A stretch of DNA of 64,000 nucleotides from Diabrotica undecimpunctata (lineage: Eukaryota > Arthropoda > Insecta > Coleoptera > Chrysomelidae), in contig NC_092803.1 in NCBI RefSeq assembly GCF_040954645.1, positions 13,021,230-13,085,229 on the forward strand, given 5' to 3'. Under the pieces are notes generated by a model. The model worked only from the letters and a program-made list of their open reading frames with translations, made no database searches and had not been told where the DNA came from. The position numbers and the translations under genes are program-made. The stretch's first letter is position 1, and the number at the start of each line of letters is the position of its first letter. Below, in pieces: positions 1 through 64,000 of this stretch.

Positions 1-2
1 GC

Positions 3-104
3 ATTCCAAAAATCTATTTCTACCCTTCTGGCGCCACCTATCCGGAGATCCCTGAACTCTACGCTCCGGAAAGTTCGGGCGACGAGCGCCAGAGGGCTCG
101 ACTT
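3..104 (+). CDS. Possible upstream exon (doubtful)
   Basis: A GC-rich stretch stays open from the window edge in the frame starting at 3 (IPKIYFYPSGATYPEIPELY...) up to CTT at 102-104, followed by a weak donor-like GTATCT. Its phase would join the exon at 226 without a shift, leaving a 121-bp intron. Frame 1 is also open through this stretch, so the reading frame is not settled. The known PLEKHH family sequence before the coiled coil does not look like this, which argues against it. It may be UTR, a different exon or chance. Confidence 0.15.
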
Positions 105-225
105 GTATCTCTTTGAGCGGGACCGCTTCAAAAGGAACTATTTAAATGTTTTAAGTTTATTTTACATGATAGAGCGAAAATGAGACTTGCTGAGAGGAAG
201 ATTAACTGTTGTCTTTTGTTTTCAG

Positions 226-288
226 CTTTCCGAACTGGAACAAAGGGTGCTCGAAGCGGAAGGCCGGGCGGAAGAAGCGGAAGACAAG
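226..288 (+). CDS. Coiled-coil exon, PLEKHH/MAX-1-like (partial)
   Basis: A 63-bp internal exon of 21 codons, phase 0 at both ends. It is preceded by a strong acceptor (pyrimidine-rich tract and TTTTCAG ending at 225) and followed by the consensus donor AAG|GTAAGG at 289. It encodes LSELEQRVLEAEGRAEEAED plus a final K, a charged heptad-like coiled coil with much higher GC than its surroundings. The segment ELEQR(L/V)LEAE.RAE.AE matches my recollection of the N-terminal coiled coil of PLEKHH1/2 (MAX-1 in worms), a PH-MyTH4-FERM protein linked to axon guidance. That assignment is family knowledge from memory and untested. Exon structure is directly visible. Other coiled-coil proteins remain possible. 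The rest of the gene is not seen in the window. Confidence 0.55.
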
Positions 289-628
289 GTAAGGGTTAAC
301 GCTTTGTTGCCACTATTTACTAAAATATAAATAGAGAAAATTAAAGTTTGTCAGAATGTTATATTGCGTTACACTCATTCAGTTCAATGTTTAATAAATA
401 AATTTTCGTTTAAATACTAAAATACAGGGAGATTTTGGCATTGTGCGGAAGTGTTTACAGTTCCGACATAAATCATTTCTTTTCAAAGCTTTCAGAATTT
501 TTTCTCATACTTCTCAATATGTGACTTACATATGTTATGCAAAAGTATTTTTATCAACAATTCAAATTCTTCTGCCCATAACCATAACTAGATAAAAAGA
601 TATAAAAAGGAGGAATAGTTTGTGTAAA
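289..628. other. Intron start, no gene seen
   Basis: Downstream of the donor at 289 the sequence becomes AT-rich with no exon, RNA gene or transposon signature that I can see before the inverted repeat at 629. Confidence 0.5.
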
Positions 629-964
629 GAACATCCCAGAGGTACCTTTCAGTGCGTCATTAATTATGACGTCATAGAATGAATTAGGTGTGTCGAAAAT
701 TATTTCATATAATTATTGAAGAATCTGACATATGCCAGGATCGTACTTAGCCACAGGTGAAAAGCTTGTGGAATTACTAGTATTTTTATTGCAAGGTCAT
801 CTGAGTAGATTTGATTATTACAAAATATGTTAAGATATATTTTTTTTGTAATGGGGGTAATCCCGTATATTAATAAAAATAAAAAGTAAACAATATTGTT
901 TATTAAATTTATAAATATGGAAATATTTAAAATCGAAGACAAAATCGTTCATTTATTGAATTTT

Positions 965-1910
965 TGTATCTTATTCTTCTTCTCAAGGCAATCTGGCGTC
1001 AAGGCGTCTGCGCGTCGAAAGTTGGCAATCATCCCAGCGATTTTTGATTTTAAGACCGCAGCTCTAAATAAGTCGTTATTACATGAGTTACATCTCCTTC
1101 CTATGGATCATTTTCTCCGGATTTTCCTTGCATAATGACCTGGAGTATTAGATATTTATCTCCTCTCATCACATGACCCATATATCCCACTTTTCTCCTC
1201 TTAATTTTTAGTACTTCTCTTTCCTTATGCATACGTCACATTATCTCAACGTTGGTTATTCCATCTACCCATGAGATCTCTAATACTCTTCGGTACATCC
1301 GCATCTCTTTAGTGTCCACGCTTCCATACCGTATTATAATAAGGATAGCACATATCACCTCAGCAATCATATTTTTAACTTAAGATTTAAGTTTCTACAG
1401 CAGAGAAGCCTCTGTATTCTTGTAAATGCGCTTCTGGCCTGTTGGATTCTGATTTGTATTTCTTGAGAGCTGTCATTGTTTTCATTAATAGTTGTATATA
1501 GGTATTTGAATTCTCTTACTGTTTCAATAGGCTGATTCTGTACATATATCTCACGAATGTCCTGAGTTGTCTTTGTTATTATCATATATTTCTTGCTCTG
1601 TTGAGTGATGGTCTATATTCTTTTTAGCTTACTGCGATGACGTAATTAAGAAGTATCTGTAGGTCTTCATGTAATTCGGCTAAAAGAACTGTATCATCAG
1701 CGTATCTCAGGTTATTTATGATCATGTCATTAATTCTAATGCCTACATTTTGTTAATCCATTGCCTTACTTAATATGTCTTCCGAGTATATATTAAATAC
1801 TACTGGTGAATGTATACACCCTTGTCGAACAACTCTTTCTACTTCTATTTCTTCTGATGTTATGTCTTCTATTTTAACTACTGCTTTTTGGCCATAGTAT
1901 AAGTTACACA
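965..1910 (-). mobile_element. LINE family A fragment (RT to 3' end)
   Basis: Minus-strand remains of a non-LTR reverse transcriptase. The catalytic YADD box reads at 1691-1704, then the segment KYLYTTINENNDSSQEIQIR (1367-1585 frame), then the conserved C-terminal region down to a short GAA-rich tail at about 965-985. It is collinear with the better copies at 3090-4245 and 46490-47480. It carries many stops and frameshifts. It lies inside the inverted-repeat transposon at 629-2730 and is therefore a younger arrival there. Confidence 0.75.
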
Positions 1911-2125
1911 AAAAAGACTGTTTTCAAAAATTTATTAGGTAACTGATAAATTAATTACATAAATAAAATATAATTCTAATCATAAAAACTATTTATTTAC
2001 TAATTCGTAATAATAGTAGTTTATTAAAAACACTGAAAAGTAGAATTTGAATATCAGTGTAATAGAAAATTATAGAAAAATACTGCCAGTGGAGAGTTTC
2101 CTTAAAGATATATCCTTAGACGAAT

Positions 2126-2382
2126 TCATGGTGAAATATTTCGGCCATAACCTAGCAAAACATTAATTAGAGAAGAAATTTCTAACGCTTCAGCAACACG
2201 CTGAAATAAACAGTAAATAAAACAATTTTATTTTCAGGGTAATAAAATACTTAATTAATAATTAAATACTTCACGAACAGCAGAAATTGGTAATAATGTT
2301 TGTCCAGATTCCTTTTCCAATTGAAAATATCTAAGTAATTTTAATATTAGTACTTGTTCTTTTTCCGTATATCTTGTCATCT
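2126..2382 (-). pseudogene. Transposase N-terminus of the inverted-repeat element, two exons
   Basis: Reading the minus strand from ATG at 2382, the product begins MTRYTEKEQVLILK and is followed by a charged helical stretch. A 2-base surplus in a T run at 2339-2344 shifts the frame. The exon ends at 2270 before a GTATTT donor. After a 66-bp intron with acceptor TTTATTTCAG, exon 2 (2200-2126) gives RVAEALEISSLINVLLGYGR and stops. The pattern (short helical region, small intron, RVxEALxIS helix) looks like the DNA-binding start of a transposase. The catalytic part is gone, so the copy is dead. Confidence 0.45.
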
Positions 2383-2730
2383 TGGCCTTACACAAATACA
2401 AATAAACACCCAATACTATGTACAAATACTGACCTGAACAACAGCTGCCACTTGCTGTTCAACACTTCGAAAGAATGGCCAGCATGGACGAAGTTTTACG
2501 TCAACTGTCAGTAATAGGCGTATTTGATTGGCTAGAGAAAGCGCGCATTTAAATATCAACGAATCGAACGTAGGTTAGGAAAGAACCGCTTATGTATGTA
2601 AGCCTATTCTAACGCTGCAATATAGTTCTGTTTAATCACGGAACTACCGCTTTTTCCGTCACACCCAACTTAATGCATTAGAAAGAAATCGAAAAACTGT
2701 GACGCACTGAAAAGTACCTCTGGGATGTTC

Positions 2731-3089
2731 TATACTTGATTTTTTACTAAAGTGTACTTTACTTTACTTTATTTCGATTACTTGTTCAATGCCAACTCCT
2801 TCGACTTAAAACACGTTCATCTCTGGCTACGCGCCTGGCGCGTGCATATAAATATTGTCATATGCCAGCAACGCGCCTAGTGCGGTCTTTTATACACTTA
2901 CACTTTTATATTTATTTGCTTTATTTGGTACCAGCACACCAGAAAACAGAACAAAAATGAACTGGATCGTAAAATACTATATAATTTATGCCTAAGTAAA
3001 CTTGGATTTAATGTGAGCTTTGTTATTTGGTCCAAAAAGAAAGGTTCCCCCCTAATCATAAAATACTACAAGTCAACACCACATTGGAA
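2731..3089. other. No gene seen
   Basis: AT-rich with one CpG-richer patch around 2820-2890 (tandem GCGCC motifs). I find no coding or structural element. Confidence 0.4.
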
Positions 3090-4245
3090 ATTCTTCTTCT
3101 TCTTCTTCTTCAAGTGCCCTCTCCGCTACGAAGTTTGGCAATCATCATTGCTATTCGTATCTTTGAAGCTGTTGCTCTAAATAATTGGTTAGATGTGCAC
3201 TGGAAACAGTCTCTTAAATTGCGCAGCCAAGATATACGTCATCTCCCCACGCTTCGTTTGCCCTGAATCTTTCCTTGGATAATTAACTGGAGCAATCGGT
3301 ACTTTTTCCCTCTCATCACATGACCAAAATATTCCAACTTTCTTCTCTTGATGGTGATCAACTCCCGTTCTTTGTTCAATCTTCGAAGAACTTCACTATT
3401 TGTTACTTCACTATTTTTGTCTGTCCAAGGTATTTTCAAAATTCTTCTGTATATCCACATTTCGAAGGCCTCTAGTTTATCAATATTGCTCCTGTTTAAA
3501 GTCCAAGTCTCTACTTTGTACAGCAGTATTGAGAGGATGTAGCATCTAACCAATCTCATTTTCAGGTTTAAGTTAATGTCATGACTTCCCAGAATATCCT
3601 TCATATTAACAAAAGCAGCTCGAGCCTTTCCAATTCTAGTTTTTATTTCCTCTGTGATGTCATTGTTGTTATTAACGCTTGTTCCCAAATATTTATATTT
3701 GTGCACCCGTTCGATTTCGTTATTGTGAATGTCCAGGTTTGCATTCAATCTTTGTTTTTTTGAAATAATCATGAATTTCGTTTTCTTGACGTTCATTGTG
3801 AACCCTTTCTCTTCACTAGCTGTGACTACCTTGTTTAAAATGGCTTGCAGGTCTTCTACTGTCTCCGCCATTAAAACCGTATCATCTGCGTATCTAATAT
3901 TACTAATGGGTTGGCCGTTAACGTTTATCCCAATCTCTTCTTCCTCCAATGCTGTCTTCATAATATCTTCCGAATAGAGATTAAATAGCATTGGTGACAG
4001 CACACATCCTTGCCTTACTCCTTTTTAATTTGAATTTCATTTTTTGTGCTATTTTCGATGCGTGAGACTGCTTTCTGATTATAATACAGAGTAGATATTA
4101 TTCTTATATCGCGAGTGTCTAACTGTTTAGCTTCCAAGATCTCTAAAAGTTGGTCATGCTTGACGTTATTAAACGCCTTGTTGTAATCAATGAAACAAGC
4201 AAATACATCTTGATTCACATCCAAACACCTCTGTGTCAAAGTCAC
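3090..4245 (-). mobile_element. LINE family A, best-preserved minus copy
   Basis: This is a reverse transcriptase in two frames, 4245-4015 and 4003-3239, separated by a one-base shift near 4018. The first carries motif A (CFIDYNKAFNNV, catalytic D). The second begins with SPMLFNLYSEDI and contains the YADD box at 3879-3892, KTKFMIISKK and KYLGTSVN. It then has the thumb/C-terminal part with LLYKVETWTLN and YFGHVMRGK. An in-frame stop near 3238 precedes the family's conserved C-terminus (WLRNLRD...LFRA...IAMMIA), and the copy ends in a (GAA)n tail at 3096-3112. Target-primed copying from an RNA 3' end explains the 5' truncation. No endonuclease domain remains here. Confidence 0.85.
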
Positions 4246-4445
4246 ATTCGAAATTGAAAGTCCATAAAGTGTCCCTAAAGCAGTTTATGACTGTAAATCA
4301 GTTGATAATGGTCACCAATATATTTAGTCTAGAAGGGCAGCTTGCATTTCTTTTTGGGATTGTAATTAGTTTTATTAAGTTCTTTCCCTAACATTCATAA
4401 TAATGCAATATTATTTGTAAAAAATGGATATAAATAATATAAGCC
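4246..4445. other. No gene seen
   Basis: Short AT-rich spacer between the LINE and a piggyBac-like scrap, with nothing recognisable. Confidence 0.4.
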
Positions 4446-4760
4446 TTCGACACCTAAAAAGGCTAGATATCTGAACACTGCTGAGTTACAATCATTGTTA
4501 GAAGCATCTGACGAAGACGATATAGATTTAATGAATAGTGAAAGTGACTCTGATTGACAGAGTCTAGATAGAGTCAGAGACTAAGATATTAGCGATACTA
4601 CCGCAACCAATGATGATTTGATGCAAATACAAAATTTTATTCAACTACCCTATGGAGAATACAATCAAAATAAATCAGAAATAGCTGACATTGTATGATC
4701 TTCAGAACTAAGACAAAATCGTGAAATACCATTTACTTTCAACTTTGGCAATGTTTTCGC
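4446..4760 (+). pseudogene. piggyBac-like transposase N-terminal remnant
   Basis: One frame gives PSTPKKARYLNTAELQSLLE followed by a strongly acidic run (ASDEDDIDLMNSESDSD) and, after stops at 4556 and 4697, EIPFTFNFGN. An acidic, serine-rich N-terminus with repeated D/E/S is typical of piggyBac transposases. The catalytic domain is missing. A possible right end of the same element is the sequence at 5581-5599, which ends GGG directly before TTAA at 5600-5603. No matching left end is visible. Confidence 0.4.
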
Positions 4761-5240
4761 AAATTTTATAATTATAGATAAATAATTATACATTTACGTA
4801 CAGTTATTTATTATTTTAATACAAATAAACGTAAATATGATGGTGCATTGGTAGCATATACAGTATGGTGCAAACGTATGGAATAAATTCGCTATTTCGT
4901 AATCCGGCGAGTTTAAGGAAAAATCCCAAAATAGGTAGATTTTTATTTTTAAGTTATGAGTTTTTGGCATATATATCATACTCGTGACGTCATCTATCTG
5001 GGTGTGATGACGTAATCGATGATTTTTTAAAATAAGAATAGGGGTGGTATGCTAGCTCATTTAAAAGGTTGTTTAATTCTCTATTCAGTAATATAAACAT
5101 TAACATAATTATTTGTACAGGGTGTAAAAAATAATTTTTTTTAATTAAATTAATCGACATACAAAGCAGAATATATGTAATTTATTTAATTTAAAATATG
5201 TTTTACTGCTGTTAGGAAAGAGAAAAAATGTTTATTTGAC
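4761..5240. other. No gene seen
   Basis: AT-rich sequence with no recognisable feature. Confidence 0.4.
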
Positions 5241-5349
5241 AAATAGACATTGCTTTTCGCTTAAATTCAATGTTCAAGCTGCCACCCACCTGCCCCTTGG
5301 CGCTTTGAACATTTAATTTAAGCAACGAAAAGCAATTTGCTATGTATTT
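5241..5349. repeat. Fold-back inverted repeat, MITE-like
   Basis: Two imperfect arms of about 38-45 bp face each other across a GC-richer centre of about 22 bp. The left arm (5241-5279) contains ATTGCTTTTCG and TTAAATTCAATGTTCAA. The right arm (5302-5349) carries their reverse complements with a 2-base insertion. Such structures are typical of small non-autonomous elements or collapsed inverted insertions. No target duplication or coding capacity is visible. Confidence 0.6.
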
Positions 5350-5699
5350 ATTGGATACACATTATTTTTCTGTATATTACTTTATTTATAACAATACTTT
5401 AGACTAAACAGACACGACTTCGTTTTATCAATGAGAAATGTAGGTTAAACGAATGGTGGGTTGCCTATGAATTAGGCACATGATCGTACGATTATAAAAT
5501 ACCACTATGTTTAATTTCAATGTAAAATTGGGCTTCCTTTACCCAATAGAATTTTTTGAATTTCTGCTGAGACGTATTGTCCCAAGGAGATCAAAAGGGT
5601 TAATATATTATTGCAGATATATTGTATTTTAATGATTTCTATTTAATGTTTTATAACGAATATTGTTACTATACGCACGATCTTATGGGGCATCGGTTA

Positions 5700-6440
5700 T
5701 GTTTATGAGCTGATTTATTCGTTCTTGCAAAATTTTAGTTGTATGTTTCAAGGTACTATTTAGCTTACTAATACCTCTGTAGTTTTCTAGTTGTTTCTTT
5801 ATGCCCTTTATGTACCTCGTTTATCGTTCATTATTCTGGTATTTTATTATGTCTTATAATCTTGTTAATTATTGTTGTCAGTTGATCTGTTATTGTTGCT
5901 CCACCATATTTTAACACTTTGTTTTTCGTACCATCTTCACCTTCAGCTTTTTGCTGTTTGCTTTAATTTTTGTCTAGTTTTCGTCGACTCCATCGCTTTG
6001 AATATGTGAGATTCTGAATTTTTCTGCTATGTTTTCCTGCAGATTTTCAACTTATCGTTTAACTCACATCTTTGTGGTATATTATATGTGTTTTGATTCT
6101 AATTTGATACAATACTAGGTTATAATCGCTTCCTATCTCTGCCGATGTTAGTTCTCCTACATCCAAAATTTGGAAAGAGATAGCTCTCCAGTTGAAAGAA
6201 TATAATCGATCATAGATCTTTATCCTCTAGTATTTTTAAAAGTATAAGTACTTGTAGTGTTCTTTGTGACGGAAGAAATATTATTAATACGTAATTCATT
6301 TGTACTGCCGAAGTACTTCAGACGATTACTGTTTTCATTTCTGGTATCCTCGTTATATCATTGTTTTATTTCTGGTACTATGTCAACACCAACACAAGCG
6401 TTTAAGCATTAAAGTCACCCATAATAAACTGTGCGCAGAC
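5700..6440 (-). mobile_element. LINE endonuclease/linker remnant
   Basis: On the minus strand the APE-type endonuclease signature GDFNA is readable at 6406-6420. It is followed by heavily mutated sequence with recognisable linker-like stretches (for example PNFGCRRTNIGRDRK near 6150) that fade out towards 5700. It is full of stop codons. It may be the 5' half of the same kind of element whose reverse transcriptase lies at 6985-8303, but a gypsy fragment lies between, so they need not belong together. Confidence 0.5.
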
Positions 6441-6603
6441 TGTGCACTGGATGTGTTTGTAGGAGCTTTCTTTTGTATTTACATATCTGTTGTTACGGTA
6501 TGTATAGTATGAAGGTATGGTATGTATGGTATGGATGCCACCAAGCAATGTCCTTCAGGGATGAACGTTCTTCTTCGCAGTTCGCATGTTATGAATGCTT
6601 CTG

Positions 6604-6975
6604 CTACTGTAGTCGCTTCTGATTAGGAAGGGGTGCAATCTCAGGCCATTTTGAAAAACAATCCATTGCGACTATTAAGCACTTGTTTCCTCTCTCTGTC
6701 ATCTGAAGTTGGCCGAGAATATCCACTGCAACTCGTTCAAAAGGTTCTCCGAAACGATATTGTGTCATTTTACCATGACTTCTTGTTCTAGGGCCTTTTC
6801 TACTGTTACGTAATTTGAATTTCTTACACCAATCTTTTAGATCTCGACGACAATTGATCCAATAAAATCTTTCTCGAACTCTGGCCAGTGTTCTTTTGAC
6901 TCCAAAATATTCTATCGAAAAGCTGATATTAAATTCTTGCAACACACTTTTAATGTGTGATTTAAGCAGTACCAC
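6604..6975 (-). pseudogene. gypsy integrase fragment
   Basis: A single 123-codon reading frame covers the zinc-binding start and catalytic core beginning of a Ty3/gypsy integrase. It has RVRERFYWINCRRDLKDWC, then the core with two catalytic aspartates visible (AVDILGQL and MDCFSKWPE). The zinc-binding residues are damaged: the expected His reads Tyr, and two of the Cys positions read Phe and Arg. The DNA-joining enzyme would be inactive. No LTR is attached. The upstream end meets the 3' end of the next LINE within about 15 bp, consistent with the LINE having inserted into or next to the gypsy copy. Confidence 0.8.
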
Positions 6976-6984
6976 TTATTCATC

Positions 6985-8303
6985 ATCATCATTGGCTTTT
7001 ACAACTCTTCGTGAGTTTTTGCCGCGTTTACTATTGCCTTCCATTGATTCCGATCCTGTGCTATTATTTCCCATGGCCTTACTTTCATCTTCTCCAGGTC
7101 TTCCCTGACTGCGTCTTTCCACCTTTTTCTAGGCCTTCCTGTCGATCTTCTACCATCTGGTCTTTCCCAAAACACATTGCTAATCAGTCTGTCGTCATCA
7201 CTCCGTACCACGTGGCCTGCCCATCTTAATCTATTGGCTTTTATGTATCTTACGATGTTTCCTTTCCCGAAGAGAGTCTCTATTTCATTGTTGTATCTGC
7301 TCCTCCATTCATTTGTCACGCTGTCCCTGCAAGGACCATATATAATTCGCAGGATTTTGCGTTCCCATACTAATAGCTTATTGATTTCTTTCTTTCTCAA
7401 TGTCCATGTTTCACTTCCATATGTCACTGCTGGTCGTATTATGGTTTTGTACATTTGGATTTTGGCACGCCTTGAGAGAAGCTTTGACCTCATTAGATGT
7501 TGAATGACAAAGAATGATTTATTCCCCGCCAGTATTCGTATTTCAACCTCCCGTTCTCCTGTGTTTTCACTGGTAATTGTTGCTCCTAGGTATTTGAATT
7601 CTTTGACCACCTCAAAATTATGATCGTTTATGGTAATGTTTTGTCTTATTCGCTGTCGTTCCTTTTTTGATACGACCATGTATTTAGTTTTTTCTTTGTT
7701 TATTTTCAGGCCCACGCTTAGTGTTGCTTCTTCAAAGTTCGATACTATATCCTTAACTTCCAGTGTTGTCTGTGCTACTGCATCTACATCATCTGCAAAT
7801 GCGAGAATAATCTTTGCTCCTCTGGCAGTTATGTCTGGTTTGACTCTGGTATAGATTTTTCGCATTGCATATTTCAATGCTAGGTTAAATAGTAATGGGG
7901 ACAGCGGGTCTCCCTGTCTGAGTCCGGTGCTTATGCCGAAAGCCTTTGAAGTTTTGCCTCCTATTCTAATTTGTGCAAAGGAATTGTTGACACACATTCG
8001 CGCAATCATTGTCAGCTTCTTTGGTACGCCTAACGCCATCATTGCACTCCTCAGTTTTAAGCGATCTATGGAATCATATGCTTGTTTGAAATCTATGAAG
8101 ATCTGGTGTACTTCTTTATTATATTCCCAATACTTTTCTAGCATTTGTCTGATAGTAAATGTTTGGTCGATTGTTGATCTTCCAGGTCTAAAGCCGCATT
8201 GGTAATCGCCAATAATTATCTCTGTATATGGCAGTAATCGTTTTAGTACAACTGAAGCTAATATCTTATATGTAGTACCGATTAGTGAGATTTGATTTTG
8301 GTC
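6985..8303 (-). mobile_element. LINE family B with 434-codon open reverse transcriptase
   Basis: A continuous minus-strand frame runs from after the stop at 8304-8306 to the natural stop at 6999. In order it has CGFRPGRSTIDQ (palm motifs 1-2), HQIFIDFKQAYDSI (motif A Asp), STGLRQGDPLSPLLFN, FADDVD at 7782-7799 (motif C), GLKINKEKTKYMVVSK, FKYLGATIT, the thumb with YGSETWTL, and the C-terminal signature LRWAGHVVRSDD and GRPRKRWKDAV, ending KTHEEL. It ends in a short (ATC)n tail at 6980-6990, as RTE-like elements do. The first in-frame Met is at 8144, but the domain extends upstream of it. The endonuclease is missing, so it is 5'-truncated yet recently active-looking. Confidence 0.9.
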
Positions 8304-8309
8304 TTAGTT

Positions 8310-9649
8310 TATAAAAAAAGAGGACCTGTCCGTATTTTGCAAACATTAACTATGTAGGTTCACCGTATGATCTAGAACCAGTAATATTTTTTTCACCTAT
8401 TTCTTTTTCTAGTCTGAGCTTAATAGTTGCATTTCTTGTCTAGCACAAAGTTCAAACACAAAATCAGCAAATAATTCTTTTTATTGATTTTAGACCATGA
8501 TAAAAAAATTATCCTTTTTCATATTTTCTTTTGTATTAACATTATCAACTCACGCATGCGCTGCATATAGTAACACACATGTTTAATATATAACTTTTTG
8601 AAATTGTTTTTTGTATAAAGTAAATTTAAATAAACTGTAAAATAAGTTCTTCAACTTTTTTTATATATATTTTTAGAGCACAGTTTTAGTAATTTCCTTT
8701 ATTTCTTTCTCTCAGAAAAATTAAGAAAAATCATCGTGGAAACAACTTGACAGTTCGACATTAAACATATTATATCCGTTTTTCCGATTGGTTGGAAATG
8801 GCAAAGTGTACAGTTCGTACTCCATATAATTGAATATGGCAACCGTGTAATGGAAATCCCACTATATTTGCTCTTGGAGATGAATTGAAGGGACAGGGCC
8901 GCTTTACCCTTTTCCAGATTTTTTCGATAAGGCCTAGCAACCTATGCACCCCTATACCAACCGGTAAATCTCTGTCATTTGTAGGGGATGATGTTAAATC
9001 GACCGATAAAAACAACGTGTGGTAACATGAAAAATGATAGGTAGTTTAAAAAGTGCAAAGGAGGTTTTAATGCTTTTATTTATTTTACTAGACGGACAAA
9101 AATCTCTGAAAATAAACCTAGGAAAATACAAATATTTTACAAGAAAACAAAAATATTTAGAAAAATAGATTTAAAATGAACTGAAGAAATTTAGATTGTT
9201 TATTATTTAAACAACTATACTTACCCAAACAGTAACTCTAGAGGTATTTATCAGATCGCAATCGATTTTTGAAGCTTCTATTTTTAGATTTATTAAAACA
9301 AATTCTAGATTTTTTTAAAATTGTTATTAAAAAACCATTTGCTTTGAGCTAATAAACATTTATTATAACTTATACTTTTTTGTCACGAGCTTGTAAATAG
9401 ACTCACGTGAAATGGCAAAAAAACACAATCTATAAAAAAATAACCTTCCATCTTCGATGGGAATCAAGATAGCATTTTTTTAAATCATATTTCCATTGTT
9501 TATTAACATTCTTGTAGTGCCAACTCCACCAATAAAGGTAGCTATAACAATTGCAAATTCGTCTCTATCTTCTTCTTTTCTTAAACCATGGAGGAACAGG
9601 AACACTTCTTGTGTTAGGGTTACTGTACCTTAGCGAAGATGATCTAGAT
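8310..9649. other. No gene seen
   Basis: AT-rich. A minus frame of 81 codons at 8770-9015 shows no recognisable motif and is probably chance. Nothing else is supported. Confidence 0.4.
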
Positions 9650-9715
9650 CAGTGGTGCTCAGACTTATACTGCATGGGATCTACCACATAAACTGCAAGC
9701 GACTGCTATACCCTC

Positions 9716-10079
9716 TTTTTAAACCAGGAGGAGTAATTCAAATTTACCGCGCCGCAATGTTTGTTTGTAATTGGTCCAACCTCAGGCAAGTTTACTCCAC
9801 TGTTACGAAATTTTGACACTTATGGCATTTCATAGGTTAATTAAGTTATATCGGCGATTTTTTCTGTTTTCTGCGTTATTCTTTTAATTTTTAGATTTTC
9901 AGTCTGCTTTTGTATAAAAACAGTTGTTTTTAGAACTCTTTATCGACTATATATTTTTGGATTATTACCGTCGAAGGCCGATATTAATCAACCAAAAAAC
10001 AAGATGTATTTGGTAACTTTTCTAGTGACTTTCTTGGGTGTGAATCTGTCTCTTTAGTTCATTCCTCCTGGTTTAAAAA
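9716..10079. repeat. 17-bp perfect inverted repeat pair inside the hAT element
   Basis: TTTTTAAACCAGGAGGA at 9716-9732 is exactly reverse-complemented at 10063-10079, with weaker match outward (CTATxC on each side). The 364-bp span has no coding frame and could be a MITE that inserted into the 3' part of the hAT element, or a hAT subterminal structure. No direct repeat flanks it. Confidence 0.55.
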
Positions 10080-10194
10080 CAAAGCATAGTAAAAAAACAA
10101 TTTTGAAAATAAAAAAATTTACTGCACATTTCTAGTTGATAAAAAGTTGTAACTACAGAGAGTTGTAATTAAAGTCATGTTTTTCATATTAATT

Positions 10195-11578
10195 TTATTT
10201 GGATGTTGATGCATGGCACTGCATATCATCCACAAGTATTTCATATGATGGTACGTAATTACCGAGGGCTAAACGCAAGCATGAAGAGAGATGTTCGTAA
10301 GTTAGCCGATTACGATATTTTGATTTCACTATCTTCATTTGGGAAAATGCAGACTCACACAAGTATGTTGATCCGAATAATGCTGTGAGCTGCAGACCTA
10401 CTTGTCTCAAAATTTCGTATCGGTCGTTTTGGATATATGGATCGGTGTATATCCGAAATTATTTTCAGTACCTCATTTTGGACGGAAATAATCTCCATAT
10501 TGAACGTAACGGATATTTCAGTGGCTATTTTGTCTATGTCTTGACAAGAAAATGGATTAGACATGAATGTTACAATAGATGTCAGTTTTTTAAAATCAGC
10601 GAAGCGTCTTTCAAACTCGCTATGAAGTGCTTGCAGCTCCGTCTCGTGATAAACATAATTCAAATGAGCGGTTACCCTTTTTTTCAACAATGGAAAGTTG
10701 TTTAAATCCTTTCTGCTAATTTGCTTAATAAATAATTTCAATTTGTTGACAAAAGAATGTATTGCGCTCATCATATCGATAATTGTTTTATTTCAACGAG
10801 GTTCAAATGATTTGTTAAGGAAAGCCAGATCACTGAGCCATTTTTCGTTTTGAAGTAGATGAGTGTCGTCCCCTCGTTCTTCTAAAAAAGAATTTATTTC
10901 GGGAAGTAGCTTCTGGAACCTATCTAAAAATTTTCCACGGCTCAAACACCACCTTACATCTGTATGCAGAAGTAAATCAGTGTGTTCCGAAGAGTCGCTA
11001 GCTTCCAATTGCGCTTTAAAACGACTTTGTTGCAAGCTTCGTGCTCTTATTGAATTCACAATTTTTGTTGTCATTTTCATGATGTCGTCCATATTTAAAA
11101 TTTTGGAACACAAAACTTGCTGGAAAATGATGTAATTAAATGAAAAAAAAAACGATGGAAATTCATCGTTAGCTCGACATAATGTAACAAATCCATTTTT
11201 AACGCCAGTCATGGATGGTGCACCATATGTTGTAATACACACGAGTTTGTAAATCGGTAGCTCGTATTGTTTCACAAAATATATAAAAATGTTATATATA
11301 TCTTCTCCGCGAGTTTTTTCTTTCAGAGGCAGCATTGTTAACAATTCTTCTTTAGCCAACATGTCAGAAAATACCATCCGAATAAAAATACACAACTGGT
11401 CGGTATCAGGCTTATCGGTTGACTCGTCAAATTGCAAAGAAAAGTACATAGCATCATAATTATTTTGATCATGCACGTGTGGTGAGTCAGGACAGTCCCC
11501 GTATTTTCTCCGTGAATCGCGATCGACTTTAAAAACTGTGGCGATCGACCGGTCTATCGCGATCGACCTTTTGAGCAC
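10195..11578 (-). pseudogene. hAT transposase (SCAND3/GTF2IRD2-like) catalytic and dimerisation parts
   Basis: Three minus frames in order make up the back two-thirds of a hAT transposase. The frame at 11578-10793 has LQFDESTDKPDTDQLCIFIR, SIRARSLQ and LLLHTDVRW. The frame at 10774-10355 has the helical insertion region. The frame at 10410-10195 has the C-terminal dimerisation domain FGSTYLCESAFSQMKIVKSK followed by the CLRLAL helix. Frameshifts sit near 10780 and 10390. In the second catalytic block the usual TTDGAP reads TTYGAP, so the catalytic Asp is lost. The first block (FDEST) is intact. It would be inactive even if read through. Confidence 0.85.
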
Positions 11579-11590
11579 CGCTGGCTAGAT

Positions 11591-11849
11591 TTAAGGTGCT
11601 CTTCACTCGCCTTCGCCCATCTCTTCGTGGATAGGATTTCTTAACATCATCTACAAGTGTAGACTTGACCACTACTTGACATTTATTGACAGCAACAACT
11701 TGGCATGAATACTATCACCAAGATCTATCACACGAGCCGTTCACCCTGCTCTGTTCGGGTGTAACAGTTCATTAGGTTGTAGATAGTAAGAAAATACCAG
11801 GCTGGTATCAGAGGTGGTAAATCGGCAATTCATTAGATTGCTACACTGA
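11591..11849. other. No gene seen
   Basis: Spacer between the hAT right end and a LINE 3' fragment, with nothing recognisable. Confidence 0.4.
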
Positions 11850-12495
11850 GACAAATTTTAGAAAAATTTGTATACCTGGGAACCACAGTGAATGAATTTG
11901 TATACGTGGTAGCGCTCCTTAACACTGAAAATAATACTACCATAGAGATAAACCTCAGAATTTGCACAGCCAACAGATGCTATTTTGGGCTCAATCTCCT
12001 TCTTAAATCCACAATTATATCGAGAAGTACAAAAATCAAACTCTACAAAACAATAATACGTCCAGTCTTAGAATATGGTTCAGAGACGTGGACTCTAACA
12101 AAAAGTAAAGAAAACATGTTAGGATGTTTCGAAAGAAAAGTAGAAAGGCGAATCAATGATACAATTTCTAACTTATATATGGAATATACCAGGAATATGG
12201 AATATACCAGAAACCAGATATCGTAAAACATATTAAAATAGGACGTCTGAGGTGGATAGGGCATGTAATGCGGATGGAACAAAATGACCCAGCTAGAAAA
12301 ACGCTCCTTGTTAGACCCATTGGTCAGAGAAGAGGAAAGTCCAGAACAAGGATACTTCATATCATCGATGAAAACATGAGAAATATGGCAATACGTGCTT
12401 GGCAGAGAAAGGCGACGGACAGAGACGACTGGAGAAAAATTCTTGACGAGATTAGAACACACGCAGGGTTGTAAAGCCAAAATGATGATGTAACA
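11850..12495 (+). mobile_element. LINE family B-like 3' fragment, plus strand
   Basis: It begins with KFVYLGTTVNE, the post-palm motif. It then gives KIKLYKTIIRPVLEYGSETW and, after a shift near 12230, RLRWIGHVMRMEQ and the C-terminus DRDDWRKILDEIRTHAGL, with a stop at 12472 and an ATG-rich tail. It is one of the few plus-strand LINE copies. A local 18-bp duplication around 12178-12212 repeats MEYTRN twice. It is 5'-truncated and dead. Confidence 0.8.
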
Positions 12496-12499
12496 ATTG

Positions 12500-13189
12500 A
12501 TTTGAGTGAGGTGTATTAATTCGTGTGTAAACAGGAATCACTCCACCGCGCTTCAATGCTCCAGACTATCCCTTTTTCCCCTATAGCACTCTGATTCGCG
12601 TTAGGGGTACAACTATCAGCCTAATGCTCTTCATGTGGGAGTGCTGGGTAATGGAAGTCCAACATGGTTTACTAACCGATTCAAATTCAGGCTAGCGTTT
12701 AGCGCTTTATTCTTGTTAGCTTCTTGTGACTTGTCGGCGAAACTGAAATTGCTTGCTTGGGCCCCAAACCCCCGCTCTGGGCTACGCCCAGTTTGGAGAC
12801 TTGGTGCTCAATGGTTTGGGCCCTACGTGCCCCGTTTTTTGGTTTTGTTAATTTTTTGGTGGCTTGCATAGGTTATTTTTTTTTATTTTTTGGTGGCCGG
12901 AAGCCGTTGTTATAATTTTTGTAATTTTTTTCGTAGGATTTCCTGAAAATAAAGTTGTAATTAATAGGGCCTACACAGTTTTATTGCCGTTGTCAATGCT
13001 GATAGAGCTACGAACTATCCTCTTTTATTTATTTCGTTTACTTTCTCTCTGGGGTTTATTTTTCTTCTCTTTATAGTTAATTTTACTATCTCTCCCCGAT
13101 TATATTTGTTTTATTCTCTCTCTGGGTTAAGAAAAGACCTATTTTTCAGAAGAAATAATTATTGACCATCAATCCAATGTACCTGCCAT
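12500..13189. other. No gene seen outside the hairpin
   Basis: The plus frames here (for example at 12635-12871) have low-complexity Leu/Phe/Trp content and no motif. I regard them as chance. Confidence 0.4.
12759..12823. repeat. Nested GC-rich hairpin
   Basis: GGGCCCCAAACC (12759-12770) pairs with GGTTTGGGCCC (12813-12823) apart from one bulged C. Inside it CTGGGC-TAC-GCCCAG (12777-12791) forms a second perfect 6-bp hairpin. The block is the only GC-rich island in the 12.5-14.7 kb stretch. I cannot assign it to an element. Confidence 0.5.
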
Positions 13190-13440
13190 TCGCTGCTTCA
13201 TACCAACAATGCTTTTTCTTTATCAACGCTATAATAAACTCTGCTTGTTGATTGGCGGATAATATCTCCATGGAAAGTTGTCACTTCATCTTTTGCTCGT
13301 TCTACCCATTGGTGATTTATCTCTTGCTATTTTAAGTGTGCTGTTCTGATCGATTCTGTTTGTATAATTATTATATTCTTTTTTTTGTTTGTTTAGCATC
13401 TACTCATTTATACACTGCGTGTTACAGTTTCGTCTAATAC
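13190..13440 (-). mobile_element. LINE family C fragment
   Basis: Minus-strand decayed C-terminus with RWVERAKDEV and FHGDIIRQS. It is collinear with the family C copies at 19745-20150 (+) and 23870-24830 (-). It is short, with several stops. Confidence 0.5.
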
Positions 13441-14761
13441 CTTTACTCCTATTTCATGAAAAACTATTTGATAATATAAATCTTTTTAAACGTTGCTTAA
13501 AAATTTTATATCATTTACAAGGACTTAAAGGAGTCAAGTTTATCTTGCCATTATAGCATTTTGACATTTGTTATACATTTTAGTGTAAGAGTTTAAGATT
13601 TTCCCTTTTGGATAAATATCACAAGTAATCTACATAATATCATAAATTTTTAAATTTAAATAGGTCGTAATAATGTAAAACAAAGGTTCTTACTACTTTT
13701 TTAGCAATCCTAATCATGGTCTGATAAGATCTTAAACGTTTTTTAATGTCCTTTTATATAAAAAAATTTAAATATACCATTTACAAATACGTCTCTTTAA
13801 GGTTTTGAAATACAAACAATATATTCAGTCACCTTATTCACTAGATGTGGGTTTTTCGCCTGCCATTTATTAACATACTTTTTTTGGCATTGGGAAGATT
13901 CTGACAGACCCAGAATCATTCATTATATTCTTTTAGAAAAAAAAGTTTTCACAGGAATTACAGTCAGATCATACAAGTCAGTAGACACATCATATTTATG
14001 GGCTTTCAATTATTGATTTTAAAATAATCACATAGGTATTAAAAAAATTGTATGTGTAAGGGAATTCTTACTCTGGCCGCAAATGATGTTTTCACTATAT
14101 TTCAAACAATCACTTTAACGTTAGAATGGAATACATAAAGAATTGTTATGTTTTCATTTTATTTCGCGAACCTTCTAACCAGCTTATGAGTGACCATTTT
14201 CAAGCCAAGATCTTGGATCATAATTATTTTGCTCATACATTCATATTCATTTCATTGCGTACTAGAAGCATTATTTTATACTGTTTTGTCTGCGACACAA
14301 CTAAGAAGCTATTTTTAGATCTAATAAAGTCATTTTGAACTTACTTAAATCATTTTCTTATTGGTTTTACAAGTGAGTTCCCATAAAAAGGAAATATAGT
14401 GTGGACATTAAAAACTGTTTATTGGCCCAGACTTTGCTTTAAATATATATGAGTTTTCGATTTTACCTTCCCTCTAGTGCTTATCCTCTTTGGGTGCAAG
14501 TTATTAAACTGCTGATATCAATAATTTTGTTGGATGACATTTTGAGCCGTCCGAATGATCTTTGTGGTCTATACCTTGTTCATTATTTTAGCCACGCTGA
14601 CCTGATATCTTGTGTCTTCGATTTAACTCTGCAATATTAATTGTTGCAAGTGATATTTATTAATTCGCATGACAAAATTCACGTAATCACATCTACAAAA
14701 AGTATAGTTATCTCCAAAAATCCACTAGGACGCAAACTAGAAGATAGTAAGGTAATACATT
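13441..14761. other. No gene seen
   Basis: AT-rich. The plus frames at 14126-14338 and 14449-14640 carry no recognisable motif. No repeats stand out. Confidence 0.4.
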
Positions 14762-15400
14762 ATCATCATCATCATTACCATCATCACGTAGCGCTACAAC
14801 CCTGGGTGGTTCTTAGCTGATGGCTACTACTTTTTTCCGAAAGGCTTGGACGTTCATCAATCTGATGTACAGTGGAATATTCATTTTTTGGAGATCTGAG
14901 TAAATGGTATCTCTCCATTGCATTATGGAAAGCTTAATTGGTCTTTTTTCTGTAGAAACTTCCTCTCAAACAAGTTTTACAAGTTTTCCATTACTAAGTC
15001 TATGTATGTATCCTGCCCATCTTAGTCTCTGAGATTTAATCTCTTGGAGAATATCATTATTACTATAAAGTTTTTTTATTTCTGTTTGTTTTTATTTTAT
15101 ATTGGTTTGTGGATGTATCGTGATGAGGTTCAAGAATAATATTTTTCTTATTATCGTTTTTCTTTTAATACGTCTGAGATTTTCTTTACTGGCTTTGGTC
15201 ATCGTCCATATTTCGCATCCATATAAGTTCTTATAGGTCTGGCAATAGATTTGTAAATTTTAATTTATGTCCTTGTTAAACTTTTTGATTTTTTAAGCTT
15301 ATCTTCTCTCTAACACGGTTTTTACTATCTGTGGTATATTCTGTGGTAACATCACCTAATATTACAGTATCACATGCAAAACTGAAATTGTTGAATATCT
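14762..15400 (-). mobile_element. LINE 3' fragment with (ATC)n tail
   Basis: The fragment starts at a (TCATCA)-type microsatellite at 14762-14785, which is the 3' tail on the minus strand. It reads back through a C-terminus ending NHPGL, AGYIHRLSNG and the thumb region (MWTMTKASKEN-like) to about 15400, where the palm should begin. It is heavily mutated. The tail and order match RTE-like family B/D elements. Confidence 0.6.
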
Positions 15401-16819
15401 GTCAATACAATACTCCTTGGAATAATCAAAAACATTGAATAGGATTTAGATATGAAACGTTATTAACCCTTTTATATTTCACCCTTCGCCCTACACTCAC
15501 AGCCGAGCCACCCCTGCAGAACAGACAAAGAGCACGGAGTTGAGGGGTTGCCATGCAACCGTTCCTAACTTTCGCTATCGCACGTTTATTGATTATTTTC
15601 CGTCTCGACGGTGCTGGCGGTCATGGCGTCTTTCAGCTGACAGAAAAACAAGAGAATCGCGATCCATTTTTGTTTCTACTTTTATGTTGTTTTTACCCAT
15701 TTTGTTGTTATCGTGAATGTGACCAATAATATTAAAGTGTTGTTCTTCAAGTGGGCCAATTTTTGAAACATGTAAGTGGTTGCAGTAGTTTAATAGAGGT
15801 TGCATGAGATATGGATTTGTTTTTGATTAAATAGTGGGGTTATTTTTGGACAATATTGACTTTTAATACCATATTAAGCTTTTCAGACTATAAATAACAT
15901 ACCATTTAGGTTGGAGTTTTGTTCAAGTGCTTTAGTTTAGCTAATATTCGAGTCTTTGTGTAGCTATATCGATGTCCTTATTAAAAATTTAAAAGTTTCG
16001 ACGAATGTGCAAAGGAAGCTTCCTGGTTCGTAGACATTACTTCTGTTTCCTTAAAACGTTGCAGGTCAAATATCTCTTTTATTTCCTCTTAAGTTTAACC
16101 TGTGTTAATCTACGTTGACTAGCTAGAAACATGTTTTAAAATTAACTCTAATTTTAGAACAAGAAATTTAAGTTTTTAGTTATTATTTTCGTTTATTTTT
16201 ATTACTGTAGTATATTTTTTATATTAAATACAAAATAAAGAAAAGAAAATAAATAACTTGTCAGTGAGGTTCGACAAGGTGGTGTTGTTGACCTGGTTTC
16301 ATTTAACATGTATATTTAAACCTGTCACTGTAGTTAAAATTTATGTATATGTCTCATTTTTTTATATATGTCATGTAGTTATAAAATAAACATACAAAAT
16401 ATTATATCATCCTATTATCTTGCCTTAAATTGGATATATTGCAAGTTTGTCTTGAAAAACTTAAGACCATATAAGAACTTTTTATGCTTTTAATGTATTT
16501 TATTCTCACTTGTAATTTATATTCGGAGTCGTATGAAGTTTCAATGATCTGTAAGACATCTATTTTATCTTGATTTTCTAGCATACTTCCTAGTAAAATC
16601 TTAATGAATTTAGTAACACTTCAGTACTATTAAATTCCAGTTGATATTAAGTGGCTGGCTTTAGACTGAAAAGCGTTATTCTGTTATTTTTACCCAAGAA
16701 TATGCCCTTGAATTTCTGAATTTTATTTATTTATCGTATGGCAATTACAACACATTTAGAACAAATACACAAACACTAGTAATATAGGTATTTGACAAAC
16801 TTTAAATAGTTACAAACAA
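15401..16819. other. No gene seen
   Basis: This holds a GC-richer patch at 15480-15610 and the 20-base string TTATTAACCCTTTTATATTT at 15460-15479, which recurs exactly at 52328-52347. The minus frames at 15593-15805 and 16402-16584 have no recognisable motif. Confidence 0.4.
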
Positions 16820-16985
16820 ACTTCTTCTTAACGTGCCCTATCAAGTCCCCTTGACGTTGGCGATTATATGGCGAAACTGTCTCTGTCTTGAGCTATTCTA
16901 AAGAGTTTTTCTAGAGAGCTTTCCTCATTTCTGTCCACTCCCTGATATTCTTCAACCAAGAGGCCTGCTTTCTACCAATTCCTCT
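16820..16985 (-). mobile_element. LINE 3' terminal scrap
   Basis: The minus strand reads RGIGRKQASWLKNIREW followed by damaged sequence and a C-terminus (RHIVANVN) that is typical of a LINE C-terminal domain. It abuts the 3' end of the jockey-like copy at 17030. Confidence 0.5.
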
Positions 16986-17029
16986 GCGTCCTTCGATTGT
17001 ACCCATCATAAAACAAACAAACATCAAGT

Positions 17030-18180
17030 GTATTTATATAATCAATTGACTCTGAAGTTGCAAACAGGAAGTCTTCAGGATACCATCGTAGGATCTTGAG
17101 GGACACTCTTGAATAATGTGGTCGATGGTTTGGTTCTCCCACAGTCACATTGAGGAGACGGGTTCTTTCCCCATTTATGTAGCATGTATGTACATCTGCC
17201 ATGTCTGGTTCGGATCCTTTTTAGAGTGGACCATGTTTTGCATGGAAGATCAAAACCTGGTGGCTTGTGGGTAATGCAGGGCATGTTATTTTGCCATTCG
17301 TTCCATTCTTGGGACCATGCATTCGTGATGTTGAACTCCTCATGTATTATTCTTACCGTTTTCATTGGTGGTTTTCTAGAACGGAGACGGGTATTTCGTG
17401 CATCCTCGGTATCTTGGTGGATCGGCAGGTTTATATTGTTCATGATCTTTTTGTATTCACGTGTAAGTGCGTCGACTCGTCGTAAATGTGGACTGTGTAG
17501 CCAGACTGGAGCACAATATTCAGCGGTCGAGAAAACAAGGGCTAAGGCAGTAGAGCGGAGAGTGGAAGCCGATGCTCCCCAGGTGGTACCGCAGAGCTTC
17601 TGTATAATGTTATTTCTTGTACTCAACTTTTGGGTAGTTTTTGTTAAATGCTCTTTAAATGATAGCGTTCTGTCTAGTGTTACGCCCAGGTACTTCGGTG
17701 TTTTGTTGTGGGTAAGTGTGGTATTTTCAAACTGTATGTTGAGTTCCTTTCCAGCAAGTTTATTGTTCAGGTGAAAGTAACTAACTTCTGTTTTGGATGC
17801 ATTTGGTTGAAGTCGCCACTTGCGAAAACATTTGCCCAATGTATATAAGTCTGCCGTCAGAACTTCTTCAGACATTTCTAGTATTCTGTATCGTGTGAGG
17901 GCCCAGTCATCGGCGTATCCGAACTTTCTTCACTGTGTTTCCGGCATATCTGCTAGGTATAAGCTAAATAGTAGTGGAGAGAGCACTGACCCCTGTGGTC
18001 TGAATGGCCTGTGGTGGGCCATTCTTAAGTTTCTTTGGTGGGCTGATATCTGTACCCATCACTACTTGAAACATTCGGTCGTTGAGCATGCTATCTATTA
18101 GGCGTGCTATTGGTTTACAGGGGATTGCACGGATTGAATTTCTGAAGATGTCGTAGTTTAAGACCGGACAGATCTTCATC
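17030..18180 (-). mobile_element. jockey-type LINE reverse transcriptase fragment
   Basis: Minus frames at 18179-17964, 17875-17075 and 17202-16972 cover the palm to the C-terminus. They have MFQVVMGTDISPPKKLKNG before motif B, an intact YADD box at 17906-17917, KTEVSYFHL, KYLGVTLDRTLSFKEHL and EYCAPVWLHSPH. The zinc-knuckle-like end has HKWGKNPSPQCDCG and then, shifted, SIDYINTLDVCL. Frameshifts fall near 17960, 17900 and 17150. The LGVTLD motif and Cys-rich tail separate it from the RTE-like families in this window. It is 5'-truncated and inactive. Confidence 0.85.
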
Positions 18181-18879
18181 TTCTTCTAGATCATTTTCAG
18201 AAAAATTTATGCTGTTCAAAATGATTTGTTTTCATTAATTGCATTCAAAATAGTAATTGGCTTGATTTGTGTATATGTGACCAATAGATGTCTTGTTTTT
18301 CTACATTTTTGCTGCTAGTCATATCAGAAAGAGATTCAGATGACTAGGACAGCATTTTTGTAATAAATAATAAATAAAGGAGTTCTTATAAACTCTGACA
18401 TTTTTTCTGCATACCAGGTTTTTTGTAAATATTTGTTTGGTTGTTTTTGTGTTCGTATTGTTCAATTTTTGGTCCTTTGACGTCAATATACTAGCTCTAG
18501 AAATGTTTCAGTTAAATTTCTCCATAAATTAATTCAAGAACAACTACAAGTCAGAAGAAGGTAAATCTGGCGAACTGGGTGCATTTTGCAATAATTCGTA
18601 CTTTAATTACTTAATTTTCTCAGTATCTTTTTCATTGGCAGTCATGTGAAGTGACATGTTGTTCTGGTCAAAATGATATTTTTTTATTGAGCAAGATCCT
18701 CTCTCATGAATTTCTATATCCAGCTTGTTAAAAAAGTTACAATAATATTCTTAGTTTATAGTTTTATCCAGTTAAAGATATTTTATGAGCAAAATATCTA
18801 CTGCATCCCAAGAAACTGCTGCTAATACTCTCTTGACAGATTATTGGAATTTACCTGAAGGTACTGGATTCTCCCTCTC
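18181..18879. other. No gene seen
   Basis: AT-rich sequence without a recognisable feature. Confidence 0.4.
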
Positions 18880-19375
18880 TCCAATGGCGCTACAGCGCAA
18901 GGAGGACTCCAGCGTCTGTGTTTAAGCATCCCTTTTCTCGGCTGCCCTTCTCCAGTTACCTACCCACAATATCTTTCTTGCATATGTTCTCACTTCGTCT
19001 ATCCACCTCTTCCTTCATCTTCCTACTGGCCGACATCCCCCCATAGTTCCAATAAACGTTTTACTAGGCGTTCCATTATTATCCATTCTTATAAGGTGAT
19101 CTGCCCAGCGCAATCGTTGGGGTTTTGCATAATTAGCTTTAAAGGGTTCTGTGCAATATTGATAAAACACGTGGATAAAGCTTTTGTTCCTCATACCATT
19201 TTTGCAAATGGATACTAACATCCTTATCAATATCTTTCTTTTAAAAGTACTAATAAGGTTTATTGTTTTTTCTGTCATGATCCATCTTTCTGCGATATAT
19301 GTGGCTATTGGTCATATGATGCTTTTATGTAATTTGAACTTTACTTCCCTATGGATGTCTTTGGCTATAAACACT
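18880..19375 (-). mobile_element. LINE family F fragment
   Basis: The minus frame 19278-19015 gives KRKILIRMLVSICKNGMRN and RLRWADHLIRMDNN, ending GCRPVGR. The C-terminus continues in other frames to about 18880. It is collinear with the copy at 26165-26470. Confidence 0.65.
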
Positions 19376-19744
19376 TGCGATAGAGAGGGTTATGCTGTGA
19401 TCGGACTTTGAATCAACATCGAAAAAAAATAATGATCGCAGACTGAACAAATAATAATCTACCACACATATACCAAATGGCGAATCGAAATATTATAGGT
19501 AATAAGTAACAGCTATCATCATAATTAAATTCTTCTACAAATTTCCGATGAATCTTTTAACAGTGATAACCTGCTTATCAGTAAGGTGAAAAGTGTATAT
19601 CCACTTTCGTAATATACCTTGATCACCTTGAAATTTAATTTTCGACAATTTTTTGTTTGAAATCCAGAGCTTTGTCCATTCTTAATGTCACAACCGTCTT
19701 TGGCGATTAAAAGCAAATAAACTGGCCTTAATAACAGTATATGG
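19376..19744. other. No gene seen
   Basis: AT-rich. The minus frame 19525-19758 shows no motif. Confidence 0.4.
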
Positions 19745-20150
19745 CGAAACAGACACATTAATACTGAGATAAAGTCAAGAATTTATAAAGCCAGTGTAAG
19801 GCCAATAATGACATATGCCTCAGAAAGAAGACCCGACACAGCCACAACACAAAGGATGCTGAATAAAGATGGGAGTACTAAGAAGAATTACAGGAAATAC
19901 ACTGAGAGATTGAAAGAGGAGTGAAGACATTGGAAGAAAATGTAACCTACAGTGTATAAATAAATGGACACAAAACAGAAAAAAAAATTAAATAACCACA
20001 TAAGCAAAATAGCAAGAGATAAGTCACCAATCCTCAGAAAAAGTATAGGACGACCGCGCAAAAGATGGAGTGACAACCTTTTATAGAGGTATTAATCCGC
20101 CAACGAACAAGCAAAATTGCTTATAACGAGGAAGAGGAACAAAAAGAAGA
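19745..20150 (+). mobile_element. LINE family C 3' fragment, plus strand
   Basis: It reads EFIKPV and MTYASE-like sequence, GRPRKRWSDNLL and KLLITRKRNKKKK. The end is rich in GAAGAAG, with many stops. Its conserved order (KIARDKSPI, GRPRKRW) identifies it with the minus copies at 23870-24830 and 25390-26130. Confidence 0.65.
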
Positions 20151-20259
20151 AGACTTGACTTGTTATACAACAATAAATCTTTGTGTATTTTGTTGGTAGT
20201 CGAATATAATAGGTATAGTTATTTCTTTGCTAAATATTTTTAAACATACATGAACTTAC

Positions 20260-20401
20260 CTGTCAAAAACCGTTCTTGTATCCTATGTAACTCAACAAGT
20301 AGTGTATTTCCTTCTGCATCTTCCTGTTTTAAATCATTTGTTAAAATTTGACGGGATTGTGCACTTAGTATCCTTTTTTCACGGCACTTGTAATATTTAT
20401 C
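20260..20401 (-). pseudogene. Exon-like coding remnant beside the piggyBac insertion
   Basis: On the minus strand DKYYKCREKRILSAQSRQIL and onward stays open for 47 codons and ends at a consensus donor CAG|GTAAGT (GT at 20259-20258). I do not recognise the product. It is helical and charged. Together with 22767-23057 on the far side of the piggyBac element it probably formed one coding region before the insertion. Confidence 0.35.
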
Positions 20402-20463
20402 TTTATTAAAAATATATTAAATGTATTTTAACCCTTAAATGCCCGTGATATGAAAATAACCAT

Positions 20464-20496
20464 AAATGCCCATGTGGGGTCTCCTAGGGACCCCAC
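20464..20496 (+). repeat. piggyBac subterminal hairpin motif, left
   Basis: AAATGCCC, 4 bases, then GGGGTC-N7-GACCCC (stem extended to GTGGGGTC/GACCCCAC at 20474-20496). The tip copy of AAATGCCC at 20437 lacks the hairpin. It is probably a transposase-binding or end-pairing site by position only. Confidence 0.65.
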
Positions 20497-20680
20497 TTAA
20501 ATTTTCAATTTAGTAACGTCATTTAGCACTGACTAAAAGGAAAACACGGTTAAAAATAATTTTAAGCATATTTGAATAATTTTTATTTATTTTTCATACA
20601 AAATTAACGGCTTTTCTAGAAACAAATTATTTTCAATTCGAACAAAATTAAAATTAAATAATAATATAAGCATATAACTT

Positions 20681-22487
20681 TTAGTTGCAATTTTTACATA
20701 CAATAGTTTTTTCCTCTTTTCTGTGCACCTGGCATATAAATTTTTTGCAAAAAGAGCAAACGGTATTCACTTTTCTGTCACAGTTTCGCGGACACTGGTA
20801 ACAACGAGCACGTTTCTTAGCTGAATGGACGGATTGAGTTGCAACTTCGGTAGTTGGGTTTACCATTGGTATGCCACAATCTTTTAGAGCAGATTTTACA
20901 TAGGCTTTATGTTTTATATATTTCGCTCTTTTTTCCATGTTGTTTCGAGCAAGCTCAGCCCCTAATTGTAACAGGAAAATACGTCTTCGTGAAAAATTAT
21001 TTTCCTTCCAATCAGGATTTTTTTTCGATGTATAAAATATAGGCATTTAGTGCACATATGTCTATAATATTCATAAAGAGCCTGAATGGCCAACGAGCAG
21101 TTCTTCTTTTACAGGAATATTCCCTAATCAGTTTGTCGGCATTATCAACACCACCCTTGGTATTATTATAGTCTAAAATCATCAAGGGTTTGTTTTGAGA
21201 GTCTTGACAAATTATATCACTATCGTGTTGACTTGAAAGAAGATGTACCATCCTGTGTATTTTAGGTATGTACGAAACCATAGCTAATTCTTTAGTAAAA
21301 GCAAATATTGACGACTCCGCAGGTCTTTTTGTCAAACTTAGTTGTGGTGGTGTATCAGGTTTATTTTTGCGGACGGTCCCAAGTAAAGTAAGGTTTTTAG
21401 ATAAAAGATATTGAGCAAGAGGAACACTGGTAAAAAAGTTGTCAGTTGTAATTCCTCTCCAACTGCCATGATATGGTTCCACCAGATCTTTCACAACACG
21501 AAATCCCTGATTTTTCTCTATTCTACCACCTGGTAGTTTTCCAAGGTACACCTGAAGTTTTGATAAATAAGATGTTTTAACATCCGCGGCAGCCCAAATT
21601 TTTATCCCATAGCGGCAAGGTTTTGATTTTATATATTGTCTAAAAGGACACTTTCCTCTAAAACTCACTAACTGTTCGTCAACGGTTATATGTTCGTATG
21701 GTTCAAAGGCTTTGTCACAGTTAGAGACGAACATGTCCCAAATTACTCGTATCGCCGCTAACTTATCCTGTTCCTTCCGCTCCACCCTGGTCACTTTGTC
21801 ATCAAACCTCAAGAAACTCGATAATTCTTCAAATCGGTTCCTAGCGAATGCGGCTGTAAAAAATGACCGGCGTATTGAGGTGTCTGTAGACCATATCTCT
21901 CGTGTCGATTCTTTCCCACACCTTAAAGCACCAGCTTTGATAAGTGCTCCTAAAAAGCTATCCAGTTCATTGTTGGTAAGTACCGTCCACTCTTTTTTGT
22001 TATTCGGATGTTTTTCGTTCCACTCTTGATAACGCCTAACAGCTTCTTCATTAGTATGAAGGCATATGACATTCTTCATCTCTTCGGTCAAAAATAAATT
22101 GAAATAGTCTAAAAACGTGTTGGAATTTTTACTATAGTTTGTTAAGCCTGGATGTACATTTATAATATTTTTTTGTTGCCTCTTGGATCTCACGAAAGGT
22201 AGGCTATTCCACTGCATTCCAGATTTGGATGTATATGTTGGACCACTAACCTCACTAATATTATCGTCTACTTCGGTAGGTTCTGCATCTGATTCCTCGT
22301 CACTGTTGACTTCTAAATTGTCCTCAGTTTCCGAAACATTTTCCTCAAAAACATCTTGCTCTTCGCTATCTGATTCGTCGGTAATCTCATAGTCGAAATC
22401 GGAGTCTGATATCCCTTCTTCTATATTTCGGATAATTTTTTCATGTTCTTGGTCGCTTATTGTCGTTTTCATTCTCTTACGGTCCAT
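20681..22487 (-). pseudogene. piggyBac transposase, one frameshift
   Basis: The frame from ATG at 22487 runs 491 codons to 21012. It has an acidic Asp/Glu/Ser N-terminus (about residues 15-80), then the core with its three catalytic aspartates in ITVDEQLVSFRG, ITTDNFF and TKGGVDNADK. An extra A in the 8-A run (+ strand T run near 21019-21026) shifts the frame. The remainder continues at 21046-20681 as the C-terminal Cys-rich zinc domain (CYQC, C, CSFC, C, H, CKNC). The protein cuts and joins DNA at TTAA without leaving a footprint. Length without the shift is about 600 residues, normal for the family. An assembly or homopolymer error could be the cause rather than a real mutation. Confidence 0.93.
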
Positions 22488-22544
22488 TTTTCAATGTAAA
22501 CTGACGAAAAATGTTAAAAATAATAAAAATATTCTGGTGCCTCT

Positions 22545-22575
22545 AAATGCCCAATCGGGGTCACAGCGAGACCCC
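22545..22575 (+). repeat. piggyBac subterminal hairpin motif, right inner
   Basis: AAATGCCC-AATC-GGGGTC-N7-GACCCC with the same spacings as the other two copies, in + orientation, about 70 bp upstream of the transposase start codon. It could also lie in the promoter. Confidence 0.65.
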
Positions 22576-22725
22576 ACTTATCTAAATCTCTCTTACAGAC
22601 CACTGCACCTCACGAATGTTCGTGGTATACTAACAGAAAACGTAGGAGACACGTCCACACAAATACCTGATTGCGCGGTTGCCAAATGTTTCAAATAAAG
22701 ATATTATAGCCAAAAATGTATGTCT

Positions 22726-22755
22726 GGGGTCCCATAGTGACCCCGATTGGGCATT
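22726..22755 (-). repeat. piggyBac subterminal hairpin motif, right outer
   Basis: On the minus strand AATGCCC-AATC-GGGGTC-N7-GACCCC begins inside the right terminal repeat. Its first 17 bases repeat the right inner copy almost exactly but inverted. Confidence 0.65.
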
Positions 22756-22766
22756 AAAGGGTTAAA

Positions 22767-23057
22767 TAAACAACTATTCGACGATTTTATCTGGCAATGT
22801 CGCATAACGTGTTCTGCCACATTGCCATATTTTTTAAATGGATGTTTGCAACAACGCATTCAACAGAAGTCCTCTCTCCTTGATTTGCTACCTGAGTGAC
22901 CTTCGCGGTTTCATACATTTCTGAAAATTTATTACCGTGGTGTAGAAAGCTTTTTTAAGCCCAAAACTGCAGCCAAAATAGTATTGACACTGTATCATCG
23001 GACCACTAGGACTCTCACTAAATCTCTTTTCATTAATAGACTTTGCAATTGCAACCT
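22767..23057 (-). pseudogene. Decayed zinc-finger-like coding sequence
   Basis: After a good minus-strand acceptor (TTTTTTGTAG before 23057) the sequence reads VAIAKSINEKRFSESPSGPM and continues, shifts frame in an A run near 22955, then gives KFSEMYETAKVTQVANQGER. After another one-base loss near 22848 it reads KHPFKKYGNVAEHVMRHC. The Cys/His spacing at the end suggests a C2HC or BED-like finger. The family is not recognised. The piggyBac TTAA interrupts it at 22765. It could be a host pseudogene or an older transposon gene. Confidence 0.35.
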
Positions 23058-23869
23058 ACAAAAAATAAAATAAACTGAAACAAACTGGTCACAATAATCA
23101 CAAAAATTGATAGATTTTATTGAATTAACCATCAAATCTTCTCTCAAATTTCTTAAGGCTGCTGCATATATTCATTTAATGCATATTTTTAGTTTACTTT
23201 TCTTTTACAAAGTGTTCTGTGTATGATTAAAGATACATCTAACCCTCGAGCTTTAACCAAGATGAGCTTTTCACTAGGGGGTTGACAGGCGCACGTGTTT
23301 GCATAATGAGGCATGTGCTAGTACAATACAAGGGGTTAACATAAAAGTCTGCGAATGTGAATGCTTTGTGCTAAGATCTTGGTGGATTTTTTAAACCAGA
23401 TGGTCTAGATGTTTGTCAGTGTGATGAAGGATTGTTTTTATGTAAGTTCTGTATATTTATAGCAACATGGACAGTCCGTTTATTAGCTAATATGGACCCT
23501 TTCGTCTGACAGATGTCTTGTTGAATTATTCTTAGAATATTGAAAGATTAGTTTCATACATACACATAGTGTTTGTGTTTTTTTGCTTTATGATTTTACC
23601 TCCTTTCTATGGTTCAAGTTAGTTATCTTAAACAAAAATCGTCCTAATGGGTTCCTGAAAGAAAAGCATTAAACTTTGTTTTTTCATTTCATTGTTTAGC
23701 TAGTAACCTTATTTTTTTTGTAGTTAAACTAGATTAAATATTTGAGAGAAATTTAAGCGTTTTACCTCTACGTGTATATAGCAAACTGCCATTACTTTTT
23801 TACGCCGAATTACTCCTTGCAGTTTGCTGTAGGTATTTACCAAGATCCTGTATATTATGCAAATATCTT
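23058..23869. other. No gene seen
   Basis: This includes a GC-richer stretch at 23240-23345 ending GGGGTTAAC. There is no inverted partner good enough to call a transposon end. Confidence 0.4.
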
Positions 23870-24830
23870 CTTCTTCTTCTTCCTCTTTACAAGCAATTCT
23901 GCTTGTTCATTGGCATATTAACACCTCTATGGCAGTCTGTCACTCCATCTTTTGCACGGTCGTCCGATAATTCTTTTGCCGATTTCGTATTTCTTACTAT
24001 TTTAGCGACACGGGTCTCCTCCATTCTGCTTACGTAGTTATTCCATTCTTTTTTTCTATTTTGTGTCCATTCATTTATACATTATACGTTTCATTTTCTT
24101 CTAGTGTCTTCACTTCTCTTTCGAACTCTCAGCGTATTTCATCATGTAATTCTTTTCGGTACTCTCATCTCTGCCGTTTCCATTAGCCTTTGCGTTGTGG
24201 CTGTGTCGAGTCTTGTTTTTGAGGCATATGTCATTATTGGTGGTCTTACACTGGCTTTATAAATTCTTAACTTCATCTCAGTGTTAATGTGTCATGTTAA
24301 AGTATCCTGCCGGTCTATTTGCTTTTGGTACTTAATGTTTTTGAACTCACTTCTTTGTTTAGGTCTCCATAGCTGGAGAAAGTAATTGCCTGGTATTTTA
24401 TTTCCATTAAGTACTTGTTTAATACTCATGCCATCAATTTCTATTTTACATCTGGTTCGTTCAGATATTGTCATATTAAATTCTTTTGCTCTTATGTTAA
24501 ATCTGTGGACCAGTCTTTGCAGACTATCTCCATCTTGGGCAGACTATCTTCATTGCGTCGTCTGCGTAACAGAGTATTTTTATTTCTTTGTTTTCCATTC
24601 TGTATCCTCTTTATTTGTTTACACTTTTGACGATTTCATTCATGATTAAATTGAAGAGCATGGGGCTCAATAAGTCCCCTTTTTCTTATTCCGCTACCTA
24701 TTTCTATAGGTTCTGTAAGTTGTCCATCTATTCTGACTTCCATTTTGTTATTTTGGTAGATGTTTTCGATAGTTTTTATAATACTTAGGGCAACTTCCCT
24801 ATTATATAGAAGATGGATTATATTTTTTAA
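23870..24830 (-). mobile_element. LINE family C, palm to 3' tail
   Basis: Minus-strand reverse transcriptase remnant with a (GAA)n tail at 23870-23882. The thumb region includes RIYKASVRP and MAETAQRLME-like stretches. The segment MTISERTRCKIEIDGMSIKQ is at 24474-24292, and the catalytic box is YADDAM at 24551-24568. Many frameshifts. Confidence 0.75.
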
Positions 24831-25389
24831 TCTTATTATACCAGGCTATTTTACTTGAACCCAGGGGTTGTTATTTGCGCAATTCTGGGAGAAGATTGTG
24901 GTATTATTAATATAATAGTACAGGTACAAAGTTTATTACTATTTAGTAATAAACAATTTGCCTACAAATGCTTTGTTTCCTTTCATTATTGTGTACAAAC
25001 TGCATCTCGCAGTAGACGTACATTCTCGAAGGGGTTTAACTTCCGCCATGTTTACTTTAAGGTCACTCCTGGTAAATTATGTGAAGAAAGTTTCTTGAAA
25101 AATTAAATATTTAATAAACTATATATTCCCGTCGCCACTTGTAGTGTATAACCACGTTTATTCTGAAATACATTATTTTATTTGTACCCACATTTATGTT
25201 TCGTTCTTGACATGTTACAGTATGAATATGAAACACAAAACTCAAATCTTTAAGCTGCGCCATATCACTAAAACATAACCCATAAAATTGCATAAACAAA
25301 CTAACCGAAGATAAAGCAATTAATATACCGAAATATATATAATAGTAAAACGACTGGTTGGACTATTATCTACTTCTGCTTCCTTCTTG
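24831..25389. other. No gene seen
   Basis: AT-rich. A plus frame of 83 codons at 24855-25106 has no motif. Confidence 0.4.
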
Positions 25390-26130
25390 TATGTAGGCTT
25401 TAAAGCGTGTTTCTTCTTCAATATTAGCCTCCTAAATTGTTTAAATTATCGCACCATCTTTTTCTTGGTCTGCCAATACTTCTTCGTCCATTTGGTGACT
25501 TATCTCGTGCTAATCGTACTATCCTATCATCTGCAATTCTACTAATGTGTTCGTTACACTCCTGTTTTCGTTTTATAACCCATCCATTTATGTCTTCTAT
25601 ATTGCATGCTCTTCTTATGTTTTCGCTTCTCCCCCATTCTCCAACAGACTTTTCCCTGATATCCGTCAGAGTATTTTCACCTTTGTTGTTTCTAGTAGTC
25701 GTTTCGTTTTAAATGTGTCAGGTCTTGTCTCCTCCGTGTATGTTAATATAGTCTAATTGCTGCTTTATAGATTCTTGGTTTAGTGTCTTGTCTTAGATGA
25801 TTGTTCTTCCAGATTGTGTCATTAAGAGATCCCGCCGCTTTACTTGCTTTTAAGCTTTGTTATCGTACTGCTTCTTCAACATCTCCGTAACTAGTTATAG
25901 CTATTCCCAGATATCGAAACCTTGCTTCCTACTTTATTATTTTCTCATCAATTTCGATTTTACATCGTAGTTGGTATTTAGATGTTATCATACATTTGGT
26001 TTTTCCTGCTGATGTTATCATATTGTATTTCTTGGCTGTTGTATTAAAGATATGTGTTAATCTTTGGAGATCGTCTTTTGTCTCGGCGATTAATGCGGCG
26101 TCGTCTGCATAACATATCTATTCATCTAAT
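25390..26130 (-). mobile_element. LINE family C, second copy
   Basis: Collinear with 23870-24830 but independently decayed. It has the catalytic YADDAA at 26094-26111, a CKIEIDEKI-like stretch at about 25950, and a C-terminus with GRRSIGRPRKRW-like sequence near 25460. Confidence 0.7.
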
Positions 26131-26164
26131 AAAATTGTTAGTTTATTGATTTTGTTGGTTAAGA

Positions 26165-26470
26165 CTTTTGTCCATTCATCCAATGGCACTACAGCCCAAA
26201 TTGAGCCTTGGCCTCCTTCAACAGGCTTCTCCAATCATTTCGATTTACCGCTATTCTTTTCCATGAACGCGTTCCCAGGTAGTTCCTGGCATCCTCATCG
26301 ACTTCGTCTTCCCATCTCTTTTTAGGTCTTCCAACAGGTCTTTTCCCTGCATTCTTGCATTTAGTAATTTGTGGGGATTCTATTCTCATGCATGCAGACC
26401 ACGTGTCCTGCCCACCCTAATCTCTACAGTTTAGTGTATTGTGCTAGAGTTGTTGTTTTTACTTATTGGG
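26165..26470 (-). mobile_element. LINE family F 3' end
   Basis: The minus frame 26389-26189 reads GKRPVGRPKKRWEDEVDEDA and ends KEAKAQFGL with a stop. An RLGWAGHVVCMH-like sequence precedes it. It is the same family as 18880-19375. Confidence 0.7.
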
Positions 26471-26489
26471 CCCAGTATCCTACGTAATA

Positions 26490-26990
26490 TTTTTCTTTCA
26501 AACACATCTAATGCATTGGCAGATTTCTTGTAGGCCTCTCGTTTCTCTTTACATTTTTCTTTTATTTCTTTTCTGAACCATGGTGTATTGTTGTTGTTTG
26601 TTTTGTTCAGTATGACTCTGCGTTTTCCTAGAACTCCTGTTGCTGCTTCTTCAATGTTGTTTTTAATTGTCTCCCAGCTCGCGTTTATATCTTCGATGTC
26701 GTCTATTTATTTCAGCTGTATCTTGTGTGCTAGCCTCCTTTGGTACATTTCTCTTGTAGAGTAGAAAATGTTTTTTTGTTATTTTTATTCTTATTTTTGC
26801 TGGTATTAGTTTGTGTTCACTTGAGTTTAAAGTTCGGATATCTAAAATCTGCTTTTGGGTGGATTTTTCTACTAGTGACTATAAAGTCAATCTTAGATTT
26901 GTGCCCCCTGGAGTTTTCAAATATATATTTATACTGGAGCTTATGGTCGAAAACTGTATTCAGTTCAGAATAAGAGCTAAAAAGAAACAA
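26490..26990 (-). mobile_element. LINE endonuclease C-terminus and linker
   Basis: The minus strand reads FENSRGHKSKIDFIVTSRK at about 26860-26925 (endonuclease end). It continues through INASWETIKNNIEEAATGVL to NTPWFRKEIKEKCKEKREAY near 26520-26590, the usual linker before the reverse transcriptase. It is the 5' part of a family C-type element, separated from its polymerase by the family F fragment. Confidence 0.7.
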
Positions 26991-27482
26991 AAAAGTTTCT
27001 TTAAGTGTCCAAGGACTTTACATAAATAAAAAATTTATCGCCTTTAGTTAAACATTCAATTAAATGTTTTTAACATTTACAATTAATTCACCTTTTACTC
27101 GTCGAAAAATGTTTTTCTGGATAATTTTCTATAAATGGAAACATAAACACCTCCTGGAAATCGGCCTTATTGCGGTAAGAATATCGATTTAGCCGCGGAT
27201 AATACTTACCTTCACCTACTAAATTAGGGATAATCTAAGGTCGATACAATTTAGAAAAGATACTTGTTTTTATATGGGTATGAATTATTAAATCAAATAG
27301 GTAATTTTGGTGTTTTGTTGTTTTTGATTTGTTTTGATTGGTAGCGTTGATTGTTGTTTTATTTTTCCATAATGATTTCTGGAATGGTTTTTTTTATTTT
27401 ATTTTATTGATAACAGTATCAACTACTTTAGGTTATTAGCTGTACTATAATTAATACAAAAATAATTAAATCTAAAGAGTAC
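26991..27482. other. No gene seen
   Basis: AT-rich flank up to the LTR boundary. Confidence 0.4.
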
Positions 27483-27766
27483 TGTAGCGTGTTTCAATAA
27501 AACCAGCGGTTCTAATGTATATAAATATATTTATTTATAAATTTACAGCACGATGATAGCTTATTAACTACGCTATAACTCATAGCAGCGCGGCTTATAT
27601 ATAAGTTATTATGTACTAGAATAATCCGGAATAGTCCACCTCTATTTCGCTTGTTTGACGGCTCGATCTTTCACCCGGTCGATACATCCGGAACCTTCGA
27701 GAACACACATCAGCGTTCTCGAGATGAAACTGTTATATGGGCTACGTTGAAAGCATGCTTATTACA
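27483..27766 (-). repeat. 3' LTR of the gypsy element
   Basis: 284 bp, beginning TGTAATAAGC on the minus strand (27766 inward) and ending CTACA at 27483, so it has the usual TG...CA with a 4-base inverted tip. A polypurine tract (AAGAGGGGAGCAG, 27767-27779) lies directly upstream, which fixes the start. It contains AATAAA-like signals near 27525. The partner LTR is missing, so insertion age cannot be read. Confidence 0.75.
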
Positions 27767-27904
27767 CTGCTCCCCTCTTAGATCTGAGCATCCCGATCAG
27801 CAACTCTATGTGTTGGCCCTGGATAGCGGAGTCTACAGGACTCTCCAGCTCTGCATGAACCCCTTAAGAAGAAATCAGTCTACTGACTTCAAAGAACACG
27901 ATCT

Positions 27905-28345
27905 TTTCAGGTTAATGCAACACACAGTAAATCATACGCCGGTTTCTCGGAAGATCACTTTAAGCATGCTTTGCTTCTGACAATCTTCCAATCCAGATTT
28001 TCTAGTGTATGTACTATCTTTGGTAAGGCCAAATTCTTGATGTCATAATTGCACACGATTTTCTTCAAATTAGTTAGAGCACGCCATATATGGTCGTAGC
28101 TTGCCTTGTCTGTATACAACTTCCTGGTCACCATATACAGCAAAGATCGAGGACTATTTTCTAATCTCAGTACTCTTCCAACTTTAGGCTACTGATTCTT
28201 TAACTCGTCCAAACGACCGAACTTCTTATAGAATATGGACGAGAATCCTTTAGACATCTCAAGATCTTTAGCAACACAGTGAGCTAGAGAGACGTTATGC
28301 GGAACACTAAAAATATCCGCTGAACTCCTTTGGTCACGCCGAATC
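27905..28345 (-). pseudogene. Macro (ADP-ribose) domain at the end of gypsy pol
   Basis: Directly behind the integrase C-terminus, on the same strand, the readings DIFSVPHNVSLAHCVAKDLE, SKGFSSIFYKKFGRLDELKN, LLYMVTRKLYTDKASYDHIW and IKNLALPKI resemble the OARD1/TARG1 class of macro domains. Those proteins bind ADP-ribose and remove it from proteins. Order and length (about 140 residues) match a whole domain. An 8-base insertion near 28325, a stop near 28190 and later shifts break it. The final Gly-rich/Asp catalytic stretch (GCGLD in TARG1) reads VHTLEN. The polypurine tract follows about 125 bp downstream, so it lies inside the element. The homology is from memory. Confidence 0.7.
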
Positions 28346-30174
28346 TAACAATCTTTCTCTCTGCGTTATTTGACATAAATTCGTTAAAGCTTGGTCGCCG
28401 GTTATCTTTGATCTCATGTTGAAGAGTTCGTGCTTCTTCTGTTTTATTTGAGCCGGCGTAAGGTGCAAAATGATTTATGTGAACTACTTTTGGTTTACCT
28501 TTAGGTAACTTCTTAATTCGGTATATTACGTCATTTGTTCTCTTTTTAATTTCATACGGATCTTCCCATTGTCTTTGCAGTTTAGGAGACAAGCCTGGAC
28601 GACGTTGTTGATTATAAAGCCAAACAAGGTCAAACTGCTTCATAGCTTTCATTTTTGAATCGAGAATCATATTGATCTTTCATTCTGTCACTAGCTAACT
28701 GAATGTGTTGTTGGGCAAGATTATAAGTGTTGCTCATTCTTAACTTCAGGCGATCGAAATATTCTTCGCTTGCAACATATTCTTCGGAAGGTCTGCAGCC
28801 AAACTCTAGGTCGCAGGGCAAACGAACTTCATGGCCTAACATCAGACAGGTTGGAGTCTGGTCTGCAGTATCATTCACGGCCGAGTGGTAGGCCATTACG
28901 AATAAATGAATGTGCTGGTCCCAATCTCTTTGATGTTTTGATACAACTTTGGATAGGTGTTCGTATGTACGTATCGTACGTTCATATGTATCGTTCGGTT
29001 TACGTCTCAACCATTTCATCTGATTGAGTATGCAGTGGTGTCGTTCTGGTCTTATTAACACCAATCAATTTATAAACGTTTTGGAAAACGGTTGACTCGA
29101 AGTTTCGCCCTTGGCCAAAGTGAATCTCCAAGGGAAAGAATTCTTTAACACGTATTTATTTCCATCATTTGTCTCTGGGAATGGACCTGCAATGTCAATT
29201 GCTACTCTTTCCATAGAACTACCAACATTGTACTGTTTCATGGGTGCTTGTTTTTTACCAACTGGACCATTACCGGTTGCACACAGTTCGCATTTCCGGC
29301 ACTATATTCTTACATCGTATTTACAGTTCACCCAATAGAACCGTTCTCAAACCTTTTACAGAGTCTTCGTAATACCAAAGTGTCCACTTTCTGCACCCTC
29401 ATGCAACTGACCCAATACTTCTGACACTTTACTTTTAGGCACAGTCAACTGAAGCTTAGATTGTGTAGCATCAGTGTTCTCAAAGATTCTATACAGAACT
29501 TTTAGTACTAGGTAATTCCATTAGTTCCAATAAGACTTGATTTCTGGACTACATGTACTAATGTCTTGCCAAGAAGGTTTTTCACTTCGACGCATCCAAT
29601 CCAATACTCTTTTTATACATGGATCATCTGCTTAAGCGTCTTGTAGCTCTTGAGGCTGTCATTGATCATTAATGACAGTGGTTGGTCTCACGGAGCATAG
29701 TAGTTCTGCTAATTTAAGACAGTGATTACAATTTTCACTGCATAACCGTCTCGAAAGAGCATCAGCATTTAAGTGAACTCTTCCAGCCCTATGTTTGATC
29801 TCGTAATCATATTCTTGTAATCGTTCTAACCATCTTGCCATCTGGCCCTCTGGATTTCGGAAGTGATCCGTACTAAGAAGGAACTTTCTGCCATACAAGT
29901 ATTTATGGAAATGCTTACAAGCCTTCACTACGCCTAGCAATTCTCTCCTGGTAATGCAATAGTTTCTTTCTAGTTTCGACAAGACTTTGCTAAAGTAAGC
30001 GATGACTCTTTCCTGTCCATCTGGGATTTAGGAGAGAACAGCTCGTATTGCCCTGTTTCTAGCATCAGTGTCCAACACAAATTTTCCTGCCTGTCTAGGG
30101 TAGCTTAAAATTGGTGCACTGATCAGAGCCATTTGTAGTTGTTCGAAAGCTTTTTGACACTCTTCACTCCATGT
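28284..30174 (-). pseudogene. gypsy pol remnant: RNase H and integrase
   Basis: RNase H (30150-29700) shows FVLDTDA, CITRRELLGVV and LLSTDH, i.e. its acidic residues, followed by YEIKHRAGRVHLNADALSRR. The integrase zinc region lies at about 29400-29280 with stops. The core has AIDIAGPF, but the next stretch is deleted near 29147 together with the second catalytic Asp, and it resumes at LEIHFGQGRNFEST. The frame 29064-28630 includes WDQHIHLFVMAYHSAVNDTA. The frame 28670-28284 carries the C-terminal PGLSPKLQRQWEDPYEIKKR module that contacts DNA. It is not functional. Confidence 0.85.
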
Positions 30175-30740
30175 TCTCCAGTTCTCCATATTTCATAAGC
30201 CTATGACCATGGAGTAAATTGATATATGATAAGAATTGGTCAAGTTGCCTGTTAATTCCTGTAAAACATACCAGTACATCGTCTATGTATCTCCACCAAT
30301 ATAAAAACTGTATGAATACGAGATGTTCTGAAATGTTTGTTTCTAGATAATCCATAAAAAGCTTAGAATATTACCCATTATAAGTACTGCACTGTTATTT
30401 GTATATATTTGATTATTAAATTCAACAAATTTAATTTTTACGTTTATACAAATTTTCCAGAAGATGTAAAATTTTAGATGTAATGATTGGATTTGTAATA
30501 TTATTGTCTAACAGGTTTTTACTAGAACAAATATTTCTATAGGAGGAATACAAGGAAAAAGATTTTTTACGTCAAATGAAATTAATTTGGAGTTGTTAAT
30601 TAATTGAAAATGTGAAAATTTAGTGCATTCTATAACAATCTCAGTTTTTTTTAAGTTTATATGGTGGAGCTATATAAAAAGAAACTAAAGGTCTTATTGG
30701 GTCATCAAATTACGTAGGGAATGTACTAGCATACTAATTT
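30175..30740 (-). mobile_element. Penelope-like reverse transcriptase fragment
   Basis: The minus frame 30355-30164 reads LVFIQFLYWWRYIDDVLVCF. The catalytic YIDD box is at 30278-30289 and GINRQLDQFLSYINLLH follows, a signature of Penelope-like polymerases. Upstream sequence to about 30740 is compatible but too decayed to read. It joins the gypsy fragment at 30174. Confidence 0.7.
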
Positions 30741-30769
30741 TTAAATTAGCAAATGAACGAATAAACGAA

Positions 30770-31160
30770 AGCCCTGAAATTAGTATTTTCACCATCTGGT
30801 CGATTGTATATACAGGTAAGATATCAACAAAATAGCCAAACACATAAAAAAGAAAGAAATAACACTAGCCCCAAAAACAAACAACTTGGGCAAATATATT
30901 AAGAACAATAAGAGAAAAAAAATTACACAGTGGTACATCGGTCAAACTGTTAGAACTTTTAATAAACAGATAGTAGAACACAAAAGGGATTTCAATAATA
31001 GAAAAACAGATTCTACATACGCACTTCACCTTATTTATCATAATCATTCTTTTAATAATTAATTTAAAATTCTTCACATTTAAAATAAAGGCCTTAAGCT
31101 ATCTTTTTTAGAAAGTATAAAAATTAACAAATTAAAAATACAGACATGATTACTAGTTAC
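30770..31160 (+). mobile_element. Penelope-like GIY-YIG nuclease remnant, opposite strand
   Basis: The plus strand reads QWYIGQTVRTFNKQIVEHKR with YIG at 30934-30942 and the catalytic-type Glu in VEHK. TDSTYALHLIYHNHSF and LSFLESIKI follow. The GIY half is damaged. This domain normally follows the polymerase on the same strand, but here the polymerase fragment is on the minus strand. An inversion or two separate insertions are therefore needed. Confidence 0.7.
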
Positions 31161-31769
31161 AATATTTAGGTGGAATAACGTTCTCTTCTCACAGTTCTTA
31201 TTTGATTTTTAGCTTTATTAAAACGAGCCATCTAGTTCTCTTCAGTGCCGTGTCGTCGCTTTATTCCCTGATTAGATTTGGGCTTTCAGTATATTTCAAA
31301 CACAATGATTGAATTTCAAAGCCATTACAATTTTTAATACATCTCTGTCATTGGTGGTCGTTTATTTGTGTCTGGGATTAACGTCCAATAAATTTTCGAG
31401 CATACACGTAAAGGTCGATGTTTTTCATTAATTAGAATTACCACCCTAGACATTATCTCGTACAACGTTTGCTGTCGGTCGCGGTAATATATCTGGATTT
31501 GAATTGCATGCTAATATATCTGGAATATATAGTAGTGTTAATGCTAAATTAACTTTTTTTTATTATTATGCTTTACAGATCATTCTTTCTAATTTTAATT
31601 GCTATGCTAGAAAAAATCTCTGCCAAAAATTTTCGCATCTGAACTTATAAAGATGTTGACACAGATCCAACTGTTTTATGTTTTGTACAGAGAATAAAAG
31701 GTATTGTTTGTTACTTTCCACACTCTCCATTGTCTTTGTGTTTAAATTTTAATTACTATTTTTATTGGG
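31161..31769. other. No gene seen
   Basis: AT-rich sequence with no recognisable feature. Confidence 0.4.
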
Positions 31770-31815
31770 AATAAGCCACAACGTTTCGATTTAGACTTCG
31801 GAAATCATTCTCAAA
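31770..31815 (-). ncRNA. Penelope tail hairpin with GAAA, hammerhead-like
   Basis: On the minus strand TTTTGAGAATGATTTCC is followed by a stem GATTT...AAATC and then GAAAC. This is the layout of a hammerhead stem II followed by its GAAA core, but the CUGAUGA box is imperfect. Copies related to it lie in the repeats at 32331 and 40267. Penelope-like elements are known to carry hammerhead motifs. Activity is unproven. Confidence 0.3.
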
Positions 31816-32330
31816 ATACTAATAATACGTCGCTTTATGTTTAAATGAACTACCACTGTAGTACAGATAGAGTCCTAATAAAATATTTTGTTTAAGGGCA
31901 TAATGTAACTGTTTGTATGGGAAATTAAAACCGTTTCTACTATTTTCTTTATAATTTCATCACATTTTCTCACCTAGGACCTTCCTAGGACTTTAAATAA
32001 TTATTTCAAACTCAAAATAAGCGAAATCGATTTAGTCATTCTCGATGTACTATAAAAAAAGTTATAAAAACATAAAATGACGTTTGTTGAATATTTTATG
32101 ATATTTTATATATAGTTATAAAATAGTTATAAAACTGTAGAAGTGAAGTCGCGTAAAACATTTTGAATTAACGATTCAAAAAAATAAGGGTCATTCATCA
32201 CGATAAAAAGTATCCTATCTCTTAAGATGGATCAACAAATACACTTTCACAAAATTTTATTGTATTCGGTTCAGTAGTTTTTAAAAATTGCTTGGACAAA
32301 GATCGTGGCACTAGATTTTTATATATATAA
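31816..32330. other. No gene seen
   Basis: AT-rich sequence with no recognisable feature. Confidence 0.4.
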
Positions 32331-32520
32331 ACATGTCTGAATTGTCAATAGGAATATTTCAGATAAAATTAAATTAGAAGAATTTTTCATGAAATAACAA
32401 AAAACAAAATTTGTTTAATTTATTAATGGTTTTGTATTTTGAGAACGGTTTCCACGTTCCACGGAAAGTGAAAATCAAAAGGTCAAAAATAAACTTAAAT
32501 TTTGAGTTTAGTGTACTTTT
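32331..32520 (+). repeat. Dispersed ~190-bp repeat, copy 1
   Basis: It aligns over its length with 40267-40450 on the same strand. Both run from ATGTCTGA(A/G)TTGTCAATA through an identical block AACAAAAAACAAAATTTGTT, then GTATTT(T/C)GAGAACG and a hairpin region. The hairpin is damaged here. It is probably the tail of a Penelope-like element. A LINE tail begins just after it at 32525. Confidence 0.7.
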
Positions 32521-32524
32521 TTCA

Positions 32525-32990
32525 TTACATTTCTTCTTCTTCTTCTGGTTCCTATCCGTTTCGGATGTTGGAAATCATATTGGCAGTCATGACCTTGCTC
32601 GCTGCGGCTCGAAACAGCTCCGTTGAGGTTTTTTTAAACCATGTTCTTAAATTCCGCAGCCATGATGTTCTCCTTCTACCGGGTCCCCGCTTACCTTTGA
32701 CTTTACCTTGCAATATAGACTGCAGCCGGGAGTAACGGTGCTGATTTCTCATAACGTGTCCCAGATATTGCAATTTTATGCCTTTGATCGTAAACACAAT
32801 CTCTGGTTCGTTCTTCATTTTTTCTAGAACTTCCTTGTTAGTGATCCTTGCTGTCCATGATATTCTCAGCATTCTCCTATAAAGCCACATCTCAAATGCT
32901 TCAAGTTTTTTAATAGTCGTGTCTGTAAGCGTCCATGCCTCCGCCCCGTACAACAACACAGAGAAAACATAGCATCTCAAATGTCTCATT
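32525..32990 (-). mobile_element. LINE family A 3' fragment
   Basis: One intact minus frame (32989-32552) covers the thumb and C-terminus: CYVFSVLLYGAEAWTL, LRISWTARITNKEV, YLGHVMRN, GKRGPGRRRTSWLRNLRTW and IRNG. It ends in a (GAA)n tail at 32527-32540. No stop codons, so it is younger than the copies at 965 and 3090. The 5' truncation point is at 32990. Confidence 0.85.
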
Positions 32991-33034
32991 TTTGTACATT
33001 ATTTTTGTCTCGTTACATTTAACAAACATTATTA

Positions 33035-33250
33035 TTGTTGTTAGGAATGGCCACATCTATGAAAGTTGTAAGATTTATTAGTTTATTAATTATTATGAAA
33101 TTTGGTCTATTATGTGCCACTGGTTGGTCTGAGAAGTATAGTATTAACAGTAGTATTTATTTTCAAGCATACTGTGAGGAAGCTATTGGTAAATTTTTGA
33201 TTAGAAAACTTTTCCTAGTGAGTCATGCCGTTCTTTATAATCGCTTCTGA
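33035..33250 (+). CDS. Small open frame with signal-peptide-like start (doubtful)
   Basis: 71 codons from ATG at 33035: MATSMKVVRFISLLIIMKFG, then a Cys, a charged mid part and IRKLF, with a stop at 33248. The N-terminus looks like a secretory signal. There is no promoter, splice site or family match that I can see, and base composition is like the surroundings. It is probably chance. Confidence 0.12.
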   Translation: MLLGMATSMKVVRFISLLIIMKFGLLCATGWSEKYSINSSIYFQAYCEEAIGKFLIRKLFLVSHAVLYNRF

Positions 33251-34689
33251 CAAACAATTGGCAGCCCCAATTACCTGAAAGATATTATCTTTAAGTATGT
33301 ATTTTAGGTAATTTTCGTTGGAATAATCTGATCCTGAATGCCCAGAAGGAACCCACTGTTTCGGGAAACCTCTTTTCTGATATTAACCAATAGTATTGTC
33401 GGCATGGTCTTAGCTGACTTTCTTGGAATGTTGCTCATGCAGAACTTTAACAATCCAGCTACGCATTTTTCTTTCTGAGAAATATGGTTTATGCGCATTT
33501 CTTATTTTCTCCGGTTAAGCAGTGTTATCTACTATACAAATTGCGCGATATACAGTACAAGTCTCAGCCTGTTTCTAAAAATAAGTTTCTAAATTAGAAA
33601 TTTGTTTTTCGAATTGCTCACCCATATCCAATAAGTCTTTTTCCCCCTAGACGAGTCGTCTTCCCCCTTCTCACCTGTTTGTGCTTTTGTGAGAGAAAAG
33701 TGTCACTTTCCGCTGAAGATAATGAGTAAGTAGAGTTTACTTGCTGATATAGAGAATTTATCGCTAGGCAAAATCATAGTTCACTCAACTAGTTCCATTG
33801 AAATAGTAAATGTATGCTTTAAAAAGGTTTATTCGACTTTATATATATTCTTTGAGATAAAAAGAAAGGGAATTTATAAAATTGCAAATGTGAATGGGAC
33901 ACTACAATAACTTATTGACAGAAGAACCGAGAGAATATTTAGAAAATAATATCATATAAGGTTTAAAAATAGAAGGTGATTAAGTATTAAGTATTAAGCA
34001 ATAAAGAGTGAAATAAAATATATGTGATTGGAAATAAGAAAACGAACTAGCATAACTCATAAATTCTCATCAATTTGTAAGAGAATCGCACTCACCATTT
34101 GTTGAAATGTGTTAAATAGCATGTAGCGAGGACAGCATCCTCGAAGTGACGACGTGGTGCTAATAGAAAAGAAATATACGAAAGCATCACCGCGGAGAAT
34201 GGCACTTCCTAGTTGCGCTCATCACGACGTCTTGTGTAGATCTGCTAGCTTCTCGACTTAGGGACGAGCCCCCGTACTTAAAGATGCCCTCTCTCTGGGG
34301 TGGTCTCGGCATATATCTCAGAATGGGTGCCCTCGATTCTGTTCTTTTCTTATAAAAAGTAGGCATACAAGCAGTATGACAATGCGTTTTTACTGCGACC
34401 AAATCAGGCACATTTCTTAAACGAGTTGAATTGTGTTTATCGAAATCAGTTAGTCTGCTTTGTTTTTTGTAATGTATTATTTCTAGTATCGTTATTTTAA
34501 ATTGATCAATTTTTTTCTTTTGAAATATTACAAAAAACGCATCGTAGAGAAAGCAATCAGACTGGAAATTACATGCAAGGGCATCTTTATTTATTTCTTT
34601 TCCCTCCTTTGATTTTCTCAATCTCTTTAAATACGAAATGTAGCTATTGCAGTCTTATCAGTATATTATAGAAGTTCGATGAATAAAAC
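33251..34689. other. No gene confirmed
   Basis: A GC-richer patch at 34130-34340 sits in a minus frame of 144 codons (34621-34187) ending RKCHSPR, with GGSSLSREASRSTQ. I do not recognise it. It may be the end of a Penelope-like or other element. The rest is AT-rich. Confidence 0.35.
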
Positions 34690-36445
34690 TTACTTACTCC
34701 GTGGCGTTACAACCCTTCGTGGGTTTTAGCCGATTCGACAACATGCCTCCACTGTTTTCTGGTGCAACCTCCATCAAATTCTCCACGCCCATAGTGCTTA
34801 GATGTCCTGCTATATTATCTCGCCACCGGAGACGAGGGCGTCCGCGTGGTCTCCTTCCAGTTAGGACTTCCTCCCACACCAGTCTTACTGTTCGTTCGTC
34901 AGAATGTCTTCTGAGGTGTCCTGCTCATTGGAGTCTTCTGGACTTTATTTCTTTTATGATGTTGGCGTCTGGGTAAAGTTCTTCGAGCTCTTTGTTAGTT
35001 CCTATATTGTCCTAATGCTTCATCCAGCACAGGGCCAAAGATCTTCCTTAGGATTTTTCTTTCCCAAACACATAGTCTCTCTTCGTTTGCCTTTGTTATC
35101 GTCCACGTTTCGCTTACATACATCACAACGGGTCGTATGATGGTTGTATAGACCTGTATCTTCGTACGTCTTGTTAGTTGTTTCGATTTTATAAGGTTTT
35201 GGAGGGAACAAATACATTTGTTGCCGGCCTGGATCCTGTTGTTTATTTCTTGTGATTCGTTATTGTCTTAAGTTATTGTTGTTCCAAGATACTTGAATTC
35301 TCTAACGCGCTCAAAATAAAAGTCATCGATGGTGATGTTCTGACCGATTCTGTATCTGCTTTGGTTCTTGCGGCTCATATACATATATTTCGTCTTGTTT
35401 TCGTTGATTTGGAGCCCCATCTTCTCTGCTTCCTTCTCGAACCTCACGAAAGTCTCCTTCATCCTTAATCGTGTATTTTCTATTAGATTTTTTCTATTAG
35501 ATCGATATCGTCTGCAAATGCCAGTAGTAGGTTTGGTCCTTCTCGATGAAATAGTGTATTCGGTTTTTCGATTCTTGCACTTGTGATTATGTGTTCCAGA
35601 GCTAAGTTGAAGAGTTGTGGTGAAAATGCATCTCCCTTTTTTAGTCTATTGTTTATTTCAAATGTCTCCGAGTATTGTTGTCCAACTCTCACCTTACATC
35701 GTAACCGTTCCATACACATCCGTATCAACCTGACTAGTTTTTTTTGGAAAGCCAAGTTCCTGCATGAACAGCATTATCTGTTTTATTGTGAATATCTGGT
35801 CAATGGTAGAGCGGCTTGGTCTAAATCCGCATTGATAATCTCCAACGATTCCTTCTGTGTATGTTTTGGTTCTTTCTAGCAGAACGTTTGCACAGATTTT
35901 GTAGGTGGTGTTTATGAGTGTTATTCCCCGGTAGTTAGTGCATTGCTTTTTCACAATAACCCCTTCTTTCCATTTATCTGGCATTGTTTCTTCTCGCCAA
36001 ATGTCTTCAATCAGCTTTTATATAGAACTGTACAACGCTTCTCCTTCGTGTTTTAAGCACTCTGCGGGTATAACATCGCTACCTGGTGTCTTATTATTTT
36101 TAAGTTTTTTTAATTGCCTGTATTACTTCTTCGTATGTCGGGTATTGTTCTACTATTTCAGCTGTATGTACCTCTATGTTTGATGTATTTCTTCTAGATT
36201 GGTCGTTTAATAGTTAATAGAAGTATTCCTTCCAGGTTTTTAGAATTTCCTTGTTATCAGTGATAAGCTGCCCGCTGTCATTTTGAAGAACGTTTCCTGT
36301 TCTTGCTTGGTACCCGGTCTTGATATCTGAAACTCCTTTGAAAAAAGCTGATGTTAAAGTCTCAATTTTTTTGTATTTATTGTTAATTTTTTTCATGCTA
36401 TACAGTTGCTTATCATCTGTCTTATTGTGATTGTACAGATTCATC
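34690..36445 (-). mobile_element. LINE family B, longest copy (linker to 3' end)
   Basis: Minus-strand parts in order: the linker NLYNHNKTDDKQLYSMKK with a KTWKEYFY end (36444-36214), then an upstream palm with IVGDYQCGFRPSRSTIDQIF (35984-35694). Next come a truncated motif A-B region with KKGDAFSPQLFNLALEH (35755-35483), the FADDIDLI box at 35501-35519, GLQINENKTKYMYMSRKNQ, FKYLGTTIT and the C-terminal GRRPRGRPRLRWRDNIAGHL (34879-34694). Motif A, with its catalytic Asp, appears lost at the 35694-35755 junction. Several frameshifts; inactive. It ends near TTACTTACT at 34689. Confidence 0.85.
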
Positions 36446-38879
36446 CTTACCGATAATCTGAAAAGACAAAATTAATAATACCTTTACAGTTTTATCATGG
36501 ATATAACTTAATCTGTTTATCCAAAATAACCGATAAGATTTTGGGTTTTTAGATTAGGTTACCTTATGTAAAGAATACACATACAGATTAAAATACAGAT
36601 AGTATATACCTTGCTATGTAGATTTCAAAATTTTTTGTTGTAGATCTTTTTATTACCTACAACTTTGCTACGTAAGTTTTCTTTATAGGACATAGGATAG
36701 TTTTGCTGTAAATCCTAATAAACCTTTTTTTTTAAACAGTTAAAAAAAACCCTTTCCGCTTCCCGACGTTATTATTATTATTATTTATTATTTTTCCTTT
36801 AATTTTTGTTACATTTTATTCCTCTTACAGTGGGTTCCATCTTGTTACTATTTTAGTTTTTCATTTTTTAACATTTTCGAAGGCTTTGTTTGATTTCTGT
36901 TCCACCTTGTATAGATTTTTTTAAACAAAGAGAACAAATTTGTTTTGGTTGTTCATGTTCTATGAAATTCTCTATACATTCCAATAGCAATTTAAACGCA
37001 AAGAGATTTCCACGAAAATCAAATCCATCATATTTCTACCTAGGAAATTTCCAGGGCCATAAATTCAGAACAATCAAGTCACAATTTATGTCCGTAGCTT
37101 TCTGAAGGTTCTATAAGATAAGGAAAATAAATGCGCCCAGAATTTAATTTTAAAGTATGCCGTGCATGTTCCATAACTTTACGAGAAATATTCACTGTTT
37201 CTAAAATAAAAGAAGCTCAGAAGTTCTGGCTTAGAGGCTTGGCCTCACGCCAGCGTCAGCCGTTCGTACAAGAACAGATTCAGAACGTCAAAAACTGAAA
37301 AGTTACTGACTACTATAAACCCATTATCCGGTTTGTTCTTTTAAAAATAAAATAAAAAATGTTGGTTAAGGAATCTTGACGTAGAAAGGAAACACGCAAG
37401 ATTATTTTGGAAGTAAAAGTTTGACCAAACAATACGTTACCTTCCTTATAAAATTCCGGTTTTTTTTTAGTGACTGTCATGAGTATTTTAATTCTGTTTA
37501 TTGCTGCTCTAAAAAATTTGATAAACAAGGAATTTAACCAGCTTTGGAGGTGTTAGGTGCTACGGTGTAGCAGAACAAACGATGGACAGTGTGATGAATA
37601 TTCTTACTAGCACACAAACAAAAAAAATTTAAAAGAAGAAACGTTACAAAGAAAATAGCTGCTAGAACTAAATCAGAAATATGGAGTAAACAGTGCAAAG
37701 AAAAATCATAAATAATTTTCCAAAAGGGCGCCAATTTGTCTTCTCTTTGAGATACAAAGAAAACTCAAAACCAAAATACATATATAACAATAAACAATAA
37801 CCAATATACATATTATAGACAAATCTATCACACTTACCTCGTATGTTCGCTCAGCAAACCTACTAACAATTATTTATAGGTGGTCTAAGAAAAAAGATTA
37901 GGGAAATTAAACAATACAAAATTGGTACGTACGTACAAACCATATTTATTATTAGCCAAAACATAGATTTAATTGGGCCTAATAATTTAGATCTTACAAA
38001 CAGAAATGTTCATTACAATTTAATACCTTCTTAAATAATAAGTATAAGTTTAGTATAAACTTTTCTCGATAACTTGGTATAAATATTTAAAAATGATCTT
38101 AATATTGACTGTTACTTAAAATTGTTAAAAATGAAAATTGAAAATTTACCTGGCTCATTATATCAGGATATGTAAAATGTTTACTTCTTACAAACTATAT
38201 GTAACATTTAATGTGGTAGACAACAAAAACAATAGTGATGAAAACATGCAAAAAATTACAGTATGTACCCCTTCAAAAAAAACTAGTACTGCACAGCACT
38301 GGCTACATGTGGAAGAAAAATAAAACAATGAGATTTGTTTTCTTTTTTATATTGACCACCAAACGAAAAAAATCAGCTTAATAGTTATCTGCTGAAACAG
38401 AATAAAAAAGGTAAAAATTTACTGTGAATTTCTTTGTTACTATACTTGATTTCACTGTGAACTGGCTGCTTCTTTTAATAGAAGAAACACTGTTTGGTTT
38501 CTCAGCAATAAAAATCCCAAAAAAAACCATGTTTCCACTTTGGCGATGAACGAAGTCAGAAATGTTTACTTAACTTGTAATGGACCGAACTGGAAATTGT
38601 TGATACTAGGACTCAAAGTCGTTAGTACCCGGTAAAAAAATGCCGGACTAGCGGTTTGTTCCAAAAGCTCGATCGGTAATAATTTCAATTCTCACACATC
38701 GCAATGCTAAACATGCTTAAGACAGTGTTTTTGAGATGAAACCATCACAGAAAAAGATGAAAGGATGATGTTGAAGTCTGTTTTTCTAGAATTGGGGTAG
38801 AACAATTTTAAATGGAAGCGCAAGGGCTATAGCGGATGCAATGTCAGTTAATCCAAACCCTCGATAAACTCAATAAAAC
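36446..38879. other. No gene seen
   Basis: Apart from the ATT repeat this 2.4 kb is AT-rich without a recognisable coding, RNA or transposon signal. Frames of 60-76 codons on both strands have no motifs. Confidence 0.4.
36769..36796 (+). repeat. (ATT)n microsatellite
   Basis: Imperfect ATT repeats in an AT-rich intergenic stretch. Confidence 0.8.
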
Positions 38880-39420
38880 AAACATTAAATATAACAATAA
38901 AACACTGAAAACTTTGTTTTCAAAGCTTTCACAAAATTTATTATAATATCTTATCACTACAGCTGTTTTGGCAGAGTGCCTTTCTCAAGTGATTTATTTT
39001 TGGTACGTGTTTACACTATTATAGTCTTTAACTGAATAGGTTGAGAAGGGGCGAACTGTTTGTCTAAAGTTGGTCATTCAGAATAATGTCTATATTTTTT
39101 TGTTAATTTCTATAGATTCTGATAAAGATAGGTTAATGTCTTTATTTTAAATGTGAAGGAGTTGAAATTCGTCATTACAAGAATGATTATGATCTAGAAC
39201 GTGAAGTGCGTATGCAGAATCTGTTTTTCTATTATTGAAAGCCATTTTATGTTCTGCTATACGTTTGACACAAGTTCTACCAGTTTGACTGATGTAAGTT
39301 TTTGGGCAGTCGCCACATTTAAGTTTGTATACACCACTGTGTAAGTGTTCTTTGTTGGCTATTGTTGTTCTTAATATTTTTGCCTAAGTTGTTTGTTCTA
39401 AAAGTTAGTGTTATTTCTTT
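38880..39420 (-). mobile_element. Penelope-like GIY-YIG nuclease and tail
   Basis: The minus strand reads HSGVYKLKCGDCPKTYISQT (GVY near 39330, YIS instead of YIG at about 39295) with CxxC. CVKRIAEHKMAFNNRKTDSA and LDHNHSCNDEFQLLHI follow. Downstream comes the family's conserved tail, with CTTGAGAAAGGCACTCTGCC and AACAGCTGTAGTG at about 38950-38995. The second motif Gly-to-Ser change may impair cutting. It is the same family as 30770-31160. Confidence 0.75.
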
Positions 39421-40266
39421 CTTTTTTTATGTTTTTGGCAATTTTTGGTTGATAAATTATATGTAATATATATATCAACCTTTGCAACAACCTGTATATG
39501 TAATCGACAAGCTGCGATTGTTATGACATGTTTGTTTTGACTTTGTTTTATTGAATTCTTCTTGCTTATTCATACGTTCCATTAGGATGTTTAGCATGTT
39601 TCATATCGAATTGAAGCAATTTTAAAGATTTAACAGAGCTATCGATTTGTTAATGTTAAACTTTTATACCTTATCACAACGGGATTTTAATTTTGCAATT
39701 ACAAACTTTCAAAATTTTATCTTATTGGGTTTTTAATTATTATCACTGTAATTATGGCTTTATTTATTTACTATAGATACGATGTTTTCTTGGTGAAATT
39801 TAAATAAATACTTCATAGAATAAAATGATTTGTATTTCATACGTTTGGAAAATTTGGAGATTTGTTCAATACGAAGACATTATTTTTACGAATTAAAGTC
39901 CCAATTAAAATTTTTTGTACACCGTCTAAACTTTTTGAAGTATCTCTGCAGATCATTAATCTTCTCAAACGTCTTTATTATAGATTCCTTTTTCAAGCAA
40001 TTCATCTGCACCATAATATCCTCTAAATTCAAGTCCAAAATTAATAGAGAAAGAATGCACTCTTGACCATACCCCTCTGTTTACAAGTCATTTTGCTCTG
40101 CTTTCTCTATTTTCTTTTGTATTTTTCGGTTATTTAGGGCTATACCTTTTTTGTCAACATTCAAATATTTAAAAATTGAATGAACTATTTTACAATAAAG
40201 TCGCCCCAGGAACGCAACTAAGCTATATTGGCAATATTATTTTAAAGTCGTCTACTTTAAAATGTA
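39421..40266. other. No gene seen
   Basis: AT-rich. The plus frame 39830-40066 shows no motif. Confidence 0.4.
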
Positions 40267-40450
40267 CAATATATGTCTGAGTTGTCAATATGAATTAGTC
40301 AGGTAAAATTAAATTATAAGGATTTTTTTGCCTAGTAACAAAAAACAAAATTTGTTTAATTTATTATTGTTTTGTATTTCGAGAACGATTTCCGAAGTGG
40401 AAATTGAAACGTCAATAAACTTATTTTAAACTAATATTGTGCTTATTACC
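40267..40450 (+). repeat. Dispersed ~190-bp repeat, copy 2, with hammerhead-like hairpin
   Basis: Partner of 32331-32520. Here the hairpin is better kept: CGAGAAC, then GATTTCC-GAAGT-GGAAATT (7 bp with a terminal G-U pair) followed by GAAACGTC at about 40385-40413. No coding sequence. Confidence 0.65.
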
Positions 40451-41024
40451 AATAAAAGTAGCAATTGCTTTAAGATGCCGCAAGAAAATAGCTTCAGAGC
40501 AATATTATATTTTTCCATTATAAAAATCCATTAATCGATTTTCAAGATTCCTACCCTACATCTCTCAGGGTTGACTAATAATAGTAATAACCGTTTTTAA
40601 GATCTCGACATAATAAGCTCACCTCTTTTTGTTATACTATGTCTTTATTGTTTTGATTTATGTACAGTTTGCAGCATTGTAACTCCCTGTCTTTTGTCTC
40701 TATTCATTATCCAGTCGTACAAAATTAAACAGGGTTTCACTCGAAGTAATTAAAGACTATACAATGAATCACTGTACGACTCCCTTTTTGTGCTTACACA
40801 TACGCCAATACCCTATCGGTCTTTTTGCGTCTTTTGTACCTGAGCGGACCCAGAGAGGGTTTGTTAGGAAATATTATTAATATAAAATTAAAAGTGAAAC
40901 TGGAACAAACCATGAAGTGGAAATATCCAGGAGTGGCTAGTATACCTGTTGAATACAAAGCACGTGGTGTTCGTGTGTATTAAGGTATAAAAAAATTGCT
41001 TATTACAAGCTTAAATTTTTATTT
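40451..41024. other. No gene seen
   Basis: Nothing recognisable. Confidence 0.4.
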
Positions 41025-41066
41025 TAAGAAGATCTTTTCGGAATTAAATCATTCCATCATCAGTTA
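41025..41066 (-). ncRNA. Hammerhead-ribozyme-like motif
   Basis: On the minus strand CTGATGA (41063-41057) is followed by one unpaired T, a stem GGAAT-GATTTA-ATTCC, and then GAAA. Those are the conserved core boxes on either side of a 5-bp stem II. Stem III and the cleavage triplet are not clear (GATCTTC follows). Such motifs mark the terminal repeats of Penelope-like elements. Chance is possible for so short a match. Confidence 0.3.
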
Positions 41067-41449
41067 AATAAAAAGTTGTTAAAAAACATTGTATGGCCAC
41101 TTAAAAAAACTTTCGAAGGACATCCGTATTAAAATATAATCCTCATGGTTTTATCAAGGTAAATGCAATAGACTTAACTTATTGATTATTAAAAACTGAA
41201 GATGGGGGCATCTTACATGACCCCCTGTAGCTGGTGAAGTTTTTTCTCGACTTACATTACCTCTGATCTGTTCTGGAGTCTTGGGCTAACTGATATTATT
41301 AATATACTCTTTTATCCAAAATAAAACACAATAAAACGTTAGAGAGCTATTTTGTTGGTTAAGTCTCATTTTTGTATTGTTTGAATTATAACAAAAATAT
41401 ATTAAGGACAATCAAATTAAATTTTTATTAAATTTTTATGCTAAACCAA
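41067..41449. other. No gene seen
   Basis: AT-rich sequence with no recognisable feature. Confidence 0.4.
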
Positions 41450-41720
41450 GTCCTTATCAATATGAATACAACATTTCACAACAAGTACCTTTCATTGATT
41501 ACAAAGCCGCCTACGATACAATAGACAGAAACAAATTAATAGAAACGCTAAAATAATTTCAAATGCCAGAAAGGATAGTAAGATTGGTAAAAATGACAAT
41601 TAGATAAACCATTTGTGCTGTGAAATGCAATGATACAGTCTCAGAAGAATTAGAAGTAAAATAAGGTGTTCGCCAACGAGACCCGTTGTCTACCGTGCTA
41701 TTCAATATAAATGTTTTAAA
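41450..41720 (+). mobile_element. LINE family C palm fragment, plus strand
   Basis: It reads PFIDYKAAYDTIDRNKLIET (motif A, catalytic Asp), MPERIVRLVKMTIR and AVKCNDTVSEELEVK. It then has GVRQRDPLSTVLFNI, where the usual GVRQGDPLS has Gly-to-Arg. Stops at 41555, 41604 and 41662. No YADD box follows, so the copy is truncated at both ends. Confidence 0.75.
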
Positions 41721-42303
41721 AGTAATAATGATAATGTATAAATTATGTACTAAATTTGGGACTTCATGCCCTGAAGGAATTGTTGTCAATACAAGCTTCT
41801 ATTAAACTATGTTTTTTATTTTCACCTTTTTGGATGTACTAAAAAACGCCTATGACTTTGTGCATTGTGCGTAACAGTGATCATTGAACAGGTCTCCCAA
41901 ATGGGGTGCGTAACTGTTTGCATCGGTCTCTCCCCTACTAAATATTTAGGCTGAAAATTAAATGACTCATCACCATATGATTCAATACCTCACATGTTGA
42001 GTTTTCGTTTTTGTATTAATGTGTTAATTTGGAGTCTTTAGGGAAAATATCGAAACGTTTTAAAAATTCTCTAGGAAAAAAGTTTTAAAAGTTTTAGTTG
42101 AAAGTGAACCTATTTAAATTATATCTGCCAAAAAATATTGTGTTCTTAATAAGGAGTCTTTTAATTACATTATTATCTTAGAATTAACCACAAATATACC
42201 ATGATAATTAACTCAAACAAAATGAAATTTTTATAACGTAAAAAGCTAAAAAAAAAAAGCATATTAAGATGTTTTTTCGCTTACATTTGAACTTAAAGAA
42301 AGT
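41721..42303. other. No gene seen
   Basis: AT-rich. One A run at 42248-42259. Confidence 0.4.
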
Positions 42304-43300
42304 CATCATCATCATCATTCTCGGCATATTCTACCTATTATGGTGCAGCCTCCCTGACATAGTCATTCTTTATTTCTGCTCACGATTGTCTAAAATTCAC
42401 TTTTCTGTGCCATGTTGTTGACATTAAAAGAATAGCCGGAACAAATTGGAAATATGTTGCTCAGGATAGAGACCGATGGAAGGAGTTGGGAGAGGCCTAT
42501 GTCAAAACATGGACGACAGAAGGCTAAGAAGAAGAAGAAGAAGAAGTGCCATGTTGTACTGAGTTGTTTCCTTATGTCATAGGCCGATCTTAAATTTGGA
42601 CATCTTCTTGGTCTCTTGACGCCTCTTTAATAGATATCACAGTGTAATTCTAGTGTACCACCTATTGGCAGTTCTATTCTTTTTTGATCTTTCTTTGTCT
42701 ATACCTAGCATGCATCGCTTCATTGACCTTTGAGTGACTTTGTGTTTTGATATCATCCCTTTCTTTAGTGTCCAAGTTTCGCAGCCGTATGTCATGATTG
42801 GTAGTATACACTGATCAAATGCGTTTTTCTTCAGGTGGATTGGTATCTCCTATTTGAATATAACTGCATTTCTACCAAAAAATGCCCAAGCCAGTTTCAT
42901 TCTGTTGTTAATTTCTGGAAGTAAGGAGCCAGATTTATGTGTTAATTGTCCAAGGTATACATAATTGTCTACTGTTCCAAGTGCAGTTTGGTTTATTATT
43001 ACATCTTGGACATCCACTAGCTTGTTGTACATGGTTTTTGTTTTTTGTCAAGTTCATTTTTAGGCCAACTTTATTGGTAGCTACATTTAGGTCGCTTACA
43101 AGTTCTTGTAGTTCTGCAGGATTATTAGCAATCAGAACGATGTCGTCTGCAAATCTTAGATGGCTGAGGTATTCTCCATCAACGGTTATTCCTTTGTTCA
43201 GCCAGTTCAATTTACTGAATATATTTTCTACAGTTGCAGTGAAGACCTTTGGTGATATTGCGTTTCCTTGTTTGACGCCTCTGGTAGTGGGCCTTAAAAA
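42304..43300 (-). mobile_element. RTE-type LINE fragment, split by a younger LINE
   Basis: It has an (ATC)n tail at 42306-42320. Minus frames 43210-42935 and 43032-42850 give NKGITVDGEYLSHLRFADDI (catalytic box at 43142-43154), LNVATNKVGLKMNL, NYVYLGQLTHKSGSLLPEIN and AWAFFGRN. The VYLGQ and FADD forms point to the RTE/BovB group. The element is interrupted at 42421-42545 by another LINE copy flanked by a 12-bp duplication of its sequence. Confidence 0.75.
42421..42545 (+). mobile_element. Young 5'-truncated BovB-like LINE insertion
   Basis: 125 bp encoding only the last residues (KRIAGTNWKYVAQDRDRWKE, GEAYVKTWTTEG, stop) and a (GAA)n tail of about 20 bases. It is flanked by the perfect 12-bp direct repeat GTGCCATGTTGT at 42409-42420 and 42546-42557, a target duplication. 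The intact flanks and open frame show a recent insertion relative to its host copy. Confidence 0.88.
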
Positions 43301-43579
43301 AGTATTAATACATATATAAAAAGGATAAACATTTTTACTCGTTAATGAATAAGTACCAAAAATACTTATATGACATAAACAACAAGGATTTAGAAGTGGA
43401 AGTTCTGGTAACGACGCGGTCTTTGTAGTCAGTCAAATAGTCGCCCAGTGTCGATTCATTTTTATTCACCAAACTTTTTTGGTCACTGTTTATTAAATCT
43501 TCAAATTGTAATGGTAGATGAACAAGCAAAATAATTAGCTTATTACTATGATTATTACTTATGCTTTCTATATTATAAC

Positions 43580-44190
43580 GGATTTATTACGGCTGTCGCC
43601 GCTTCTCCGCCCCCAATTTCCATCTTTTTCTATCATATGCAATTGCCTCTTCTAAGTTTCTTGCCGCCATTGCTTCATCAATATCGTTGCGCCAACTTCT
43701 CTGTAGTCGTCCTCTCTTTCTTCTTTCAGGAGTGATCCATTTCAGTACTCTTCTATTATAGGTCATCTGTACTCTGGCATTCTTTTAACATGTCCGAACC
43801 AGATTAATTGTTTTCTTTCTATGTCATAATTTCGTTCCATTTTCATTTCGTTTCTTATTTGTTCGTTTCCAACTCTCTCCAGTTTCGATCTACCGCAGCT
43901 TCGTCTCAGATAATCCATTTCTGTTGTCATAAGTTTGTTTCTATTAGCTTTGGTGACGTCCCATACTTACGAACCGTAAAGTGTAATACTTTGGACTATA
44001 CTGCCGTAAATGTGTACCGTAATTGTGGTTTCTCGTCGAATTGTTTTTTGCCAGAGAATTGAGTTTAAGGCACGGGTCGCTGCTCTGCCCTTCTTGTTGA
44101 AAATGGCCCCCAAATATTTGCAGGATTGCACGCCTTTGACTTTGTCGTCTTCCAAGACTAGGTCACATATTTCATCTGTTCCTTATTTTA
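43580..44190 (-). mobile_element. LINE family G fragment
   Basis: The minus frame 44155-43967 gives KGVQSCKYLGAIFNKKGRAA and IYGSIVQSITLYGS. The rest in shifted frames gives KLMTTEMDYLRRSCGRSKLE, QLIWFGHVKRMPE and RSWRNDIDEAMAARNLEEA. It is the post-palm part of a third RTE-like family, 5'-truncated at about 44190. Confidence 0.75.
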
Positions 44191-44892
44191 TTATATGTTC
44201 CTTATGTTATTTTGTCCTATTACATCTTGTTCGGATTTGATCCAAACTGGCAACAGCGCCCTCGCGTCCTACCCCTAACCACCCTTTGTTACAGACCAAA
44301 ATTTGACGATACGAAAGATTGCACACAATTCTCTCTCTTGTACGTTCAACTCTCCGAGAAGACGCATCGCTCAGAACCATCCGATCACGTCTTAACAATA
44401 ATAACTGTAAGTGATAATATTTATTAATCAAGCAAGCAACGAGCAAATAAATAGTAATTAGTATATTGTTTGTCAAACAATTAAGGGTATACTATTGATA
44501 ATCAAAATACGTTTCTACTGAGCAAGAGCAGTTTTAATTAAATCCATGTAACAAAAAGAGCCACCGCTTAATGGAAATATACCAAATCGAAGGCTAATCC
44601 GAAGTAATTATATCTTATAATTACTTGTACCCAGTCGAAGTATTTATTCGGCCCACTTGGACGGTGCAGAGGAACCCAGCCCGTTCCACATCTTTTATAA
44701 ATGATTTTACATTCGTGATTGGTTTATTTTGAAATATACCAAGATGTAGGTATACACTTGTCCATTTAAAAACCAATCTTGGTCAGGTTAGCTTTCTACA
44801 CATTCTGGAATGTTATTTATGTTTGTAAACGTCACAATGATCAGTTCGTATCATTTGTATTGTACTGCAATTTTATGTATTGTCACTTAAAA
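44191..44892. other. No gene seen
   Basis: It holds a mildly GC-richer stretch at 44240-44400 in overlapping frames without motifs. Confidence 0.4.
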
Positions 44893-45027
44893 ATGGCCTT
44901 TGCTGTTAAAAATACGTCATGTACGTTATGTACAGCAACAGTTTGCAACCATTGCAAATTCATACACGAATGCAAGCAGTGTATTGCAACTCATCTCGAA
45001 AATTTAAGAGTAGACAAGAAAAGATGA
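44893..45027 (+). CDS. Small Cys-rich open frame, unknown
   Basis: 44 codons from ATG at 44893: MAFAVKNTSCTLCTATVCNH, then CKFIHECKQC and a basic end DKKR. Three CxxC pairs (SCTLC, VCNHC, ECKQC) with a trailing His suggest metal binding, comparable in style to the Cys-rich tails of some transposases. An in-frame upstream extension to 44779 lacks Cys pattern. It lies just before the mariner remnant, but the frames do not clearly join. Function unknown. Confidence 0.25.
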   Translation: MAFAVKNTSCTLCTATVCNHCKFIHECKQCIATHLENLRVDKKR

Positions 45028-45074
45028 ATCATTAGCCGCGACTAGGTGCATTAAGTACTGCATCAACACAGAGA

Positions 45075-45545
45075 GATATTGCATCTGTGAATAGCTTGAT
45101 TAGAGAAAATCAATGAATTTTGATCAGAGCAATTTTATGGAATATTGGTGTGAGTATAGGATCTATCTTTAATATCGTACAGAAACTGGATTACAGCAAG
45201 GTTTATGCGCAAAGGATTGGAGTTTTGTCAGAGGACCAAAAAAGTTTTCAAATGGATTTGCAACATCTTATGGAATACAGGCAAAACTGTAATGACTTTC
45301 ATTGTGAAGCGAACATGTCCAAGGAAGCTCTCACGTGTTCTTTGTACGACCATAATCGAGCTCATGTTGCTAAAGTAGTTAAAAAAAAATCTACAACGAA
45401 AGAAATGAAAGATATCAGAGCATCCGCCCTATAGTCCCGATTTAGCGTCTTGCGATTTACACATCTTCGATTTCTTGGAAGAATTCTTCGAGTAACAACC
45501 ACAAGAATTCTTTAAGCAGGGTATACATTCGAGTTTTTCCTAATA
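45075..45545 (+). pseudogene. mariner transposase remnant
   Basis: It reads VSIGSIFNIVQKLDYSKVYA (helix-turn-helix end), RIGVLSEDQKSFQMDL (the usual VLS.DQK motif) and, after a stop, SPDLASCDLHIF (third catalytic Asp block, DD34D type). EEFF and KEFFKQGIHS-like sequence follow to about 45530. The middle with the first two aspartates is deleted or unrecognisable (around 45290-45400). Terminal repeats were not found. Confidence 0.65.
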
Positions 45546-46134
45546 TTAAAATTTATTGGCCAGCGATTGTACCTAGAGATAAATAGTAAAAATTAGGATT
45601 TTAGCTATTTACTTTTAGATTTAGCATTAGGCTAAGTAGTAATTTAATAGGAAAAATAAAGAGAAATTGGTTTCTAAGACATCTGCTAACAATATAGTTT
45701 GACTTCAGAGTATTCCAAATCATTGCATGATGTAGATTTTGTTGTCAATCCAGAAGTGGGAAAGATATGTTTTCTATTGGAGTTTGTTGATTGGCCAAGG
45801 AAGAGATTTTAGGATATGGTATGAAAGAAAATGAAGGGTTTAGTTTGAAAACAATTTTAAAGTGAAGTTCGATTCCAGATTTGGAAGAGAAAAGTCGTTT
45901 TGATTTTCTTCGTTCAATTATTAAAGATTTGTCGGTTGGATAAAAAGTGAATGGTGGAAAAAGTCAAGAAGTTTTTGTGGTAGCAGCCAATCAGTGCAAA
46001 GCAGATATTTTTAAACAATTGTCAGTTTATTTTTTTTAATACAACAAATTAATTCAGGCGAGGCTTTCGATATATTTTTGAGAGGCCACCAGATTTTGAG
46101 AGATATAAGCAGCATTGGATTGTCAATATGTTAT
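45546..46134. other. No gene seen
   Basis: AT-rich sequence with no recognisable feature. Confidence 0.4.
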
Positions 46135-46177
46135 TTCGATAAGAGATCATTTCTTATCGAAATGATCTCTTATCGAA
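46135..46177. repeat. Perfect 19-bp hairpin, 5-base loop
   Basis: TTCGATAAGAGATCATTTC (46135-46153), loop TTATC, exact reverse complement 46159-46177. No U-tract follows as in a bacterial terminator, and no transposon end is nearby. It is a snap-back duplication or a small RNA hairpin by structure only. Confidence 0.9.
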
Positions 46178-46489
46178 GGGCAAAAATGGACCCAGGAGGA
46201 GAGTACTTTGAACTGGGAGACGCAGAGTTTTAAGAATAGAAAGCCCTGTCAATTTGCAGATTAAATTTTGATTTACAATTTTCAAAAAACAGTCATAGGC
46301 AGATAGAGGTGTTTTGAAAAGGTATCGGTTTTGTGAACAGAAACAGTTTTTCTTATTTGATTTCATTATTAAAAACACGTTAGGAACATATGATCTGTAT
46401 GTGTGGATTTTTACAATTAAGTTGTTATAATTTTGATGTGTTAGAAAATTTTATTCAATATCTGAAAATAATTAAAAGATTATTTTCAG
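46178..46489. other. No gene seen
   Basis: AT-rich flank of the following LINE. Confidence 0.4.
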
Positions 46490-47480
46490 ATATTGACAAC
46501 CAAGATCTGAAAATAATTAGAAGTCACTACTGGAATCAGACAGTAAATCTCAGAGTTAAAGGTGAACACATTGACTATGTGAAAATCATGCGTGGAGTGA
46601 GGCAAGGCTGCATTTTGTCTCTTCTAATCTTCAATCTCTGAAAGAATATTTATCGAAGCGTTGCACGAAACTGAAAAAGCTATTCTACTAAATAGTTACC
46701 AGCTAAACAACATCAGATATGCAGATGATACCATAGTATTTGCAGACAACTTAGAAGATCTACCAGTTCTTATGAACAAAATCACGTATTACAGTCAACA
46801 ATATGGACTCAATATAAACGTTAAGAAGACAAAGCTTATGATAATTAGCAAGAAAAGGTCAACTCTACGTCAACCAATCCCCGTAGAAAGAGTGACGCAC
46901 TACAACTACCTCAGCACCATAATAAATGAAGAATGGACCAACAACCAGGAGATTAGAGCACGCATCGGAAAAGCTAGATCCACCTTCAATCGGATGGGGG
47001 CCTTCTCCAAGAGTCACAACCTCTCTCTTGATACAAAAGTAAGAATGCTGCGATGCTACGTCTTCTCTGTCCTTTTTTATGGTGTTGAATCGTGGACCTT
47101 GAACGAAGATATGTGCAGAAAACTGGAAGCATTTGAGATGTGGCTATAACGGAGAATGCTTAAGATCCCGTGGACTGACCGAGTCACAAATGAGGAGGTC
47201 CTTAAAAGAACGAATAAGAACCGAGAGGTACTGACCACCATCAAATCCTGAAAGTTACAGTTCTTCGGACATATTATGCGAAATGAATCCAGATATGCTC
47301 TCCTTCAAGCCATCAGGCAAAGAAAAATATTTGGAAAACGAGGTCCAGGAAGAAGAAGAACATCTTGGTTAAAGAACCATAGAATCTGGTTCAATACAAC
47401 ATCTTTGCAGCTTTTCCGTGCTGCTGCAGATAAGATAAAGATTGCGATGATGATCGCCAACATTCGTAACGGATAGGCAC
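46490..47480 (+). mobile_element. LINE family A, plus-strand copy
   Basis: It starts near motif A loss with RGVRQGCILSLLIFNL (46600-46640). After a shift it gives NSYQLNNIRYADDTIVFADN (YADD at 46718-46729), LNINVKKTKLMIISKK and ARIGKARSTFNRM. Next come CYVFSVLFYGVESWTLN and EAFEMWL, a stop at 47147-47149, RVTNEEVLKRTNKNREV, a stop at 47249, then FFGHIMRNESRYALLQ, GKRGPGRRRTSWLKNH and NIRNG. The GAAAAAGAAG tail begins near 47486. Fewer lesions than the minus copy at 965. Confidence 0.85.
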
Positions 47481-48519
47481 ATCAAGAAAAAGAAGACTTA
47501 AATTAGAAAGTCACTTGTAAAATAATAAATTAACGAGAGAAAGATAACAATTTACATAATAGGAAACAACGTGCTAGACCAAGATAAGTTTAAATTCCAC
47601 AGGCTAGGAAGAAATAAAAACAAAATATGATAGTACCATTTTTTCCTCTTTATTAATTATAACAAATTCGTTAGTTTTTTAAGCAAGAGAGATTAGGTAA
47701 ACAAGAAAAATTTACACTAAGTTGAATATTGCATGTTAAAATGTGTTTATTATACTAAAGATATTTTGATAAAATAATGTGGGGTTATTATACTCGTCCT
47801 TTTGTTAGACATTCTAGATTGTATTATTAAAGTGTTACTTAAACCAAGAACTCGAAATAATGAGGTATCTTAAAACGACTATTTTAAGCCATTACAACTG
47901 CTGTTAACAAACGTTATGTTCTACTCTCTCTTCAATTCATATTTTCCTTTAAAAAGCCAGTTGTATGCTGAAACAGGGGAAACTGTTTACTTCCCCCATA
48001 CATCTAGAGTGTAGATTAAATCATTCCGATTGAGATTTTCAACGTGGTGCGGTACGCCAGCGGCTAAAACGAGGGGCTGAAATAATAGCAAATTATTTGA
48101 TATTGCATTACATACTCGGTGTTTCGAATTTATTCAATTTAGTTCTATGTTGAATCCGTTGTGAAGTTCGTGTTGTTCGGTTAGTAGATTATCCAGTAAA
48201 TAGATATGTTTCAATTAAATTTTTGAATACACTCAAAGGTTTCTTCTACGTTTATTACATAGTTATGTAAGTTTATATATTATCCCCTTCTGTATAGTGT
48301 TCAAGTGCTTGTGTAAATAAATCTTCTGTTAATATATTAAATAGTAATAGTAAATGTATTACTATACCGCCTTGTCTCACTATTCTGCTTATAATAAAAA
48401 TTTCTCAGTATGTTAATATCATTTTTGTCGAATCCTTTAGACATTCTATGAGAATATTGTGTTTAAGTTGGACTAAAGCTTTTGCTTTAGTATAAATTAT
48501 TTTTTTGAATAAAGGTAAA
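47481..48519. other. No gene seen
   Basis: AT-rich; 48300-48460 may be an unreadable scrap of LINE on the minus strand. Confidence 0.4.
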
Positions 48520-49262
48520 TAGAGTTACCATTAACAACATTAGATATGCGGACGACACTGTGAGCTTAGCCCGAAAATATTGAAGATCTTCAGAGACTGG
48601 TGATCAGAATAGCGGAGTATGGAAAAGAGTACAGTCTAACAATGAACGTCAAGAAGACGAAATTTATGAGAATATCGAAAACTCAAAGAAATAACAAGAA
48701 TCTTCTAATAAACGGAACTAACGTCGAACAAGTGGACAAATATGTATATCTGGGAACAATGATTAACTGCACAAATGATTACATTCAGGAGATCAAAATC
48801 AGAATAGAAAAGGAGAGCAGATTTCAACAAAATGAGAAGAGTGCTATGTACAAAGGATTTAAAATTGGAACTAAGAGTTAGGTTGGCGAGGTGCTATACT
48901 TTTTCGACTTTGTTTTATGGAATGGAATCTTGGACCTTGAATGCGACATCAATGAAAAAACTGGAATCATTCGAGCTGTGCGTGTATAGAAGAATTCTGA
49001 AAATATCGTGGACAGAAACAAAGACGTTATAAAAAGGATGAATAAAGAAATAGAAATTTTAAATACAATTAAGACAAGAAAATTGAAAGACACGTGAAGA
49101 GAAATACACCTTGCTCCAACTGATTATGCAGGGAAAGTTCCAAGGAAATAGAAGCATAGGGAGGCGTAGAATGTCATGGCTACGCAAACTTTTCAGAGCA
49201 GCCGTCTCAAAAGTCCGAATAGCTATGATGATTGCCGACCTTCGCCACGATGGCACTTGAAG
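48520..49262 (+). mobile_element. LINE family A, second plus-strand copy
   Basis: It starts NNIRYADDTV (48545-48556), then a shift. The frame 48600-48881 gives SLTMNVKKTKFMRISKTQRN and VDKYVYLGTMINCTNDYIQE. The frame 48832-49032 gives CYTFSTLFYGMESWTLN and RILKISWTE. The end is in other frames to LRHDGT and a GAAGAAGAAG tail at 49259-49270. At least three frameshifts. Confidence 0.82.
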
Positions 49263-50502
49263 AAGAAGAAGGAAGCTTTTGCATAATCCATAAATGTGAC
49301 GTAAAGATCAGCTTGATCTTGACATTTTTTAGCGAGAGTGATGAAACTATATAGACCTTCTTTTGTTCCAAAGCCATTACGAAATCCTTAAATTATTCTT
49401 GTATCACCTTTAAAAATATTTTCAATAATTGTACCATTCGATAAAAAAATAAAACATTGAGCTCCCAATAAATAAGATATTAAAAATGAAAAGAACACAT
49501 TAAAATGAAACAAAACCTACAAATTCAGAACAAAACGAAAGATTTCTTGATTTGGAAAATCGTTTCTTGGAAAATATTCACACCTATTCATAGAAACAAA
49601 GTTCTTAATAAAAACAATTATTTTGAATTACACCTAAACCTACGGATTAAATTATAGAGATATACAAAACCATCGAGATCCAAAAGTTTGTAAAATTATT
49701 AATGAAAACATTAAAATTAAGAATTATGCATATACGAGGCTTGTTCAATTGACACTGATCGTTGGAGCAGAAAAAAATTACTGGCGAATAACCCATATTT
49801 GTCCTTTTAAATCAATTGAGGATTAACAGTTCTTGAAATCACTTTAAATACTATGACGCACTTTTCACTGGATTACAAAAATATCCTTATTTTATATCTT
49901 AATTCTAAAACAGATGCCTGCATATATAATTTTTAAAAGATTTTTCTAAATTTATAAATTAAGAATCATAACTATATATATATAAATATTATGTATATAC
50001 GTACTCTTTGCTTTTCATTAGTTTCTCCTAGCCCATCTTATAACGAAAGTGTCGTAGTCATTAGAGCGAATGGCTATATATACACCAATTAATCCCAGCC
50101 GGCAACACAGACTCACTATCCTGGAGGGAATTGAAACCTCAGGAAATGTAGAAATGCTGTTTGAAACCAAACTTTGCATCATGCCGCATTGGACACGTTC
50201 CTAAGAGTGCACGTTTTATGCTAAAAGTTTCACTCGAAAACAATATTGTACAAAATTCAGTGGTCTCCTCTTTTAAACTTCCATTTATAGGTATTTCCAA
50301 ACAAGAAAACTAAATAAATAATAAATGAACTGGATAATAAATGGAAATTTACCAGATTAATTTCTTTAATGTACTATATTTATAAATTACCAAAAGAAAT
50401 TGCCAATTTAAAATATTTTTTTATTTCGTAAATCCTATTCTTGATTTTACAAGAAATTGTAAGGCACTTCTACTTTAAAAATCAGAAAACAAATTTGTTA
50501 TT
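49263..50502. other. No gene seen
   Basis: AT-rich with a short (TA)n run near 49973-49984. No motif found. Confidence 0.4.
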
Positions 50503-51700
50503 TTATCTATCTATCTAATTAGCCTTCTTCGGTCCATCTTTGGACATAGGCCTCCCCAATCCTTTCCCATTATTCTCTGTCTGTCGCTACAGTCATCCAC
50601 CTAGAGCCAACGTGCTTATTGATATCATCTGCCCGTCTAATTTGGGGTCTTCCTCTGTTTTGTTTATATTCCCACGATCTCCAACTTATAAGAATTTTGT
50701 TCCACAGGTCTTATTCTTGTCTTATATTGTGTCCGGAAAAACTCCATTTTAATTTTGCAACTTCTTGTCACTTTCCTCACAAACATCCCTCACTTTTGTT
50801 TTCTTTCTTATCCACTCGTTTCTCTTTTCATGCATTAGTCTTATGTGCAACATTTGTCGTTCCATTGCTCTTTGGGTTTTTATGATTTTGTCCATGTTTG
50901 CTTTTGTAAATGTCCACGTTTGGTAATCATAAGTGAGAACAGGGAGTACGCATTGATTGTATACTTTGGTCTTAAGTTGACACTACGCCGAATCTTCTTT
51001 AGCCTGACCCTAATTTTGCACATCAGTGGGTTATGGTCTGACTTGATATCGGCTTCTGGGTACGTCTTTTAATAATCATAATGTAATCTATTTGATTTCT
51101 GACTATGTGACCTGAAGTATCTTGAGGTGATTTCCACGTGTATAATCTTCTGTATGGGAGTTTGAAGTAAGTGTTAGTAATTACAAACTCTTCTTCTGAT
51201 ACAAATTCGCCCAGTCGGTCTTCTCGCTCATTTCTTTCTCCATGTCCAAACTGTCCTTTGAATTCTCCCGATTATCTCCTACCAATTTTGGCATTTGAAT
51301 CATCTATAATCAAGGTTAGATCCATTTTGGGAAGGTTTTTTAAGGTGTTGGATAATTCATTATGGAAGGCTTCACTTATGTCGTCTGATTTGTCAGCTGT
51401 AGGGGCATATACCTGGATAATGTTAGTTGTTATTGGGTAGGTATCAAGTTGAATTAGGAGCATTCTTTGCGATATGGGTACAAAGCTTTTAAGATGTCTG
51501 GAAGTTTCTTGATTTAAGATTATACCTACTCTATTTTCGTGATGATTGTTAATTTCACATTGCCCAGAGTTCATCCATCACATTTCGCTTATTCTCATGA
51601 TGTCTATTGATAATCTATACATCTCCTTAATTGCATTATGAGTCTTACCGGCCTCGTATAATGTTTTAACATTCCATGTGCAGATCGTGAGCATTTTCTT
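50503..51700 (-). mobile_element. RTE-like LINE with the polymerase deleted
   Basis: On the minus strand an APE endonuclease starts near 51694 with CTWNVKTLYEAGKT. It continues with GIILNQETSRHLKSF, IIQVYAPTADKSD, DDSNAKIG, LYTWKSPQDTS and QIDYIMI and the SDHNPLM motif near 51035. It then passes directly into the element's C-terminus (TFTKANMDKI, MHEKRNEWIRKK) and a (GATA)n tail at 50503-50518. The reverse transcriptase palm is absent, so it is an internally deleted copy. Several stops. Confidence 0.8.
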
Positions 51701-54120
51701 TGCACTAGATTGGCAAGGATTTCGTCTGTTGGCGCCCGAGAAGGCCTTGCCGTCTTGTGATTGTCCTTGTGATTTTGTACATATCAGCAGAAAAAAAAAT
51801 ATGCAAAGACTGATTGTTGAGAGAAATGTAGCTTGTAAAAGATTCGGAACAAGAGCTAAAACACATATAAGCAAGATAGAGAGAACGATAAAGAGAAAGA
51901 TAGAAGAAAAAAGAGAGAAATATATATTACTAGTCAACCGAATGCCATATTGCCACAACATTCTGACGAAAAATAAAGACCAGAGAAAAAGAAGGAAGAA
52001 ACGAACTAACTTTATAAAAAATCTCTGTTTAAATATCTAGGTCTAATACTTCTTATATCTTTATTTTCTATTTTTATTAAAATTAACTATTTATAAAAGA
52101 AGAAACGTTTCGTAAACTACAAAATGAAAAATCAATACTCTTAGTAAACAACTTCTTATTTCCAAAATATCTTACATACTGATTGTTTAAAATATATTAT
52201 TCAAGTACCGGATTGCTTCTACCTACAATTTTATAATTCGCAAAGAAAATGGATTTTCTTTGGTTGGCTGTATACCATAAATATCAAAAATTTTATTTAA
52301 AAATCCTTTATAAAAGGTATAGTAATATTATTAACCCTTTTATATTTAGAAAATACATAATAGCGAATAAGCTGCATATGTTAGATGCACACAGTCCGCA
52401 ATGACAAAATAATTAAATACAAAGGACTCATATTGTCCACGTTCAGCAAGAGATATCAAGTATTCCATAATCCATTATATCACGCAGCTTTCTCATACCA
52501 CTCCAAACATCCTACAACCCTAATGATTCATCTTGCCAGATCGGCCTAATCCCCGAACCCGACACTCGTTCACATACGAATTGTATACTATGGGTTGTTG
52601 GTTCGTGGACGATGACCGGGGATCCCTACAAAACGCCGTATGCATACGCTCAGGGAAGTTTAGTGACGACAGGCGTCGAGACGTAGTGGCGGCCACTGTT
52701 TAGGCGACGCGCCTGTAGAGATGGGACAGTTCCGTCACTCTTAGTTTCATCGAATGAACATATACACGATAAAATCAAGGGACAATTTCGTTTTTTTACT
52801 ATAAAATATCTTATTACGGACGGAAAAATAAACTTATTCATTTACAGACAAATGTTCTGAAATAAAAACCTTACCAGTAATAAAAAACTCGTTGTTTGTA
52901 GAGAAATATGTTTAGTGTTATTAAAGCCATGATAGGATATTTACTCCAAAATATACAAATTCGATGAAACAGCAGTTGGATTGGCCGAAGGAGGTGCCCA
53001 ACAAGTAGTCACTGAATGGTTGGGAACTTAATAAAGTATTATAATTTCGTTTTGACAACGATATCGTAAAACTAACAATAGGTATGCAAGAAAGTTTGGG
53101 ACAAAAAAAAACTTACCATCCTAATACAAGACCGTTTTATTGCTTTTTAAGTTAAAAACAAAATAGACATCTCTCTGCTAATGTGTTATTTTTTTAATTG
53201 AAATTCAATGTATAATAATTCAATCCATAATATAATTGTGAGTTGTCAAACTATCAGAAGTCGTCTATATTAAGTCAATCTTCATGGTAGACTTTCTTAT
53301 CATCATATATCCTATATCAGCTAGAAATCGAGCTAGAAATATACCGTTGATTGGGAAAAATATTATGATATTTCAAAAATATTAAGTTTTTAAAAAAGAC
53401 AATTGTAGATTGAGATAGAATTGTTTAAGCAATACATTATTTAATAAAATATTATACCTTTCATCAGAATAACAAAGATATTCAGTACTAACTGACAATA
53501 TAAGGTTTTTATCCAACCCTTATACCACCTCCAACTCATATTTTTCATTCCCATTTTGAGTTATAATACTTTTCTATAAAAATATCTTGTATTGCTTTAA
53601 AATTGGAAGTTTATTAGAAACACACACACAACATTTTTTCTAAAACCCCCCCCATCTTCGAGTGACATGTGTGTTCCAATGGAGCAGTGAGACCCACATG
53701 TCCGAAAATCAAACCGGTCCCACTCCATTATGGAGCGTAACCTATGTGACTCCCAAGCTATAACCAACCACCCCTCCCCATCGCAGGACATAACGAATGA
53801 GGAAGCTTTGTACTGAAAGTTACTTTAGATGCCCTGGGTAATGGAACATCATCTGTTTTGCATCAATCTATGAATGAATTTCTACATGACTTTGGACTTG
53901 TGTCCCAAAATGTGTGTTCCGGACAGCGAGTCACCTACCTAAGTCCGAATTGGCAAAATAATTTTTGTTCTCCCCGTCGGCTGAGCGCCCAAAGGATCTG
54001 GCCATCAAGCCCACGTTTGTCGGTACATGATCTCGATGCTCAATTTCCGCGAACTTGGTCGTTTTAACCTACTTGAAGGGCCTTTTAGCTGAACAGCTTT
54101 TCTGCCTGTGCTGCTGATCA
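51701..54120. other. No gene seen
   Basis: It holds a purine-rich patch (51830-51920), a GC-rich island at 52630-52760, the string TTATTAACCCTTTTATATTT (52328-52347, also at 15460) and a GC-richer block with a C run at 53640-54070. None of these shows a coding motif. Confidence 0.4.
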
Positions 54121-54191
54121 GCATTCACTCTGCTTTTTTGTATAGTATTGGTGCTGCATTCACTCTGCTTTTTTTGTATAGTATTGGTGCT
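54121..54191. repeat. Tandem repeat, two units of 35-36 bp
   Basis: GCATTCACTCTGC...GTATAGTATTGGTGCT occurs at 54121-54155 and 54156-54191. The only difference is one T in the T run. Nothing similar is next to it. Confidence 0.9.
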
Positions 54192-54274
54192 GCATGATTG
54201 GTTTAACAGAAGGTTATAAGTAATAAAACTAAAAATAACTAAATAAAAGAAATACAATTAAGGATAGGGTATTT

Positions 54275-54770
54275 TTTTGGGTCTTCTGTTACTGCGTTTA
54301 TTCGACTACTGCATAGTTATCGTTTCTTCACTATTCTTCTGGGTCTTCTCTATATCCAGCTAACTGCTGTCTAGGCCGCCTATTACTGTCCTTTGGTTTT
54401 TGTCATAGTCTGTCAACTCTCTTAATATTGTACTAGGGTGGTTCCTGAAATCGTTGAAAATCACCTGTGCTTTTTCGTCCATTGTTCTCAGGATTCTCTT
54501 TTGTTCCGAGTCCCTAAATACGTACCTTAATGGAACGTACTTAGGTATATTCATAGTCTCTCTGATCATATGGTTTTGGACTATTTTGTTTCAGTTTGAT
54601 TTGCAAGTGTGTCCCCATGCGGCCGAGGCCTATGTTAGTGTTGGTAAAATTGTACAGTTTGCCATCCTATCTTTTGTTTTAAATCTCAGTTTACTCTTCC
54701 GATTTAGTAATGATGAGAGTTGACTTCTAATTATTTTAGCTTTCTGGACCGTTTGTTTCACGTGTTCTGT
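54275..54770 (-). mobile_element. jockey/R1-type LINE C-terminal fragment
   Basis: The minus strand reads EHVKQTVQKAKIIRSQL and LLNRKSKLRFKTKDRM at 54770-54680. After a shift it gives SAAWGHTCKSN, IRETMNIPKYVPLRYVFRD and HPSTILRELTDYDKNQ (54569-54360). This is the thumb and C-terminal domain without the palm. It directly abuts the Tc1 element. Confidence 0.65.
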
Positions 54771-54799
54771 GAACAACAACAAAAAGAATGAAAAAAAAA

Positions 54800-56199
54800 A
54801 TAGTTCTGACAATTTTTTATTCAATATTACAAAAAATAGCCTATTTACATCAAGACGATATTGTACATCACATTGAAGTAATTTAAACTAATTTTAATAT
54901 CTAATTGGCCAGCCCTTGTTTTAATAACTAGTTCACATCTTTTGGACATGACTTTATTAATTTTTGCTGTTCCTCCATGGAAATACAGTGATGCCAAGCG
55001 TGGATTAGAGATTTGATTAATTTCGTTTTATTTGTGGGTTTGCTTTTGGAAATGATGTTTGATATCATTTGCCACAAATTTTCGATGGGATTGAGGTCCG
55101 GGGATTGCGCTGGCCAATCCATCCTATCAATTTAATTACTCTCCATCGAAGCTTTAACCAATTTTGCTCTATGGCAAGGAGCATTATCATCCTAAAAAAT
55201 AAATTTTTCTTCGCCAAACAGGTCTTTTCCACTACGCAGAATCTTGTTCTGTAGTACCTCAATGTATTTGATAACATTCATCTTCTCAGAGACAACGTGT
55301 AGGCGACCAACTCCTCGAGCAGACATGCAATCTTATATCATAACGGAGGTTGGATGTTTAATAGTGGGAAGAACACATTTTGGAGAAAATTCTTCACCAG
55401 AAAATATTTTGACGTAGGCATTTCCAGCATGATTATTAATATTGAAAGTGGATTCATTACTAAACAGTACACTCTGTCACTGCTCTGCTGTCCAGATTCG
55501 ATGTTCCTTGGCCCATTTAAACGGTGCAATCTTTGCTTTTTTGAAAGCAGTGGTTTCTTCCGTGCCTTACATCCTCTAACTCTAAAACTAAGCAGTCTTT
55601 TTCTCACAGCTTCGTCAATTGGGTGGAATTAAGGCTTCTGTCTGCCAGACTTGTTATTTTTAACGCAGCGTCATCCCGAACAGAAGTTTTCTTTTGGGCT
55701 GCCATTACGCGGTCTGTCATCGATTTTTCGTTGTTCAGCATACTTCTAAATGACTCTAATTACTGTAGATTGATTACAGACTAGATTTGTCGTTTTTATG
55801 GTGAAAAATAATTTCAAAACGCTTTTCGTCCGATAATTTAGTTTGTTTGGTCTGGAATGACATTTTGACCTTTTTATCAAAAATCAAAGAGCGAATAAAT
55901 GTGTTAGGGTGTTTATATAGTCAAGATATGTGGCAAATTTGTCATTACGATTCAATTTAATAGTACTTTAACGACTTACCTCATAATTTTCTCGGATTAT
56001 GGGAAATTCCTTCAATCAGATTATTTTAACCTTTTCTGTAGAATTTTAAGCTAATAATTAAAAAACATTAGTAAGTATACCGATAATGTTAATTACAAGC
56101 ACAAACTTAAAATGAATCAGCGATAATATGCAAAACACTTGTGTTAAACCTCAAAAACTATAAGGAGCTTAGGTGATGCAGGACTTTTTAACACCACTG
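54800..56199 (-). mobile_element. Tc1 transposon, left end missing
   Basis: It contains a transposase pseudogene and a right terminal repeat at 56172-56199, which on the minus strand begins CAGTGGTGTTAAAAAGTC. TA at 56200-56201 is the expected target. The matching left repeat is not seen; the LINE fragment at 54275-54770 borders that side. Confidence 0.75.
54900..55865 (-). pseudogene. Tc1 transposase pseudogene (DD34E type)
   Basis: It starts MSFQTKQTKLSDEKRFEIIF at 55863 and runs through a decayed DNA-binding domain to FSNESTFNI. There the first catalytic Asp reads Asn (55456-55458). DDNAPCHRAKLV follows a stop at 55192-55194 and SPDLNPIENLW carries the Glu (55081-55083). The 34-residue spacing between the second Asp and the Glu is kept. 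It ends near 54905. Several stops and shifts make it dead. Confidence 0.85.
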
Positions 56200-56201
56200 T
56201 A

Positions 56202-56660
56202 GAAGCAAATAGACCATATAAAAGAAAAGCAGCAGATTGCAAAGAAAAATTATAGATAGAATAAACGAAATGAGGCAAAAACATGGAATAAGGGCAATGG
56301 AAGCGAGGAATTAAGAGCAATGAGTGAAAATTGCAAAAACTGAAAGAAATGAATAAGCAACAAATATTGCTGGTTATGTATTTACCTCAACGTTTCTTTT
56401 TTAGTTAAACAAGTTAAAGCAGGTAAAAGATAAAAAACGAAGACTGTAAGAGTGTACATAAAAAAATCCGTAGCATTATTAAGTAGGTATCATAATGATC
56501 TCTTGCACTTAGTGCCGAATGGCTTTGAACGTAAATAGACAATAAATTTGATAACTAGACTGCTTAAACTTTTGTGTTTGTCGCGCACATCTCTACTTTC
56601 CACCGCATTTCCAGCGGAATCGGCGGATTAGAGCGACTCTCTTGCCGCTATCCACAGTTA
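56202..56660. other. Upstream of promoter, no gene seen
   Basis: AT-rich, turning GC- and CpG-richer from about 56590 towards the promoter candidate. Confidence 0.45.
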
Positions 56661-56696
56661 GTAGTTAGTGCTCAAAAACAGTTTCGCTAGGACGTG
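56661..56696 (+). promoter_or_regulatory. TATA-less Inr/DPE core promoter candidate
   Basis: An initiator-like GTAGTT (A+1 at 56663) is followed at exactly +28 by GGACGTG (56690-56696), which fits the downstream promoter element consensus RGWYVT. No TATA box lies at -30. The region is CpG-richer than the surrounding DNA. The A+1 choice rests on spacing; a slightly better initiator match (ACAGTT, A at 56656) would put the element at +35. Confidence 0.4.
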
Positions 56697-56887
56697 ATAA
56701 CGCGCTAGACATTCGGTTTAGAGAGATAAGTTCCGTTGTTTTTTTATTTCCCGCTTTGTGTAGTGCCGATTCTCACTTTTAACCGTGTTAGTTTTTGTTT
56801 TTATTCTGTGCTTGTGCCGACTGTGTGCTTTTTAATTGGTGGAAAGTGTTTTTATGTCGGCGAAAATGAAGAGCTACCAAATGATGG
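56663..56887 (+). CDS. First exon with 5' UTR and start codon, unknown host gene
   Basis: After about 190 bases of leader, ATG at 56854 opens MSAKMKSYQMM and the exon ends ATGATGG|GTATGT (donor GT at 56888-56889), phase 1. A second in-frame ATG at 56866 has the better insect start context (CGAAAATG) and may be the real start. There are no stops between, and composition is clearly unlike the neighbouring transposons. I do not recognise the protein from so few residues. It could be an alternative first exon of the gene represented at 226-288 or a separate gene. Confidence 0.5.
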
Positions 56888-57329
56888 GTATGTTTTTTGT
56901 TAACTCTAGGTAACTTTGTTATTAGAGACTTTTGAAAGTGTTTAGTGTTTATATTATACCCAGACGTTAAAATTGATATTTTTTATAATATATTTATTAA
57001 CATATCAACTAATCGTTAAGTGCGGTTGTTAGAGCTCGGAGTTTGAGCGTCCGTACTGACTTTAAACGTGTCTTTTTTCTGGCTTCATTCTTTAACCAAT
57101 TTACTTTTTGTGTCTTGTATTTGACATTTTTGGACGAAAGACATATAATTGCTCCAACATTGAAAACGTTCAAGAGAGCTCAGCTTATTCTGATTTTATC
57201 CTAATAACTTTTATACCTTTCCCTTTGAGAATTTTTCTTTGTGCTCTAATCCTCTATAAGTGTTTTCTACTCTAACAATAGAGAGAATAGATAAGGTCTT
57301 AGCAGTAAGTCTTGAGACGATACTACACC
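56888..57329. other. Intron start, no gene seen
   Basis: Sequence after the donor at 56888. No acceptor-exon-donor unit recognised before the LINE remains. Confidence 0.4.
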
Positions 57330-58130
57330 ACATAAAATTGATCACTCCTCCTATAATACCTGCCTTAACACTAGTCATTACTCTCACATTGTTTATACAC
57401 TGATCAAAATGTTGTTCTTATCCTGTTCCAAGTATTCGCCTGTTTATTTCTGCACTGTGGTCATTAATTTCATTTAACAAAGTTCCCAAGTACTTATATA
57501 CTTGTTCTATTACGTTACCATTAATTGTTAATATGTGGTGTATATTTTGTGGTTTTTTTGTAATTTTTATGTTTCGTTTTTTAGCGTTTACAGTAATTCT
57601 CAGAGCACTCTTGTGCTGCATGCTTTTTTTTGGAGATGGTTATAAATGCTGACTTCAGCCCCTCGTGCGATATTATTCCGGTAATATCGCACGAGGGGAG
57701 TACACCGTGTTGAATAAATCTGCCAATACTTCCAAGTTATCCTCTTCCACTAGTTTTAACAGTTCTACAGGTATTTTGTTAAATCCAGCTGCCTTGTTAT
57801 CTTAAGAATTTTTAATAGCATATTTGATTCCGTCTATTGTGATCTTCTGTCTCCCTAAAGGATTTAATTCTTGTATCTTCTTGATTTCATCTCTTTCATC
57901 TTGGAAAATTTCTCTAACGTACTGCTCCCATCTTCTTAATTTCTAAAGTAAATCTATTAGCAGTACTCCTTTCTCATCTTTAATATGTCTTTCTGTGACT
58001 TCTCGTTATTTTGTTTGTGCATATTTCCCATATCGTATTTTATTTCTACTTCTTCTATCTCTTTACATTGTTTCATCAAATACATTTCCTTAGCCGTTTT
58101 AATTTTTTTTTAATTATTCGTATTATTTCG
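57330..58130 (-). mobile_element. RTE-like LINE remnant with hairpin at its rearrangement point
   Basis: The right part (58130-57720) reads on the minus strand WEQYVREIFQDERDEIKKIQ and IPVELLKLVEEDNLEVLADL, the linker and palm start. The left part (57640-57400) reads ILTINGNVIEQVYKYLGTLL and NDHSAEINRRI, the post-palm motif. Between them motif A to the YADD box is missing and a perfect hairpin (57659-57698) marks the join. The copy is deleted and inactive. Confidence 0.65.
57659..57698. repeat. Perfect 17-bp GC-rich hairpin, 6-base loop
   Basis: CCCCTCGTGCGATATTA (57659-57675), loop TTCCGG, exact reverse complement at 57682-57698. It sits where the flanking LINE lost its palm region, suggesting that a fold-back event accompanied the deletion. 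Confidence 0.9.
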
Positions 58131-61100
58131 TTATATTTTTGTAAATTTTTTCCTTTATACTTTCTTTTTTCTTCCATCTATAGTAGTATTTCTTCTTTCA
58201 TTCGTTGTTTTTTTAGCCTCTGACCTGTTTTGTGTCAAACATTATTGAGCTATTGTCAGTAATATGTTTTTATACTATATACACATACATACATATAGGA
58301 AGCTGAAACCAAGTATTGGCAATCACCATATTCTTAGCACCATATTCACCATAGTCTTGGCAGAACTCTATAAGTCCTTGTTCTCTCTAATTTCTAGTTC
58401 CCAATCTGAACTGTACTACCATATTTTCAACTATACCTGCTCCAATTTTTGCATTCTATACTACAGATATCAAATAGATCTGTAGTCAGAAAAGACTGAA
58501 TAAAAAGCCAACATTAAAACAAAATTGCAAAGACGGAAAAAATAAGGTACCTACTGAAATATAAGAAAAGAGGACTAAACTCCAGCATAGTACAAGAATA
58601 ACAAAATTTTGACAAAACGTCCAGGTGTTTTAAGGCAAGAAGAAAGAACATAAACGGATAGTTATTAAAAAATGTGTCAATTGTGAAAACATGGAGAGGA
58701 AAAATGTCTAAACAGAAGATATGGAAAAGGCAAGCGATAAACAGGAAAAAATGTAGACTAATAGGAATGGGAATGGCTTATAGTCATAATATGAATAAAT
58801 AATGGGCTATAGATGAGATGATATGATAGATAAGCCACTGACTTAATGCAAAACTCTATTTTTAATAATGTCTTATTCAGATTTTTTTTATCCATTTGCA
58901 TAAAATTCGTTGACACATTTGACGATGATCTCTATCTTTATTTTCATAATTTCTTTCTTAATTACTAAACACTTTCTTGCTATCAAAAAGCACCTTAAAG
59001 ACGTAAGGTAAACGCTCTAATTATGAGAAAATCTTACCCATCCTCTAACTAGATCCATAAATACTTCGCCTAATCCCTATAAAAATAATTTATGAAAAAA
59101 CACGGCGAGATTCTGAGGGTAGATTCTCGCAATTGCAGTTTTTATTTATCGCGTTTATCCACGAACTGCGGTGGTGGCAAATACGTGATGCCGCATTCAA
59201 TCCGGATGTTGAAACGAAAATTACCTACGTGGATTTGATCATTTGCTACAGTTTTGAATACCTGCTGTGCAAAAGTTCGAAATACGTGAACTATAAGGAA
59301 CAAAGGCAAACCAAGTCTTTGGAATAATAATCAAGGAAAGCGTTTTCCCTGATCAAAAGTGAATCGACAAATTTTTGAAAATAACATTTTTTTTTTCAAA
59401 ATGTTTGACAAAATTACTTTCATTTGGCAAAAATATTTTTTTTTTTTAAGAACATAGTAAACTCTATAAAATCGCTGAAGATATTATGATGATTAGGATT
59501 TTATACATTAATTAAAAAACACTTTTACGTGAACGGAGAGATAAACATTTTGTTACTTTAAGTAGTAAACTTGATACACTAAATGCTGGAAAGCACCGTT
59601 GCTCACTTGATTGCTGGGAGATTATGGACGAGGTCGTTCATAGAGGAGGTGAGAAATACAAGAAAGATTGACACAAATAACAAGAAAGAGCAGGAATCAG
59701 AACATCTCTTTAAAAAGGGGCGCCACTGTTTTTAAATTTTCAGATTTCAAAAAAACCGAAATGGGATATTCATAAGACAAAAAGACAAGTGCAAATATCA
59801 TCAATTATACACTTTAAAATATATATGTAAAATATAAAATATCATAAATGTCACAAAGTAATCAAATAGAGTAATCAAATACCAATAAAAGTATCATAGA
59901 AACATGAGAACGGTGTTAACTAACCTATAATGCTCCTATAGTCCTCTTTGCAATGGATTAACTGTTAAAAATAAAACACGCAAATTTATAAGCAACTTTA
60001 ATACGCAAAAAGAACGTTTATTTAATCCATTTTGATTTAAACATGTTTAAAATAGAAACTGCACAAAATTATATTATATAATAAGAAAAGGAAATCGTTA
60101 TAAAGTATGCACTGTTTATAATAAAATATTTAAAGTATTAAATTCTAGAACGTAACTAAACCCTATTCATTTTACAAATTCCCAATTGTCAATATAAGCA
60201 CGTGAAAGCCAAACAGGGTCGTACTGATGTGTATCATATAATTTTTAAAAATATTTAGTTTTGAAACTGTTAGTGTAAGAATTTTTCGAAATTTAATCAT
60301 TATATCTCAATTAAACTAAACTCTAAAAAATAACACGACCAGTAAATAATTTAACAATAACTAATAACATAAATATAACACAATATATTAACCTAAAAAT
60401 CAACACGATACAATTTGAATTTAAAATGCTGTTAAGTTTGGATCTGTAACATGAGAATCTGTCCGGCTTAAGGTAATAAATTATATTTAATAGTCTCTTG
60501 ACGAATGAGACAGCGAATATCAACATGTGCTCATATTTACTGATGGGAATTTGCTAAATGAATGTACTTTACATACAGTATCTTATATGAATTTATAAAC
60601 TTTCTTAACCTGGAAGTAACATCACTCGAATTGGGTTAGTATAAAAAGAGAATGCATTCACAACAATTTACATAATCTGTTAATCGTAACTGGATATAGC
60701 CTTCGACATACTCAAATTCCATATGATGATGGGCTACGGTAAAAGGAATTTGCTGAAGTATCAAGAAGTACGGGTCTTAATTAAGAAGAAATTTGATCAT
60801 TACACCAGTCAGAAAATCTTAAACCCTGTAACATAGTAACAATGAAATTCGGGTCGATGGAGGGACAAACAATAAGGTAAAAATGTGAAAATAAGAAAAT
60901 TCAGAGGACATATTAAATAGTAAATGCATTTCACTTACTAAATTAAGATTGGTCAATTTATCTAACAGAGACCGTAGCACAAATGTTATTTCTTCTTCAA
61001 CAGCGGCGAAAATCGGTCTTCACACCTTAATTTCATACATAAAAATGACTAGAATGTAGAAGGTAAGCCTTTTTAGAGAAAAATATTTAAATAGATCGAG

Positions 61101-61439
61101 GTATAGTTACTTTACTTTTTCTGGATGATTATAGCGGTGTAGCGGTGGACGCGGTACAACTTTCAAAAGCAAGTAAATAGATTATTCATTTATTTAAAGA
61201 ACGTCACACAAAGATGATTTGGCGGAGCTAATTCGTATATTTGTCGACTATTATAACGAACAAGGAAATACAAAAAGTCACAAGAAAAATCAAAAAATAT
61301 AAAGAAATATATAAAATGCAGTTCTTAAAGTACAGATAGATGATTTAGATGGGTGATTCAGCTATGCAATAAAAAAAAAGAATATAGAAGTGGATACAGA
61401 GTTACTCTCTTCCTCTCTCTATATCTCTCTTTCACTTTG
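58131..61439. other. No other gene seen
   Basis: 3.3 kb, very AT-rich, with T and A runs (59390-59450). Apart from the open frame at 59133-59327 nothing is recognisable. Frames of 60-73 codons are low complexity. Confidence 0.4.
59133..59327 (+). CDS. Unknown open frame in a GC-richer patch
   Basis: 64 codons ending KSLE-stop at 59327. The part from IRDAAFNPDVETKITYVDLI on is open, with GC-richer third positions than the flanks (composition changes at about 59090 and 59335). A CAG resembling an acceptor stands just before (59136-59138). No family recognised. It may be a decayed exon or part of an unknown element. Confidence 0.2.
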   Translation: MQFLFIAFIHELRWWQIRDAAFNPDVETKITYVDLIICYSFEYLLCKSSKYVNYKEQRQTKSLE

Positions 61440-61790
61440 ATTTCACAACCCTTCGTGGGTCTGTACGCTCCTACTTACTTCGGTCAATCGTATCTTCTCG
61501 CCAGTTGTGTATTACCATGACATGCAAACCTTTTCGAATAGCAATGCTCCACCTGAATCTAGATCTGCCTATGGGTCTCCTGCTGGTCTGATTTTCTTCC
61601 CATATCTGTTTGATGAACCGTTCTTAATTTGATTTATGCACCTGTCCCACCTACCTCACTCTCTGGGTTTTTATCTCGTTGATGATGTTTGGTTGGTTAT
61701 ACAAGGTTTCCAGTTCTTCATTTGTTCTAATTCGATAGTGTCTGGTGATCCTGTCAACTGTTGGGCCATATAATTTCTAATCACTGTTTC
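61440..61790 (-). mobile_element. LINE family B-like 3' scrap
   Basis: The start ACAACCCTTCGTGGGT on the plus strand (THEGL-type C-terminus on the minus strand) is shared with the family B end at 34710-34730. Sequence to about 61790 follows the same order (GRRSR and WAGHV equivalents), with many stops. Confidence 0.55.
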
Positions 61791-62528
61791 TTTATAGTAG
61801 CTAGAGAGTTATTATTTAGAATAATTTATCTTCAATATATATTTCAGGAATAGTGCATTAATTGGCAACAATGTTTGTGTATGGCGCAACATTAATACAA
61901 ATTTACTCAGTAGAACACTTGAAGAGTCAGCACGTACTTGTTTGATTATATATTAGCAGTTTTTATTACACGAGCGATTGAAATGGTGGCTGTAGATCTT
62001 TGAATTCTATAATAGTTAGATATTTAATATCGTTTATTAAAATTAAAACTTCACTTGGCAAAATTATTCGGGCTTTAATTGAGGTTCGTGGTAAATAGAC
62101 CTTAGATCATAGTTTAGTGTCGGAAAACATTTTCTGGAGACCTAAGCATCAATCTGGTGACATATTATCTGAACGACGATCGTCGAGCGATATGTGAGAA
62201 AATATCTAGTACCACCAGAGGGACAAGTTCATGTTTGCTATATTATTACTCTTCCTTGAGGAAATTAGGAGAATCCTCCAAAATGCCTCTGATTTTGCAT
62301 AAGATTACATGCCCACATAACGGTGATGTTATTGATTTACAGAATTACAAAATTGCCTATATATTCTAGCATATCACTCGTATGTAGATGAGAACTAAAA
62401 ACTATGTAAAACTATTTTCTCTAAAACTTTCGTTAACTAACCTTAAATGCCATTAATCATTCAGCAAACCAAACCAATCTGGTCATGCGCAGTCAAGTCG
62501 ATCAAGATCATGTGTTTTAAACAAATAG
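61791..62528. other. No gene seen
   Basis: A plus frame at 62157-62369 has no motif. AT-rich. Confidence 0.4.
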
Positions 62529-63215
62529 GTTTATTTATTTATTTATTTATTAAAACTTACAAACACCACCTAAGTAGTAATTACATGTAAGAGTGCTCAT
62601 TACTTGGTATACAAATATACACACAAAAACTACAATATACACACAAGTACAAAATAAAAACACAGAAAGTAAAACACATTAAAAAAAAAGACACAAGTTA
62701 ATAAAATTTTAAAATTCAATCCATTACTTATATATTCATAACATTTTTTAATATCCCTTACACTACAGGTAAAGAGGTCTATATCACAGATCTTTATTAA
62801 CTCATTACACTGATATTGCATATAGTTTATTATTTCACAAGAATTATATGGACTACAAGAAAATAGGTCATTACTGTTTACCCTTAGGTTGACCTTTGGC
62901 ACATGAAACCTATTAAGTTGATCAAACCACATGTCTTATATTTAACATTGTTAATGATATTATGAATAAACACAACACAATGCATGTTTCTTTTTTGCTC
63001 TAATGACTGCAAGCCAAATGTTTGAAGCAACTCTTTTGATGGCGTAAGGTGAGTATACACATTGTATTTCTTAAGGTATAAATACCTTAGAAATCTTTTT
63101 TGTACCTTTTCTATATGATTAATATGAACTTTGGCTTCAGGAGTCCATACCACTGATGCATATTCCAAGTTTGGTCTGACTAAAGCGTTATATAGTCTAA
63201 TGGTTGTGTTTATAA
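62529..63215 (-). mobile_element. CR1/jockey-like LINE C-terminal fragment
   Basis: The minus frame 63168-62884 reads LEYASVVWTPEAKVHINHIE preceded by an RLYNALVRP-like stretch, then KVQKRFLRYLYLKKYNVYTH and FGLQSLEQKR. Shifted near 62930 it continues FHVPKVNLRVNSNDLFSCSP and NSCEIINYMQYQCN. The tail is (TAAA)n at 62529-62551. It is the thumb and C-terminus of a LINE with EYAS.VW, distinct from the RTE-like families. Confidence 0.8.
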
Positions 63216-64000
63216 GATATAAGTTGGTTAAATAAGATAAAAAAAAGTGGACAAGTAATGTAATAGATACTGTGTGTTAATTATTTATACTAAAAAGTGA
63301 CGATAAATATATATTTTAAGAACCAGACGTCTGTTTATAGCACGGTATAAAAATACTGTGACTATCTGATCATTATTTTGGAATGAAAACAAATCAATAA
63401 ATTTTTAGAAACAAATCGGATTAGTGAACAAAACTCAAACTATTTATAATCTCCCAAATTTTCTTTATTTTATTTATTGGACCAACCTGCATGTTTACGT
63501 TAAACTTCCGACACACAGGAAACAGCTGATGGCTTTGATCTGAACCTCAAATAAATGAATCACAAAAACCAACAGAAATATTTCGTCGTTTCTCTTTTTT
63601 AAACGATATTAACAAGATAAATTAATTAAGTGTACGATATTAGGTTCATTGAATTAATCAAAAACATTGTGGGAAACGCACATTATCACGAAATTCTGAC
63701 GAATTAGTGTTTGTAATGATTCGTTGTAATAACAATGAGTGTGGTGAGATAATATATATTTTGGGATGATATAGCAGCAGACTGCGACGTTTTTATGGAT
63801 GGTTTCATAGTGCGTTAAGATTGTTCTAAACTGATTATTATTGTTTTCTGAATAAATACTAATGAACAAGTTATTGTAAAATATTTTCACCAAGTATAGA
63901 AATATTTTTATTGATCATCATTCCGCATATAAATTCCGGCTGGACGGCTGGACTTAAACCACATTTGAATGCTTCCATATTTTTCTAACTTAAAGCAATT
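63216..64000. other. No gene seen
   Basis: AT-rich to the window end. A minus frame at 63893-63654 has no motif. Confidence 0.4.

What the first reader, a model, noticed from the sequence alone, without database searches (positions are those of the whole stretch)
27905..28345. A macro (ADP-ribose) domain fused behind the integrase of a gypsy retrotransposon
Between the integrase C-terminal module and the polypurine tract/LTR, on the same strand and apparently the same original frame, lies a complete but broken macro domain most like OARD1/TARG1. ADP-ribosyl hydrolases counter host ADP-ribosylation in several viruses, so a retrotransposon lineage that captured one could be antagonising a host defence. 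I am not aware of a standard description of such gypsy elements, but I cannot search.
Basis: partly seen in the sequence, partly recalled or inferred. Interest (0 to 1): 0.82.

Follow-up and report, generated by a model that had tools for sequence, protein, structure and literature searches.

The report
Jumping gene carrying an ADP-ribose-binding domain
A large, recently active family of retrotransposons in a corn-rootworm beetle carries, fused to the end of its integrase, a domain related to an animal enzyme that removes ADP-ribose tags, which suggests that these jumping genes read or edit a signal used in DNA repair and virus defence.

Summary
The window holds a decayed 3' part of a Ty3/gypsy element (minus strand, about 30027-27483); behind the integrase GPY/F module lies a TARG1/OARD1-type macrodomain. 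It is no chance neighbour. The arrangement recurs across the genome, often in one open frame of 1413/1414 aa, with protease, RT and RNase H upstream of integrase, macro and a CCCH zinc finger, between near-identical LTRs. An integrase query from a relative lacking the domain scored 150 sites; 20 of the 20 I opened carry macro and CCCH. Host: very probably Diabrotica undecimpunctata.

I favour an ADP-ribose-binding module acting in the integration complex. My searches of open literature found no description.

The parts
29662..30027 (-). RNase H remnant of the gypsy pol
   Evidence: PF17917 E 4.6e-19, PF17919 E 8.7e-15
28633..29301 (-). Broken integrase (zinc-binding and core parts), two frame pieces 29301-29068 and 29064-28633
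   Evidence: No Pfam match on the pieces at E <= 1; assigned because the window copy (L005) aligns at 83-87% DNA identity with a genomic copy in this stretch and an intact copy has Integrase_H2C2 and rve there
28287..28679 (-). Integrase C-terminal GPY/F (p58_C, SH3-like) module and linker
   Evidence: PF22938 E 7.9e-10, over its cut-off; PF24626 E 3.2e-5, under its cut-off
28192..28344 (-). Macrodomain, first piece (TARG1/OARD1-type)
   Evidence: OARD1 13-55, E 8e-8
27958..28188 (-). Macrodomain, second piece
   Evidence: OARD1 58-127, E 9e-5
27935..28042 (-). Macrodomain, C-terminal piece in another frame
   Evidence: Resembles the end of the domain in genomic copies; not significant on its own
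27781..27879 (-). Remnant of the CCCH zinc-finger tail; not all zinc ligands kept in this copy
   Evidence: Open piece compared by eye with the intact tails; finger recognised in an intact copy by PF00642
27767..27779 (-). Polypurine tract
   Evidence: Sequence; an exact 15-base PPT+TGT string occurs in 46 of 49 copies
27483..27766 (-). 3' LTR (284 bp, TG...CA)
   Evidence: Ends read by likeness to paired LTRs of genomic copies; no second copy in the window

Best explanation
A decayed copy of a high-copy, recently active Ty3/gypsy LTR retrotransposon lineage of Diabrotica whose Pol polyprotein ends, after the integrase GPY/F module, in a TARG1-type (ALC1-like class) macrodomain and a CCCH zinc finger. 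SHOWN: the fusion in one open frame in many copies, its presence at the integrase sites sampled, young LTR pairs, a TARG1-like predicted fold, purifying selection on the macro part. INFERRED: the module is made as the C-terminus of integrase or Pol, so it sits in the integration complex and binds ADP-ribose there, on host chromatin proteins, PARP-modified DNA ends or the element's own nucleic acid; the CCCH finger adds RNA or DNA contact. In the Diabrotica branch, where Lys84 and the GCG loop are replaced, binding (targeting or shielding) or changed chemistry is more likely than classical TARG1 hydrolysis; in the branch of P0007, which keeps these residues, hydrolysis is likely. I put identity and architecture at about 0.95 and the ADP-ribose-binding role in the integration complex at about 0.45.
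For: OARD1 match of an existing copy E 1e-28 over about 136 residues without a gap; model superposes on TARG1 at 0.9 A; one open frame; protease, RT, RNase H in the same kind of frame in two other elements; LTR pairs 99.17-100% identical in 10 of 12 elements tried, perfect 4-bp target duplication in 8 of the 10; 20 of 20 opened integrase sites of 150 carry macro and CCCH; shared macro variants 9 nonsynonymous to 13 synonymous, binomial p 0.0003-0.004 depending on transition weight, singletons 27 to 9; a 44% relative with the same linker-macro-CCCH order; CCCH ligands kept in 28 of 28.
Against: Lys84 is Arg in 28 of 28 and the loop is changed, so binding itself is not shown. The CCCH tail shows no constraint apart from its ligands (15 nonsynonymous to 5 synonymous shared). 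Selection counts are small, from open copies chosen by similarity. Pfam Macro is below its cut-off. Copies were the best matches, so intact ones are over-represented. No biochemical evidence; the Pol cleavage site is unknown, so the module may be released from integrase.
Confidence: 0.6

Rival explanations
1. Counter-defence eraser: the domain removes ADP-ribose that host PARP-type enzymes put on element RNA, cDNA ends or proteins, and so protects transposition.
For: TARG1 acts on proteins and on nucleic-acid ends, and a review suggests ADP-ribosylation may mark hazardous RNAs such as transposon-derived ones (PMC7050489, passages). A class member with Gln at the Lys84 position is still active on DNA (PMC9411070, passages). 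P0007 keeps Lys84 and GCGLD. Viral macrodomains counter host PARPs; the top viral structural match is an insect-virus protein (Kadipiro virus VP8).
Against: Lys84 replaced in 28 of 28 open Diabrotica copies and in the D. virgifera and D. balteata relatives that span it; no host defence of this kind against retroelements was tested or found in insects here.
Confidence: 0.3
2. Passenger: the macro and CCCH part was captured once and is carried along without a role.
For: Catalytic residues changed; CCCH tail little constrained; the short gag-macro derivative shows that large parts can be lost while copies still spread.
Against: Macro kept gapless against OARD1, fewer nonsynonymous shared variants than expected, linker-macro-CCCH retained at 44% identity in P0007, and retained in frame in the gag-macro derivative.
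Confidence: 0.1
3. Chance neighbour or processed copy of a host OARD1 gene beside an LTR fragment.
For: Only the broken state and differing frames of the window copy.
Against: 39 further scored copies at about 91% on many contigs; one frame with integrase in 10 of 30 cut loci over the whole 687-aa upstream stretch; host OARD1-like gene only 37% identical; 20 of 20 integrase sites opened carry it.
Confidence: 0.01

Closest known systems
TARG1 / OARD1 / C6orf130 and bacterial DarG macrodomains (ALC1-like class)
   Different: Fused behind a retrotransposon integrase with a CCCH finger; Lys84 to Arg and GCG to GHA in the Diabrotica branch
AlkB (2-ODD) domain in orchid Ty3/Gypsy elements (PMC9289625; abstract and section 12 seen)
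   Same: A gypsy lineage that captured an enzyme domain acting on a nucleic-acid or signalling mark
   Different: Plant elements of 25 kb with the domain in an additional reading frame; an RNA demethylase shown active in vitro. Macro is not among the domains named in that section
Chromoviruses (gypsy elements with a chromodomain behind integrase; recalled, named in PMC9289625 section 12)
   Same: A mark-reading type of domain at the C-terminus of integrase, behind GPY/F
   Different: Macro plus CCCH instead of a chromodomain; no chromodomain match in the C-terminal pieces; targeting not shown
Macrodomains inside viral polyproteins (PMC9503650, passages)
   Same: A macro domain embedded in a replication polyprotein; structural matches to insect-virus polyproteins
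   Different: Those are DNA and RNA viruses; a term search of that paper's main text finds no 'retrotransposon', 'retroelement' or 'gypsy'

Membership tests
Ty3/gypsy LTR retrotransposon | Protease, RT, RNase H and then integrase in one pol | tested here: met
   Order protease, RT, RNase H in open upstream pieces of two elements; integrase zinc finger, core and GPY/F in another copy.
Ty3/gypsy LTR retrotransposon | Paired LTRs and short target duplication | tested here: met
   10 of 12 elements tried have the pair; perfect 4-bp duplication in 8 of the 10. Not testable for the window copy, which has one LTR
Ty3/gypsy LTR retrotransposon | Polypurine tract and primer binding site | tested here: inconclusive
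   PPT+TGT exact in 46 of 49; TGG one or two bases behind the 5' LTR in 9 of 10; no tRNA was matched
TARG1 / ALC1-like macrodomain | Macrodomain fold closest to TARG1 | tested here: met
   (predicted model, pLDDT by block 73-95 over residues 11-150)
TARG1 / ALC1-like macrodomain | Catalytic Lys84 and Asp125 (PMC9411070) | tested here: not met
   Lys84 column Arg 28 of 28; Asp125 column Asp 21, Glu 7. P0007 and the host gene keep both. So it is filed as a TARG1-type fold, not as a TARG1 hydrolase
TARG1 / ALC1-like macrodomain | ADP-ribose binding or hydrolysis | not testable with these tools
   Needs an assay
Pfam Macro PF01661 | Score over the curated cut-off | tested here: not met
   16.6 against 22 bits for an intact copy; window pieces no hit
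CCCH zinc finger | C-x7/8-C-x5-C-x3-H and profile match | tested here: met
   PF00642 26.2 and 29.0 bits against 20.5; ligands in 28 of 28; degenerate in the window copy
Chromovirus | Chromodomain behind integrase | tested here: not met
   No chromodomain among Pfam matches at E up to 10 for the C-terminal pieces of L020

The most novel reading that the evidence does not exclude
A lineage of animal Ty3/gypsy elements uses an ADP-ribose-sensing integrase: the TARG1-derived macrodomain, its hydrolase chemistry changed or lost in Diabrotica, together with a CCCH finger, steers integration to ADP-ribosylated chromatin or DNA-repair sites, much as chromodomains are thought to steer chromoviruses; relatives such as P0007 keep an active eraser that clears ADP-ribose from element nucleic acid.
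Probability: 0.35. Interest if true: 0.92.

Novelty: new variant of a known kind. Interest (0 to 1): 0.8.

Why it matters
If right, it links ADP-ribose signalling, known from DNA repair and antiviral defence, directly to retrotransposon integration in animals. It makes testable whether hosts mark retroelement nucleic acid with ADP-ribose and whether elements read or erase that mark. The family is abundant, young and often intact in a pest beetle, in a genus where gypsy elements contribute to genome-size differences (PMC8982398, passages), so insertion-site maps could test targeting directly.

Tried and rejected
Pfam and NCBIfam on the broken window pieces: no Macro hit, one weak DarG hit (E 0.0041). 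Viral-contig scans with P0001, the macro piece and profile A1, and genome-contig scans with the integrase piece and P0007, gave no macro relative (one search gave one 15-residue match, L001, not pursued). Rfam at gathering score: nothing in the window. Chance neighbour or processed gene: rejected on copies, frames and the integrase-first control. Recent capture from the present host gene: rejected on 37% identity; the tree adds only one split (97/93) between human OARD1 + host L035 and P0007 + gypsy macros, is unrooted, has no outgroup and carries a long-branch warning. A TARG1 hydrolase label was not given because Lys84 is not kept. No fold claim is made for the CCCH tail (pLDDT under 50). 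First-look candidate counts (1565, 4786, 5504, 9342) are not copy numbers. Literature searches that gave no description of a macro domain in an LTR retrotransposon: (open-licence papers only; listings seen, and passages, an abstract or one section of five papers).

Full report
WHAT IS IN THE WINDOW. On the minus strand between 30027 and 27483 lies the 3' part of a Ty3/gypsy element: RNase H (PF17917, E 4.6e-19), a broken integrase, the integrase C-terminal GPY/F module (PF22938, E 7.9e-10), a macrodomain, a CCCH-finger remnant, a polypurine tract and one LTR of 284 bp. A blastn of that LTR and of 27400-31000 finds no second copy of it in the window. Upstream of RNase H only a weak RVT_1 piece is seen (E 0.029), so this copy is truncated or interrupted. 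The macro part is in two abutting pieces of one frame: 28344-28192 matches OARD1 13-55 (E 8e-8), 28188-27958 matches 58-127 (E 9e-5). None of 1000 shuffles of either piece scores as high; the short third piece is not significant alone (27 of 1000).

IT IS A FAMILY FEATURE. I examined 49 copies: 30 loci from that search (the window copy included) and 19 from an OARD1 protein search. Having been chosen by the macro, they say nothing about copies without it. GPY/F was found in 48, CCCH in 48, LTR in 46, all collinear with the macro in 44 of 49. In 10 of the 30 DNA-picked loci the whole 687-aa stretch from the edge of the locus to the stop is open. L007, L008 and L015 differ by only 7-9 bases over 3.4 kb including flanks, so they may be duplicates of one insertion. 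In the OARD1 search 150 sites were scored, one being the host OARD1-like gene L035; two of the other 149 have a stop inside the match. Of those 149, 33 lie in stop-to-stop frames of 1413/1414 aa, 7 in frames of 1700 aa or more, 17 in frames of 920/921 aa and 41 in frames under 500 aa. Only 19 of the 149 were cut out; that the rest are the same family rests on score and frame length. All searches return best matches, so intact copies are over-represented.

INTEGRASE-FIRST CONTROL. P0001, an integrase end from a JGI contig, has GPY/F followed by a short tail without the macro domain (72% identity over 44% of the query). As query it scored 150 sites (of 9342 first-look candidates) at 64-65% identity, each match ending at residue 161-167 of 187. 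I fetched the 701 bases behind 20 of those 150, chosen by hand across the ranking and mostly with non-standard frame lengths. All 20 carry macro and CCCH matches: five have the macro split by a frame change, one matches only macro residues 1-63. At least two of the 20 are elements already seen (those of L008 and L043). The other 130 were not opened, and less similar gypsy families of this genome were not sampled. P0001 shows that a related integrase without the domain exists, which fits a gain between GPY/F and the polypurine tract (inference).

ACTIVITY OF THE FAMILY. Of 12 elements for which I fetched a piece where the 5' LTR was expected, 10 show it; for L041 and L020 none was found there. 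Aligned LTR lengths are 271-284 bp (one with 39 gap columns), identity 99.17-100%, 5 of 10 at 100%; 8 of 10 have a perfect 4-bp target duplication; a TGG lies one or two bases behind the 5' LTR in 9 of 10. In L034 and L039 further sequence beyond the LTRs is repeated. Open pieces upstream in two other elements encode protease, RT and RNase H. So the family was active recently.

A GAG-MACRO DERIVATIVE. Eight of the 30 DNA-picked copies (L009, L010, L011, L022, L023, L025, L030, L034) lack the integrase core; in the two translated (L009, L022) a gag-like part is joined in frame to the integrase zinc finger, integrase C-terminus, macro and CCCH. Three of the other 19 copies also lack a core match, one of which (L042) lacks GPY/F too. 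The gag part scores only weakly in Pfam (Ty3_capsid E 0.026, Retrotrans_gag E 0.044). Five of these have LTR pairs of 99.63-100% identity, so they spread recently, presumably helped by full elements (inference).

ACTIVE SITE AND SELECTION. Of 49 copies, 17 lacked an open frame of at least 240 aa from GPY/F onward and 4 of the other 32 differed in length; 28 were compared (27 distinct). The TARG1 Lys84 column is Arg in 28 of 28, the GCG loop GHA in 27 (GHV in one), the Asp125 column Asp 21 and Glu 7, the finger's four ligands are kept in 28. Lys84 and Asp125 are the TARG1 dyad according to PMC9411070 (passages); PMC7050489 writes Glu125 (passages); human OARD1 as I recall it has Asp. Host L035 and P0007 keep Lys84 and GCGLD. 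For the macro part the ratio of nonsynonymous to synonymous variants per site is 0.195 for variants shared by two or more sequences and 0.815 for singletons; integrase end plus linker 0.320 and 0.662; CCCH tail 0.773 and 0.435. DNA-picked copies alone give 0.188 and 0.901 for the macro. In counts: macro shared 9 nonsynonymous to 13 synonymous (p 0.0003 to 0.004 for transition weights 1 to 4), singletons 27 to 9; shared against singleton Fisher p 0.013. For the integrase end the shared deficit is weaker (8 to 7, p 0.04 to 0.10), for the CCCH tail absent (15 to 5). This is the pattern expected if active copies are constrained and each copy decays after insertion. Limits: few variants, related sequences, open copies only.

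AGE AND ORIGIN. Named relatives are D. virgifera (P0003, P0006, P0008), D. undecimpunctata (P0004) and D. balteata (P0005), called OARD1-like, uncharacterised or unnamed. P0007, from an ENA contig without organism name, is 44% identical and co-linear through linker, macro and CCCH; as query it scored 150 sites here at 42-45%, so no closer P0007-type family appeared among the best matches. The Diabrotica rows all have Arg at the Lys84 position, so the change probably precedes the split of these species. Contig C8 is 145,884,717 bases long, the length given for the contig of the D. undecimpunctata protein P0004: hence the host name. Identities: gypsy macro to host gene 37%, to human 38-39%, to P0007 47%; host gene to human 50%.

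MECHANISM. Position behind GPY/F puts the module on integrase unless Pol is cleaved between them. TARG1 hydrolyses ADP-ribose from proteins and nucleic-acid ends (PMC7050489, passages). A class member with Gln at the Lys84 position is active on DNA (PMC9411070, passages), so loss of Lys84 does not prove inactivity. Constraint together with a changed catalytic site favours a binding role or changed chemistry in Diabrotica, and an eraser in the P0007 branch. Targeting of integration, shielding from host ADP-ribosylation and packaging through the finger are all inference.

NOVELTY. None of the searches listed a paper that describes a macro domain in an LTR retrotransposon; the library holds open-licence papers only, and I judged most by title and start of abstract. 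The closest precedent is the AlkB domain in orchid Gypsy elements (PMC9289625, abstract and section 12). Domain capture by LTR elements is a known kind; this domain, at this place, in an animal, is a new variant as far as I could search.

Noticed in passing
L035 (G000:C3:100934206-100934631, minus): Host OARD1-like macrodomain (48% to human, Lys84 kept) inside a 760-aa uninterrupted frame with a long low-complexity N-terminal part and a further C-terminal part.
   Followed up: partly
window 28189-28191; L006, L028: Three of the 30 DNA-picked copies (window copy, L006, L028) have the macro frame ended by a stop at the same place; shared descent or recurrence not tested.
   Followed up: no
L009, L010, L011, L022, L023, L025, L030, L034: Gag-integrase-end-macro-CCCH derivative without integrase core; in the OARD1 search 17 of 149 non-host sites lie in 920/921-aa frames that may belong to it.
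   Followed up: partly
model of P0002 against BFVD: The best viral structure match is Kadipiro virus VP8 (E 3e-16, 36% identity), followed by polyproteins of thrips-associated viruses.
   Followed up: no
window 21015-22490 (-): Open frame of 492 aa with a piggyBac-type transposase domain (DDE_Tnp_1_7, E 1.8e-77).
   Followed up: no
L034, L039: Sequence beyond the LTRs is repeated on both sides (505 and 288 bp), as in tandem or nested elements.
   Followed up: no
window 3242-4024, 7002-8303, 42938-43432 (-); 46628-47146 (+): Further reverse-transcriptase fragments (RVT_1 over cut-off): the window is rich in retroelements.
   Followed up: no
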